Both the position numbers and the translations under genes were made by a program. Positions 1-43,466 of a stretch of 43,466 bases of DNA are shown piece after piece. The DNA is from an uncultured Mycoplasma sp. GTDB taxonomy: Bacteria; Bacillota_I; Bacilli_A; RF39; UBA660. How positions within the stretch are numbered: position 1 is the stretch's first letter; each line of letters opens with the position of its first letter. The stretch spans positions 1-43,466 of the forward strand of contig CAMMXG010000012.1 in the NCBI GenBank assembly GCA_946500895.1, in the 5' to 3' direction. The notes beneath the pieces were generated by a model that saw nothing but the letters and a program-made list of their open reading frames with translations, was not told where the DNA came from and searched no databases.

Positions 1-53
<53 letters not shown>

Positions 54-84
54 ATCTTATATATTTTATTAATACACTCATTCA

Positions 85-160
85 TGGTGTCCCCTTAGGG
101 ATTCGAACCCTAGACCCACTGATTAAGAGTCAGTTGCTCTACCAGCTGAGCTAAGGAGAC
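85..160 (-). tRNA. tRNA-Lys(CTT)
   Basis: A complete cloverleaf on the minus strand: acceptor GTCTCCT pairs with AGGGGAC (one T-G pair), D-arm TTAGCTCAGCTGG, anticodon stem ACTGA/TCAGT with loop CTCTTAA (anticodon CTT, Lys), and T-arm GGTTCGAATCC. The discriminator is A and the 3' CCA is encoded at 85-87. It is first in a two-tRNA transcript with tRNA-Ile downstream. Confidence 0.96.
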
Positions 161-179
161 ATCAATTAAATGCTATTTA

Positions 180-207
180 ATTATATCATAAATTTTGCAA
201 TATGCAA
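180..207 (-). promoter_or_regulatory. Promoter of tRNA-Lys/tRNA-Ile
   Basis: On the minus strand TTGCAT (202-207), a 16-bp spacer, then TGA-TATAAT (180-185), an extended -10. The predicted start lies about 13 bases before the tRNA-Lys 5' end. Confidence 0.75.
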
Positions 208-254
208 TACTAATTTCATTATTTTTTCATTTTTTTATCACAATTTTTCATTTT

Positions 255-902
255 TTATTCTTTTATCACTTTCATTTTAGGAAATTTAACCTGCATATAT
301 TCATCAGGATACCATTCATCTATCACTTTAAATACTACATTTGTAGCAGTATTGTTATTGGCTCTATCGGAATACCTAATGGATGCTAAGGCGGTTAAGG
401 AAATGTTTACAATCATAAAAATAGCTACAATGCATGTTGTTATGCGATATAAGTTAACATTTACTTTTTTTAGCATCTTTTTAAACCAAGGATATAATAC
501 ATCTACGCAGAAAACTGCTATAAAACCCCAAGCTAAACAGTATGGTAAGTAAATTCTCCCACCAATATTAAAATTAAAGTGAGAATAATTCCATGTTGAG
601 GTTCCAAAGACATATTCTTGAAAAAGACTGCCAAAATATTCGAAAGCACTTCCTAATATAACTCCTATCAAAAACTTTTGCCAAAATTTTTTGCTTCGAT
701 AATTATTCATTATTAAAAGAACAAAAATTAATCCAAATCCATAAATTGGTTTAAATGGGCCATATAATAATCCTTGCTTGTTGATCCATTCCCCATTCTT
801 AAAAAAATGAAAAAAAGTTTCAAGTACAAAACCAACTAGGCAACCTATTACAAATAACCACACTATTTCTGAAAAAGAAATCTTCTCTTTTTTGTTTTCC
901 AT
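255..902 (-). CDS. PF06541-type integral membrane protein ('putative ABC transporter permease' family)
   Basis: A 215-residue protein with about five hydrophobic helices. Conserved-looking pieces are GFVLETFFHFF near residue 25, GLLYGPFKPIYGFG near 45, a GSAFEYFGS helix, and NIGGRIYLPYCLAWG near 115. These match the PF06541 pattern (glycine-glutamate helix, then N-x-GRI-x-L). The family name includes 'ABC transporter' but no transport activity is established. A close relative lies at 13816-14571 and shares the xxYGPxxPIYGxG and NxxGRIxL blocks. A GTG nine bases upstream is possible, but the AGGAG abuts that GTG and is correctly spaced (8 nt) for the ATG at 902. It is divergent from the gene at 998. 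The function is unknown. Confidence 0.8.
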   Translation of the reverse strand: MENKKEKISFSEIVWLFVIGCLVGFVLETFFHFFKNGEWINKQGLLYGPFKPIYGFGLIFVLLIMNNYRSKKFWQKFLIGVILGSAFEYFGSLFQEYVFGTSTWNYSHFNFNIGGRIYLPYCLAWGFIAVFCVDVLYPWFKKMLKKVNVNLYRITTCIVAIFMIVNISLTALASIRYSDRANNNTATNVVFKVIDEWYPDEYMQVKFPKMKVIKE

Positions 903-917
903 AATGATCACTCCTAC

Positions 918-946
918 ATTATATCAATTTAAAGCTTTAATGTAAA
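918..946 (-). promoter_or_regulatory. Promoter of the PF06541 gene
   Basis: TTTACA (941-946), 17-bp spacer, TGA-TATAAT (918-923) on the minus strand. The predicted +1 (about 911) falls at or inside the AGGAG motif, so the 5' leader would be only about nine bases. Confidence 0.65.
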
Positions 947-950
947 TTAT

Positions 951-978
951 TTTCAAATATTAAATTATATGATACAAT
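951..978 (+). promoter_or_regulatory. Promoter of the 998-1300 gene
   Basis: TTTCAA (951-956), 16-bp spacer, TGA-TACAAT (973-978). It is back to back with the promoter at 918-946. Confidence 0.55.
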
Positions 979-997
979 ATTCATTAGAGGTGAAGTT

Positions 998-1300
998 ATG
1001 CGTAATTATTATTATTGTCAATTAAAAAAAGAGGAAAAGAAAAAAGTAAATGAACAATATAAAAAAGAATATGCAAAAAGTGATTTCCAAAAGAGATTAT
1101 TTCGGCTTGCTATATATAGTATTATTGGTTTCGCTTTTAGTATTTTTTTGGTTGTCTATTCAGTAATTGAACAACGAGATATCGTAAGCAATTTACTTAT
1201 TGCTATTCCTTTGTTTATTGTGGCAATTATCTTTGCAATCGGAAGACATTATGCTAAATTAACTGTACTAAATAAAATTGCTTTAAAAGAAAAAAACTGA
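998..1300 (+). CDS. Small two-helix membrane protein, unknown function
   Basis: A 100-residue protein. A charged, Lys/Tyr-rich N-terminus (about 35 residues) is followed by two hydrophobic segments near residues 36-56 and 64-82 and a basic tail. A GAGGTG ribosome site precedes the ATG by 5 bases. The TGA stop sits inside a hairpin terminator, showing that TGA is a true stop in this organism. No family is recognised. It is divergent from the PF06541 gene and convergent with the thioredoxin gene. Confidence 0.75.
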   Translation: MRNYYYCQLKKEEKKKVNEQYKKEYAKSDFQKRLFRLAIYSIIGFAFSIFLVVYSVIEQRDIVSNLLIAIPLFIVAIIFAIGRHYAKLTVLNKIALKEKN

Positions 1301-1315
1301 GAAATCAGTTTTTTT
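1291..1315. terminator. Bidirectional intrinsic terminator
   Basis: A stem AAAAAACTGA/TCAGTTTTTT with GAAA loop, A-run on one side and T-run on the other. It serves the gene ending at 1300 and the thioredoxin gene ending at 1314. Confidence 0.8.
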
Positions 1316-1604
1316 AAATACTATTTAATATTTTTTCTAGTTCTTCTTTATTTCTAAAGCCTATTACTTTTTCTTTTAATTCCCCATCTTTGAAAAAGCA
1401 GATGGTTGGGATGCTCATCACCCCAAAAGAAGCAGCTAAACTTTCATGAGTATCCACATTAATTTTTAAAATGTTTGCATCCATACTTTCTAATACTGGC
1501 CCAAGCATTTTACATGGTCCACACCAATCAGCATAAAAATCAACAATCCATACTCCTTTATTTATGATATCTTCCAACTTCTCTTTTTCTAAATATTTAA
1601 TCAT
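1314..1604 (-). CDS. trxA: Thioredoxin
   Basis: A 96-residue cytoplasmic disulfide reductase with the thioredoxin fold: VDFYADWCGPCKMLGP around residue 25 carries the catalytic CGPC, and the cis-proline loop reads MSIPTICFF. The C-terminal helix keeps glycine in VIGFRNKEE. It is slightly shorter than a typical 105-residue thioredoxin. The start overlaps the cvpA stop as TAATG and uses the GAGGAAAA ribosome site inside cvpA, so the two are translationally coupled. No thioredoxin reductase is in the window. Confidence 0.92.
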   Translation of the reverse strand: MIKYLEKEKLEDIINKGVWIVDFYADWCGPCKMLGPVLESMDANILKINVDTHESLAASFGVMSIPTICFFKDGELKEKVIGFRNKEELEKILNSI

Positions 1605-2323
1605 TAATTTTCCTCCTCAAAAGTATTTAAAATTGTTTCAGCACCAGCAAAATCTAATTTTTCACTATCAATTAATTTTCTTGTTGTTTCTGGTGTTATA
1701 ACATGATATCTTAACATAATACTTAATATTTCGCCATTATAAGCATCTTTATTGCTATCTCCTTCATATTTATCTTGTAAGTCACTAATTTCTATAATAG
1801 CATCATAAGTTTCATTAACCATGGAACCAATTAGTGGTGTTTTATCAATAATACTCATAGCAACACTACTTTCTCTTATCCAAGTATGAGTTCCATTAAA
1901 TTGTAGTAATACGAATAAAATAATAAAACTAAATACAACCGCTTCTAAGAATCCTAGTACAGCGCCAATTATTTTAGATGGAATTCCCAAAATAATAGTC
2001 ATTGTTAAGAATTTTTCAATGATACCAGTTAGCTTTAATATTAAAGATAGTATGCCATATAGCACAACAAATACAATTATATAAGCAATACTTTCATATA
2101 ATAAAATATTTAAAGTAACTAATCCTTGCCAACTTCCACTAAAATCAAAGAATGGTACAAAATTGTAAAGTAAATCCGCGACAGGATTTTTTAAATAGTA
2201 AGCAATTACGACTACAGCAATGGTACCAACTAAACCTACTAAGCTTCTGATAGCGCCTTTTTTAAAACCTAAAACTGCCCCTAAAAGTAGAAACAATATT
2301 ACTATTGCATCAACAATTGTCAT
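1604..2323 (-). CDS. cvpA: CvpA family membrane protein
   Basis: A 239-residue protein. The N-terminal half has four hydrophobic helices beginning TIVDAIVILFLLLGAVLGF with the CvpA-typical glycine-rich GAVLGFKKGAIRS loop. The C-terminal about 80 residues are soluble and acidic. CvpA proteins are membrane proteins linked to colicin V production and biofilm or envelope traits; the molecular role is unclear. The ribosome site AAGGAG precedes the ATG well. First gene of a cvpA-trx operon ending at the terminator at 1291-1315. Confidence 0.85.
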   Translation of the reverse strand: MTIVDAIVILFLLLGAVLGFKKGAIRSLVGLVGTIAVVVIAYYLKNPVADLLYNFVPFFDFSGSWQGLVTLNILLYESIAYIIVFVVLYGILSLILKLTGIIEKFLTMTIILGIPSKIIGAVLGFLEAVVFSFIILFVLLQFNGTHTWIRESSVAMSIIDKTPLIGSMVNETYDAIIEISDLQDKYEGDSNKDAYNGEILSIMLRYHVITPETTRKLIDSEKLDFAGAETILNTFEEEN

Positions 2324-2360
2324 TTTATCAACTCCTTACCATAATTATATACTAAACTTT

Positions 2361-2389
2361 TTGAAAAATAAAGCAATATATGATATTAT
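2361..2389 (+). promoter_or_regulatory. Promoter of rnhC
   Basis: TTGAAA (2361-2366), 17-bp spacer, TGA-TATTAT (2384-2389), extended -10. The ribosome site GAGGTG lies at about 2398. Confidence 0.7.
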
Positions 2390-2409
2390 TATTTTATGAG
2401 GTGTAAAAA

Positions 2410-3342
2410 ATGACAATAGTTTTTAAAGTTAGTGATAATATTAAACCGCTCATGATGGAGTTTTACAAAGATAGAATGTTAGATAAGAAACCTCCCTACT
2501 CTGTTTTTCAAGTTAAAGAATATGATTGTGTTATTACTTTATATGAATCAGGTAAGGCTATGTTTCAAGGAATTGGTGCAGATATAGAGGCTAGTTATTG
2601 GATAGAAGAAGAACGAATTAAAAATGGTCGTATAATTGATATTACTACAGGTAAAGATAAAAAAAATACACCAGAAACAAGAATTTTATTTAATGAAAGT
2701 ACCATTGGTTCTGATGAAGTTGGAACGGGAGATTTTTTTGGACCAATTGTTGTAACTGCTACCTATGTTTCTAAAGAAGATATTTCTTTCTTAATTGATT
2801 TAGGTGTCAGAGATTCTAAAAAAATTACGGATGATAAAATTAAAAGGATTGCTCCTGCTATTATTAAAAAAATACCCTACACCACTTTTATTTTAACTAA
2901 TACTAGCTATAATAAAAATTGGAGTGAAGATCTTAATATGAATAAGATTAAAGCTATTTTACATAATAAAGTTTTAGTTAGTATGAAAAATAAAAATTAT
3001 CCTTATGAAAAGATTATTGTTGATCAATTTGTTTATCCGGCTAAATATTTTGAGCATATTAAAGATGCCAAAGAAAAGGTTACAGATATTACTTTTACAA
3101 CTAAAGCTGAAGATAAATGTTTATCTGTTGCAGCAGCATCTATTATTTCTCGATATATCTTTTTAGGAGAAATGGAAAAATTAAGTAAAGAGATGGGAAT
3201 GACTATTCCTAAAGGTGCTGGGCCAAATGTTGATGAAGTGGGTATAGAAATTGTTCAGAAATTTGGCTTTGATAAATTATATGACATAGCAAAAATGAAT
3301 TTTAAAAATAAAGATAAAATTAAAAATGGCCTTAAAAAATAA
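2410..3342 (+). CDS. rnhC: Ribonuclease HIII
   Basis: A 310-residue enzyme that cleaves the RNA strand of RNA-DNA hybrids. Residues 1-80 form the N-terminal TBP-like substrate-binding domain of RNase HIII. The catalytic RNase H domain starts with GSDEVGTGDFFGP near residue 98, the type 2 RNase H signature with two acidic residues. Further acidic motifs are VRDSKKI, IVDQF and the late EDKCLSVAAASIISRY. The length matches the family (about 310). CvpA is often found near RNase HIII in Firmicutes, here divergently. The gene ends in a bidirectional terminator shared with holA. Confidence 0.95.
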   Translation: MTIVFKVSDNIKPLMMEFYKDRMLDKKPPYSVFQVKEYDCVITLYESGKAMFQGIGADIEASYWIEEERIKNGRIIDITTGKDKKNTPETRILFNESTIGSDEVGTGDFFGPIVVTATYVSKEDISFLIDLGVRDSKKITDDKIKRIAPAIIKKIPYTTFILTNTSYNKNWSEDLNMNKIKAILHNKVLVSMKNKNYPYEKIIVDQFVYPAKYFEHIKDAKEKVTDITFTTKAEDKCLSVAAASIISRYIFLGEMEKLSKEMGMTIPKGAGPNVDEVGIEIVQKFGFDKLYDIAKMNFKNKDKIKNGLKK

Positions 3343-3353
3343 GCCATTTTTTT
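3323..3353. terminator. Bidirectional terminator between rnhC and holA
   Basis: Stem AAAATGGC (3323-3330) / GCCATTTT (3343-3350) followed by TTT on the plus strand, and by a T-run on the minus strand. Confidence 0.8.
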
Positions 3354-4293
3354 ATGAACAAATATCTAAAATTAAGAGTTCTAGTGCATAGAATTTATCT
3401 AGTTTGCCACTTTTTATTTTTAAATCTAAGTCTTCTAGTTTTACTAACCACTCTTCTAATTCTTTTATTTTGTATGGAAAAGCTTTTTTTAGATATTTTT
3501 CTAATTGCCAATCCATTAAATTTAACTCACTTAATATTTCATATTCTCGTTTGTTTTGCTCTAATAATTTTTTGATGTTTAACATAATACGTATATCTCT
3601 AGCAATAAGAGCAATTAAAATAGTAGGTTCCACTTTCATAGTTTTTAAATCGTTTAACAATGCTAAACTTTTTTCTAAATCACCATCAATTAAAGCATCA
3701 ACAAACAGAAAATTATTGGTATTAATAGATTTAGATATAATATTTTCAACATCTGATTTTTTGATATAACACGGATTATTATAATATAAAATTATTTTTT
3801 CTACTTCGCTCATTACTAAATCATAATTGTTTAGGCTATTAGCAACAATATATTTTATCGTATCTTTATCAATTTTATAATTTTCTTTTTGAAAGTACTT
3901 TTCTACTCTACTCTCTATTTCATAATATTTAAGAGTCGGGATGTTTATTATTTCATACTTTTCTTTTAGCACTTTCGTTATTTTTTTTCTGCTGTCAAGT
4001 TTTTCGTTACAAATAAAAATAAGGCTGGATAAAGAATTGGGATTATTAAAGTAATTTAATAATGAAGTTGTATCTTTTTCATTTAATTTTCCACTGCCAA
4101 AAAAATTAGCGTTTCTAATAATAATAAATTTTTCTTCTTCAAACATAGAAAAATAACCTGCTTCTAATAAAACATCATCAATACTATTAATGCCCATGTC
4201 AAAAGAAGTTACATTTTTATTATCTTTTATAATATTATTTATTGCTTCATTGATTAGTAATCTGCTTTCACCATTAATTAATACTATCTTCAT
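3352..4293 (-). CDS. holA: DNA polymerase III subunit delta
   Basis: A 313-residue clamp-loader subunit that opens the beta clamp at the replication fork. It shows the HolA layout: an N-terminal AAA-like fold (ESRLLINEAINNIIK, FSMFEEEKFIIIRNANFF), a middle helical lid (NNYDLVMSEVEKIILYY) and a C-terminal collar domain (LIALIARDIRIMLNIKKLLEQ). As expected for delta, no Walker A motif is present. The ATG at 4293 is preferred over the GTG at 4302 because of ribosome-site spacing. In many Firmicutes holA follows comEC directly; here the DUF1016 gene separates them. Confidence 0.9.
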   Translation of the reverse strand: MKIVLINGESRLLINEAINNIIKDNKNVTSFDMGINSIDDVLLEAGYFSMFEEEKFIIIRNANFFGSGKLNEKDTTSLLNYFNNPNSLSSLIFICNEKLDSRKKITKVLKEKYEIINIPTLKYYEIESRVEKYFQKENYKIDKDTIKYIVANSLNNYDLVMSEVEKIILYYNNPCYIKKSDVENIISKSINTNNFLFVDALIDGDLEKSLALLNDLKTMKVEPTILIALIARDIRIMLNIKKLLEQNKREYEILSELNLMDWQLEKYLKKAFPYKIKELEEWLVKLEDLDLKIKSGKLDKFYALELLILDICS

Positions 4294-4356
4294 ATTTACC
4301 ACTTCTTAATTATAACATCAAATTGCTAAAATATATAGTTTATTTCTAATTTTTTC

Positions 4357-5250
4357 TTATATCATTTCGTATTCTTTAGCAAGAATTCTCTCATCACTAC
4401 AATATTCCATAACATATTTATCATTTTTCCTGACAATTATTATTCCTATTGTTCTATCTTCCTCCATAGTTTTCATATTTTTATCTATGTAATGCATGTA
4501 TGTTTCGATTTGACCAATATGTTCCTTTTTTAAATTAGTTGTTTTTAATTCAATTACTACATAACACTTAAACCGAATATTGTATAGAAGTAAATCTATG
4601 AAATTGTATTTATTGCCTATTTTTATTTTATATTCATTTGCAATAAAGGTAAAACCACTTCCTAGTTCTTTTAAAAAAGATGGAATATCTTCTAATATTA
4701 GTTTTTGTAAAATCTTTTCTGATATGTTTTCATATTTATTAGTGTTTTTAATAATAATTGGATTTTTCACTAAATCTTGAATTCCTATTTCTCTATTTTC
4801 ACTTAATTTTTCTTTCGTTTCTTTTGGCAATCTCTCATATTCATTATTTTTTAATTTTTGAATTAACTCTCTTTTACTTAAATTTTCTTGTTTACATATA
4901 GTTATATAGTATAATATTTCGTTTTCTTCTTTTATCCTCAATAATTCGCAGTAATGACTCCATGTTAAAATTGCAGCCACTGGTTGCAATTTTTCATTAC
5001 AGCATATTTTTTCATAATATAGTCTCATATTATAAAGGGTTCTAGTACTATAATTTTTATTTAGTTCTTTTGATAATCGATATGAATATTCTTTTATAAC
5101 TCCTTCGCCATAACGCTTTTTAGCTTCCGATAAAAGTTTTCCAACTTGGTAATAAGTTTCTAAATCACTCTTATTTTTGCTATAATCTTTTATTTTCTTT
5201 GCTATTTCATTATTTATTATCTGTTTTTTTATTTCATTATAATAGTTCAT
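4357..5250 (-). CDS. DUF1016/YhcG-type PD-(D/E)XK nuclease-like protein
   Basis: A 297-residue protein. Residues about 15-110 match the DUF1016 N-terminal winged-helix region (YYQVGKLLSEAKKRYGEG, LSKELNKNYSTRTLYNMRLYY). Residues about 190-290 form the nuclease-like C-terminus: the acidic residue in FIDLLLYN and ELKT in CYVVIELKTTNLKKEH fit D-(x)n-ExK catalysis, followed by GQIETYMHYID. Family members are spread by horizontal transfer and are often near mobile or restriction genes, but their role is unsettled. A clean AAAGGAG site precedes the ATG, and it lies 14 bases after comEC on the same strand, so it is probably expressed with the competence operon. See the finding on its position. Confidence 0.82.
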   Translation of the reverse strand: MNYYNEIKKQIINNEIAKKIKDYSKNKSDLETYYQVGKLLSEAKKRYGEGVIKEYSYRLSKELNKNYSTRTLYNMRLYYEKICCNEKLQPVAAILTWSHYCELLRIKEENEILYYITICKQENLSKRELIQKLKNNEYERLPKETKEKLSENREIGIQDLVKNPIIIKNTNKYENISEKILQKLILEDIPSFLKELGSGFTFIANEYKIKIGNKYNFIDLLLYNIRFKCYVVIELKTTNLKKEHIGQIETYMHYIDKNMKTMEEDRTIGIIIVRKNDKYVMEYCSDERILAKEYEMI

Positions 5251-5264
5251 TTCTTTCTCCTTTT

Positions 5265-7364
5265 CTATGGTTGGAAGGTTTCTATTTTTAATAAGTTATT
5301 CTTAATTTTAAACACTATACTTCCATTTAAATCTGTTCTATAAATTTTACTTTGCTTTAAGTTATTCAATGTATCTAGATTAGGGTGCCCATATCTATTA
5401 TTTCTTCCTACTGATATAATTGAATATGTTGGGTTTGCTTCATCAATAAAAGTTTTACTGCTACTTGTTTTACTACCGTGGTGTCCTATCTTTAAAATGT
5501 CTATGTTCTTCAGATTATACTTTTCTAATAAGTCTTTTTCTACTTCTACTCCTGCATCCCCCATTAAAAGTAACTTTATTCCGTTTAAATTTAAATATAA
5601 AACAAGTGAATTATCATTTTCGTTATCGTAAAAGTTATCATTCAAAAAATATAGTTTATTATTTTTTAGATTTAATTCTTTTAAATTTTGAGTATAGTTT
5701 ATTTTCTTTTGCTCTAATATTTTAATTATTTTTAATTCTAAATCATTGTATTCATCGTTATTTAATATAACTTGGTTGATTTTAAAATTTTCAAGTAAAT
5801 TGATTGCCTCTCCTATATGGTCAAAATCGCCATGAGTACCAATCAAATAATCTATTTTGGTAATTCCTTTGCTTTTTAAGAAAGTTATCACATTATCAGA
5901 AATATTATAAGTTTTATTTTTCTTTTCCCATTCCTCTGTTTCATATGTTATTTTCCCACCAGTATCAATCATTACTACATAGCTTAAGTTACTACCAACA
6001 ATTACTGTGGAATCTCCTTGACCTACATCGAGAAAATAAACATAAGAAGAGGCATCCAGATATGGGAGTAATTTGTAACTTATTACCAATAGTACAATTG
6101 CGAATATGTATTTAACATTATACTTATATACTAGATAAACAATTAAATAGTAGATAATAATAAAAACATAATTAATCTTAGGAACCACTAAGTTTAAAGA
6201 AAATAAATTTAAGATGTGGCTTATCCATTCCAAACACCTTATTCCTATTATTAATAATGGTTCTAATATGGGAATAACAAAAGTTGCTAGAGTTAAAGGA
6301 AATAAAATAATTGTAACAATTGGCACAATTATGATATTATTAAGAATTGTAAGTAAATTAATTTCATAAAAATTATAAATAGTTACTGGAAAGCTAAGCA
6401 TAAAGGCAATTGCGCTGGTTTTCATAAGTTTTGCAAGGTAATTTCCCTTTATTTTTTTACTAAATAAAATCAAACCAAAGGATGTTAAAAATGAATAAAT
6501 AAATCCTAAATTATAAATATTGAATGGATTGATAAGTATGAGTAAAAGAAATAGTAAATATAAGACATTTATGGTATTTAGATTTAGCTTACTTTTCCGG
6601 TTAAGAAGCAAAAAGATAAATAATAATCCTCCTCGAAGGACAGAAGGTGTAAACCCAACCAAAAACATGTAAAATATTAAAAATAATATTATTATAATAT
6701 TACCTAGCCATTCTTTTAATTTAACTTTTTTAAATATTGTGTTTAAAAATAATGCTAGAGAACTGATATGCATTCCTGAAACAGCAAAAAGATGGGTAGT
6801 TCCGTTGGCTTGATATTCTTTATAAACATCATTTGCGATATAGTCAACCTCCCCTAAAATTAAGGCATATAGATATGCGCTAGAACTACCCATCTTTTCA
6901 ATTTTATGCATAAAATCTGTTTTAACTTGGTTTAAAAAAATTGTTTTGTCTGTCAAATTAATTTTATTTGCTGTAAAAGTTTTATAAATTTTATTATTAT
7001 ATAAATATTCTTTGTAATTAAAGGTATTTGGTATTGTATTATTATATGGTGCATTTAAAGTTCCTTCTAAATCTATTTTAGATCCTAATAATAGATTTTC
7101 TTGTAAATATTCTTTTTCTTCTAAAGTATTGATATAGTATGTTACTTGAATTTTTTCACTTTCTTTAATTAACAGACTTAACTTATTTCCATCAATTGTA
7201 TAAGATATGATATTTCCTGTTATTTGGGTTGTATTTTCGTCTAATTTACTTTCATAAGTTATCCATTTGGTTGTTATTAAAACATAAACGATAATAAAAA
7301 CCAGACTTAGAATTATAAATCTTTTAGACTGTAATGTAATCTTTAATCTTTGTAAATAAGGCAT
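5265..7364 (-). CDS. comEC: ComEC/Rec2 DNA internalization channel
   Basis: A 699-residue membrane protein that carries single-stranded DNA across the membrane during natural transformation. An N-terminal OB-like DUF4131 region follows the first helix, then the ComEC/Rec2 core (ALILGEVDYI, HLFAVSGMHISSLALF near residues 165-200) with many transmembrane helices. The C-terminal metallo-beta-lactamase-like domain begins FLDVGQGDSTVIV, followed by GTHGDFDHIGEA and KIGHHGSKTSSS. This metal-binding set (HGDFDH, HHGS) looks complete, consistent with an active nuclease domain. Length is close to B. subtilis ComEC. It overlaps comEA by 41 bases. Confidence 0.95.
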   Translation of the reverse strand: MPYLQRLKITLQSKRFIILSLVFIIVYVLITTKWITYESKLDENTTQITGNIISYTIDGNKLSLLIKESEKIQVTYYINTLEEKEYLQENLLLGSKIDLEGTLNAPYNNTIPNTFNYKEYLYNNKIYKTFTANKINLTDKTIFLNQVKTDFMHKIEKMGSSSAYLYALILGEVDYIANDVYKEYQANGTTHLFAVSGMHISSLALFLNTIFKKVKLKEWLGNIIIILFLIFYMFLVGFTPSVLRGGLLFIFLLLNRKSKLNLNTINVLYLLFLLLILINPFNIYNLGFIYSFLTSFGLILFSKKIKGNYLAKLMKTSAIAFMLSFPVTIYNFYEINLLTILNNIIIVPIVTIILFPLTLATFVIPILEPLLIIGIRCLEWISHILNLFSLNLVVPKINYVFIIIYYLIVYLVYKYNVKYIFAIVLLVISYKLLPYLDASSYVYFLDVGQGDSTVIVGSNLSYVVMIDTGGKITYETEEWEKKNKTYNISDNVITFLKSKGITKIDYLIGTHGDFDHIGEAINLLENFKINQVILNNDEYNDLELKIIKILEQKKINYTQNLKELNLKNNKLYFLNDNFYDNENDNSLVLYLNLNGIKLLLMGDAGVEVEKDLLEKYNLKNIDILKIGHHGSKTSSSKTFIDEANPTYSIISVGRNNRYGHPNLDTLNNLKQSKIYRTDLNGSIVFKIKNNLLKIETFQP

Positions 7365-8055
7365 CGCCTATTCCACTTACATTTAGAATATCTTCTATGC
7401 TAGTAAAATTGCCATTGGTATTTCGATAATCGATTATAGCTTCTGCTTTAACATCACCAATTCCGTTTAGTGTAGTTAGTTCGCTTTTCGTTGCAGTATT
7501 TATGTTCACTAACTTGCTTGTACTTTCGTTTTCTGCTGTTGTATCCATATCTGTGCCTACATTATCGCCAGTGATAATGATACTTTCGATTTTTTCTACA
7601 CAATCCTCAATATTATAACTTGATGTATTACAAGATGAGTTTGTAGTAGATACTCCTGTATTTGAAGAAGATTTATCTATTTCCTTTTTGGTATACACGT
7701 ATATAACCATTTCGTCACTTACTTTTTTGCTTAGGTTAATTGTGTCTTGCACTGCATCTTCTGTAAAACCACCTGCAAGAGTAATAACATCACTAATAAT
7801 TGCTCCTTCATTTACTTCATAAACACCAGGAGCCTCAACAGCTCCTTTTACATCAACGTGAAAAACTAATTGTTCTGGTTCTTCCTCCTTTTCTTCTTCA
7901 TCCATGTTTGCCATTAAATTGATATTTTCAATTGTTTCTACATTATCTTCTTTCTTAAAAATACTAAAACAAGATAGAGCAATGCATATACAAATTAAAA
8001 ATCCAAAAGTAATTTCTTTGGCATATTTTTTAAAATAGAATATAATATTTTCCAT
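7324..8055 (-). CDS. comEA: ComEA competence DNA receptor
   Basis: A 243-residue membrane-anchored DNA-binding protein that delivers DNA to ComEC. An N-terminal helix (GFLICICIALSCFSIF) anchors it. A SLBB-type domain follows at about residues 60-125 (VFHVDVKGAVEAPGVYEVNEG), then a Thr/Ser-rich linker and a C-terminal double helix-hairpin-helix (LVNINTATKSELTTLNGIG, IEDILNVSGIG). ATG at 8055 is chosen because AAAGGAGG lies 6 bases ahead and the promoter's -10 overlaps the alternative GTG at 8076. It overlaps comEC, and it is the only clear promoter-proximal gene of the competence operon. Confidence 0.94.
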   Translation of the reverse strand: MENIIFYFKKYAKEITFGFLICICIALSCFSIFKKEDNVETIENINLMANMDEEEKEEEPEQLVFHVDVKGAVEAPGVYEVNEGAIISDVITLAGGFTEDAVQDTINLSKKVSDEMVIYVYTKKEIDKSSSNTGVSTTNSSCNTSSYNIEDCVEKIESIIITGDNVGTDMDTTAENESTSKLVNINTATKSELTTLNGIGDVKAEAIIDYRNTNGNFTSIEDILNVSGIGDALFTKIKDYITV

Positions 8056-8076
8056 TCTTTTCCTCCTTTCTGCCAC

Positions 8077-8105
8077 ATTGTAGCAGATTAGAGGTTCTAA
8101 TGCAA
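8077..8105 (-). promoter_or_regulatory. Promoter of the comEA operon
   Basis: TTGCAT (8100-8105), 17-bp spacer, TGC-TACAAT (8077-8082) on the minus strand. Start near 8070, about 15 bases before comEA. Confidence 0.7.
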
Positions 8106-8123
8106 AAGTATAATTGGGAGTAA

Positions 8124-8179
8124 TTCAACCATGAAATCAACTAATTTCACTAGGCAAATCGGTATATTTCATCGTTGAA
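8124..8179. repeat. Imperfect inverted repeat upstream of comEA
   Basis: TTCAACCATGAAAT (8124-8137) and ATTTCATCGTTGAA (8166-8179) form a 14-bp inverted repeat with one mismatch and a 28-base centre. It ends 19 bases upstream of the comEA -35 and has no T-run, so it is more likely an operator or structural element than a terminator. Confidence 0.6.
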
Positions 8180-8186
8180 ATCAATA

Positions 8187-8591
8187 CTATTTGCATTTTT
8201 TTCTTTTTTTGAACAAAACAGTAAAAAGGAATAAAATCAATACAAAACAGACTCCAGCGACCAATGGTGCAATATATTCAGGGGTGTAGGTATTAGATTT
8301 TATCTCTAATGATTTAAAATAATCTTCACTATTTGTTACTTCATTATCTTGGGTCGTATACACTTCTAAATAGTAGCTAGTCATTTCTTCATCATTATAA
8401 ACAGTTATTACTACTTCCGTATTATCTTTAGAAATTTGGTTATTAAAAATAGAAATATTATCATCTTCTTCTATTTCATAATTAAACTTTAATTCTTCAT
8501 CATTTGTTGTCATGTTAACTGTATACCTAGTATTTAAGGGATCAAACTTTACAGATAACTCACCATTTAATATTTCTAGTTTTTTTAGCAT
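8187..8591 (-). CDS. Cadherin-like domain protein with C-terminal membrane anchor
   Basis: A 134-residue protein. Residues 1-85 read as a cadherin-like beta-sandwich (PF12733 type): LKKLEILNG, a core Y-x-V strand, and a closing SYYLEVYTTQ strand. A hydrophobic helix near residues 108-127 and a basic KKRKKCK end follow. The same domain-anchor order ends the CHAP protein at 26359-27309. There is no N-terminal signal peptide, odd for a surface domain, so it may be tail-anchored or a remnant of a longer protein. A stop lies just before the alternative GTG at 8600, and AGGTGG is well spaced for the ATG at 8591. Confidence 0.7.
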   Translation of the reverse strand: MLKKLEILNGELSVKFDPLNTRYTVNMTTNDEELKFNYEIEEDDNISIFNNQISKDNTEVVITVYNDEEMTSYYLEVYTTQDNEVTNSEDYFKSLEIKSNTYTPEYIAPLVAGVCFVLILFLFTVLFKKRKKCK

Positions 8592-8617
8592 ATTTTCCAC
8601 CTAAATTTAGTTTAAAC

Positions 8618-8642
8618 AAAAAAAGAAAGATTATTCTTTCTT
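8618..8642 (-). terminator. Terminator of the lepA-hemW operon
   Basis: Stem AAGAAAGA/TCTTTCTT with a 4-base loop, followed on the minus strand by a run of T. It overlaps the hemW stop codon. Confidence 0.75.
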
Positions 8643-9732
8643 AAATCAGTTTTAATAGTATTTCGTTCATGACATATAACTTTTTAGGATTTATATAAAT
8701 GTAGCCATCTTTGTATATTAAATCACCATTTTTAATAAGAGGTTTGATTGGAAAAATATTTTGCATATTCTCTTCAAATTTATCAAAAAATTTTTCTAAA
8801 TTGATCCCTTCTAATTTACGTAATCCTAAAATAAGCTCATTTTCCATGTTATCTACTTTGCTCATTAATGATTTACTACTAATCGTGTTTCCTTTTAAAT
8901 ATTCCGTTAAACTTTTCGTATTTTCATAACGTATTGCTTCGACAAATCCACTTGCACCTACACCAAAGCCATAATATTCTTCGTTATTCCAATAGGTTAA
9001 ATTATGCTTTGATTCATAGCCTTTCTTAGCAAAATTTGACACTTCGTAGTGAATATACCCTTTTTTCTTTAACTTTTTACAAATTGTTTCATAAAGCTTA
9101 AAATCTCTTTCTTCTTCAATTGGTTTTACTTTGTTTAAACCTACTAAAGTATTTTTTTCAATAATTAAACTATATTTACTAATGTGTTCAGGTTTTAATT
9201 TTAAAAACTTCTTTAAATCACTTTTTAATATTTTTACTGTTTCTCCAGGTATGGCATACATTAAATCAATATTAATATTTTTAAAGCCAATACTCCTTAA
9301 TAACGCCATCTTTTTCTTGGCATCTTTAAAATTACTTTCTCTTTTCATGAACTCTAATTTTTCATTATCAAATGATTCAATACCAATACTTAATCTATTT
9401 ACACCATGTGAATATAAAAATTTGAATTTTTCTTCTTCAATATCATTTAGATTACATTCAAAGGTAAATTCAATGGTATTTGCTTTTTTAAATTTATCTA
9501 ATATTTTAAATAATCTGGTAAGTCCTTCTATGCTAAGGCAACTTGGAGTTCCGCCACCAATATATAACGTTTCAATTTCTTCACCCATGTAAGAATTGTC
9601 TATTTCACTTTCTAGTTTTTCTAAATAGGGATTAATCCAATCGTGGTTGTATACCACTTTACAAAAATCACAATAAGAACATATACTATTACAAAAAGGT
9701 ATATGAATATAAACTGCTTTTATCTTTTTCAT
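8641..9732 (-). CDS. hemW: HemW, radical SAM heme chaperone (coproporphyrinogen III oxidase-like)
   Basis: A 363-residue radical SAM protein. YIHIPFCNSICSYCDFCK near residue 8 has the CxxxCxxC cluster motif plus the extra cysteine of the HemN/HemW family. GGGTPS, a GxES loop (LSIGIESF) and NIDLMYAIPG follow in the usual order, and the C-terminal HemW domain starts near residue 300. HemW binds heme and is thought to deliver it to heme proteins; it is distinct from the true oxidase HemN. No heme biosynthesis genes are in the window. Bacilli often encode hemW just after lepA, and here only the SpoIIID-like gene separates them (5-base gap). Confidence 0.93.
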   Translation of the reverse strand: MKKIKAVYIHIPFCNSICSYCDFCKVVYNHDWINPYLEKLESEIDNSYMGEEIETLYIGGGTPSCLSIEGLTRLFKILDKFKKANTIEFTFECNLNDIEEEKFKFLYSHGVNRLSIGIESFDNEKLEFMKRESNFKDAKKKMALLRSIGFKNINIDLMYAIPGETVKILKSDLKKFLKLKPEHISKYSLIIEKNTLVGLNKVKPIEEERDFKLYETICKKLKKKGYIHYEVSNFAKKGYESKHNLTYWNNEEYYGFGVGASGFVEAIRYENTKSLTEYLKGNTISSKSLMSKVDNMENELILGLRKLEGINLEKFFDKFEENMQNIFPIKPLIKNGDLIYKDGYIYINPKKLYVMNEILLKLI

Positions 9733-9737
9733 ATATT

Positions 9738-10193
9738 TTAACGTCCTTTAGTTAGATTAAAGTTTTTGTGATCCCTCAATCTTAAAAGAATTTTCCTTTT
9801 TAAATTGGGATTTACTTCTTCAATTAAATCAATTCGTCTTGTTAGATCACGATAAATTGTCATTTCTGTTGTATTTAGTTCGGCAGCTATTTCTCCAACA
9901 GTTAAATTTCTTTCCAATAGCATTTTAATCGCGGTTAAAGTTCTAATTTTAGCTTCATTGTCTTCAGTAATTTTTTTAGCTCTTTTTGATTCTAATTTTT
10001 CCCTTACTGCATTATATACTTCCTTGTCAACAAAAGGTAACACATTTAAAAATTTTTCTCGTAATGTTACATGGGAAAAAGAACAATATGAATCACTAAA
10101 TCCTCTTAAAGATAAACCGGAATTTAGAAAATGCTCTGCTATTTCTTTTATTTTGCATGTATTCGCATCATCTATGTTATACATTTTATCCAT
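9738..10193 (-). CDS. Tandem SpoIIID-like helix-turn-helix regulator
   Basis: A 151-residue protein built from two repeats, each resembling the roughly 80-residue sporulation regulator SpoIIID. Repeat 1 (about 10-75): KIKEIAEHFLNSGLSLRGFSD, VTLREKF, VDKEVYNAVREKLESKRAKKI. Repeat 2 (about 82-150): AIKMLLERNLTVGEIAAELN, MTIYRDLTRRI, NPNLKRKILLRLRDHKNF. In each, an N-terminal helix, an HTH and a 'NPxLxxxVRxxLxxxK' helix match the SpoIIID layout. SpoIIID itself is a single-domain regulator in mother cells. The start overlaps the lepA stop (TAATG) with GGGGAGG ahead, so it is co-translated with lepA and hemW. A generic DeoR/SpoIIID-like regulator is the alternative. Confidence 0.7.
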   Translation of the reverse strand: MDKMYNIDDANTCKIKEIAEHFLNSGLSLRGFSDSYCSFSHVTLREKFLNVLPFVDKEVYNAVREKLESKRAKKITEDNEAKIRTLTAIKMLLERNLTVGEIAAELNTTEMTIYRDLTRRIDLIEEVNPNLKRKILLRLRDHKNFNLTKGR

Positions 10194-11992
10194 TATTCAT
10201 CCTCCCCACTTAAAACTGCTAAAAAGGCTTCTTGTGGTACTTCAACAGATCCTACCATTTTCATTCTTTTTTTGCCTTCTTTTTGCTTCTCTAATAGTTT
10301 TCTTTTTCTTGATACATCGCCACCATAACATTTAGCTAAAACGTTTTTACGCATGGCACTTACTGTTTCTCTGGCAATTACTTTGGAACCAACACTTGCT
10401 TGAATTGGAAGTTCGAACATTTGCCTTGGAATTAATTCTTTTAGTTTTTTAACAATTTTTCTTCCTCTTTCATAAGCAAAGTCTTTATGAACTATTACAC
10501 TTAATGCATCAACCGTCTTACCATTTAATAAAATATCCATTTTAACTAAATCTGACTCTTCATATCCAGATATTTCATAATCAAAAGATGCATATCCCTT
10601 TGTGAAACTCTTTAATTTATCAAAAAAATCATAGACAATTTCTGATAAAGGAATATTGTAATGAATGTTTACTCTAGTTTCATCAATATATTCCATGCTT
10701 TTGTACCGACCACGTTTATTTTGACATAATTCCATAATTGGTCCAATATATTCACTTGGAACAATAATATTAGTATAAATAAATGGTTCTTTAATCCATT
10801 TGATTGATCCACGCTCCGGCATTTTATTAGGTGAATCTATTTTAATTAGTTCGCCACTAGTTAACATTACTTCATAAATAACGCTTGGACTTGTTGCAAT
10901 AATATCAATTCCAAATTCTCTTTCGATACGAGTCATGATAACATCCATATGAAGTAATCCTAAAAAGCCAGTACGAAAACCAAATCCTAATGCATCACTG
11001 GTTTCCGCCTCAAAACTCAAAGCTGCATCATTTAATTTTAATTTGTTTAACGCTTCTTTTAAGTCTTCAAAGCGGTTTGGTTCAACTGGAAACAAACCAG
11101 AATAAACCATTGGTTTCATCGGTTGGTATCCTTTAATCGGTTCGCTTGCCGGATCATCAAATAAAGTAATGGTATCTCCTACTTGGACTTTTGATATATC
11201 TTTAATACTTGCACAAACAAAACCTACTTCCCCAACTGTTAATTCTTCTCTTTTAACCTCTTTTGGAGTAGATACGCCTAATTCAACGATTTCAAAATCA
11301 GAATTACTTTGCATCAGTTTAATGTGATCTTTTACTCGCAAGGTTCCATCTACTACTTTTACTAAAGCAATTACACCACGATAAGCATCATATCTACTAT
11401 CAAAAATCAAAGCTCTCATTTTATTTTCAGGATGTATAGCTGGTGCTGGTATTTTTTTAATAATTTCTTCAATTAGCTTAGGGATGCCTTCCCCTGTTTT
11501 GCCACTACATAAAACAATTTCACTTTCATCAAAACCAAATACTCTTTTTAATTCTTCCGTTACTCTGGGAATATCTGCATTTGGTAAATCGATTTTATTG
11601 ATGACAGGAATAATCGTTAAATCTTGACTTAAAGCAAGATACAAATTAGCAATTGTTTGGGCTTCTATTCCTTGAGCAGCATCAACAACTAGTATGGCAC
11701 CCTCACAAGCAGCTAGACTACGAGATACTTCATAGGAAAAATCGACATGGCCTGGAGTATCAATTAAATTTAAAATGTATTCTTCACCATTATATTTCGT
11801 ATGTAATTCAACTGCATTTAATTTAATGGTTATTCCCCTTTCACGTTCTAAGTCCATACTATCTAATATTTGGTCTTTCATTTCTCTTTTATCTAGAGCG
11901 CCTGTATATTCTAAAATACGATCAGCAAGTGTACTTTTACCATGATCAATATGAGCTATAATTGAAAAATTACGTATGTTTTCTTTTTTCAT
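10193..11992 (-). CDS. lepA: Elongation factor 4 (LepA)
   Basis: A 599-residue translational GTPase that binds ribosomes. G1 is AHIDHGKST near residue 15, G3 DTPGH, G4 NKIDLPNA and G5 SGKTGEG. It is followed by domain II, the LepA-specific [15 protein letters not shown] region, and the C-terminal LepA domain ending [19 protein letters not shown]. The length is standard. The ATG at 11992 is used rather than the upstream TTG at 12004. First gene of lepA - SpoIIID-like - hemW. No convincing promoter was found in the 45 bases upstream. Confidence 0.97.
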
Positions 11993-12050
11993 AATCAACA
12001 CCAATATTATTTTATCAAAACATTACTTCAAAGTCTAGATAAACCTCAGT

Positions 12051-12074
12051 GAAAAAAATTGCCACAAGTGGCAA
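12051..12074 (-). terminator. Terminator of the surface protein gene
   Basis: Stem TTGCCAC/GTGGCAA with a 2-base loop, then seven T on the minus strand. Confidence 0.85.
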
Positions 12075-12099
12075 AAATTTTCAATGATAACAAAATAAA

Positions 12100-13410
12100 T
12101 TATGAAACGACGAGAGGTGTTTCAGACGTGCCATTTCCTTCAGAAAATTGTATATTAGACTTCATATTTATTACTGGGCGCACACCTCGCGTGCTAAACA
12201 CGTTCGTGTTGAAGAGCTGGCCAGTCGAATACACAATGAACACGCCAGCATAACTGCCGTTAAAGTAATACGGAGATATGGTCCAATAGTTACTATTTGT
12301 ATATAGGTAATAACTTTCATTTGTTTGACCATATACTCCTCCAGCATAGGCTACTTCATCTGCTGTAATTAATCCAATTGGATATGTTAATGCTTTATTT
12401 CCATCTTCACTTCCTTTTGTTGTATATAAATCTCCATCTGGACATTCAAATGTTGGTTGTTTATTTGTAACTAGTCTGATATATGCTCCATAGTATGTAG
12501 TTGTTGTTCCTGTTCCTCCTTGGTTATTAGTACTACTACTACTTGTGCTTGGTGTTCTATCTCCACAGAAACCTGCATTTCCATCTATTTTATCGGCATA
12601 ACTTGAAAGATTATTTTGATACCATGTATCTAGTTTCTTCTTTATTCCACTATCTGTGGTTGTTCCTCTCAAACTTCCTAACGTATACATATATCCTACG
12701 TATGCATTATTATTATAGGTACTACTATTAATTGAGAATGTACTTGTCTCTGTTTGCGTTCCTGTTCCTGTGGTATTGGCACTCGTTCCTTGGTAAATCA
12801 ATCTCAAGCTTCCATCTTCATTAATTCGAATAATTCTCCAGTATTTATTTGCAAATTTGACCCAGTTATCGGTTGGGTTTCCTGCAAAGTAGTATGTTCT
12901 TCCTTTTGATGTGTCTTCATAGTAAATTGTTCCGGTTGTATCTTCTGTTAATGTGGTACTAAAATCAGTTCTGGTTGCTAAGTTTTTACTTGCAATCAAT
13001 TCTTGGATATTTGTTATTCCTTTTTCATCAAAGTATAAATAACATTTTGTTCCTTTTGTTGTCATTGGTGTTACACTTAAACTTTTAGTTGCTGTATCAT
13101 ATGATAGGGAGATACTTGTATCTTCTTCGCCATCTATTGTGCAATAACTTTCACTCTCATTTAACACATGTCCTGATTCTGGAATCGTATCACTTTTAGT
13201 ATAACCACTATCGCCATTTATATATATTGCTACCGCATTTAAATCTGCTAAGCTATAGTTAATTGTTCCATTAACTAAAAGTATACTTTGTGTAACTCTA
13301 TATTTTGCTCTGGTAAAGTTTAATATAATTGCACTAATAATTAGTACTACTATTACTCCTATGATAATCTTCCTTTTCAAATGACTTCTTTTTAATACTT
13401 TAAAATTCAT
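12100..13410 (-). CDS. Large secreted or surface protein with GC-rich variable-looking C-terminus
   Basis: A 436-residue protein. A basic N-terminus and one hydrophobic helix (KIIIGVIVVLIISAIILNF, about 14-32) anchor or export it. The exported body starts AKYRVTQSILLVNGTINY. About 30-150 is an Ala/Ser/Thr-rich module with a paired-cysteine look (SYCTIDG, KCYLYF). The middle carries WVKFANKYWRIIRINEDGSLRLIY, and the end YWTISPYYFNGSY to GVRPVINMKS resembles C-terminal lectin-fold repeats ending 'GVRPxxNL'. I recognise this layout from uncharacterised gut Firmicutes proteins but not a function. Codons 12175-12275 are much richer in GC than the rest. Divergent from the HTH gene at 13587; strong promoter at 13501. 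Confidence 0.72.
   Translation of the reverse strand: MNFKVLKRSHLKRKIIIGVIVVLIISAIILNFTRAKYRVTQSILLVNGTINYSLADLNAVAIYINGDSGYTKSDTIPESGHVLNESESYCTIDGEEDTSISLSYDTATKSLSVTPMTTKGTKCYLYFDEKGITNIQELIASKNLATRTDFSTTLTEDTTGTIYYEDTSKGRTYYFAGNPTDNWVKFANKYWRIIRINEDGSLRLIYQGTSANTTGTGTQTETSTFSINSSTYNNNAYVGYMYTLGSLRGTTTDSGIKKKLDTWYQNNLSSYADKIDGNAGFCGDRTPSTSSSSTNNQGGTGTTTTYYGAYIRLVTNKQPTFECPDGDLYTTKGSEDGNKALTYPIGLITADEVAYAGGVYGQTNESYYLYTNSNYWTISPYYFNGSYAGVFIVYSTGQLFNTNVFSTRGVRPVINMKSNIQFSEGNGTSETPLVVS
12175..12275 (-). other. GC-rich candidate variable region inside the surface gene
   Basis: About 48% GC over 12181-12280 (hand count), against about 30-35% in flanking coding DNA. Codons such as CTC, TTC, CAG, GTG, ACG, CGC and TCG are unusual for the neighbours. 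Many aromatic, Ser and Asn codons end in C, as if derived from AAC by changes at the first two bases. It ends at GGTGTGCGCCC, a GC-rich block positioned like the homing site of a diversity-generating retroelement target. No template repeat or reverse transcriptase is in the window, so this is a candidate only. Confidence 0.4.
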
Positions 13411-13500
13411 GAAAATCTTCCTTTCGTGAAGTTCTACTTCATTTACTTATACAAATTAAAAATATATAATGGTACATATTAACTACCTTATATTACTATT

Positions 13501-13529
13501 AATTTATCATATCAAAAGGAAGATGTCAA
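13501..13529 (-). promoter_or_regulatory. Promoter of the surface protein gene
   Basis: Consensus TTGACA (13524-13529), 17-bp spacer, TGA-TAAATT (13501-13506), extended -10. It gives an 85-base leader before the ATG, with AAAGGAAG as ribosome site. Confidence 0.8.
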
Positions 13530-13586
13530 CTGCCTTTATGATTTTTTCTTAATTTTTTATAGTACCCTTATTAAAGGAGGTAAACT

Positions 13587-13808
13587 ATGATGCGACTAGT
13601 AGCAAATGAGTATGAACCAAATGAAACTTTTAAGATTATTAGAGAATGGACAGGTCTTACTCAAGAAGAGTTAGCAAAAGAATTAAATAGAAGAAGCCGC
13701 CATGGGATTAAGGAAATTGAAACTGGCAATGCAAGATTTTATTTTGAAACTATTTTAGAAATATGTAAAAAGCATAATATAAAAATGGTATTTGAAAAGG
13801 ACAACTAA
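13587..13808 (+). CDS. Small HTH (XRE-type) regulator
   Basis: A 73-residue protein: TFKIIREWTGLTQEELAKELN and a second helix set with IKEIETGNARFYFETILEICKKHNIK match the XRE/Cro fold, except that the recognition region (RRSRHGIKEIE) is basic. It is short enough to be only the DNA-binding domain. A strong AAAGGAGG site precedes the ATG. It is divergent from the surface protein gene, 176 bases away, so control of that gene is possible but not shown. Confidence 0.78.
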   Translation: MMRLVANEYEPNETFKIIREWTGLTQEELAKELNRRSRHGIKEIETGNARFYFETILEICKKHNIKMVFEKDN

Positions 13809-13832
13809 TTGTAAATTAGTTGCCCTTTTTCT
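13796..13832. terminator. Bidirectional terminator after the HTH gene
   Basis: A near-perfect 15-bp stem (CAACTAATT/AATTAGTTG at its core) with a GTA loop, then a T-rich run on both strands. It overlaps both stop codons. Confidence 0.8.
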
Positions 13833-14571
13833 TTTTAGCTTTTTGTTTCCTTTTTAACTCTTTACTTTTTCTTTTAGCTTCTTCCCTATATTTTTTCATC
13901 ATTTCAAAAACATTATTATCAAGATTAGGAAAAGCTTTTAAAAGTCTATTAGGAAAGGCTTTAAATCCAGCGATACTTTCTTTTAATCTTTTTTCAAATA
14001 TAATCGGTATCATTGCAATCTTTTCGTTCTTTAATTCTTCAACAATAATAATTCTGTTGCGAAGATTATAAGCAATAATAACAGAGTAAATAACATCTAA
14101 GATAAATAATATGGTAAACACAATAGAAAGAATAGTCCATACCTTAAATGGTAATAAACTAAATAAAAGATAAAATCCTGGCGTTACCACATAAATAATA
14201 AGAAGTGATAAAATACCAAAAGCAAAAGAATTTTGAAGACAAATACGTCCATTTATATTATACTTTCTATCACTATAGTCCCACCATTTATTATGAAATA
14301 TTTTTTCTAATAAAAATGAAGTAAAATATTCTAAGGCACTCGTAATAATGACACCAAAGACAAAGACAACAACAGGGTCTTCATAATACCGTAGTAAACA
14401 AAATAAAATTAATACTGCCCCTAGTCCATAAATTGGTATCACTGGTCCACATAAAAAACCACGATTGACAAATTTTTTGGAACCTAAATAACACCAAAAT
14501 ACTTCTAGTAAATAACCAATAAAAGAACAAAAATAAAAAATTAAACTGCCATACACTAATATTTCTTTCAT
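13816..14571 (-). CDS. PF06541-type integral membrane protein, paralogue
   Basis: A 251-residue protein with the same core as the product of 255-902: FSIGYLLEVFWCY-like N-terminus, RGFLCGPVIPIYGLGAVLIL, SALEYFTSFLLEKIF, NINGRICLQNSFAFG. Five or six hydrophobic helices are followed by a strongly basic tail (KRKQKAKKKKGN) of about 60 residues. The paralogue at 255 lacks that tail. GAGG is placed 9 bases before the ATG. It is convergent with the HTH gene and divergent from spoIIIAH. Function unknown; a sporulation or envelope role is suggested only by position. Confidence 0.82.
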   Translation of the reverse strand: MKEILVYGSLIFYFCSFIGYLLEVFWCYLGSKKFVNRGFLCGPVIPIYGLGAVLILFCLLRYYEDPVVVFVFGVIITSALEYFTSFLLEKIFHNKWWDYSDRKYNINGRICLQNSFAFGILSLLIIYVVTPGFYLLFSLLPFKVWTILSIVFTILFILDVIYSVIIAYNLRNRIIIVEELKNEKIAMIPIIFEKRLKESIAGFKAFPNRLLKAFPNLDNNVFEMMKKYREEAKRKSKELKRKQKAKKKKGN

Positions 14572-14625
14572 AATATAACCTCTAATTTATTATAACACGT
14601 ATATAAATAGAAAACTATCTTTTTG

Positions 14626-14654
14626 TTCATAATTTAAGTTTCACCTCATATAAT
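14626..14654 (+). promoter_or_regulatory. Promoter of spoIIIAH (sigma-A or sigma-E type)
   Basis: TTCATA (14626-14631), 17-bp spacer, perfect TATAAT (14649-14654) for sigma-A. The same bases also read TCATAAT, 13-bp spacer, CATATAAT, close to the sigma-E consensus (CATACAAT -10, -ATATT -35). The two cannot be separated by eye. Confidence 0.5.
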
Positions 14655-14681
14655 CTAGTAAGTTTAGAAAGGATAAATTTT

Positions 14682-15176
14682 ATGATAAATAAACAAAATT
14701 TATGGTTTTTAACCCTTTTTTCTTTAATTATGGTACTTAGTATTTATTACCTTACGATGTCTGATGATACTTTATCTACTTTAAATGTAAATAGCGATGT
14801 AAGTGACGCAACAGATGTTGTAATTAGCGAAGAAAATGATACTTTAGTAGCCCTAAGAGTATCAGAAGAAGAGGCTTTAATTGCGCGTATGAATGAGTTA
14901 GAAGAAATTTTACTTAGTGATGTAGCAACTCTTCAAGAAAAAAATGATGCTTATGAAGAATTACAAAGTTTAAACAAAAGTGAAAGTGAAAAGGAAGCGA
15001 TTATCAAACTTATTAAAGAACAATATAAACTCGATTCAGTAGTTCAAATTGAAAATACTAATATTACCATTACAATTGCTAGTACTACTCATGATGCTGC
15101 GCTTGCTAATAACATAATTCGAAGTGTCCAAGAATTATATGACCAAGATATGTATATTACCGTTAAATTTAGTTAA
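14682..15176 (+). CDS. spoIIIAH: SpoIIIAH-like protein
   Basis: A 164-residue protein with an N-terminal anchor (NLWFLTLFSLIMVLSIYYLT, matching the SpoIIIAH start) and a linker. The globular domain covers about 58-163 (EEALIARMNELEEILLSDVATL, YEELQSLNKSESEKEAIIKLIK, ALANNIIRSVQELY, MYITVKFS). In B. subtilis SpoIIIAH is the mother-cell half of the SpoIIIAH-SpoIIQ channel that crosses the two membranes around the forespore, and is the last gene of spoIIIAA-AH. No other spoIIIA gene is beside it here. AAAGGATA is the ribosome site. It is shorter than the 218-residue B. subtilis protein, mainly in the linker. Confidence 0.85.
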   Translation: MINKQNLWFLTLFSLIMVLSIYYLTMSDDTLSTLNVNSDVSDATDVVISEENDTLVALRVSEEEALIARMNELEEILLSDVATLQEKNDAYEELQSLNKSESEKEAIIKLIKEQYKLDSVVQIENTNITITIASTTHDAALANNIIRSVQELYDQDMYITVKFS

Positions 15177-15193
15177 TTAGGCGGGTATATTTA

Positions 15194-15221
15194 ACCAAAT
15201 TGATGGAATCCTCATAAAATA
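15194..15221 (+). promoter_or_regulatory. Sigma-K-like promoter of gerE
   Basis: AC at 15194-15195, 17-bp gap, CATAAAATA at 15213-15221, fitting the CATAnnnTA -10 of sigma-K. In B. subtilis gerE is a sigma-K gene. Sigma-E overlap is possible. The start codon ATG at 15241 has no clear Shine-Dalgarno. Confidence 0.45.
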
Positions 15222-15240
15222 CACTAGAAACATAATAGAA

Positions 15241-15462
15241 ATGAGTGATTATTCCATGAAAAGAAGTATCCTAACAAATAGAGAAAAAGAAGTATTTGAA
15301 CTTTTAGTATTAAATAAATCAACGAAAGAAATAGCAGATCTACTAAAAATTAGTGAAAAAACAGTAAGAAATCATATATCTAATACTATTCAGAAATTAG
15401 GTGTCAAAGGAAGAGCTAGTGCATTGGTTGAATTAGTACGTTTGGGTGAAATAACAATATAA
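15241..15462 (+). CDS. gerE: GerE-like spore maturation regulator (LuxR-type HTH)
   Basis: A 73-residue protein made only of the LuxR-type HTH: LTNREKEVFELLVLNKSTKEIA, then ISEKTVRNHISNTIQKLGVKGR, then ALVELVRLGE. B. subtilis GerE is 74 residues and reads almost the same through this region. GerE acts in the mother cell with sigma-K to control late coat genes. No clear ribosome site precedes 15241; a second ATG at 15256 is an alternative. gerE precedes gerM, the relative order seen in Bacillus. Confidence 0.92.
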   Translation: MSDYSMKRSILTNREKEVFELLVLNKSTKEIADLLKISEKTVRNHISNTIQKLGVKGRASALVELVRLGEITI

Positions 15463-15465
15463 TTT

Positions 15466-15486
15466 ATCTCCTTCGGGAGATTTTTT
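15466..15486 (+). terminator. Terminator of gerE
   Basis: Stem ATCTCC/GGAGAT with a TTCG tetraloop followed by a T-run. Confidence 0.9.
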
Positions 15487-15532
15487 AGTACTTAAATGTT
15501 TCATTGTCACGTATATTTTTAGTGGTGATATT

Positions 15533-16477
15533 ATGCTTAAAAAATCAGCTTTAAGAAGAATTATGGTTTCAACGTTAGCTCTTATTATTGTAACTGTCCT
15601 ATATTTTTTCCCTACAGATGAGTATTCTAACCCTATTGCTCAAAATGTGGAATATGTAAGTGTAGATGATGCTCCTATTTATTTAGTTAATCCGGATCAT
15701 TACGTAGTTAGAACCAATATTGCTATAAATGAAAAAGACACTATTTCTTTAGTTAAGGAAATGATTGATGCACTTACAATAGGAAGTGAAAAACAAGATT
15801 ATATTCCTGAACATTTTAGTAGTGTTATCCCTGAAAATACCAAATTACTAGACGCTTCTTTAGAAGATGGCTTATTAAAAATAGATTTTTCCAAAGAATT
15901 TTTAAACACTACGAAAGATATGGAAGAAATGATGATTGAAGCGATTGTCTATACATTAACAGAAATTGATGGGGTTGATCGGATTATGATTTTTGTTGAA
16001 GGTACTAAATTAGAGGTACTTCCACAAAGTAATATTAAACTCCCTAACACTTTAGATAGAAGCTATGGAATTAATAAGGTATATGATATTACAAATCTTA
16101 AAGATTTAACGAAAACGACGGTTTATTATATTGGGGAATTTAATGATCTTATTTATTATGTTCCAGTAACAAAAGTAGAAAATGATAAGGGTGATAATAA
16201 AATTGAAATTATTATTGATGAATTAAAATCTAGTCCTATTTATGAAACAAATCTTATGAGTTATCTAGCTAGTAGTGTTGAACTGGAAAGTTATGAAGAG
16301 TTAGAAAATCAAGTGATTCTTAGCTTTAATAATGCAATCTTTGATGATTTTAACGATCAAAATATTTTAGAAGAAGTTAAATACTCTATTTCTTTATCGA
16401 TTCAAGATACTTTAAATGTGAGAGAAGTTATTTTTAAAGTGGATGATAAAGTAATTGAAACATTTCAAGCAACATAA
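15533..16477 (+). CDS. gerM: GerM-like sporulation/germination protein with two GerMN domains
   Basis: A 314-residue protein. An N-terminal hydrophobic helix (VSTLALIIVTVLYFF) is followed by two copies of the GerMN fold: about 40-160 (VKEMIDALTIGSEKQDY, LEDGLLKIDFSKEFL, MIEAIVYTLTEIDGVDRI) and about 175-312 (TVYYIGEFNDLIYYVPVTK, NQVILSFNNAIFDDF). GerM is needed for normal sporulation and germination in B. subtilis, where gerE and gerM are near each other. The B. subtilis protein is a lipoprotein; no lipobox is seen here. GTGGTG is the ribosome site. Confidence 0.86.
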   Translation: MLKKSALRRIMVSTLALIIVTVLYFFPTDEYSNPIAQNVEYVSVDDAPIYLVNPDHYVVRTNIAINEKDTISLVKEMIDALTIGSEKQDYIPEHFSSVIPENTKLLDASLEDGLLKIDFSKEFLNTTKDMEEMMIEAIVYTLTEIDGVDRIMIFVEGTKLEVLPQSNIKLPNTLDRSYGINKVYDITNLKDLTKTTVYYIGEFNDLIYYVPVTKVENDKGDNKIEIIIDELKSSPIYETNLMSYLASSVELESYEELENQVILSFNNAIFDDFNDQNILEEVKYSISLSIQDTLNVREVIFKVDDKVIETFQAT

Positions 16478-16502
16478 AAAAGCCATAGAAATTATGACTT
16501 TT
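16478..16502 (+). terminator. Terminator after gerM
   Basis: AAAAG-CATA/TTATG-CTTTT stem with one mismatch and a GAAA-containing loop, T-run on both sides. It lies between convergent genes. Confidence 0.6.
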
Positions 16503-17217
16503 AATTTTGAAATTGGGAATTATATAGTTCAGCATAAGCACCATTTTTCTTTAACAATTCTTCATGGGTGCCTTGCTCTACAATATTTCCTTCTTTCATT
16601 ACCAAAATTTTATCAGCATTTTTAATGGTAGATAGGCGATGAGCAATAATAAATGATGTTCTGCCCTCAGTTAGTTTATCCATGGCTGCTTGAACTAGTT
16701 CTTCGGTACGAGTATCAACACTACTTGTTGCTTCATCAAGAATTAAGAATGGAGCATCTTTTATCATACCACGTGCGATCGTTAAAAGTTGTTTTTGACC
16801 GGCGGAAATACTTTCAGAGTCATTTATTTCATAATTTAATCCACCAGGTAATGATTTAACAAAGTGATATACCCCTACTGTTTTTAGCGCATCTATGACT
16901 GTTTCATCACTAACATTTTCTTTGTTATAAATGATATTTTCTCTTATCGTTCCATTAAATAACCAGGTATCTTGTAAAACCATAATAAATAAATCATGGA
17001 TGTTCTCGCGGGTTAAATCTTTGGTTGATACACCATCAATTAAGATATCACCATCATTAATATCATAGAACTTCATTAGTAAGTTTACTAAAGTTGTTTT
17101 ACCAGCTCCAGTTGGCCCGACAATCGCAATTTTTTCACCCGATTTAACGTCTAGTGAGAAATCTTTAATAATCATTTTATCTTTATTATAGCCAAATTTA
17201 ACATGCACGAACAACAC
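16501..17217 (-). pseudogene. ABC exporter, ATPase half (remnant of second subunit)
   Basis: 238 codons reading as a complete nucleotide-binding domain without its membrane domain. Walker A GPTGAGKTT, the Q-loop MVLQDTW, the signature SISAGQKQLL, Walker B FLILDEAT, and a D-loop SSVDTRTE with H-loop AHRLST are all present. Features such as SSVDTRTE and the terminal YAELYNSQF match the second subunit of Firmicutes heterodimeric exporters (YfiC-type). The only start is a GTG directly on a stop in the same frame, with no ribosome site, and the reading frame is one off from the membrane half upstream. It is best read as a dead or disconnected fragment, although a frameshift sequencing error cannot be excluded. 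Confidence 0.75.
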
Positions 17218-17830
17218 GAATTCCTGTTAATTGTTCTCTCGTTGTATTATTTAATTTATCAATTAATTTTTGAACTTTTTTAAATTTAGGTATTACTAGA
17301 ATCATAAGTAATACTACCATAAATAGTAAGATAAATACAGCTATACCAGTCATAAGACTCCACTGCCATCCTTTGTTTAATATCTTAAATATAGCCCATA
17401 CAGCAGTGATTGGTGCCTTAATTAATAATTGAAGTCCCATTGATAGTAACATTTGAACGTTGGTAATATCATTGGTTGTACGTGTAATTAAGCTACTAGT
17501 GGAAAATTTCTTGATTTCTTCCATACCAAAATTTTCAACTTGATTATATAATTTTTTTCTTACGTTAGATGAGAATTTGGCAGATATCATGGATGTGATA
17601 TAACCTACTATAATGGCTGCAACTAGACTTCCTCCAGCACATAAAAGCATGTATCCACCATTTTTTAGTATACCACTTAAAGAATTTGTACCACTCTCAA
17701 TAATAGTAGTAATATTAGCCATGTAATCTGGTAATTTTAAATCTAACCATACTTGAAATATAATTAGAAGCGTACTAACTACAATTAAAGCATAATCTTT
17801 TTTAGTTAAGTTTTTTAATAATTTAAACAT
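17198..17830 (-). pseudogene. ABC exporter, membrane half (remnant of first subunit)
   Basis: 210 codons covering the first four helices of an ABC exporter (YALIVVSTLLIIFQVWLDL, GYMLLCAGGSLVAAIIVGY, LMTGIAVFILLFMVVLLMIL) up to NTTREQLTGIRVVRA, where intact proteins continue with F-N or F-D and about 370 more residues. A TGT-TAA stop comes immediately after. The junction base run TTCGTGCA fits both the lost VRAF side and the FVHVKFGY start of the ATPase. A deletion between short repeats that joined subunit 1 to subunit 2, removing roughly 2.3 kb, would explain it (inference). The ATG at 17830 has AAGGAG ahead and follows marR. Confidence 0.75.
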
Positions 17831-17831
17831 T

Positions 17832-18275
17832 TTATTCTCCTTCCTCATTCATATTCTTCTGCATTTTGTTTAAAATATTTAAAAAATGTGCTAACTCATC
17901 AGTAGATATTCCTTCTATTAACTTTTCATTAATAGCGCTAAAATTTTTTTCTAATTCTTGAAATCGTTCTAAACTAGTACTCGTTAGAATAATTCTTTTA
18001 GCTCTAGCATCATTTGGAACTATTTCTTTTTTAATTAAACCACTTTTTTCCATTGTTAAGAGCACTTCCGAAATTGTTGCTTTACTCACACTTAAATCAT
18101 TTTCTAAATCTTTTTGACATATAACCTGCTCTTTATGCTCTAGCAAATATTTTAATATTTTGGCTTGTAATGGACTTGGTGGTCTTTTAATACATTGAAC
18201 TTTTGCTTCTTTAAACAATCTTTTGGCTATTCCAACATCTAGTATTTTAATTTCTTCAATTATATTTGGTTTCAT
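17832..18275 (-). CDS. MarR family regulator
   Basis: A 147-residue regulator. The winged helix reads PPSPLQAKILKYLLEH, then DLENDLSVSKATISEVLLTMEKSGLIKKEIVPNDARAKRIILT. The last pieces, a recognition helix and the wing DARAKRI, are MarR signatures. ATG at 18275 is used because AAAAAGGAG precedes it by 7 bases; the longer open frame would run through its own promoter. MarR genes ahead of an ABC exporter pair are common in Firmicutes as local repressors. Here the regulator is intact while the exporter is collapsed. Confidence 0.85.
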   Translation of the reverse strand: MKPNIIEEIKILDVGIAKRLFKEAKVQCIKRPPSPLQAKILKYLLEHKEQVICQKDLENDLSVSKATISEVLLTMEKSGLIKKEIVPNDARAKRIILTSTSLERFQELEKNFSAINEKLIEGISTDELAHFLNILNKMQKNMNEEGE

Positions 18276-18291
18276 ATCTTTCTCCTTTTTA

Positions 18292-18335
18292 GTTAGCTGC
18301 CTAACAAATACACTCTTTTTTATACTAATTGTCAA
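18292..18335 (-). promoter_or_regulatory. MarR promoter with likely operator
   Basis: TTGACA (18330-18335), 17-bp spacer, TGTATT (18307-18312). Immediately downstream lies the inverted repeat GTTAG-CTGC-CTAAC (18292-18305), well placed for autorepression. Confidence 0.65.
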
Positions 18336-18364
18336 GTACCTAGCTAATTTATTATATGCAAAAG

Positions 18365-18388
18365 AAAAAACTCGTGTTTACGAGTTTT
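18365..18388 (-). terminator. Terminator of tRNA-Arg
   Basis: Stem AAAACTCG/CGAGTTTT with a 6-base loop, then a T-run on the minus strand. Confidence 0.85.
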
Positions 18389-18398
18389 ATTAACAAAG

Positions 18399-18475
18399 TG
18401 GTGACTCCGGGGCGATTCGAACGCCCGACCGATCGCTTAGAAGGCGATTGCTCTATCCAGCTGAGCTACGGAGTC
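18399..18475 (-). tRNA. tRNA-Arg(TCT)
   Basis: Complete cloverleaf: acceptor GACTCCG/CGGAGTC, D-arm TAGCTCAGCTGG, anticodon stem ATCGC/GCGAT with loop CTTCTAA (anticodon TCT, Arg), T-arm with GTTCGAA. The discriminator is A and CCA is encoded (18399-18401). Confidence 0.96.
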
Positions 18476-18495
18476 ATAACTACTAGCTGTAAATG

Positions 18496-18524
18496 ATTAT
18501 ATAATATTTTTTGTTCTTTTGCAA
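18496..18524 (-). promoter_or_regulatory. Promoter of tRNA-Arg
   Basis: TTGCAA (18519-18524), 17-bp spacer, perfect TATAAT (18496-18501) on the minus strand; start about 14 bases before the tRNA. Confidence 0.75.
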
Positions 18525-18579
18525 GTGTAAATTACTATATTATTATTTTAAACACTATTCTTTTTAATATTCATAAAAC

Positions 18580-19038
18580 TTATCTTGATTTTCCTCGTTC
18601 TTCTTTATTTGTTCGTTCCTGTTCTTTGATTAATTTAAAATCAATTATTTTTACTCTTAGTTCATTTTCTAATACTTTTAATCTTTTTAATAGTTCTTCG
18701 GCTTCTTGCTTTTTTAAAAAGCGCTGATATTTATTAATAATAATTGTTCTAAGTCTTGCTACTTCATCTAGGGCTAACATTAAGTTTGTTCCAGTATTAT
18801 CACTATCTTCATTAAAGTCACTGTTATTAAATAAACATTCTACTATTTTTTGATACTTCTTATTAAAATTATAACAAATTAAATTAGTTGTAATATCAGG
18901 ACTAACAATTATTAATTCTTTAATTTTTAGAGAACCAGATTTGTTTTTCTTAATTGGATAATGAAATCCCTGGATATTATAATCAAAGTTTTCTAATTCA
19001 TAAACATCATCTAATTTTTTAATAGTAAAACACTTCAT
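18580..19038 (-). CDS. Conserved-looking protein of unknown function
   Basis: A 152-residue soluble protein. The N-terminal 60 residues are mixed strand-like (FTIKKLDDVYELENFDYN, IKELIIVSPDITTNLICYN). The C-terminal 70 residues are helical and charged, likely coiled coil (LALDEVARLRTIIINKYQRF, ELLKRLKVLENELRVKIIDF). No family recognised. It is the last of an eight-gene run starting at natA, with AGGTGAG before its ATG and an 8-base gap from trmD, so co-expression with tRNA-modification genes is likely. Confidence 0.65.
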   Translation of the reverse strand: MKCFTIKKLDDVYELENFDYNIQGFHYPIKKNKSGSLKIKELIIVSPDITTNLICYNFNKKYQKIVECLFNNSDFNEDSDNTGTNLMLALDEVARLRTIIINKYQRFLKKQEAEELLKRLKVLENELRVKIIDFKLIKEQERTNKEERGKSR

Positions 19039-19046
19039 AATCTCAC

Positions 19047-19712
19047 CTACTTTATTAAATCTGGTCTTTTTTCTTTTGTAACTCTTATTTGCTCACTTTT
19101 GCGATATTCATCAATTTTTTTATGATCACCACTAAGTAATACTTCTGGTACTTTTAAGCCTCTAAACTCTCTTGGCTTTGTATAAACTGGATAATCTAGC
19201 AAATTATCTTTGAATGATTCATTTTGAAATGACTCAATATCTATGACACCGGGAATAAATCTAGTGATGCAATCCGTGATAGCCATCGCTGGTATTTCTC
19301 CTCCAGTTAAGACATAATCACCAATACTAATTTCGCCATCAACAAAGTTTTTAATTCGTTCATCAAAACCTTCATAATGACCACATACTAAAATTAAATG
19401 TTTGGTACTTTCATAGATGGTTCCTGCTAGATAATCATTAAAAATTTGACCTTGAGGCGAGGTCAAATATACTTTCGCATCATCTGTTTTCACTGATTCA
19501 ATTGCTCTTACTACTGGCTCACACATAAGTACCATGCCACTTCCTCCACCATATGGTGTATCATCTACTTGACCATTTTTTAGAAGAGTAAAATCTCTTA
19601 TGTTAATTAAATTAATTTCAACTAATCCTTTTTCGATTGCTCTTTTAATAATACTTTCACTAATAAATCCCTCAAACATTTTTGGAAAAAGTGTTAAAAT
19701 ATCAATTCTCAT
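19047..19712 (-). CDS. trmD: tRNA (guanine-N1)-methyltransferase TrmD
   Basis: A 221-residue SPOUT methyltransferase that methylates G37 of tRNA, preventing frameshifting. The start MRIDILTLFPKMFEG, the binding motif DTPYGGGSGMVL, the knot region HLILVCGHYEGFDERI, and ISIGDYVLTGGEIPAMAITD are all intact. It is slightly shorter than typical TrmD (about 240), at the C-terminal helical domain. It overlaps rimM by 4 bases, the usual rimM-trmD pairing. Confidence 0.95.
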   Translation of the reverse strand: MRIDILTLFPKMFEGFISESIIKRAIEKGLVEINLINIRDFTLLKNGQVDDTPYGGGSGMVLMCEPVVRAIESVKTDDAKVYLTSPQGQIFNDYLAGTIYESTKHLILVCGHYEGFDERIKNFVDGEISIGDYVLTGGEIPAMAITDCITRFIPGVIDIESFQNESFKDNLLDYPVYTKPREFRGLKVPEVLLSGDHKKIDEYRKSEQIRVTKEKRPDLIK

Positions 19713-20200
19713 AATATCAAATCCTTAATGTTTTCACCATGTATTTCTTTTTTTTGTACATCAACTTGTTTTATATAATAATTATTATAAGGGATATAAT
19801 AATTTTTTGCAAATGATACATATAATAATTTTCCGGCTTTATTATCATAAATATCTGCTACTACCCCTAATTCTTCTTTATCACAAATAACTTTCATCCC
19901 AATTAAATCTTCTAAGAGGTATTCATCTGCTTTTAAATTTAAATCTTCTTTATTAATATATACTTTTTCTCCTTTATATTTTAAGACAAAATTAATATCC
20001 TCTATTCCTTTAAAGGTAAGCATATCAAAAGTTTTATGATGTCTATAAGTATTAATTGTCTGTTCTTCACGATTATTGCCAATATAAACTTTGAAACCAG
20101 GTTTAAAAATCAAGTTTTTTTCTTCAAAATTACTTAAAAGACGAACTTCTCCTTTAATCCCATGCGTATTCACAATTTTTCCTACATAAATTAAATTCAT
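19709..20200 (-). CDS. rimM: Ribosome maturation factor RimM
   Basis: A 163-residue 16S rRNA processing factor that binds the 30S head. The N-terminal RimM barrel starts YVGKIVNTHGIKGEVRL; the C-terminal PRC-barrel holds YLLEDLIGMKVICDKEELGVVADIYD. Length is normal. It overlaps trmD by 4 bases and the preceding unknown gene by 4 bases, so translation is coupled. Confidence 0.93.
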   Translation of the reverse strand: MNLIYVGKIVNTHGIKGEVRLLSNFEEKNLIFKPGFKVYIGNNREEQTINTYRHHKTFDMLTFKGIEDINFVLKYKGEKVYINKEDLNLKADEYLLEDLIGMKVICDKEELGVVADIYDNKAGKLLYVSFAKNYYIPYNNYYIKQVDVQKKEIHGENIKDLIL

Positions 20201-20538
20201 TTTCTTCGCCTTCTTTCAAATGGTACATTTTCTAAAAGTCGAAAAGATACTTCGTATTTGAAAGAGCCTTTTCTAATCATTGGTTTTATAAATGTATGAA
20301 CATAGCCTTTTTTTGCTAAAGCAGTTTTTAATAACATAATATATTCTAAGTATCCTAAAGGTGTTATCCGTTTATAATTTGTATCATGATACAATGATTC
20401 ATCTTCTAACTGATAATGTACTTTATTATTATCAAGGCTTGTAATAATGCAAAGTTTATCAGTACAATCAATATTTTCTTTTAAAATGTTTAAAACATAG
20501 GCATCTGCTTCTTCTTTACTTAGTCTCATTATGTCCAT
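20197..20538 (-). CDS. Small protein of unknown function in the rimM-trmD operon
   Basis: A 113-residue soluble protein with no family recognised. It has an alpha N-terminus (LSKEEADAYVLNILKENID), a strand-rich middle and a basic end (FERRRRK). The basic tail and its place directly ahead of rimM suggest an RNA- or ribosome-linked role, but this is inference. GAGGTG is 7 bases before the ATG at 20538. It overlaps the 3' end of the SpoU methylase by 23 bases. Confidence 0.62.
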   Translation of the reverse strand: MDIMRLSKEEADAYVLNILKENIDCTDKLCIITSLDNNKVHYQLEDESLYHDTNYKRITPLGYLEYIMLLKTALAKKGYVHTFIKPMIRKGSFKYEVSFRLLENVPFERRRRK

Positions 20539-21256
20539 TACTACTCACCTCATAAAAGATAATACTCGCTGCCACACCAGCATTTAGACTTTCACAATTA
20601 ATATCAATATGAATAAATGCATCACACTCTTTTTTTAAATCCTCACTCATACCTTTTCCCTCATTACCTATAATAATTGCCGTTTTATTAGGAAAAGTGA
20701 TTTCTTTTAAGTTTGTTCCTTTTAATACATCAGTTCCATAAATTTTATAATTTTTTTCTTTTAACTCTTTAATAATAGAAGCTAAATCAGTACGAATAAT
20801 ATTTAAATGAAATATCATACCTTCACTAGCTCGAATGACTTTTTCGTTATATAAATCTACTGTATCATTACTAAGTATCAAAGTATTTACGTTAAAAGCA
20901 ACCGCACTTCTAATAATAGTTCCAAGATTTCCTGGGTCTTGAATATTATCTAGTAAACATACATGGCCAGCTATTTCTTGTTCTTCCAGTTTCTTACAAA
21001 CACCAATTACTTTGGTACTACTTACTTGACTGGATAATTTCTTCATAATACTATCGGTTACTAAATAAAAAGGAATTCCAGGTATTTCCATAGTTTCATC
21101 GGTTGATATAATTTCTACTATACTACCATTTACCATGGCACTGTTTAATAAATGATCTCCTTCTACTAGAAAAAGGCTTGTTTCATCACGATATTTCTTT
21201 TCTTTTAGTTTGGCCCAGTTTTTAACTTTGCTATTGTTTAGTGATTCTATTTTCAA
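20516..21256 (-). CDS. SpoU (TrmH) family RNA methyltransferase
   Basis: A 246-residue SPOUT-class 2'-O-methyltransferase. The N-terminal substrate-binding region (SLNNSKVKNWAKLKEKKYRDETSLF) is followed by the SpoU motifs: DNIQDPGNLGTIIRSA near 100, IIIGNEGKGMS near 192 and ESLNAGVAASIIFYE near 225. It resembles the RlmB/TsnR-like YsgA branch; target RNA is unknown. It overlaps the upstream metallopeptidase gene by 4 bases. Confidence 0.9.
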   Translation of the reverse strand: MKIESLNNSKVKNWAKLKEKKYRDETSLFLVEGDHLLNSAMVNGSIVEIISTDETMEIPGIPFYLVTDSIMKKLSSQVSSTKVIGVCKKLEEQEIAGHVCLLDNIQDPGNLGTIIRSAVAFNVNTLILSNDTVDLYNEKVIRASEGMIFHLNIIRTDLASIIKELKEKNYKIYGTDVLKGTNLKEITFPNKTAIIIGNEGKGMSEDLKKECDAFIHIDINCESLNAGVAASIIFYEVSSNGHNETK

Positions 21257-21897
21257 TGTTCCTTTAGCTCCTTCCTTGCTTTTTTATAATTGGGATAATA
21301 TGTGCTTACTAAATCCCAAAAGGCAGCACTATGATCATGATGGGTAAAATGACTAAATTCATGGACGATGACGTAATCAATAATGCTTCGTTCATATTTT
21401 ATTAATTCTGAATTCAAAGTAACTGTCTTTTTTACATAATTACATACGCCCCATCTAGACTTCATTTTTCTTATTTTTAATGTAAACTCAGGAATGTCAG
21501 GCATTATTTCTAATATTTTATTAACTTCTTCTCTAAATATTTTTTTGGTTAAATTGCTAATATATTTATCTAAAGTATTCTTACTATTTACATAAATAAT
21601 TCCATCATCAAAAGTAACATCATGGTAATTTTCATTTATTTTTATATCATATTTTAAGCCTAAAATTCTCGTTTCATCTTCCCTGTCTTGTTTGTTTTTA
21701 CTTCGCATATACATTTTTGCTAACGATTTTTCATTTTCTTTTATGAGCTTTAAAACTTTTTTCGTACTTATTCTTGGATGAACTGTTACTACTAACTCAT
21801 TTTGATCATTAAAGCGAAAGTAAATATTTTTATTATTTTTACGAATAATCTTTATATTTACGATTTCGCCATTTAAAATTATTTCTAATTCTTCCAT
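21253..21897 (-). CDS. YgjP-type (DUF45) metallopeptidase-like protein
   Basis: A 214-residue protein with HEFSHFTHHDHSAAFWD near residue 175, an HExxH zinc motif followed by the third ligand region, matching YgjP/M48-like DUF45. The N-terminus has a beta-rich start (EIILNGEIVNIKIIRKNNKNIYFRF) and a KMKSRWGVCNYVKKTVTLNSEL block that is typical of the family. Cytoplasmic by sequence. The start overlaps the permease stop. Family members sometimes accompany restriction systems, but nothing here supports that. Confidence 0.88.
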   Translation of the reverse strand: MEELEIILNGEIVNIKIIRKNNKNIYFRFNDQNELVVTVHPRISTKKVLKLIKENEKSLAKMYMRSKNKQDREDETRILGLKYDIKINENYHDVTFDDGIIYVNSKNTLDKYISNLTKKIFREEVNKILEIMPDIPEFTLKIRKMKSRWGVCNYVKKTVTLNSELIKYERSIIDYVIVHEFSHFTHHDHSAAFWDLVSTYYPNYKKARKELKEH

Positions 21898-23042
21898 TAA
21901 CTAAATAACACTTTCTCACTTTTATATTCTTTAATAATTATTTTTAAGACTACAGCGATAATAATAATGGTTGAAGCAAGCATCAAAATAATATGAGTAT
22001 AATTTATCACTCCACTCGTAATATCTGTGAATATTAAAGTATAATTGATAAAAGGAATAATTGCATATAAATTAGTTGTTGTAATACCAATCATAAATAC
22101 GATCATACTTGGAAAGAAAGAAATGAAAGTAAGTGGTGTTAAAGCACTTTGCGCTTCTTTAAATGATTTTGATTTACTTGCAATGGCTATACATAACCCA
22201 CTAATTAAGAAGGAATAAGCAATAATTACAATAATCGCAAAAATTAGGCTTGATGCGGATAACATTAAATTCATTCCCTCATATATTGTAAACATATCAT
22301 TGGCTATCTTTAGAGATATAACAGCCAAAACTAAACTTAACAAGCCTGTAATAATTGATGACAAACTAACACTTAAAAATTTACCTATGATTATATCTTT
22401 GCTTTTAATTGGGAATGTAAGTAATGTTTCTAATGTTCCTCTTTCTTTTTCGCCAGCAGTTGCATCTGTTGCTGGATATGTTGCAGATACTGTTATGGCC
22501 ATCATGATAAAGAAGAAAGCATAACTAATTACATAACTTGCAAAAAAGTTTTCTTCTGCCTGAATATTTTCTTCTAAGACAATAATATCCATTACTTCTT
22601 CTGGATCTACATTATGATTTGCTAAATAATCAGTTTGTAAGTAATTTTTATATGCACTAAAATAACTTTCTACTAAATTAGATGCATACGTGCTGGTATC
22701 ACTATCATCACCATTTATGGTATACACATTGTTCTCTTTTGTTACATATAAATCAATTTCACCATTTTGAAATTGTTCTTCTAAATTTTCTTCTGTGTCA
22801 ATTACAGCATTGATTTCTAATTCTTCCATAATATTTTTTTCTACATCAGTTAATTCATAATCAAACCCAATTGTGTTATAGTCTGTCACAGGCATATTCA
22901 TTTGACTTTCAAATAAAGCAGACATACCTATTACAAGTAAAGGAATAAATATTGGTATAATAAGCATCATAGATAGAGATTTTTTATCACGAAACATCTC
23001 TCTTAATTCTTTTTTTAAAATATTAAATACATTATTCTTCAT
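21897..23042 (-). CDS. ABC-2 type permease (NatB-like)
   Basis: A 381-residue membrane protein of the ABC-2 exporter class. One N-terminal helix (SMMLIIPIFIPLLVIGM) is followed by a large extracytoplasmic loop (about 45-170) and five C-terminal helices. ATAGEKERGTLETLLTFPIKSKDIIIGKF near 205 is the typical cytoplasmic coupling loop. It is paired with the ATPase at 23032 (11-base overlap), as in NatAB, which exports sodium in B. subtilis. The substrate here is not shown. Confidence 0.88.
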   Translation of the reverse strand: MKNNVFNILKKELREMFRDKKSLSMMLIIPIFIPLLVIGMSALFESQMNMPVTDYNTIGFDYELTDVEKNIMEELEINAVIDTEENLEEQFQNGEIDLYVTKENNVYTINGDDSDTSTYASNLVESYFSAYKNYLQTDYLANHNVDPEEVMDIIVLEENIQAEENFFASYVISYAFFFIMMAITVSATYPATDATAGEKERGTLETLLTFPIKSKDIIIGKFLSVSLSSIITGLLSLVLAVISLKIANDMFTIYEGMNLMLSASSLIFAIIVIIAYSFLISGLCIAIASKSKSFKEAQSALTPLTFISFFPSMIVFMIGITTTNLYAIIPFINYTLIFTDITSGVINYTHIILMLASTIIIIAVVLKIIIKEYKSEKVLFS

Positions 23043-23790
23043 TTTTATCCCCCTCTATTAATTTAAAGAATGCATCTCTTAAATTGGTAGTTTCGGTATC
23101 TTTCTTTATTTTTGCAGGTGTTCCTTCATCAATAATTACACCTTTATTTATCATAATTACTTTATCACATATATTTTCAGCTTCTTCCATGTAATGAGTA
23201 GAATAAAGAATTGTTTTGCCTTTTTTCTTTTCTTCTTTGATAAAGTTTAAGATGATTTGACTGGAAATAATATCTAGTCCACTGGTTGCTTCATCTAAAA
23301 TATAATATTTGGGATTATGAATTAGACAACGAGCAATATTTACCCTTTGGGTTTGACCAGTGGATAGTGAGCCAATGCGATTATAGAGAAATGATTCCAT
23401 ATTAAGTACTTTTGCTATCTCTATAATTCTTGCTTCGGCATCATTTTTTTCTACTCCATAAATATCTGCACACATATGAAGTAGTTCATAACAACTTAAA
23501 GTATTATAAATTTTGGTATTTCCTGATAAATAAGCAATATTTTTCTTAATTTCTGTTTCGTTATCATGATAGTTTAGTCCATCAAAAGTAACTGTGCCAC
23601 TTGTTGGTTCTAATATTCCAGCGATTATACGTAAAAATGTCGTTTTGCCAGCTCCATTTGGACCTAAAATACCAATAATTTCGCCATCATGAGCTTCCAC
23701 ACTAATACCATTATTGGCATAAAATTCAACATGCTCTTTTTTCTTTGTCAATTTTACAAATTTCTTTTTAATATTTTCTGTTTTTAACAT
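23032..23790 (-). CDS. ABC transporter ATP-binding protein (NatA-like)
   Basis: A 252-residue ATPase. Walker A GPNGAGKTT near 43, signature LSTGQTQRV (Thr replaces the usual second Gly), Walker B YYILDEAT, and H-loop YSTHYMEE are present. The size and its partner permease match NatA-type exporters. A TATAAT sits about 22 bases upstream of the start, with a weak -35. First gene of a run to 18580: NatA, NatB, metallopeptidase, SpoU, unknown, rimM, trmD, unknown. Confidence 0.92.
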   Translation of the reverse strand: MLKTENIKKKFVKLTKKKEHVEFYANNGISVEAHDGEIIGILGPNGAGKTTFLRIIAGILEPTSGTVTFDGLNYHDNETEIKKNIAYLSGNTKIYNTLSCYELLHMCADIYGVEKNDAEARIIEIAKVLNMESFLYNRIGSLSTGQTQRVNIARCLIHNPKYYILDEATSGLDIISSQIILNFIKEEKKKGKTILYSTHYMEEAENICDKVIMINKGVIIDEGTPAKIKKDTETTNLRDAFFKLIEGDKNEE

Positions 23791-23837
23791 ATTTGCACCT
23801 CAATTACCATTATACAAGATTCGCTTTATAAATACCA

Positions 23838-24203
23838 TTATTTTTCGCTTATTTTTATTTCATTTTTTATCCATGTCATAATTACATTTACAATATAATC
23901 TAGTTCTTCCTGGGTTAAATCTCTTCCTTTGGGAATATGATACCATTTTGAAAGACAATTTCGGCAACAAGTAGCAGTTGCATGCTCGGCTATAAAAACA
24001 GGATGCCCTCTCATAGGTGTTTGTTTTCCGTCATTAGGAATATAAGCTGGAGCTAGTCTTTTCTCTAGTAACTCATAGGCATGTTTTTCAATTACTTCTA
24101 ATCCTTTTTCTTTTACATATTGCCTGTCTTTATCTTTTAAGTGAAAGCTGTTTCTAAATTTTGATTTCGATAAAGAATATAACATTTCATCAATTTTTTT
24201 CAT
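23838..24203 (-). CDS. DUF4186 family protein
   Basis: A 121-residue soluble protein with the run KFRNSFHLKDKDRQYVKEKG, LEVIEKHAYELLEKRLAPA and MRGHPVFIAEHATATCCRNCLSKWYHIPKGR. The last block, with two cysteines and two histidines, is characteristic of DUF4186. The function is unknown. The ATG at 24203 lies after a terminator that belongs to the SDR gene, so the longer frame from 24224 is not used. The promoter is not evident. Confidence 0.82.
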   Translation of the reverse strand: MKKIDEMLYSLSKSKFRNSFHLKDKDRQYVKEKGLEVIEKHAYELLEKRLAPAYIPNDGKQTPMRGHPVFIAEHATATCCRNCLSKWYHIPKGRDLTQEELDYIVNVIMTWIKNEIKISEK

Positions 24204-24206
24204 ATC

Positions 24207-24237
24207 TTTAAAAAAGATTATCAAAATTGATAATCTT
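24207..24237 (-). terminator. Terminator of the SDR operon
   Basis: A 10-bp perfect stem AAGATTATCA/TGATAATCTT with a 4-base loop and T-run on the minus strand; it overlaps the SDR stop. Confidence 0.85.
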
Positions 24238-24976
24238 AGGCTCTAGCGCCTCCATCTACTTGCATAATTTCGCCTGTAACATAGCTTGCCATATCACTTG
24301 CTAAGAATAAGCAGGCATTGGCAATATCTTTAGGTTCTCCTATTCTACCAATTGGAATAGTGGCAATTAAAGGTTTAATCATTTCGTCTGGAAGGCTTGC
24401 TACCATATCCGTTTTAGTTATTCCAGGAGCTACAGCATTTACTCTAATTCCTACTGGGGCAAGTTCTCTTGATAAAGATTTTGTTAGACCATTCACAGCA
24501 AATTTACTCATGGGATATACACAACCTGCTGGTTGACCATAAATGCTTACCATAGATGATATGTTAATGATGTTTCCTTTTGTTTCTTTTAGATATGGAA
24601 CGATCTCTTTTGAACAAATAAATACACCTTTCATATTTAAATTTGCTATTTTATCGTATTCCTCTACAGTGTAGTCTTCTATTTTGGTACTAGAAGACAT
24701 ACCAGCATTATTTACTAAAATATCAATATGCCCAAATTCATTAGCAACTTTGGCAAATGTTTCTTTTACTTCAACTTCACTTGCTAAATTAGGATAAAAA
24801 CCTATTACTTGATAATTTTCGTTTTCTTCCTTTAACTTGTTTATTGCATTAGTAACACTTTCTTCTTTTGAACCTAATAAGGCTACATTTGCACCATTAT
24901 TTAAAAATGTTCTTACAATTTCTAAACCAATTCCCCTTGTGCCACCAGTAACAATGGCTACTTTTTTATTTAACAT
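24236..24976 (-). CDS. Short-chain dehydrogenase/reductase (FabG-like)
   Basis: A 246-residue NAD(P)-dependent oxidoreductase. Cofactor motif TGGTRGIG near 10, NNAG near 85, and the catalytic S-Y-K set (SSMVS, YPMSK near 150) are intact, ending with VTGEIMQVDGG. These are FabG-like signatures, but no other fatty acid genes are nearby, so the substrate is uncertain. ATG at 24976 is chosen for AGGAGG 8-9 bases ahead. Last gene of an operon that starts at 26250. Confidence 0.9.
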   Translation of the reverse strand: MLNKKVAIVTGGTRGIGLEIVRTFLNNGANVALLGSKEESVTNAINKLKEENENYQVIGFYPNLASEVEVKETFAKVANEFGHIDILVNNAGMSSSTKIEDYTVEEYDKIANLNMKGVFICSKEIVPYLKETKGNIINISSMVSIYGQPAGCVYPMSKFAVNGLTKSLSRELAPVGIRVNAVAPGITKTDMVASLPDEMIKPLIATIPIGRIGEPKDIANACLFLASDMASYVTGEIMQVDGGARA

Positions 24977-25019
24977 ATTATTTATCCTCCTATTTATAAT
25001 AAAACCATAATTTACTTTG

Positions 25020-25511
25020 TTAGTCAATTCTTTTTTTGTCACTTTTTTCTACATATTTTATTAATTCTTCTAAATTTTCTTTTTTGACATAGTTACCACC
25101 ATTTTGAAATAAATTTACTAATTCAATATTTTCTTTAGGTATCGTTTTTCCTACTGCTTTTACTATTAATTTTTTAAATCCTTTTAATTTAGAATAATCT
25201 ATTCCTCCTTGTAAATAAAAACTTGGAATCGTTAACCCATTATTTTTCTGTAATTCTTTTAGATATTTATCAGTATTGGGGTAAGCACCAACCATACCAA
25301 TACATTTAATTTTATATGTTCGACTAACTTTTTTTAATTTTGTTATTACACCGGCACAGATCCAACTTAAATAAATAATTTCGTCTTCTTTTTTTAAGTT
25401 TGATGGTGCTTCTTTTAAACTATAATATGGCAAATTTAGACTTTCACTTAATAATTTGGCATAAGCCATAGTATGCCCGGTATTACTATGATAGATGATT
25501 GCTTTTATCAT
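25020..25511 (-). CDS. Flavodoxin-like protein
   Basis: A 163-residue protein with the flavodoxin start MIKAIIYHSNTGHTMAYAKLL, where SNTGHT supplies the phosphate-binding loop for FMN. A Gly-rich loop GMVGAYPN follows. The fold ends with an alpha-rich C-terminus. Redox partner unknown. It lies 43 bases ahead of the SDR and after two small membrane protein genes, suggesting a redox or envelope stress operon. Confidence 0.82.
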   Translation of the reverse strand: MIKAIIYHSNTGHTMAYAKLLSESLNLPYYSLKEAPSNLKKEDEIIYLSWICAGVITKLKKVSRTYKIKCIGMVGAYPNTDKYLKELQKNNGLTIPSFYLQGGIDYSKLKGFKKLIVKAVGKTIPKENIELVNLFQNGGNYVKKENLEELIKYVEKSDKKRID

Positions 25512-25532
25512 GATTTTGTTCCTTTCTTCTTT

Positions 25533-26027
25533 TTATTCCTTTAATTTATTTCCTACGTACTTATATTCCTCTGTGCTATAAATGTTATTACCACTACCAT
25601 CAGAATATCTTAAGACATACATTTTATCACCAATGTTATAGCGATCATATTCATTTTCTGTTACATGAAATTCTTCGTTATCATCCGTTATAATATAATA
25701 ATATGTTCTATTCCGACCGGCTTCACTATAATCAATATCTTTATATTTATCCGTTATGGTGTTATAGGTTAAATACCAACTGCTATTTTCTCCTTTAGCA
25801 TATAAATCATCAATGCTTAAAAGACAACATCCAAATAAAAATACTGTTATTATCATAGAAGTAATGTAAATGTTCTTTTTCTTTTTGGAATTTTCTTGCT
25901 TTTTTACTATGTAACATCGAAGTAAGACAATGAAAATAATTATTAATAGAATGATTGGAACAACGATAATAATAGTCATTGCTCCTCCCATATCATTTGC
26001 TAACATCGCATCCGTTAGTTCTTGCAT
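25533..26027 (-). CDS. Two-helix membrane protein, unknown function
   Basis: A 164-residue protein with two hydrophobic segments (MTIIIVVPIILLIIIFIVLL; ITSMIITVFLFGCCLLSI) and a soluble, Tyr/Asp-rich C-terminal 95 residues likely outside the membrane. No family recognised. AAGGAG sits 5 bases before the ATG; it lies between the 69-aa gene and the flavodoxin gene. Confidence 0.72.
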   Translation of the reverse strand: MQELTDAMLANDMGGAMTIIIVVPIILLIIIFIVLLRCYIVKKQENSKKKKNIYITSMIITVFLFGCCLLSIDDLYAKGENSSWYLTYNTITDKYKDIDYSEAGRNRTYYYIITDDNEEFHVTENEYDRYNIGDKMYVLRYSDGSGNNIYSTEEYKYVGNKLKE

Positions 26028-26040
26028 ACATGCTCCTTAA

Positions 26041-26250
26041 CTATTTTTTACTATTTTCATCATATTTTACAATATAATAGATTAATAATAAAATTCCTAT
26101 GATGTTTACACCAACGGCAATTCCTAATAAAAATCCAGATGTAAACTCTGAAAAAGCACTATTATTTGAATTAGATAAAAAGCTTAAAATCCAATACAAC
26201 ACATTTCCTAAAACAATCAAAATTAAACTTATTTTTAATTTTTTTAACAT
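26041..26250 (-). CDS. Small two-helix membrane protein
   Basis: A 69-residue protein with two hydrophobic helices and a charged end. The start at 26250 has GAGAGG ahead; a longer open frame upstream overlaps the promoter and is rejected. First gene of the operon 26250-24236. Function unknown. Confidence 0.65.
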   Translation of the reverse strand: MLKKLKISLILIVLGNVLYWILSFLSNSNNSAFSEFTSGFLLGIAVGVNIIGILLLIYYIVKYDENSKK

Positions 26251-26272
26251 ATTTCTACCTCTCTCTAAAATA

Positions 26273-26301
26273 ATTTTAGCAAAGAAATAATAGCCAGTCA
26301 A
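26273..26301 (-). promoter_or_regulatory. Promoter of the 26250-24236 operon
   Basis: TTGACT (26296-26301), 17-bp spacer, TGC-TAAAAT (26273-26278), extended -10. Confidence 0.75.
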
Positions 26302-26358
26302 TTGTTTGAAATATACATCTATTGAAATGATTGAAAGTTTAAAAAAGTTAGCCATTAA

Positions 26359-27309
26359 TTATTTAACAGAAGATCTTGTTGCTTTTTTCTTTTTACCTTT
26401 TTTAATAATTAAAATTATTATAATTATTCCAAGTATTATGCCACCACTTATGGCACCTATAATTAAATAATTCATTAATGGATCATCTTCTATTTTTGTT
26501 TCAACATGCTCCACTATCAGTGGTTCATCTCTTGTAATACTAATTTTGTATTCTTTGGTTGTTCCATCTTCTGCTGTAATTATAATAGAATAATTGTTTT
26601 CACCTATTTTTAAAGCTTTTGCACCCGCTCCTGTTACAATCGCTTTATCATCTTCCGCGCTAGCTGAAATATGAATTACTTCTGTTCTATAATTCACTTC
26701 TAATTTATATTCTAAAATATCTTCTTTAAACTCAAATCCTTCGACATCAATCGTTAAACTATTTAAATTTGTATTGCTTGATTCCTCTTTCTTCGGAGAA
26801 TTGTTAGAGGCTGTATTGTTGGTATTGGTATTTGTTGTTGAATTATTAGATGAATTATTTTTGGTTGGTGCTTCATCTAAGTAAATAAAGCCAATTAAGT
26901 TTTCAGCGGTTGTATATTTATGAGATCCGTTTACAATTCCTTCATTTTCATCAGTAACAATACCCGCCTCATTTACAGTCATTATATTGCCACTTACTGA
27001 TACAACAAACCCTACATGACCATAGCCATCACTAGATGACCAAACAGCGATAGAATTTGGTTTTGCCTCACTTCCTACTTTATAGCCATCATTTATGGCA
27101 CTATTATACCAAGTTTGGGCATTTCCCCAGCTAGGTAAAGCTACTCCAGTATGTTCATAAGCTTGCTGCCATGCATACCAAGTACACCTTACAGTAGTAA
27201 TACCATATAATGATTGATATTTGCCATAAGGGTTAGATGCTGCACTGACAGAGCTTGCAAAGCAAAAAGTTATTGCTAACAATACAATTAATTTTAATGC
27301 TTTCCTCAT
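26359..27309 (-). CDS. CHAP-domain cell-wall hydrolase-like surface protein
   Basis: A 316-residue exported protein. A signal peptide (LIVLLAITFCFASSVSAAS) is followed by a CHAP domain at about 35-150: RCTWYAWQQAYEH supplies the catalytic Cys, DGYGHVGFVVS the His, and TVNEAG the next acidic/Asn site. These amidase/endopeptidase domains cut peptidoglycan. Then an Asn/Ser/Thr-rich linker (about 160-190), a cadherin-like domain (195-270), and a C-terminal helix with basic end. A YTTAENLIGFIYL block ends the CHAP part. AGGTGG is the ribosome site. It follows the InlB-repeat gene at 27311 in the same direction. Confidence 0.86.
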   Translation of the reverse strand: MRKALKLIVLLAITFCFASSVSAASNPYGKYQSLYGITTVRCTWYAWQQAYEHTGVALPSWGNAQTWYNSAINDGYKVGSEAKPNSIAVWSSSDGYGHVGFVVSVSGNIMTVNEAGIVTDENEGIVNGSHKYTTAENLIGFIYLDEAPTKNNSSNNSTTNTNTNNTASNNSPKKEESSNTNLNSLTIDVEGFEFKEDILEYKLEVNYRTEVIHISASAEDDKAIVTGAGAKALKIGENNYSIIITAEDGTTKEYKISITRDEPLIVEHVETKIEDDPLMNYLIIGAISGGIILGIIIIILIIKKGKKKKATRSSVK

Positions 27310-27310
27310 C

Positions 27311-28645
27311 TTACCACCTGTCACAGTCTAAATTATATTTGCTACATAATTCTTCTGTTAAAATCTTATTTTCATAATTACTGGCACTGCCACAAGGTCC
27401 ATTAAATTTAGTTGAACTTGAAAGTGCATTTTGAATTTCTTTGTTGGTTGCCTCACCATTAGAAGAAACATTTAGGCCATTAAAAGAAATATAATCATAA
27501 GAAAAACTAAAGCGATGATTATCTTCAGTATAACTTACATTAGCTATTCCCTTATAATTTCCATTTTTATATTTATTTAAAATATTTTTAAAGTTGTTTT
27601 CAGCTGATGTATTGATTTTTAGAGTGCCATTATTTAAATATTCATTTATTTCCTCTGTACTTACTTCATAATCTTGTCTATCTTTGTTATACCAAAAACT
27701 TACTTCAGACGGATTATTGCTTATCTTTGTAATATCAGCATTTGGGAATACTTCTTTTAAATTGGTTACAAACATATAGTAAAAGCAATCCATGGTTCCA
27801 TCATTTATATGATATTCGGTAATACTAATATTATTATTTAGATTGATTTTGCTGGAAGAAGTTGTGTTGTTACTGGAATTATTTGAACTATTATTTGACG
27901 TATTGTTCGATGAATTATTATTGGAAGATGTCTTGTTTTCTTTCCAGATGGCAGTTAGAGTTATTTCTTCTGTTACTGGGCTTGTAAAATCAAATTCTTC
28001 ACCATCTAACGCCCAATACTCAAAAGTATATCCCTCTTTGGTTGGAGCAACTGGAGCTTCAAGTATGCCATTATCTTCTACAACTATACTATCAATAGAT
28101 GTTCCACCATCGGTATCGAAAGTTATGGTGTAATAATTGGTATTTTCACCGGCAGTTATACTCAACTCTTGATAGAAAAATTCAATTTCTACTTCTTCTT
28201 TATTAATACTTTTCAGAATATTTTCCTCAGCTTCTTTATCTAGGTTATACGTAGAAAAAATATTTGCATCAATTGTTAATCTATCTTCATTTTCTATATT
28301 AAAATATAAAATTAAAGCCTCTTCTAAACTTAATCCTTTAAAATCGATATCTTTATATATCTCTTCTAAATCTTTATCTTTAAATTCAATCCTTGTAATT
28401 TCATGAATTTTATCACTACATACATATCTTTTAAAAGGACGCCAGCACTCATAATAATTTTCTTTTAAATAAAGATTGGCTTCCCATTTGCTATTATTAA
28501 TAATACTTACAACATATTCTTTTTCCATAAAATTTTTCTCATTACTATCCTTATAAATATTATAAATAAGAATAGCAAAAACTAGTATAACTAGAGCAAC
28601 TAGACTCAATATCAGCCAAAACTTCTTACTTTTTAACTTTGACAC
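27311..28645 (-). CDS. Membrane-anchored protein with InlB-type repeat
   Basis: A 444-residue protein with an N-terminal anchor (FWLILSLVALVILVFAILIY). Residues about 50-165 are acidic and soluble. An InlB/Listeria-Bacteroides repeat (Flg_new) follows near 170-235: ITFDTDGGTSIDSI, APTKEGYTFEYWALDGEEF, ITLTAIW. After an Asn/Ser linker (240-265) is a 170-residue C-terminal domain of unknown type ending in NLDCDRW. The start GTG (28645) has an AGGAG 10 bases ahead and an in-frame stop just upstream. It is the first gene of the transcript that contains the CHAP gene, so the two probably act together at the cell surface. Confidence 0.8.
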   Translation of the reverse strand: MSKLKSKKFWLILSLVALVILVFAILIYNIYKDSNEKNFMEKEYVVSIINNSKWEANLYLKENYYECWRPFKRYVCSDKIHEITRIEFKDKDLEEIYKDIDFKGLSLEEALILYFNIENEDRLTIDANIFSTYNLDKEAEENILKSINKEEVEIEFFYQELSITAGENTNYYTITFDTDGGTSIDSIVVEDNGILEAPVAPTKEGYTFEYWALDGEEFDFTSPVTEEITLTAIWKENKTSSNNNSSNNTSNNSSNNSSNNTTSSSKINLNNNISITEYHINDGTMDCFYYMFVTNLKEVFPNADITKISNNPSEVSFWYNKDRQDYEVSTEEINEYLNNGTLKINTSAENNFKNILNKYKNGNYKGIANVSYTEDNHRFSFSYDYISFNGLNVSSNGEATNKEIQNALSSSTKFNGPCGSASNYENKILTEELCSKYNLDCDRW

Positions 28646-28669
28646 TTCGACTCAACTCCTATTAAGATA

Positions 28670-28698
28670 ATCATAGCAGAGAATATACTTTTAGTCAA
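28670..28698 (-). promoter_or_regulatory. Promoter of the InlB-repeat and CHAP genes
   Basis: TTGACT (28693-28698), 17-bp spacer, TGC-TATGAT (28670-28675), extended -10. Confidence 0.75.
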
Positions 28699-28707
28699 TT
28701 TGATTTT

Positions 28708-28747
28708 AAAAAAACTCTTACTATATGAATAAGATATAGTAAGAGTT
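28708..28747 (-). terminator. Terminator of cls
   Basis: A 13-bp perfect stem AACTCTTACTATA/TATAGTAAGAGTT with a 9-base loop and T-run on the minus strand. Confidence 0.9.
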
Positions 28748-28748
28748 A

Positions 28749-30239
28749 TTATAATAACGAAGCAAAAATTCGTAAAAAATAGTCTAATAGTCTTTGAAGA
28801 ACTAACTTTTTTCCTGTTATTTCATTTATATAAACGGATTTTTCAAGTGTATTTAGAAAATCTTTTTTTAAGCTTTCGATAACAGAGTGATGAAAAAAAT
28901 AAACATTGTCTTCAAAGTGATGAATTAGACTACGATAATCTAAATTCGAAGTACCAATAATTGCTTCTATATCATCTCTAAAATAAGTTTTTGTATGCAT
29001 AAATCCTGGTTTATATTCGTAAATTTTAATTCCAAATTTCATTAAAAGAGAACAATAACTTTTTGTAATCTTAAAAATTAATTTTTTATCTGGTATATGT
29101 GGGATGATTATTCGAATGTCTATCCCTTTTTGTGATGCATCTTTTAAAGCATTTATCAATTCGTTATCTATCATTATATATGGAGTAGTTATATAGATAT
29201 ATTTTTGGGCATGATTGATTAAATTTATAATCATTGTTTTAGTAACTCGTTTTTGATAAAGAGGTGTAGGTCCATCTCCAAAAGGAATCATATATCCATC
29301 TTTTTCTAAAGAAGAATATTTATAATATGGTTCAAATAGTTCAACCATTCCTTTTTTATTCATTTCATAATCTTTTAAAAATAAATAAGTTAATTCATTC
29401 GTTGCATTTCCTTCTAATTTTATTCCTCCATCTTTCCAATGGCCATATTTTTTATAAAGATTTACATATTCATCAGCAAAATTAATTCCTCCTGTATAGC
29501 TAATTATGCCATCTATGATAATCATTTTTCGGTGGCCTCTATTGTTTAAATCTTTTATTGATGGACTTTTTATTTTAGAAAATATTATACATTCAATTCC
29601 CATTTCTTTTAAAGTTTTATCATAATTTTCCGGTAAAGTTTTGCTGCAACCAATATCATCATAGATTACTCTTACTAAAATACCATTTTGTACCTTTTCT
29701 CTTAAAATAGCTAAAATGCTATTCCAAAACTCGCCAAATTCAATACTAAATATCTCTATAAAAATAAACTTTTTTGCTTTTTTTAAATCTTCTAGCATAT
29801 CTTTCCACATATCTTCTCCCAAAGAATAATACTTTGCTTTTGTATTTGTATAAAGGTGTGTGTCTGCTATATCACATAGCCATTGAAAATTTTCGCTATT
29901 TTGTATATTAATATTGCTTTTAGTTTTTTTGGCATTACTTATTTCTTGCGCTTTTCTTTGATATCTTTTTGATAATTGGCGATTAAAAGTAAGAAAAAAT
30001 AAAACTAAGCCAACTAATGGAAGCAATAAAATTAAAAGAATCCACGCGATTTTGTAATTCTTACTATTATAAGATGTTAAAATTTTTGCAATACAAATAA
30101 TTTTTATTAAACAAATTAGTAACCAAAAATATGGTATTTTTAAAATGCTTAATATTAGTAATGATACCCCAATGATTATTTCTAATAAAATAAGTAAATT
30201 AATTACTATTAAACGAATATGGATATATTTTTTCTTCAT
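28749..30239 (-). CDS. cls: Cardiolipin synthase (phospholipase D family)
   Basis: A 496-residue membrane enzyme that condenses two phosphatidylglycerols. Two N-terminal helices are followed by two HKD motifs: HRKMIIIDG near 237 and HTKTYFRDD near 417, each followed by GxxN-type residues (YTGGINFADEY, IIGTSNLDYRS). Size matches bacterial Cls. AAAAGGGAG precedes the ATG. Confidence 0.94.
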   Translation of the reverse strand: MKKKYIHIRLIVINLLILLEIIIGVSLLILSILKIPYFWLLICLIKIICIAKILTSYNSKNYKIAWILLILLLPLVGLVLFFLTFNRQLSKRYQRKAQEISNAKKTKSNINIQNSENFQWLCDIADTHLYTNTKAKYYSLGEDMWKDMLEDLKKAKKFIFIEIFSIEFGEFWNSILAILREKVQNGILVRVIYDDIGCSKTLPENYDKTLKEMGIECIIFSKIKSPSIKDLNNRGHRKMIIIDGIISYTGGINFADEYVNLYKKYGHWKDGGIKLEGNATNELTYLFLKDYEMNKKGMVELFEPYYKYSSLEKDGYMIPFGDGPTPLYQKRVTKTMIINLINHAQKYIYITTPYIMIDNELINALKDASQKGIDIRIIIPHIPDKKLIFKITKSYCSLLMKFGIKIYEYKPGFMHTKTYFRDDIEAIIGTSNLDYRSLIHHFEDNVYFFHHSVIESLKKDFLNTLEKSVYINEITGKKLVLQRLLDYFLRIFASLL

Positions 30240-30347
30240 TTTTGCTCCCTTTTAAATAAACTTTAAAAAATATCATTTTAATTTTCTTTTGTTTTTAGTA
30301 TAACCATTTATAATTGTAATAATCATTTTTTAATTAACACTTAATTT

Positions 30348-30764
30348 TTATTTGTCACTTAATATTTTTAATACTTCGTTGATATTTCCTTCTATTGACA
30401 TGCTTTTTTCTTTTATTTCAGTTGGAATAAAGGCATATTTATCATTTATTCTAATTGAAGAATTTCCAGCATTTACAATGACATCTACTTTTAATGTCGT
30501 TAAATCTCCTAGATAAAGAGACATGTTTTCATCTACTTCTGACAGGTTTACCCCATCAACAATCCCCTTTTCTTTTATTTCTATTTGCAATAATTCATCT
30601 TCTAATTTTAAAATTTCTTCTTTAATGGGAATTGTCTCACGCACATTAATTAGACCACGTAATAATGCTCTTTTTTCATCATAAGTAGAGGGTATTTCAT
30701 AAGAGTAATTGCCCTCTTTTAAAAAATATTTTAATAACTCCTGCACTAATTCATTTTTATTCAT
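30348..30764 (-). pseudogene. Truncated macrodomain protein fused to a sirtuin-like tail
   Basis: A 138-codon frame. Residues about 1-105 match the start of macrodomain protein-ADP-ribose hydrolases (KRALLRGLINVRETIP, SLYLGDLTTLKVDVIVNAGNSS), which normally run to about 260 residues. After NAGNSS the expected 'GCFxPxHxCIDNxIH' block is missing. Instead come 35 residues (NDKYAFIPTEIKEKSMSIEG, NEVLKILSDK) that look like the C-terminus of a Sir2-type protein. Macrodomain-SirTM gene pairs are known in Gram-positive bacteria, so an in-frame deletion joining the two genes is my reading. The sirtuin assignment of the tail is tentative. Confidence 0.6.
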
Positions 30765-31080
30765 CTGCTTCACTTCTATATTTCATACCAAATTCCCGCA
30801 TTGCATCTAGTACTCCTTTTAATTCCCAGCCTTTATCTGTCAAAGAATATTCTACTTTAGGCGGAACTACAGGATATACTTTTCTATTAATAATGCCATC
30901 CTGCTCTAAATCCCTTAAGTTTTCTGTTAAGACCTTTGGAGAGATTCCAACTACTGATCTAGTAAGTTCGTTATATCTTTTCGTACCAGTAAGTAAATCC
31001 CTCAAAATAATAATTCTCCATTTGTTTCCAATTAATGATGCTGTGTATTCAACTGGACAATTGGTATAAGTTTTAGCCAT
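30757..31080 (-). CDS. HxlR-type transcription regulator
   Basis: A 107-residue winged-helix protein: CPVEYTASLIGNKWRIIILRDLLTGTKRYNEL, the defining HxlR pattern (Cys, then GxKW), then VGISPKVLTENLRDLEQDGII and a wing PPKVEYSLTDKG. The Cys near position 8 could sense oxidants or electrophiles, as in other HxlR proteins. Start ATG at 31080 has AGGAG 9 bases ahead. It overlaps the macrodomain gene by 8 bases. Confidence 0.9.
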   Translation of the reverse strand: MAKTYTNCPVEYTASLIGNKWRIIILRDLLTGTKRYNELTRSVVGISPKVLTENLRDLEQDGIINRKVYPVVPPKVEYSLTDKGWELKGVLDAMREFGMKYRSEADE

Positions 31081-31100
31081 TATCATCAACTCCTAGTAAC

Positions 31101-31132
31101 ATTATATATTAATACTTACTAAATAGCTAGTA
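31101..31132 (-). promoter_or_regulatory. HxlR promoter with palindromic site
   Basis: TATAAT -10 (31101-31106) with a weak -35 (TAGCTA, 31124-31129) inside an inverted repeat TACTA-AATAGC-TAGTA (31117-31132). AGTAAGTATT next to it recurs upstream of the 31969 gene. Confidence 0.55.
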
Positions 31133-31152
31133 CGCACCTTTAGGTAACTATT

Positions 31153-31177
31153 AAAAAAGAAGTGAGTTTCACTTCTT
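31153..31177 (-). terminator. Terminator of the MBL-fold gene
   Basis: Stem AAGAAGTGA/TCACTTCTT with a GTT loop, T-run on the minus strand. Confidence 0.85.
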
Positions 31178-31969
31178 AATTTTCAGGGAAAAAGAAATTA
31201 GCAGTCATTTCTAAGTAATTTGCTCCACTATAATTTGGATATTCTTTGCTTACTTTTTCAATCATTTCACTGGCACTTTGGCATGTACTAGCTATATTAA
31301 GCAGAGTTTCTAAATAGGATATTTTTGTATTTACGGCATCAATCTCTTCAGGAATATAGTGTGATGTTAAAATTAAATTGTAATTTTTATTTAAATATCC
31401 TTTTAGCGTTTCAATCATAGCACTTGCATGATTTGCTCCAGCGATAATGGAATGGCAATTACTTCCTAGCATGTGCGTATAAATAGAATTAATTTCGGGT
31501 ATTTCAATATCATATGCATCAGCGGTTGGGATAATATTTAATTTGATGTCTGCTAGTACTATTTCACCCTCATCAATATAATCAGTTATGTTGTGAACGC
31601 TTCCATCAAATATTTCGCCAAATGTTTTTGTAAAACCATCAATTAAAGATTTGCCTCCGCCAACATGGCCATATTCATCTGCTTTATGAGTTGCTAGTTT
31701 TCTTTTTCCATCTAAAAATGTTGCACCACTCATATGATAAGATAATAATATTCCATCAATAGAAACATCAAGAGATTTAATGTATTCTTCTAATTCCTTA
31801 TTATTATCATAGAACGTTGGAGATTCAATCACTGCTAGTTTACCATTTTTTTCAAGCAAAATTACTTGGTCGCTAATATAATCGTTTGTATTATAATTAT
31901 GAACTTTTATATTTCCAAAATCATAAACTAAAACTTCCCTTTTTCTAATTTTATTTTCGTATTTTTCAT
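31176..31969 (-). pseudogene. MBL-fold hydrolase-like gene with one-base frameshift
   Basis: From the ATG at 31969 (GAGGAGG 7 bases ahead) the frame reads MKNTKIKLEKGKF and stops. The intact frame begins near 31935 and continues for 240+ residues: REVLVYDFGNIKVHNY, then LSYHMSGATFLDG, THKADEYGHVGGGK, LGSNCHSIIAGANHASAM. Adding one base in the CCC (GGG on the coding strand) run at 31937-31939 joins both parts into a 264-residue protein. The metallo-beta-lactamase-like core lacks the usual HxHxDH, so catalytic function is doubtful. A sequencing error or a true frameshift are both possible. Confidence 0.72.
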
Positions 31970-32023
31970 TATTTATTTCCTCCTCAATTCAAAGATTTGT
32001 GCACTTTATCTTTGATTAAGTCC

Positions 32024-32052
32024 ATTTTATAATAAAAATATTATTCTTACAA
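32024..32052 (-). promoter_or_regulatory. Promoter of the MBL-fold gene
   Basis: TTGTAA (32047-32052), 17-bp spacer, TAAAAT (32024-32029). A palindrome ATTCTT-GT-AAGAAT overlaps the -35. AGTAAGTATA lies just upstream (32066-32080). Confidence 0.6.
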
Positions 32053-32094
32053 GAATGCACTTTTTAGTAATATACTTACTTTTAAGTAGGAATT

Positions 32095-32120
32095 AAAAAA
32101 GAAGAAGTGTTCTTCTTCTT
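32095..32120 (-). terminator. Terminator of the serS operon
   Basis: A 9-bp stem AAGAAGAAG/CTTCTTCTT with a 4-base loop and T-run on the minus strand. Confidence 0.85.
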
Positions 32121-32277
32121 AGGATTTTTTAAAGATTAAGATTGCTTTGGCTGTATTGGTAATAGAGAATGTTACTAAATTATATCCCTTTTGTAACATT
32201 TCGTTTGCTTTTTCCTCTATCTTCATAGCCATATCATCGGTTTTAGGAGTATATTCTATTATAACTGTTTTATACAT
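32119..32277 (-). CDS. 52-residue small protein downstream of serS
   Basis: A short frame MYKTVIIEYTPKTDD, KIEEKANEMLQKGY, then NLVTFSITNTAKAILIFKKS. Strand-helix-strand-strand and the 'Y-x-V-V-E ... EGWxLV' shape recall DUF4177-like small proteins. AAGGTGAG is 6 bases before the ATG. It lies 9 bases after serS and just ahead of the terminator. Function unknown. Confidence 0.68.
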   Translation of the reverse strand: MYKTVIIEYTPKTDDMAMKIEEKANEMLQKGYNLVTFSITNTAKAILIFKKS

Positions 32278-32286
32278 TTACTCACC

Positions 32287-33567
32287 TTATTTACCGATAA
32301 ATTCTTTACCACCCATATATGGTTGTAAGACTTTTGGTATTTTAATACTTCCATCACTCTGGTAGTTATTTTCTAGGAAAGCAATTAGACCACGTGGAGT
32401 TGCTAAAACTGTATTGTTAAGGGTTGCTACATATTTGTTTCCTTCGCTTGTTTTCATACGAATACCAAGTCTTCTTGCTTGAGCTTCGCCCAATGTTGAG
32501 CATGAACCTACTTCAAAATATTTTTGTTGTCTTGGACTCCATGCTTCTACATCACATGATTTTACTTTTAAATCTGCTAAATCTCCAGAGCAACATTCTA
32601 GTGTTCTAACCGGAATGTCTAGACTTCTAAAAAATTCTACTGTATACTGCCACATTTTATTGTACCAATCCATCGCATCTTCTGGTTTACATAGTACAAC
32701 CATTTCTTCTTTTTCAAATTGATGAACGCGGTATAATCCTCGCTCTTCTAAGCCATGGGCTCCAACTTCTTTTCTAAAACATGGAGAGTATGATGTTAAC
32801 GTAATTGGAAGTTCACTTTCATTTACAATTTGATCTTTAAACCTACCTATCATAGAGTGTTCACTGGTTCCAATTAAGAATAAGTCTTCCCCTTCTATTT
32901 TATACATCATCGCATCCATTTCTTTAAAAGACATAACGCCTGTTACAACATCACTGCGAATCATAAATGGTGGAATACAATAAGTAAACCCTTTATCAAT
33001 CATAAAATCTCTGGCATATGCAAGCATAGCACTATGAAGTCTTGCTATATCACCAGTTAAGAAATAAAAGCCATTGCCACTTGTTCTTCCGGCTGCTTCT
33101 TTATCTAAACCATTTAGACTTTCACAAATATCAGCATGATATGGAATTTCATAATCGGGTACGATAGGTTCACCAAAACGCTCTAATTCTACATTTTCAG
33201 AATCATCTTTGCCAATTGGCACAGAATCATCAATGATTTGCGGAATTTGCATCATTTTTTCTTTTATTTCTTTTGATAATTTTGCTTCTTCTTCTTCTAA
33301 ATTAGTAATTTTAAAAGATATAGATCCTACTTCGTCTTTTATTTTTAATGCTTCTTCTTTTTTACCTTCGCGCATTAAAGCACCGATTTTGTCACTTAAT
33401 TTGTTTTTTTCACTTCGCAGGTCATCCGCATCTTTCTTGGCGTTGCGGTACTGTACATCTAAATCATAGATTTCATCTACAAGGGGTAATTTTTCATCTT
33501 GAAATTTCTTTTTGATGTTTTCACGCACTAAATCTCTTTCTTCTCTTATTAATTTAATATCAATCAT
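32287..33567 (-). CDS. serS: Seryl-tRNA synthetase
   Basis: A 426-residue class II synthetase that charges tRNA-Ser. The N-terminal coiled-coil arm (about 30-100; LPLVDEIYDLDVQYRNAKKD, then KEIKEKMMQIPQI) contacts tRNA. Motif 1 is near 180-200, motif 2 FRKEVGAHGLEERGLYRVHQF near 265, and motif 3 LNNTVLATPRGLIAFLEN near 390. The gene is preceded by a T-box leader on the same strand, with Ser-type specifier codons, and AGAAGGAAG before the ATG. Confidence 0.97.
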   Translation of the reverse strand: MIDIKLIREERDLVRENIKKKFQDEKLPLVDEIYDLDVQYRNAKKDADDLRSEKNKLSDKIGALMREGKKEEALKIKDEVGSISFKITNLEEEEAKLSKEIKEKMMQIPQIIDDSVPIGKDDSENVELERFGEPIVPDYEIPYHADICESLNGLDKEAAGRTSGNGFYFLTGDIARLHSAMLAYARDFMIDKGFTYCIPPFMIRSDVVTGVMSFKEMDAMMYKIEGEDLFLIGTSEHSMIGRFKDQIVNESELPITLTSYSPCFRKEVGAHGLEERGLYRVHQFEKEEMVVLCKPEDAMDWYNKMWQYTVEFFRSLDIPVRTLECCSGDLADLKVKSCDVEAWSPRQQKYFEVGSCSTLGEAQARRLGIRMKTSEGNKYVATLNNTVLATPRGLIAFLENNYQSDGSIKIPKVLQPYMGGKEFIGK

Positions 33568-33589
33568 TTTTCTTCCTTCTTTCTAAAAT

Positions 33590-33781
33590 AAAAAAAGAAT
33601 GGTATAAAGGAGTCTAAATAGACGGTACCATCCTTTTATTTACTTAATTTAAGATAACGGTCTTACCCGGGGAGGATTAGTCCCACTAGAAAGGAGATTT
33701 CATAACACTCTATTACTTATTTCCATCAACCATAAGCTTTCTATTAATTTCGTGCTATTACTTATCTTTCTTGCGCTTTAC
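33590..33781 (-). promoter_or_regulatory. T-box riboswitch of serS
   Basis: Stem I base AGAAAG/CTTTCT (33766-33771 / 33688-33693), a specifier loop with TCT or TCC (33693-33697), both Ser, and AGTA bulges. The T-box core GGATGGTACCG is at 33623-33633, and the terminator stem GGATGGTA/TACCATTC ends in a T-run (33590-33596). Uncharged tRNA-Ser would favour the antiterminator. Matches serS downstream. Confidence 0.92.
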
Positions 33782-33787
33782 TTTTAT

Positions 33788-33816
33788 AATATACCATATT
33801 TTTTTATTTATGACAA
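33788..33816 (-). promoter_or_regulatory. Promoter of the serS T-box
   Basis: TTGTCA (33811-33816), 17-bp spacer, TGG-TATATT (33788-33793). It starts transcription at the T-box 5' end. Confidence 0.7.
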
Positions 33817-33819
33817 TTA

Positions 33820-35391
33820 TTAAATTCTAATTTTAAAGGTTTTAGGTGCAAATTTATATACTAAGAATAATGATATTAAACTATATGTAATAGCAAATAG
33901 AATGGTTGCGAGTCCAAAACTAAATGTAGGAAGTCTTAAATCAATCATATAGTAACAAACAACATAAGTTAAAATATTTACAATTGTATAGGTTGTATTT
34001 TTCGTTTCACTATTAATATTATAAGGTTGAAGTAAATAATAAATAACTAAATGATGTACAGAAAAGAAAATACTCATAGCAATAATTGATATAATTAAAA
34101 TGAAATAATTTAAACTGTTTGTCGTACCTCCGGTAGCAAATAAAATTAAAGCTAAGCCTACACCAATTATTGTAGCTGGTAATAAATTAATTAAAATAAT
34201 ACTTTTTAGTCTTTCTCTAAATAGCTTTAAGATAGAATTTGATTTTCTAAAAAAAGCATAAGTAAGCATCGAATGGTCACTATTCATGAACATCGCTCTA
34301 GTAACTGATTCACCCCGATTAATTAAATACATAATGAAAACAAAGTATGGTAAGTAAGTCATTATCATATTATTTATTTCTTTTTTTAAATCCTCATTCA
34401 TCGTTACAATTAGAAGAACTATACCAATTATAATAGCACTTATAAACGCTACTCTTTTAGCACTTTTTAATAGTAACTTACTATGACGCATCACGAATAA
34501 ATCATTAAAGTAAGCAAAACCTTTTTTCTTGCTTGTTAAACTCTTATCAATATTGATTTGATTTAAAACAGTTTCTTTTGTAATTTGGTTCGCATTTGCT
34601 ACAGCATTCATATTGGTTGATGTTAAAACTTGCTTATACATTTCGCGATATTTATTAAATTCTAATATATATTTAATAGCAAATATGCTTATTAATATTG
34701 TAATTATCATGAAACTCACTAATATATAAGATGGTATGACTATTTTTAAAGCTGGTAATCCATAAGCAAGGCCTAAAAATAATATTATAAAAAACCATGT
34801 ATGTTTCATTAAGTTGTTTTCATTAATAATGGTTCCCTTTTTGGTGTATAACGAAAGATTGTAGGCTGTAACAATAATTTTGGCGGATGCTACAAACAAA
34901 GGAAGAAGGATACAAATCCAAAGATTCACTTTTGATAATAAGCCAAAGATAATAGTAAATGGTAAAAAGCCAATTATTACTTTCAAAATTGCATAAAAAT
35001 AATTGCTTAAAGAATAATTTTTCGCATCCATGCGCATGATAAACATTGCATAATATTTATCTTTGGTTGGATTAAACATATAAGTATTTATAAGCGTACC
35101 AATGATAGTTAAAAATACAAAAATATGTAAGAAAGTATCTTCACTATTGGTTTTATAAATTGCCATAATACTAAAAATCATTAAGAAAATATATAGTAAT
35201 TTTCCCACAAAAATATTAGCAATTTCTAATAAAATACTAATGATATTTCCTATTATTTTTAAAATTTTACTTTGATATAATTTATCGGGTAGTAGCCTTC
35301 TTATTCCAGGTATACTTTTTAGGGCATAGATAAAGGTATTTACTTTATATGTATTACGTAAACGAAATGATATCAGAAAAGAACGGAACAT
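33820..35391 (-). CDS. Large ABC transporter permease-like protein
   Basis: A 523-residue membrane protein with at least ten hydrophobic segments. It has no recognised signature, but overlaps the ATPase gene at 35393 (8 bases at the longer start), so it is very likely its membrane partner. The first ATG at 35400 abuts AGAGG; the ATG at 35391 has proper spacing. The length and layout resemble EcsB-type or other bacteriocin/exporter permeases. Substrate unknown. Confidence 0.72.
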   Translation of the reverse strand: MFRSFLISFRLRNTYKVNTFIYALKSIPGIRRLLPDKLYQSKILKIIGNIISILLEIANIFVGKLLYIFLMIFSIMAIYKTNSEDTFLHIFVFLTIIGTLINTYMFNPTKDKYYAMFIMRMDAKNYSLSNYFYAILKVIIGFLPFTIIFGLLSKVNLWICILLPLFVASAKIIVTAYNLSLYTKKGTIINENNLMKHTWFFIILFLGLAYGLPALKIVIPSYILVSFMIITILISIFAIKYILEFNKYREMYKQVLTSTNMNAVANANQITKETVLNQINIDKSLTSKKKGFAYFNDLFVMRHSKLLLKSAKRVAFISAIIIGIVLLIVTMNEDLKKEINNMIMTYLPYFVFIMYLINRGESVTRAMFMNSDHSMLTYAFFRKSNSILKLFRERLKSIILINLLPATIIGVGLALILFATGGTTNSLNYFILIISIIAMSIFFSVHHLVIYYLLQPYNINSETKNTTYTIVNILTYVVCYYMIDLRLPTFSFGLATILFAITYSLISLFLVYKFAPKTFKIRI

Positions 35392-35392
35392 T

Positions 35393-36091
35393 TTATTCAT
35401 CCTCTCTTAACATTTCAATAATTTTCTCTTTTAATTTTTCCCCTTTTAATTTGTTATCTACTAAACTTAATGTTCCATTTTTTAAAATAACAATTTCATC
35501 ACATAAACTTAATGCCAAATCCATAATGTGCGTAGAAAAAATAAGAATATGTTCTTTTTTTATACTTTTTAACATTTCTTTCATTTCCTCAGCTACAACA
35601 ACATCTAAACTAGTAAGTGGTTCATCTAATAATAGAATATTGGGATTAGCAATAATATTAATTAACATTTGCATTTTGTTTTTCATACCATGAGAATAAT
35701 CTTTGAGTAATTTATCGCGATCCTCTTTTTCTATTTTCATAAAATCAAAATATTCATCTATTGTTTTAGCATCTTTTATTTTTCCTTCATTAATTTCTAA
35801 GAAAAACTTTAAAAATTCTCTACCAGTTAAGAATTCAGGAACGGTTGGAGTTGATAAAACATAGCCAATATCATCAATGGTAAGTGGCCTAGAATTTTCC
35901 TCTTCCATCATATTAAAGGCGCCCTCATCTGGTTTAATATCATCATTTAAGCAATTAAAAAATGTTGTTTTTCCAGCTCCATTTCTTCCTAATAAACCAT
36001 AAATTTTTCCAGACTCAAAAGTAAAATTAATATTTTTTAACACTTCTTTATTTCCAAAACTTTTCTTTAAATTTAAAACTTCTAATTTCAT
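35393..36091 (-). CDS. ABC transporter ATP-binding protein
   Basis: A 232-residue ATPase. Walker A GRNGAGKTT near 33, a signature KDYSHGMKNKM (SHGMK instead of SGGQ), Walker B NILLLDEP and H-loop FSTHIMD are visible. The SHGM signature is the variant common in drug/lantibiotic-type ABC-2 ATPases. AGGAGA precedes the ATG. Pairs with 33820-35391. Confidence 0.9.
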   Translation of the reverse strand: MKLEVLNLKKSFGNKEVLKNINFTFESGKIYGLLGRNGAGKTTFFNCLNDDIKPDEGAFNMMEEENSRPLTIDDIGYVLSTPTVPEFLTGREFLKFFLEINEGKIKDAKTIDEYFDFMKIEKEDRDKLLKDYSHGMKNKMQMLINIIANPNILLLDEPLTSLDVVVAEEMKEMLKSIKKEHILIFSTHIMDLALSLCDEIVILKNGTLSLVDNKLKGEKLKEKIIEMLREDE

Positions 36092-36115
36092 AATAATCTC
36101 CTATACCATCATAAC

Positions 36116-36145
36116 AAAAAACTAGCAATTGTACAACTACTAGTT
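36116..36145 (-). terminator. Terminator of the 36145 gene
   Basis: A 12-bp stem AACTAGCAATTG/CAACTACTAGTT with G-T pairs, T-run on the minus strand. Confidence 0.75.
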
Positions 36146-36624
36146 CATCTTTGAAGTTCTGTTTCTCTTAGTTTCATATTATACTTCTGATTAATATAAT
36201 CTTTTAAAAAACTAATTATTTCCGGAGTTAGGATTTTTGCGAATATTGGATTTATTACTATTTTTTCTTCACTTGCTAAAAATATAGGTGCTTGGTTTAA
36301 ATCTTGAATCGAACAAGTAGATAATCTTTCTATTTCTTGAAGAAGATGGTTTAACCGTATTTTTAATACTTTTATTTTCTGCTTATAATCATCTATTTCT
36401 TTTTGTGAGTTTCGAAAAATTTGCTTTAGATTTTCAGTTATCATAATTGAATATTCTGTAAAACTAATATAATCTAGGCATGAATCAGGATTTTGATAAT
36501 CTACTTCATGAATATAACTGGCATCTAAAATTTCTGAGGAATATTTAATTAAATTATTTAGTATTTCCGTTTCATCTTCAATTTCATTATTTAATAGGTT
36601 AATTTCTTCAAAAATATCTATCAT
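36145..36624 (-). CDS. Coiled-coil protein of unknown function
   Basis: A 159-residue soluble, helical protein. Two long charged helices (about 1-45 and 75-100; QKEIDDYKQKIKVLKIRLNHL) look like a coiled coil, and the end (ILTPEIISFLKDYINQKY) is helical too. No family recognised. ATG at 36624 (AGGTGG 5 bases ahead) is preferred to the GTG at 36633. It stands between the suf genes and the ABC pair. Confidence 0.62.
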   Translation of the reverse strand: MIDIFEEINLLNNEIEDETEILNNLIKYSSEILDASYIHEVDYQNPDSCLDYISFTEYSIMITENLKQIFRNSQKEIDDYKQKIKVLKIRLNHLLQEIERLSTCSIQDLNQAPIFLASEEKIVINPIFAKILTPEIISFLKDYINQKYNMKLRETELQR

Positions 36625-36675
36625 ATTTCCCACCTGATAGTCCTATTATAAAAGATTTTTCAGTCAAAAAGCAAG

Positions 36676-36695
36676 AAAAAACTACTTTAGTTTTT
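36676..36695 (-). terminator. Terminator of sufS-sufU
   Basis: Stem AAAAACTA/TAGTTTTT with a CTT loop, T-run on the minus strand; it contains the sufU stop. Confidence 0.75.
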
Positions 36696-37104
36696 CTAAA
36701 ATAGCCTTTTCTATTCCTTTTAAAGGAAGATTAGCACAAACTTTGCGATTTCCTTGTTTACTTATTTCTTCATAACAACATGCATCCCCTAATAATTCTT
36801 TGTTAAAATCATCGCCATTGGTCATATGATAAAATTCTTCAATATATTTCATTGCGTCTGATGCTTTTTTACCAATTAGATTCTTTATCATAATTGAAGT
36901 AGATGAAATAGAAATTGCACATGCTTCGCCATCAAAAACAATGTCTTCTATTATATCTTCATTCCATTTAATATATAAATCGATATTGTCAATGCAGGAT
37001 TCATTGCGAGTATTTACTTTTTCATAACCATCATGGGATAAATTACGATTTTTTGGATTTAAATAATTGTCCATGATTATTTTCCTTGATTCTTCACTAT
37101 TCAT
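36682..37104 (-). CDS. sufU: SufU, iron-sulfur cluster assembly sulfur acceptor
   Basis: A 140-residue IscU-like protein. The three conserved cysteines are in ESCIDNI (about 37), DGEACAISISS (about 62) and KVCANLP (about 128). SufU accepts sulfur from SufS, using zinc bound at these cysteines. The first site reads ESCID where NPxCGD is usual, so the environment differs. It lies 1 base after sufS, confirming the pair. SufB/C/D are not in the window. Confidence 0.9.
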   Translation of the reverse strand: MNSEESRKIIMDNYLNPKNRNLSHDGYEKVNTRNESCIDNIDLYIKWNEDIIEDIVFDGEACAISISSTSIMIKNLIGKKASDAMKYIEEFYHMTNGDDFNKELLGDACCYEEISKQGNRKVCANLPLKGIEKAILEKLK

Positions 37105-37105
37105 A

Positions 37106-38302
37106 TTAAATCATCTCTTTTACTATTTTATCATAATCACTTAATAATTCAATTAAGTTGTCAATTTCTTCAAATGTATTGTAAAAGTATAGGCTTACTC
37201 TTACCGTATTATTTACCCCTACACTTGATTTTAATATTTTAGCACAATGATTTCCAGCTCTAACACATATATTATATTTATTTAAATAGTAAGCAACATC
37301 TTGACTGAATACATTTGCTACATTAAATGTGACAATACCACTATCACTTTCAATATTGATAATATCAATATGTTTTAAAGGTAGTAGCTTATCTATTAAA
37401 TATTTTCTTAAGCTCGTTTCCTGTTTATGAATGTTGTCCATACCAATTTTATTTAAATATTTAATAGTTTCTCCAAAGCCAATTACTCCAGCAATATTTC
37501 TTGTGCCTGCTTCTAGTCTAGTCGGAAGTTCTTTTAAATAAATTTCACTGGGATTATCAAATGATTCATTCATTCCTCCACCTAAAATTGTTGGTTCTAA
37601 ATGTTTTAATAATTCTTTTTTGCCATATAAAACTCCAACTCCGGTTGGCCCACACATCTTATGAGCTGAAAAAGCAAGAAAATCAACATCTAAATCTTCG
37701 ACATCTACTTTCATATGAGGTACCATTTGGGCTCCATCTAATACTACAAATATGTTATTTTCGTGAGCTAACTCGCATATTTCTTTTACGGGTCTAATAT
37801 CACCAATTACATTGGTAATACCAGCGATACTAATTACTTTCGTTTCTGGCTTAATTACTTTTTTAAGGTTGTCAATGGTAACATAATAATTATTGTCTAA
37901 AGGAATATAACTTATTTTAATTCCTTTTTTATTTGCTAAACGAAACCAAGGAAGTACGTTTGATGCATGTTCACTAGTGGTAATTAAAACTTCATCGCCT
38001 GGTTCTAAAAGATTTTCAAAAAAACCGCTGGCAATCATATTTAAAGATTCGGTTGTTCCACTAGTAAAAATAATTTCTTCTAGATATTTTGCATTTATAA
38101 ATTCTTTTACTAATTCCCTTGTTTCCTCATATTCTTTATCTACTTTATATGATAAATCATAATCACCACGATGAGCATTTGCAGGATAATTGGTATAATA
38201 ATCGACCATTTTATCAATAACACATTTTGGTTTTAAGCTGGTTGCTCCATTATCAAAATATATTATTTCTTCCTTTAAAAGTGGAAAATCATCTCTATTC
38301 AT
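37106..38302 (-). CDS. sufS: Cysteine desulfurase SufS
   Basis: A 398-residue PLP enzyme that takes sulfur from cysteine for iron-sulfur clusters. Motifs: YFDNGATSLKP near 14, TTSEHASNVLPW near 105, DGAQMVPH, and the PLP lysine in FSAHKMCGPTGVGVLYG near 222. The active-site cysteine is in RAGNHCAKI near 350, within the short loop typical of SufS. GGAGGTGAGG precedes the ATG. Confidence 0.95.
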   Translation of the reverse strand: MNRDDFPLLKEEIIYFDNGATSLKPKCVIDKMVDYYTNYPANAHRGDYDLSYKVDKEYEETRELVKEFINAKYLEEIIFTSGTTESLNMIASGFFENLLEPGDEVLITTSEHASNVLPWFRLANKKGIKISYIPLDNNYYVTIDNLKKVIKPETKVISIAGITNVIGDIRPVKEICELAHENNIFVVLDGAQMVPHMKVDVEDLDVDFLAFSAHKMCGPTGVGVLYGKKELLKHLEPTILGGGMNESFDNPSEIYLKELPTRLEAGTRNIAGVIGFGETIKYLNKIGMDNIHKQETSLRKYLIDKLLPLKHIDIINIESDSGIVTFNVANVFSQDVAYYLNKYNICVRAGNHCAKILKSSVGVNNTVRVSLYFYNTFEEIDNLIELLSDYDKIVKEMI

Positions 38303-38332
38303 TTCCTCACCTCCATCATTTGCTATTTTATT

Positions 38333-39196
38333 TTATTCTTTTTTTCTTTCTCTACTTATAATAAACGCCTTTTTTTGCCCAAAATTCAGCTCTAGTCTTC
38401 TACTTTGGTAATATAAATTTCTTATTTCTTCATCTAAACTTATATCTTCGGGATTATTGTAATTTCTTATGATAATTTCACTTTCTTCATTTATAGTTCC
38501 TTTAATACTAATTTGCACTTGATTCTTTAGAGAACTTAGATAATACTTTTCAACCAGTCCTCCCCTAAATGTTAATTTGTCTAACAAAATGTCTTTTCCT
38601 TCTTCTGTCATAAAAATCGATACTGCTGATTCTAATGTTTTTTCATAGTCTGTTTGGCCTACTAAAAAACGTTCCCGATATATTTTCATTAAATCTGTAA
38701 TATTTGTGGTTTCTTTTAAAGGATTAAAATAGTTGGTATCTAAATAGTAATTAATATCATAAGGAATTTCCAGTCTGAATATTCTATTAGCGAAAGTTAT
38801 ATCAATATATAAGTAATGAGAATCTATTCTTTGACAAATTTCTTTCTCTTTTAGTTTTTTAGTGAAAGATTCTAATCGCAAATATAAATTATTTCTGTCC
38901 CAATCAAAACTATAAACATACATTTCGTCTTGATGTTCAATTATAAAAATATCATTTAATATCGTTAAAGTTAAAATTTGATTGCTTGATACTGCTTCAA
39001 AAACAAACTTCATTGTATTATCTAAATATTCTTCGCTTCTTAATTTTAGGAAAAATGATGTAGAATTTAGTAAAGGTAAAATTACTTTACTAGCTGCTTG
39101 TAACGTCATATCATAACGTCTTACTATGTTTTCTATACTACTATCATACATAAAAGAGATAGTGTTTGTGTTTTTAAATGTATAATCTCTGTTCAT
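38333..39196 (-). CDS. Unknown protein
   Basis: A 287-residue soluble protein with no recognised family. It is strand-rich through about residue 165, then helical (ITDLMKIYRERFL, YEKTLESAVSIFMTE). A basic end (ISRERKKE) closes it. AGGTGAA precedes the ATG. A hairpin terminator separates it from the 139-aa gene upstream, and no separate promoter is clear, so expression may rest on read-through. Confidence 0.62.
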   Translation of the reverse strand: MNRDYTFKNTNTISFMYDSSIENIVRRYDMTLQAASKVILPLLNSTSFFLKLRSEEYLDNTMKFVFEAVSSNQILTLTILNDIFIIEHQDEMYVYSFDWDRNNLYLRLESFTKKLKEKEICQRIDSHYLYIDITFANRIFRLEIPYDINYYLDTNYFNPLKETTNITDLMKIYRERFLVGQTDYEKTLESAVSIFMTEEGKDILLDKLTFRGGLVEKYYLSSLKNQVQISIKGTINEESEIIIRNYNNPEDISLDEEIRNLYYQSRRLELNFGQKKAFIISRERKKE

Positions 39197-39206
39197 AAAT
39201 TCACCT

Positions 39207-39239
39207 AAAAAAATATGTTACTTTTCTTGTAACATATTT
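39207..39239 (-). terminator. Terminator of the 139-aa gene
   Basis: An 11-bp perfect stem AAATATGTTAC/GTAACATATTT with a 7-base loop and T-run on the minus strand. Confidence 0.9.
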
Positions 39240-39637
39240 AGTAAATCAATTTTAAATTTGTCTTTTGATGCATTTGCTTTTGATATCATTATTCCTTTAT
39301 ATGTTGCAAGTTCACTCATATGACCTTCTAATAAAATTTCAGTTGGTGTTATGGTTTCAAGCATAATTGTACCTTCGTTTAAATAAACAGTATAATAAAG
39401 TTTTACTTCGCCGTGAACTTGAGCAAACATTTTATCACTTGGAAGTTTTAGTTCATATTTAGCAGTATTATCCTTTTTGTTTGTACTAATTAATTCCCCT
39501 ACAAATTCACCACTTCTAAGTGCTGGATAATAATCAAAATTTAGTTTTTTAAATGCTAACATGTTGTATTTTTTTAATGCTCTTTCTAGTTTTTTAAACT
39601 CATTTTCATTAAAATAATCTAAAACGTAACCTTTCAT
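39218..39637 (-). CDS. Unknown protein with a consensus promoter
   Basis: A 139-residue soluble protein. N-terminal helix (NENEFKKLERALKKYNMLAF), then beta-rich (SGEFVGELIST, TAKYELKLPSD, GEVKLYYTVYLNEGTIML), then a final helix. No family recognised. AGGGGG is 9 bases before the ATG, and the promoter at 39668 is a near-perfect consensus, so expression is probably strong. Confidence 0.68.
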   Translation of the reverse strand: MKGYVLDYFNENEFKKLERALKKYNMLAFKKLNFDYYPALRSGEFVGELISTNKKDNTAKYELKLPSDKMFAQVHGEVKLYYTVYLNEGTIMLETITPTEILLEGHMSELATYKGIMISKANASKDKFKIDLLNMLQEK

Positions 39638-39667
39638 ATTTTAACCCCCTATTTCAATTACGTATTC

Positions 39668-39696
39668 ATTATAGCATATTTTAAAATATTTGTCAA
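39668..39696 (-). promoter_or_regulatory. Strong consensus promoter of the 139-aa gene
   Basis: Consensus TTGACA (39691-39696), 17-bp spacer, TGC-TATAAT (39668-39673). Both hexamers match perfectly and the -10 is extended. Confidence 0.9.
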
Positions 39697-39720
39697 ATGG
39701 ACGTAAAAATTTCGGTTTTG

Positions 39721-39987
39721 CTATTGATTTTTGTCTATTTTTAATTTCACAATTGTCATTCCTGGATTCCAGATGTTTAGTCGAAAAGAATCCACTTGCT
39801 TATTCTTTTTTAATAATTCGTGGACTCTGTTTCGAAGTATATTGGAGCTTCTACCATGTATAATGCCAATATATACATTCCCTAATTTTACATTATCTTT
39901 AATAAAATCGTTTAAAAAATATACAACAGTATCAGTCGTTTCGCCATGAACATTTAATACTGGAGATGAACTATTAAACATTTCCAT
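39721..39987 (-). CDS. Standalone Smr-domain protein
   Basis: An 88-residue protein. VLNVHGETTDTVVYFLNDF, IGIIHGRSSNILRNRVHELL, and GMTIVKL fit the Smr domain found at the end of MutS2, which nicks or binds branched nucleic acid. The usual LDLHG reads LNVHG and the HGxGxGxLR motif reads HGRSSNILR, so key glycines are changed and activity is uncertain. It overlaps the kinase gene end by 14 bases; two candidate ATGs (39987, 39981) exist and neither has a strong ribosome site. Confidence 0.78.
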   Translation of the reverse strand: MEMFNSSSPVLNVHGETTDTVVYFLNDFIKDNVKLGNVYIGIIHGRSSNILRNRVHELLKKNKQVDSFRLNIWNPGMTIVKLKIDKNQ

Positions 39988-41080
39988 TGTTATTATTGTC
40001 TGGATTTATAACCGGTATAGTAGCCCCACCAACTGTGAATGTACTTTCAAATCCTGGAGTGGTATTTGTTCCAGTTGGAATGACAATTTTGCTGGCATCT
40101 GGTATCTCTGGTAAAACATCTTCGGGATTTGTTTGAATTGGTTTTACCTCTTCTTTTGGTGGAGCTTCCACTATATTAAATTTTTGATTATAATAATTAA
40201 TTACTTCTTTCAAATTGGGAATAGACGTTCTTCCACCCATTTTTCCAACAGAAAGACCAGCGGCAATATTGGAATAAGTAATGGCTTTTTCTAAATCAAA
40301 TTTGTTGGCTAAACAATAAACAAATGCACCATGAAATATATCACCTGAACAACTTGGATCGACAACTTTGGTTTTTATTCCTGGCATAATTTTAATTTCG
40401 CCATTAAAAGTATACATAGCTCCCATTTCTTCTAATGTTACAATGATGTTATTATTTGGATAACGATCTTTTAATTTTTTATAAACTTGAACAAGTGTTG
40501 ATGAGTTGTTATAATCTATTTTCATTCCACTGACTGACTCAGCAAAACCTTTAGAACAAACAATATATTGGACATATTTACACAATTCTAATAAATCACG
40601 ATCTACTCTTCCTGCATCTAAAACACTGATTGCTTTTGGAAATTTATTTAAAGCATTAATTGTTGCACTATATTCTTTACCATCAGTAAAAATAACATCT
40701 GGAACAATATTATATTCATATTTTTTTAATTGAGGTTGGGTTGCTCCAACTACATCAAAACGAGTTCTCGTGCCATTTTTTTTGTTTACTAAAATAATAG
40801 ATAGTGGTGTCCCGATTTCATAAGAATTTTCCATTAAATCTGTTCTAACCATCGCTTGTTCTAATTCTTTTCTGATTTGTGAGCCATAATCGTCACTACC
40901 TACTACACCAGCAAAATAAGATGTTTCTCCCCATTTTCCAAGTAAATAAGCCACATTTGCTGCTGTTCCGCCACCAGATTCTATCTTTTCGTTTAATAAA
41001 TATTTGGTTCCTTCAATTGGATATTCATCTACAGGGCAACTGATGTCATAGCTTGTTCTTCCTATGCTTAGTATCGTCAT
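39974..41080 (-). CDS. PfkB (ribokinase) family sugar kinase with disordered tail
   Basis: A 368-residue protein. SGGGTAANVAYLLGKWGE near 36 is PfkB signature 1. Signature 2, usually D-T-x-GAGD, reads DPSCSGDIFHGAF near 242: the base Asp is kept, but GAGD is CSGD, altering the anion hole. After residue 300 a Pro/Asn-rich tail of about 65 residues ends in NNNNGNV and is probably disordered. Substrate unknown. GAGGTGG is well spaced for the ATG at 41080. It is followed by the Smr gene. Confidence 0.85.
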   Translation of the reverse strand: MTILSIGRTSYDISCPVDEYPIEGTKYLLNEKIESGGGTAANVAYLLGKWGETSYFAGVVGSDDYGSQIRKELEQAMVRTDLMENSYEIGTPLSIILVNKKNGTRTRFDVVGATQPQLKKYEYNIVPDVIFTDGKEYSATINALNKFPKAISVLDAGRVDRDLLELCKYVQYIVCSKGFAESVSGMKIDYNNSSTLVQVYKKLKDRYPNNNIIVTLEEMGAMYTFNGEIKIMPGIKTKVVDPSCSGDIFHGAFVYCLANKFDLEKAITYSNIAAGLSVGKMGGRTSIPNLKEVINYYNQKFNIVEAPPKEEVKPIQTNPEDVLPEIPDASKIVIPTGTNTTPGFESTFTVGGATIPVINPDNNNNGNV

Positions 41081-41135
41081 AGCTTCCACCTCTTCATATT
41101 ATTTATCATACCATATTTTTCATAAAAAATAAAGA

Positions 41136-42887
41136 CTATTCTAATATAGCCTTTATTCTTCTTACGCCTGCGCTACTAGCTTCTTCTTTAATAATTTTGA
41201 AGTGACCAAGTACGCTAGTATGCTCGACATGTGGTCCACCACATATTTCTTTTGATACATCGCCAATTTTATAAACATTGACAATATCAGCGTATTTTTC
41301 AATAAACATAGCCTCAGCCCCACTTTGAAGAGCTTCTTCTTTACTCATTGTTTCCATTACAACAGGTAAATCTTCTTTTATCCAGGTATTTACTAAATCT
41401 TCAACATTTTTCTTTTCTTCATCCGTTAATTTATGATCGCATGAAAAGTCAAAACGCATACGCTCTTCTGTTATATTACTTCCCTTTTGATGAACATCGG
41501 GGCCAATTACTACTTTTAGGGCTGCATTTAATAAATGGGTTGCTGTATGATATTTGGTTTCAATTTCACTATGTCCCATGAGTCCACCTTTGAATTTTCC
41601 TTTACTAGCAGTTCTAGATAATTCTTGATGAGCCTCAAATTTTTCTTTAAAACCTTCTATATCTACTTTTAAATTATGTTCTTTTGCCATTTCTTCTGTT
41701 AGTTCAATAGGAAAACCATAAGTATCATATAATTTGAAGGCATTAGATGCATCGATTTCGTTGCCATTTAGATGGGTTAAAAGCTTGTCAAATTCTCTTA
41801 GACCTTTTTCTAAAGTGCGATTGAATTTAATGCTTTCATTTTTTAGTACTTCTAATACTACTTCTTTATTATCTTTTATTTCTTCATAATAGTTTTCATA
41901 TTTTTTAATTACTTCTAAAGCAACTGGTTCCATCCAATTTGTATTTGTATCTATTCCTAGTTTTTTAGCATGACGGATTGCCCTTCTAATTAGTCTTCTT
42001 AAAATATAGCCTTGATCAGTATTACTTGGTTTAATACCGGCACGATCAGCGCTGATAAAGACACTGGTGCGAATATGGTCTGCTATAATACGCATACTAA
42101 TTTCATTCTCTTTATAACTTTTGCCACTTACTTGTTCAATAGAAGTAATGATTTCTTTCCAAATTGATGTCTTGTAATTATCGTCTACTCCTTCTAGTAC
42201 AGCAACAACTCGTTCTAGTCCCATACCGGTATCGACATTTTTCTGAGATAATTCAGTTATTTTTCCTGCCTCATCTTTATGAAATTCCATAAAAACGTTA
42301 TTCCAAATTTCTACCCATCTATCATCTTTCGGATCAAATTCGACTGGTATTTCATCAGTGCTTCTAAAATAGAAGATTTCTGTATCACCACCACATGGAC
42401 CTGATTCTCCAGCGATCCAAAAGTTATCTTCTACTCCGAGATAAGCGATTCGTGCTTCCGGAATTCCTAGGCTCATCCAAATCTCTGCTGAAGTATTATC
42501 TCTTGGAATATCTTCATTTCCCTCAAAAACGGTAACTGCTAGACGTTCAACCGGAATATTTAAAACTTTAGTTAAAAACTCAAAACTGTAGCCAATACTT
42601 TCTTTTTTAAAATAATCTCCTAAGCTCCAATTGCCAAGCATTTCAAAGAATGTATGATGAGTTTTATCACCAATACTGTCTAAATCCGTTAAACGTACAC
42701 ATTTTTGAGCATCACATAATCTCTTTCCTTTTGGATGTGGTTCTCCTAAAAGATAAGGAATTAATGGTTGCATTCCGGCAGTGTTAAATAATACGGTTGG
42801 ATCATTTTCTGGAATTAATGGTGCACTTGGGATTTCAACGTGGCCATGTTCGACAAAATATTTAATAAATTCATCTTTTAAATTCAT
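41136..42887 (-). CDS. alaS: Short alanyl-tRNA synthetase (no C-Ala domain)
   Basis: A 583-residue class II synthetase. Motif 1-2 region is THHTFFEMLGNWSLGDYF near 78-95; motif 3 is DTGMGLERV near 220. The tRNA-recognition helices follow (RRLIRRAIRHAK). The editing domain keeps HTATH (about 453) and CGGPH (about 555). The protein ends with GVRRIKAILE, where typical AlaRS (about 870 residues) continues with the coiled coil and C-Ala domain. The 'QKCVRLTDLDSIGDKTHHTFF' wording differs from the usual bacterial 'QKCxRxxGKHNDL', and recalls AlaRS of candidate-phyla bacteria (inference). It overlaps the downstream P-loop gene by 4 bases. Confidence 0.92.
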   Translation of the reverse strand: MNLKDEFIKYFVEHGHVEIPSAPLIPENDPTVLFNTAGMQPLIPYLLGEPHPKGKRLCDAQKCVRLTDLDSIGDKTHHTFFEMLGNWSLGDYFKKESIGYSFEFLTKVLNIPVERLAVTVFEGNEDIPRDNTSAEIWMSLGIPEARIAYLGVEDNFWIAGESGPCGGDTEIFYFRSTDEIPVEFDPKDDRWVEIWNNVFMEFHKDEAGKITELSQKNVDTGMGLERVVAVLEGVDDNYKTSIWKEIITSIEQVSGKSYKENEISMRIIADHIRTSVFISADRAGIKPSNTDQGYILRRLIRRAIRHAKKLGIDTNTNWMEPVALEVIKKYENYYEEIKDNKEVVLEVLKNESIKFNRTLEKGLREFDKLLTHLNGNEIDASNAFKLYDTYGFPIELTEEMAKEHNLKVDIEGFKEKFEAHQELSRTASKGKFKGGLMGHSEIETKYHTATHLLNAALKVVIGPDVHQKGSNITEERMRFDFSCDHKLTDEEKKNVEDLVNTWIKEDLPVVMETMSKEEALQSGAEAMFIEKYADIVNVYKIGDVSKEICGGPHVEHTSVLGHFKIIKEEASSAGVRRIKAILE

Positions 42888-43414
42888 TCTTCTACCCCCT
42901 CAATAAAATCGATTACGCGATCATCTAATTTTTCAATATTATCATTTACAATTGTAATATCAAAGTTGCTATAGTTTTCTAAAGCAGTTTCTGTTTCGTG
43001 CATCTGTTCTTCTAAAGATAATTTACTTGGAGCAAATTGATTTACGACATACATAGAATAAACATTATTAAATGTCTTTTTCATTTCCTCTATTTCAATT
43101 GGAAGCCTTACATCACTGATAATTACAACATCATAGTATAGATTATAAACCTTTATATCTTCAATCATTCTATTCACAAAGAATAAAGGCATATCCATAT
43201 TTTCTCTAATTGTAACACCTAAATCTTGTAAAAATTTACGTGGTTTTGGTTCACTTCCATCCCATTCAATAATTTCTTTTGCATATATTTTTAAATATTT
43301 GCTGAATTCGGTAATAATCGTTTTTTTCCCTAAAGATAAGTAATGCTCTTTAATAATTTTCGCTACCTCTCCTTTTCCTGAACCAGATTTACCTGCTACT
43401 AAATATATTTTCAT
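42884..43414 (-). CDS. P-loop nucleotide kinase-like protein
   Basis: A 176-residue P-loop protein. Walker A is LVAGKSGSGKGEVAK near residue 10, and DVVIISDVRLPIEIEEMK near 100 resembles the dNMP/dephospho-CoA kinase family. ATG at 43414 has GGAGGTTAAA directly ahead; the ATG at 43426 is inside that site. It overlaps alaS by 4 bases, so it is co-translated. Substrate unknown; a deoxynucleoside monophosphate kinase-like role is plausible. Confidence 0.75.
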   Translation of the reverse strand: MKIYLVAGKSGSGKGEVAKIIKEHYLSLGKKTIITEFSKYLKIYAKEIIEWDGSEPKPRKFLQDLGVTIRENMDMPLFFVNRMIEDIKVYNLYYDVVIISDVRLPIEIEEMKKTFNNVYSMYVVNQFAPSKLSLEEQMHETETALENYSNFDITIVNDNIEKLDDRVIDFIEGVEE

Positions 43415-43466
43415 TTTAACCTCCATCTCTTCCGCGACTGTGCCGCTTCAGACACAAATCGAGAAG
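43411..43466 (-). CDS. Possible C-terminal end of an upstream gene (partial)
   Basis: A frame reading SRFVSEAAQSRKRWRLK then TGA, overlapping the start of the next gene as ATGA, the usual coupled layout. The visible 40 bases are GC-rich (about 55%) compared with the rest, and codons such as CGG and AGG are unusual here. It may be the end of a real gene, or foreign or assembly-edge DNA. Confidence 0.3.
   Translation of the reverse strand, partial: SRFVSEAAQSRKRWRLK

Follow-up and report, generated by a model that had tools for sequence, protein, structure and literature searches.

A putative diversity-generating retroelement variable repeat in a surface protein gene of an uncultured Mycoplasma sp., and candidate template cassettes across its genus

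The 102-nt segment at positions 12175-12276 of the window (the whole 43,466-nt stretch of DNA from an uncultured Mycoplasma sp. analysed here) is very probably the variable repeat (VR) of a diversity-generating retroelement (DGR), at the C-terminus of a membrane-anchored, probably C-type-lectin-like protein. We hold with equally high confidence, on the strength of comparative sequence analysis alone, that the segment is the VR of a DGR target and that its genus carries many noncoding template cassettes, which would serve dozens of lectin-like surface genes. The initial annotation had marked the segment as a candidate DGR target, and this proposal is supported by adenine-biased noncoding copies and a DGR-type reverse transcriptase (RT) in the same genome. 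The role of the system in surface variation is inferred, and activity of the window VR is not established.

The target gene and its variable repeat

The predicted target gene is an open reading frame on the minus strand (13410..12100), and its translation gives a 436-aa surface protein with an N-terminal membrane helix and a C-terminal variable domain. According to sequence and structural model, residues 11-36 (13303..13380, minus strand) form a hydrophobic helix that is probably a membrane anchor or signal, localisation being inferred. The C-terminal domain covers residues 132-436 (12103..13017, minus strand) and contains the VR. The VR itself, TCTCCG...GGTGTGCGCCCA, occupies 12276..12175 on the minus strand and is homologous to noncoding cassettes over exactly that span, with adenine-biased differences. 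Its GC-rich 3' end, GGTGTGCGCCCA (12175..12186, minus strand), is where the homology between VR and cassettes stops and is probably an IMH-like homing end. That the GC-rich end could be the homing site had been suggested beforehand; GGTGTGCGCCC is indeed the 3' end of the homology between template repeats (TRs) and VRs, as expected for such a site.

The GC contrast claimed for the segment holds: the VR has 51% GC, the remainder of the gene 32% and the window 28%. Across the 43 kb, a GC content as high as that of the VR is reached by just 0.11% of the 105-bp segments, and the one other equally GC-rich place, from 18366-18400 onwards, is a tRNA-Arg gene. Eighteen VRs of the genome that contains the window (hereafter the source genome) were compared: in the ten codons that precede GVRP, differences occur at frequencies of 0.56, 0.55 and 0.30 at codon positions 1, 2 and 3, whereas codons upstream of the VRs show the usual coding pattern of 0.16, 0.12 and 0.32. 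Because positions 1 and 2 outvary position 3, the opposite of normal codon divergence, the many C-ending codons with varying first two bases that had drawn attention to the segment are real. The window protein also has a DUF6273 match at residues 366-417 and is one of about 30 homologous targets in the source genome. Another homologous target, around position 1520 of L026 (C18:5787), contains stops in the reading frame of its VR and appears to be a decayed gene.

An AlphaFold2 model of the window protein reached a pLDDT of 85, with values mostly above 90 in the C-terminal domain. When this domain was compared using VIA-align, it gave a Z of 13.4 to a domain of Thomasclavelia IgA peptidase, and of 6.2, 4.8 and 3.7 to Legionella Lcl, LOX-1 and Mtd, respectively. 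Foldseek alone returned nothing for the window protein at E<=0.001. The lectin fold proposed for the target is thus backed by structural similarity to C-type lectin domains that is weak to moderate, but not by a significant Foldseek result; judging from the model, a lectin-like fold of the C-terminal domain is likely, not proven.

Template cassettes and adenine-biased variation

The window holds neither an RT nor a TR, and both had been expected elsewhere; both were located elsewhere in the source genome (1.28 Mb in 53 contigs, 71% complete). With the window VR as query, about 40 similar places were found in this genome, many of them target genes and others intergenic. The intergenic copies have in common a tail of ~130 nt after GGTGTGCGCCCA, and a search with this tail found 15 cassettes, 14 of them with an intact end and with GGTGTGCGCCCA identical in those 14 of 15. 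This end is the same in VRs and cassettes, and the sequences diverge directly after it. The noncoding template repeats homologous to the 3'-end VRs of target genes are these 15 cassettes and a TR on contig C2. Templates carry on average 10.0 AAC/AAT codons compared to 2.7 per VR, and the cassettes resemble asparagine-rich versions of the VRs (e.g. SPYNFNNGNANVFRVNSNGNLDAPNVNNTNGVRP, where the window VR reads SPYYFNGSYAGVFIVYSTGQLFNTNVFSTRGVRP). The genome-wide search that had been proposed, for a copy of ~100 bp differing at adenines and for an RT, returned about 15 noncoding copies rich in Asn codons, as well as a DGR-type RT with an Avd-like gene on C2. In one cassette (L069:1380-1630, on C30), the end GGTGTGCGCCCAATATCC is lost and reads GGTGTGCGAAGAGTAT, and part of the first stem is also gone; this is probably a broken template.

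Each TR looks like a free-standing RNA gene consisting of a TATAAT box, a 5' arm, the TR and a covarying 3' structure, a prediction made without transcript data. The 5' arm GGTTAATCT and the 3' arm around the TR pair at 9/9 positions in 80 of the 83 genus cassettes analysed, compensatory changes included. In the search pattern for the arms, some positions are set and the others may change only from purine to purine or from pyrimidine to pyrimidine, so that conserved arm positions say little. An exact TATAAT lies just upstream of 61/83 cassettes, compared to 5.3 expected, mostly 6-7 nt before the arm, and a T-run occurs near the tail end in 51/83. In the predicted fold of the ~130-nt 3' tail, 98.4% of cells are paired, and ten pairs have changed on both sides compared to 4.1 in shuffles. 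At gathering thresholds, no Rfam family matched the cassettes. These comparisons demonstrate a conserved predicted RNA fold and promoter-like boxes on the cassettes, whose transcription is inferred.

Each VR was paired with its closest template under symmetric scoring. In the 13 closest pairs of the source genome, template-A sites were changed in 168/353 cases compared to 99/961 for other sites (p=2e-45), and A was found in the template only 168 times and in the VR only 39 times. Seven pairs from a relative, G017 (99% complete), gave 93/209 A sites compared to 48/493 others (p=7e-24). Since sites within one VR are not independent, these p-values overstate certainty and it is the effect size that matters. 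Between the window VR and its closest cassette, at C5:28020, 11/17 mismatches fall at template A (29 A among 99 sites, p=9e-4), leaving six non-A differences, one of them at a VR adenine, plus codon indels; a cassette on C11 and a VR on C20 form a cleaner pair, with 11/13 mismatches at A.

A complete cognate template of the window VR was not found in the 71% complete assembly, where the VR shows non-A differences and codon indels relative to every cassette. Given these non-A differences, its own template may lie in the missing part of the genome, may since have changed, or may have been a partial donor. About ten other VRs of the source genome show little adenine bias and look old. In G017 as well, though this genome is 99% complete, many VRs retain numerous non-A differences to every template.

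The tail is present in 34 of 36 genus species (203 copies) and, under stricter filters, was found outside the genus in only two other genera among 150 sampled in the family. Cassettes also form arrays with a period of ~300 bp, with about 12 consecutive units in G030 and five in each of G017 and G020. Two neighbouring cassettes of the G030 array (L171:4880-5480) appear identical, which points to a template unit that was recently duplicated in tandem. VR-domain matches amount to 1,041 in the 36 species (5-71 each, median 28, with a few cassettes or fragments included in the count), in genomes of 0.8-1.5 Mb. The number of cassettes correlates with the number of targets, with a rho of 0.66, rising to 0.77 in genomes at least 90% complete (no correction for kinship). 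G015 and G023 are without cassettes and also without RT; G002, G011, G025 and G033 have no RT match yet show 1-8 cassette matches.

Genes for DUF1016/YhcG nucleases (PADLOC PDC-S02 candidates) often lie immediately upstream of cassettes on the same strand, as counted by hand in 16 pairs from 8 genomes, with up to 18 DUF1016 matches in one genome. Such genes are located at L034 2938-3855 and 4160-5215, L037 2685-3605 and L036 5664-6611, and on L176 and L178; the one in the window (4357-5250) is not beside a cassette. DUF1016 number does not correlate with either cassettes or targets, and no DUF1016 match was found in four species that have cassettes. An essential partnership was rejected on the basis of presence/absence and the lack of correlation.

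Reverse transcriptases and the cassette tail

The source genome contains three RT genes. The RT on C2 carries the DGR motif GLPIGNLTSQ and YMDD, and its neighbours are a bAvd-like gene and a small MutS-domain-I-like ORF. Its TR (L031 about 8910-8798, minus strand) adjoins the RT, and direct reading of the adjacent target shows a VR that differs from it at template adenines only. A genome search with this TR found a single close VR, and the C2 TR was rejected as the direct source of the window VR, with too many non-A differences. Two species of the genus (C73 of G014, L153; C2 of the source genome, L031) share a C2-type RT with 100% amino acid identity, which suggests recent horizontal transfer. 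Neither of the other two RTs looks like the partner: judged by sequence alone, without comparison to models, the one at the end of contig C5 is a group II intron maturase, and the one at C5:3389 is retron-like. The latter (L003 1216-2430, best PADLOC model RT_VI), though in the same genome as the window VR, is a separate gene about 23 kb from the nearest C5 cassette.

A second type of RT is encoded in a syntenic chromosomal operon of genus species, with MutS-like (MutS_I match), Avd and RT genes. The chromosomal RTs of relatives carry GLPIGNMTSQ where the C2 RT has GLPIGNLTSQ, and RVT_1 is matched above cut-off (GxxxSQ replaces QGxxxSP in the motif; no tree was built with reference DGR RTs). 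For Avd, the Pfam family bAvd (PF22296) matches the relatives' operon at 5e-10, above cut-off, and the C2 copy at 3e-8, just below the curated cut-off. The chromosomal operon was not found in the 71% complete source assembly. The syntenic neighbour gene is on C48, and we ascribe the absence of the operon to the end of this contig, at the operon's position, in an IS605-type gene (type read from sequence). In relatives, the position taken by this IS605 OrfB/TnpB-like gene (L169:1-1032) at the end of the contig is that of the MutS-like/Avd/RT operon.

A covariance model was built from the tails of the source genome only. It matched the spacer between TR and RT in the C2 DGR, in its G014 copy and in a DGR of G012 (E 0.004-0.01, modest), and also matched just upstream of the RT operon in L269, L274, L280, L261 and L255, all from relatives represented by uncultured Bacilli MAGs, rabbit-gut bins among them. 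In Bordetella phage BPP-1, the TR-RT spacer folds and recruits bRT-Avd (PMC12875486). Because the tail model matches RT-linked spacers and the BPP-1 spacer recruits bRT-Avd, the most fitting reading of the cassette tail is as the portion of a template RNA that binds the RT. Around those chromosomal RT operons of the genus that were searched, no tail match was detected for several kb, nor was a TR detected beside the operon. A TR close to the RT is found in the C2 DGR, L269, L274 and L280, the cassettes of the source genome being otherwise dispersed. Action of a DGR RT in trans on the cassettes is inferred.

Mosaic repeats, rival explanations and known systems

In L269 (3900-5165), four templates in tandem, which belong to another VR family (SRNGWNTWTGWFNG...) and have the same tail fold, lie upstream of a MutS-like/Avd/RT operon, possibly an intermediate between conventional and dispersed templates. 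The L269 VR is an exact two-template mosaic, in which one template accounts for the 5' 20 codons and a second for the 3' 16. Apart from 11 template adenines, nothing has changed over the 108 nt; with a single template, four non-A differences remain. This fits 3'-anchored retrohoming with tracts of variable length, the polarity being inferred, but template switching or recombination between templates would equally yield the mosaic. Mosaic decomposition of the VRs of the source genome and G017 left 0 non-A mismatches for only a few. As decomposition adds freedom and lacks a null model, only the L269 mosaic, where four templates are in full view, was used as evidence.

The templates themselves also vary. 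In the TR columns of source-genome cassettes, consensus-A cells depart in 25% of cases compared to about 10% for other bases (p=7e-12), and in the tails the corresponding values are 13% and 9%. This suggests, for the one genome from which it is inferred, that templates have been rewritten at adenines or descend from rewritten copies. If templates are overwritten in this way, the template library would evolve too.

In the mechanism we propose, each cassette would be transcribed as a small RNA, and proteins from another locus, namely a DGR RT with Avd and a MutS-domain-I-like partner, would bind its tail. The bound RT would make adenine-mutated cDNA from the cassette RNA. Starting at the GGTGTGCGCCCA end, this cDNA would retrohome into any target whose VR matches and exchange a tract that is anchored at its 3' side and varies in length. 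Over repeated rounds with different templates, mosaic VRs would build up. Several observations weigh against this reading: the source assembly lacks a complete template for the window VR and the chromosomal RT operon, the RT on C2 has a divergent TR of its own, cassettes occur without an RT match in G011, G025 and G033, many VRs of G017 keep non-A differences, and the spacer matches are modest. The full genus-wide version, with an autonomous library of up to about two dozen template RNAs, RT/Avd/MutS-like proteins acting in trans, genes that are template mosaics with adenine hypermutation, and templates that are overwritten too, remains tentative, and we give it slightly less than an even chance.

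Both alternatives raised in the initial annotation, gene conversion from silent cassettes and foreign DNA, are disfavoured by the adenine bias, the RNA-gene anatomy and the genome-wide copies. Silent-cassette conversion would draw on intergenic, pseudogene-like donors through ordinary homologous recombination, possibly helped by the DUF1016/YhcG nuclease, with no reverse transcription. Mosaic VRs could arise in this way, and the frequent position of cassettes immediately 3' of DUF1016 genes, in the 16 same-strand pairs from 8 genomes, agrees with it, yet nothing in such a process predicts a strong one-sided adenine bias, donors with promoters, pairing arms and covarying tails, or the match of the tail to RT-linked spacers. 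The uncorrelated DUF1016 number and the four cassette-bearing species without a DUF1016 match also speak against it, and we consider it very improbable. A recently acquired or randomly GC-rich gene end without any diversification mechanism would explain the strong GC contrast but leaves unexplained why this GC-rich frame is found again in about 30 genes and in 15 noncoding copies within the genome, with third codon positions conserved and first and second positions varying; we give it almost no credence.

More weight, though still well short of a likely explanation, belongs to a fossil system, in which a past DGR made the window VR and the lineage has since lost its RT or template, leaving the VR fixed. 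The lack of a complete cognate template and of the chromosomal RT operon in the source assembly, the IS605-type gene at the syntenic spot, and the ten or so old-looking VRs with little adenine bias are all compatible with such a loss. However, the assembly reaches only 71% completeness, the source genome also has close TR/VR pairs that are fresh (such as that with 11/13 mismatches at A), the cassettes retain their fold and promoter-like boxes, and a conventional DGR RT is present on C2.

The system inferred here resembles the BPP-1 DGR (brt, avd, TR, mtd) in its RT with Avd, its A-rich noncoding TR, the C-terminal position of an A-biased VR in a protein with a lectin fold (in the genus a likely one), the GC-rich VR 3' end and the structured RNA 3' of the TR, which in BPP-1 recruits bRT-Avd (PMC12875486). 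BPP-1 has one TR, between avd and brt, and one target, whereas the genus has dozens of targets and many TR genes that stand apart and appear to have promoters of their own, and, unlike BPP-1, an RT operon without a detected adjoining TR. Like retrons, the cassette RNA would have pairing 5' and 3' arms around the copied segment; unlike retrons, the genus RTs carry the DGR motif and adjoin Avd, and the copied segment matches genes with an A-bias. The retron hallmark, an RT adjacent to an msr-msd RNA with a1/a2 pairing, is lacking, most cassettes having no RT beside them.

DGRs that act in trans, have remote targets or contain a few TRs are already known (PMC10907252, PMC8867640, PMC6642488, PMC4891356). 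DGR targets at other loci are diversified in trans (PMC10907252), 18 loci with TR/VR homology occur in Trichodesmium erythraeum (PMC8867640), about one fifth of the multi-VR DGRs in the MetaCSST survey include more than one TR (PMC6642488), and the Treponema denticola DGR has TR variants (PMC4891356). The multi-target DGRs of T. erythraeum and Thiohalocapsa PB-PSB1 are like the present system in their remote target genes and trans action, but their templates belong to RT loci or decayed copies, and the portions of text available describe no free-standing template-RNA library or tandem TR arrays. Within the same limits, the multi-TR DGRs of the MetaCSST survey and T. denticola have few TRs, which are not described as separate promoter-bearing RNA genes, arrays or mosaic sources. 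We found no description of free-standing TR-RNA genes or TR arrays in the literature searched, subscription papers aside, and on this ground regard the architecture, in which free-standing, arrayed template-RNA genes would serve tens of targets, as a new form of an otherwise known type of system.

Conventional DGRs keep one or a few templates with the RT locus, whereas here the template seems to have become an RNA gene in its own right, which multiplies and serves a very large number of targets. The arms and tail, kept across about 200 templates, form a natural experiment on the RNA parts that a DGR RT requires, and the mosaics form one on how retrohoming tracts end. The tail model can serve as a search tool, since surveys that seek repeats only near an RT would miss such templates and targets. 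The system also offers a test of how a host-associated bacterium with a small genome runs a large, diversified surface repertoire and, if true, the genus-wide template library would mean that a gut lineage diversifies dozens of surface genes at once.
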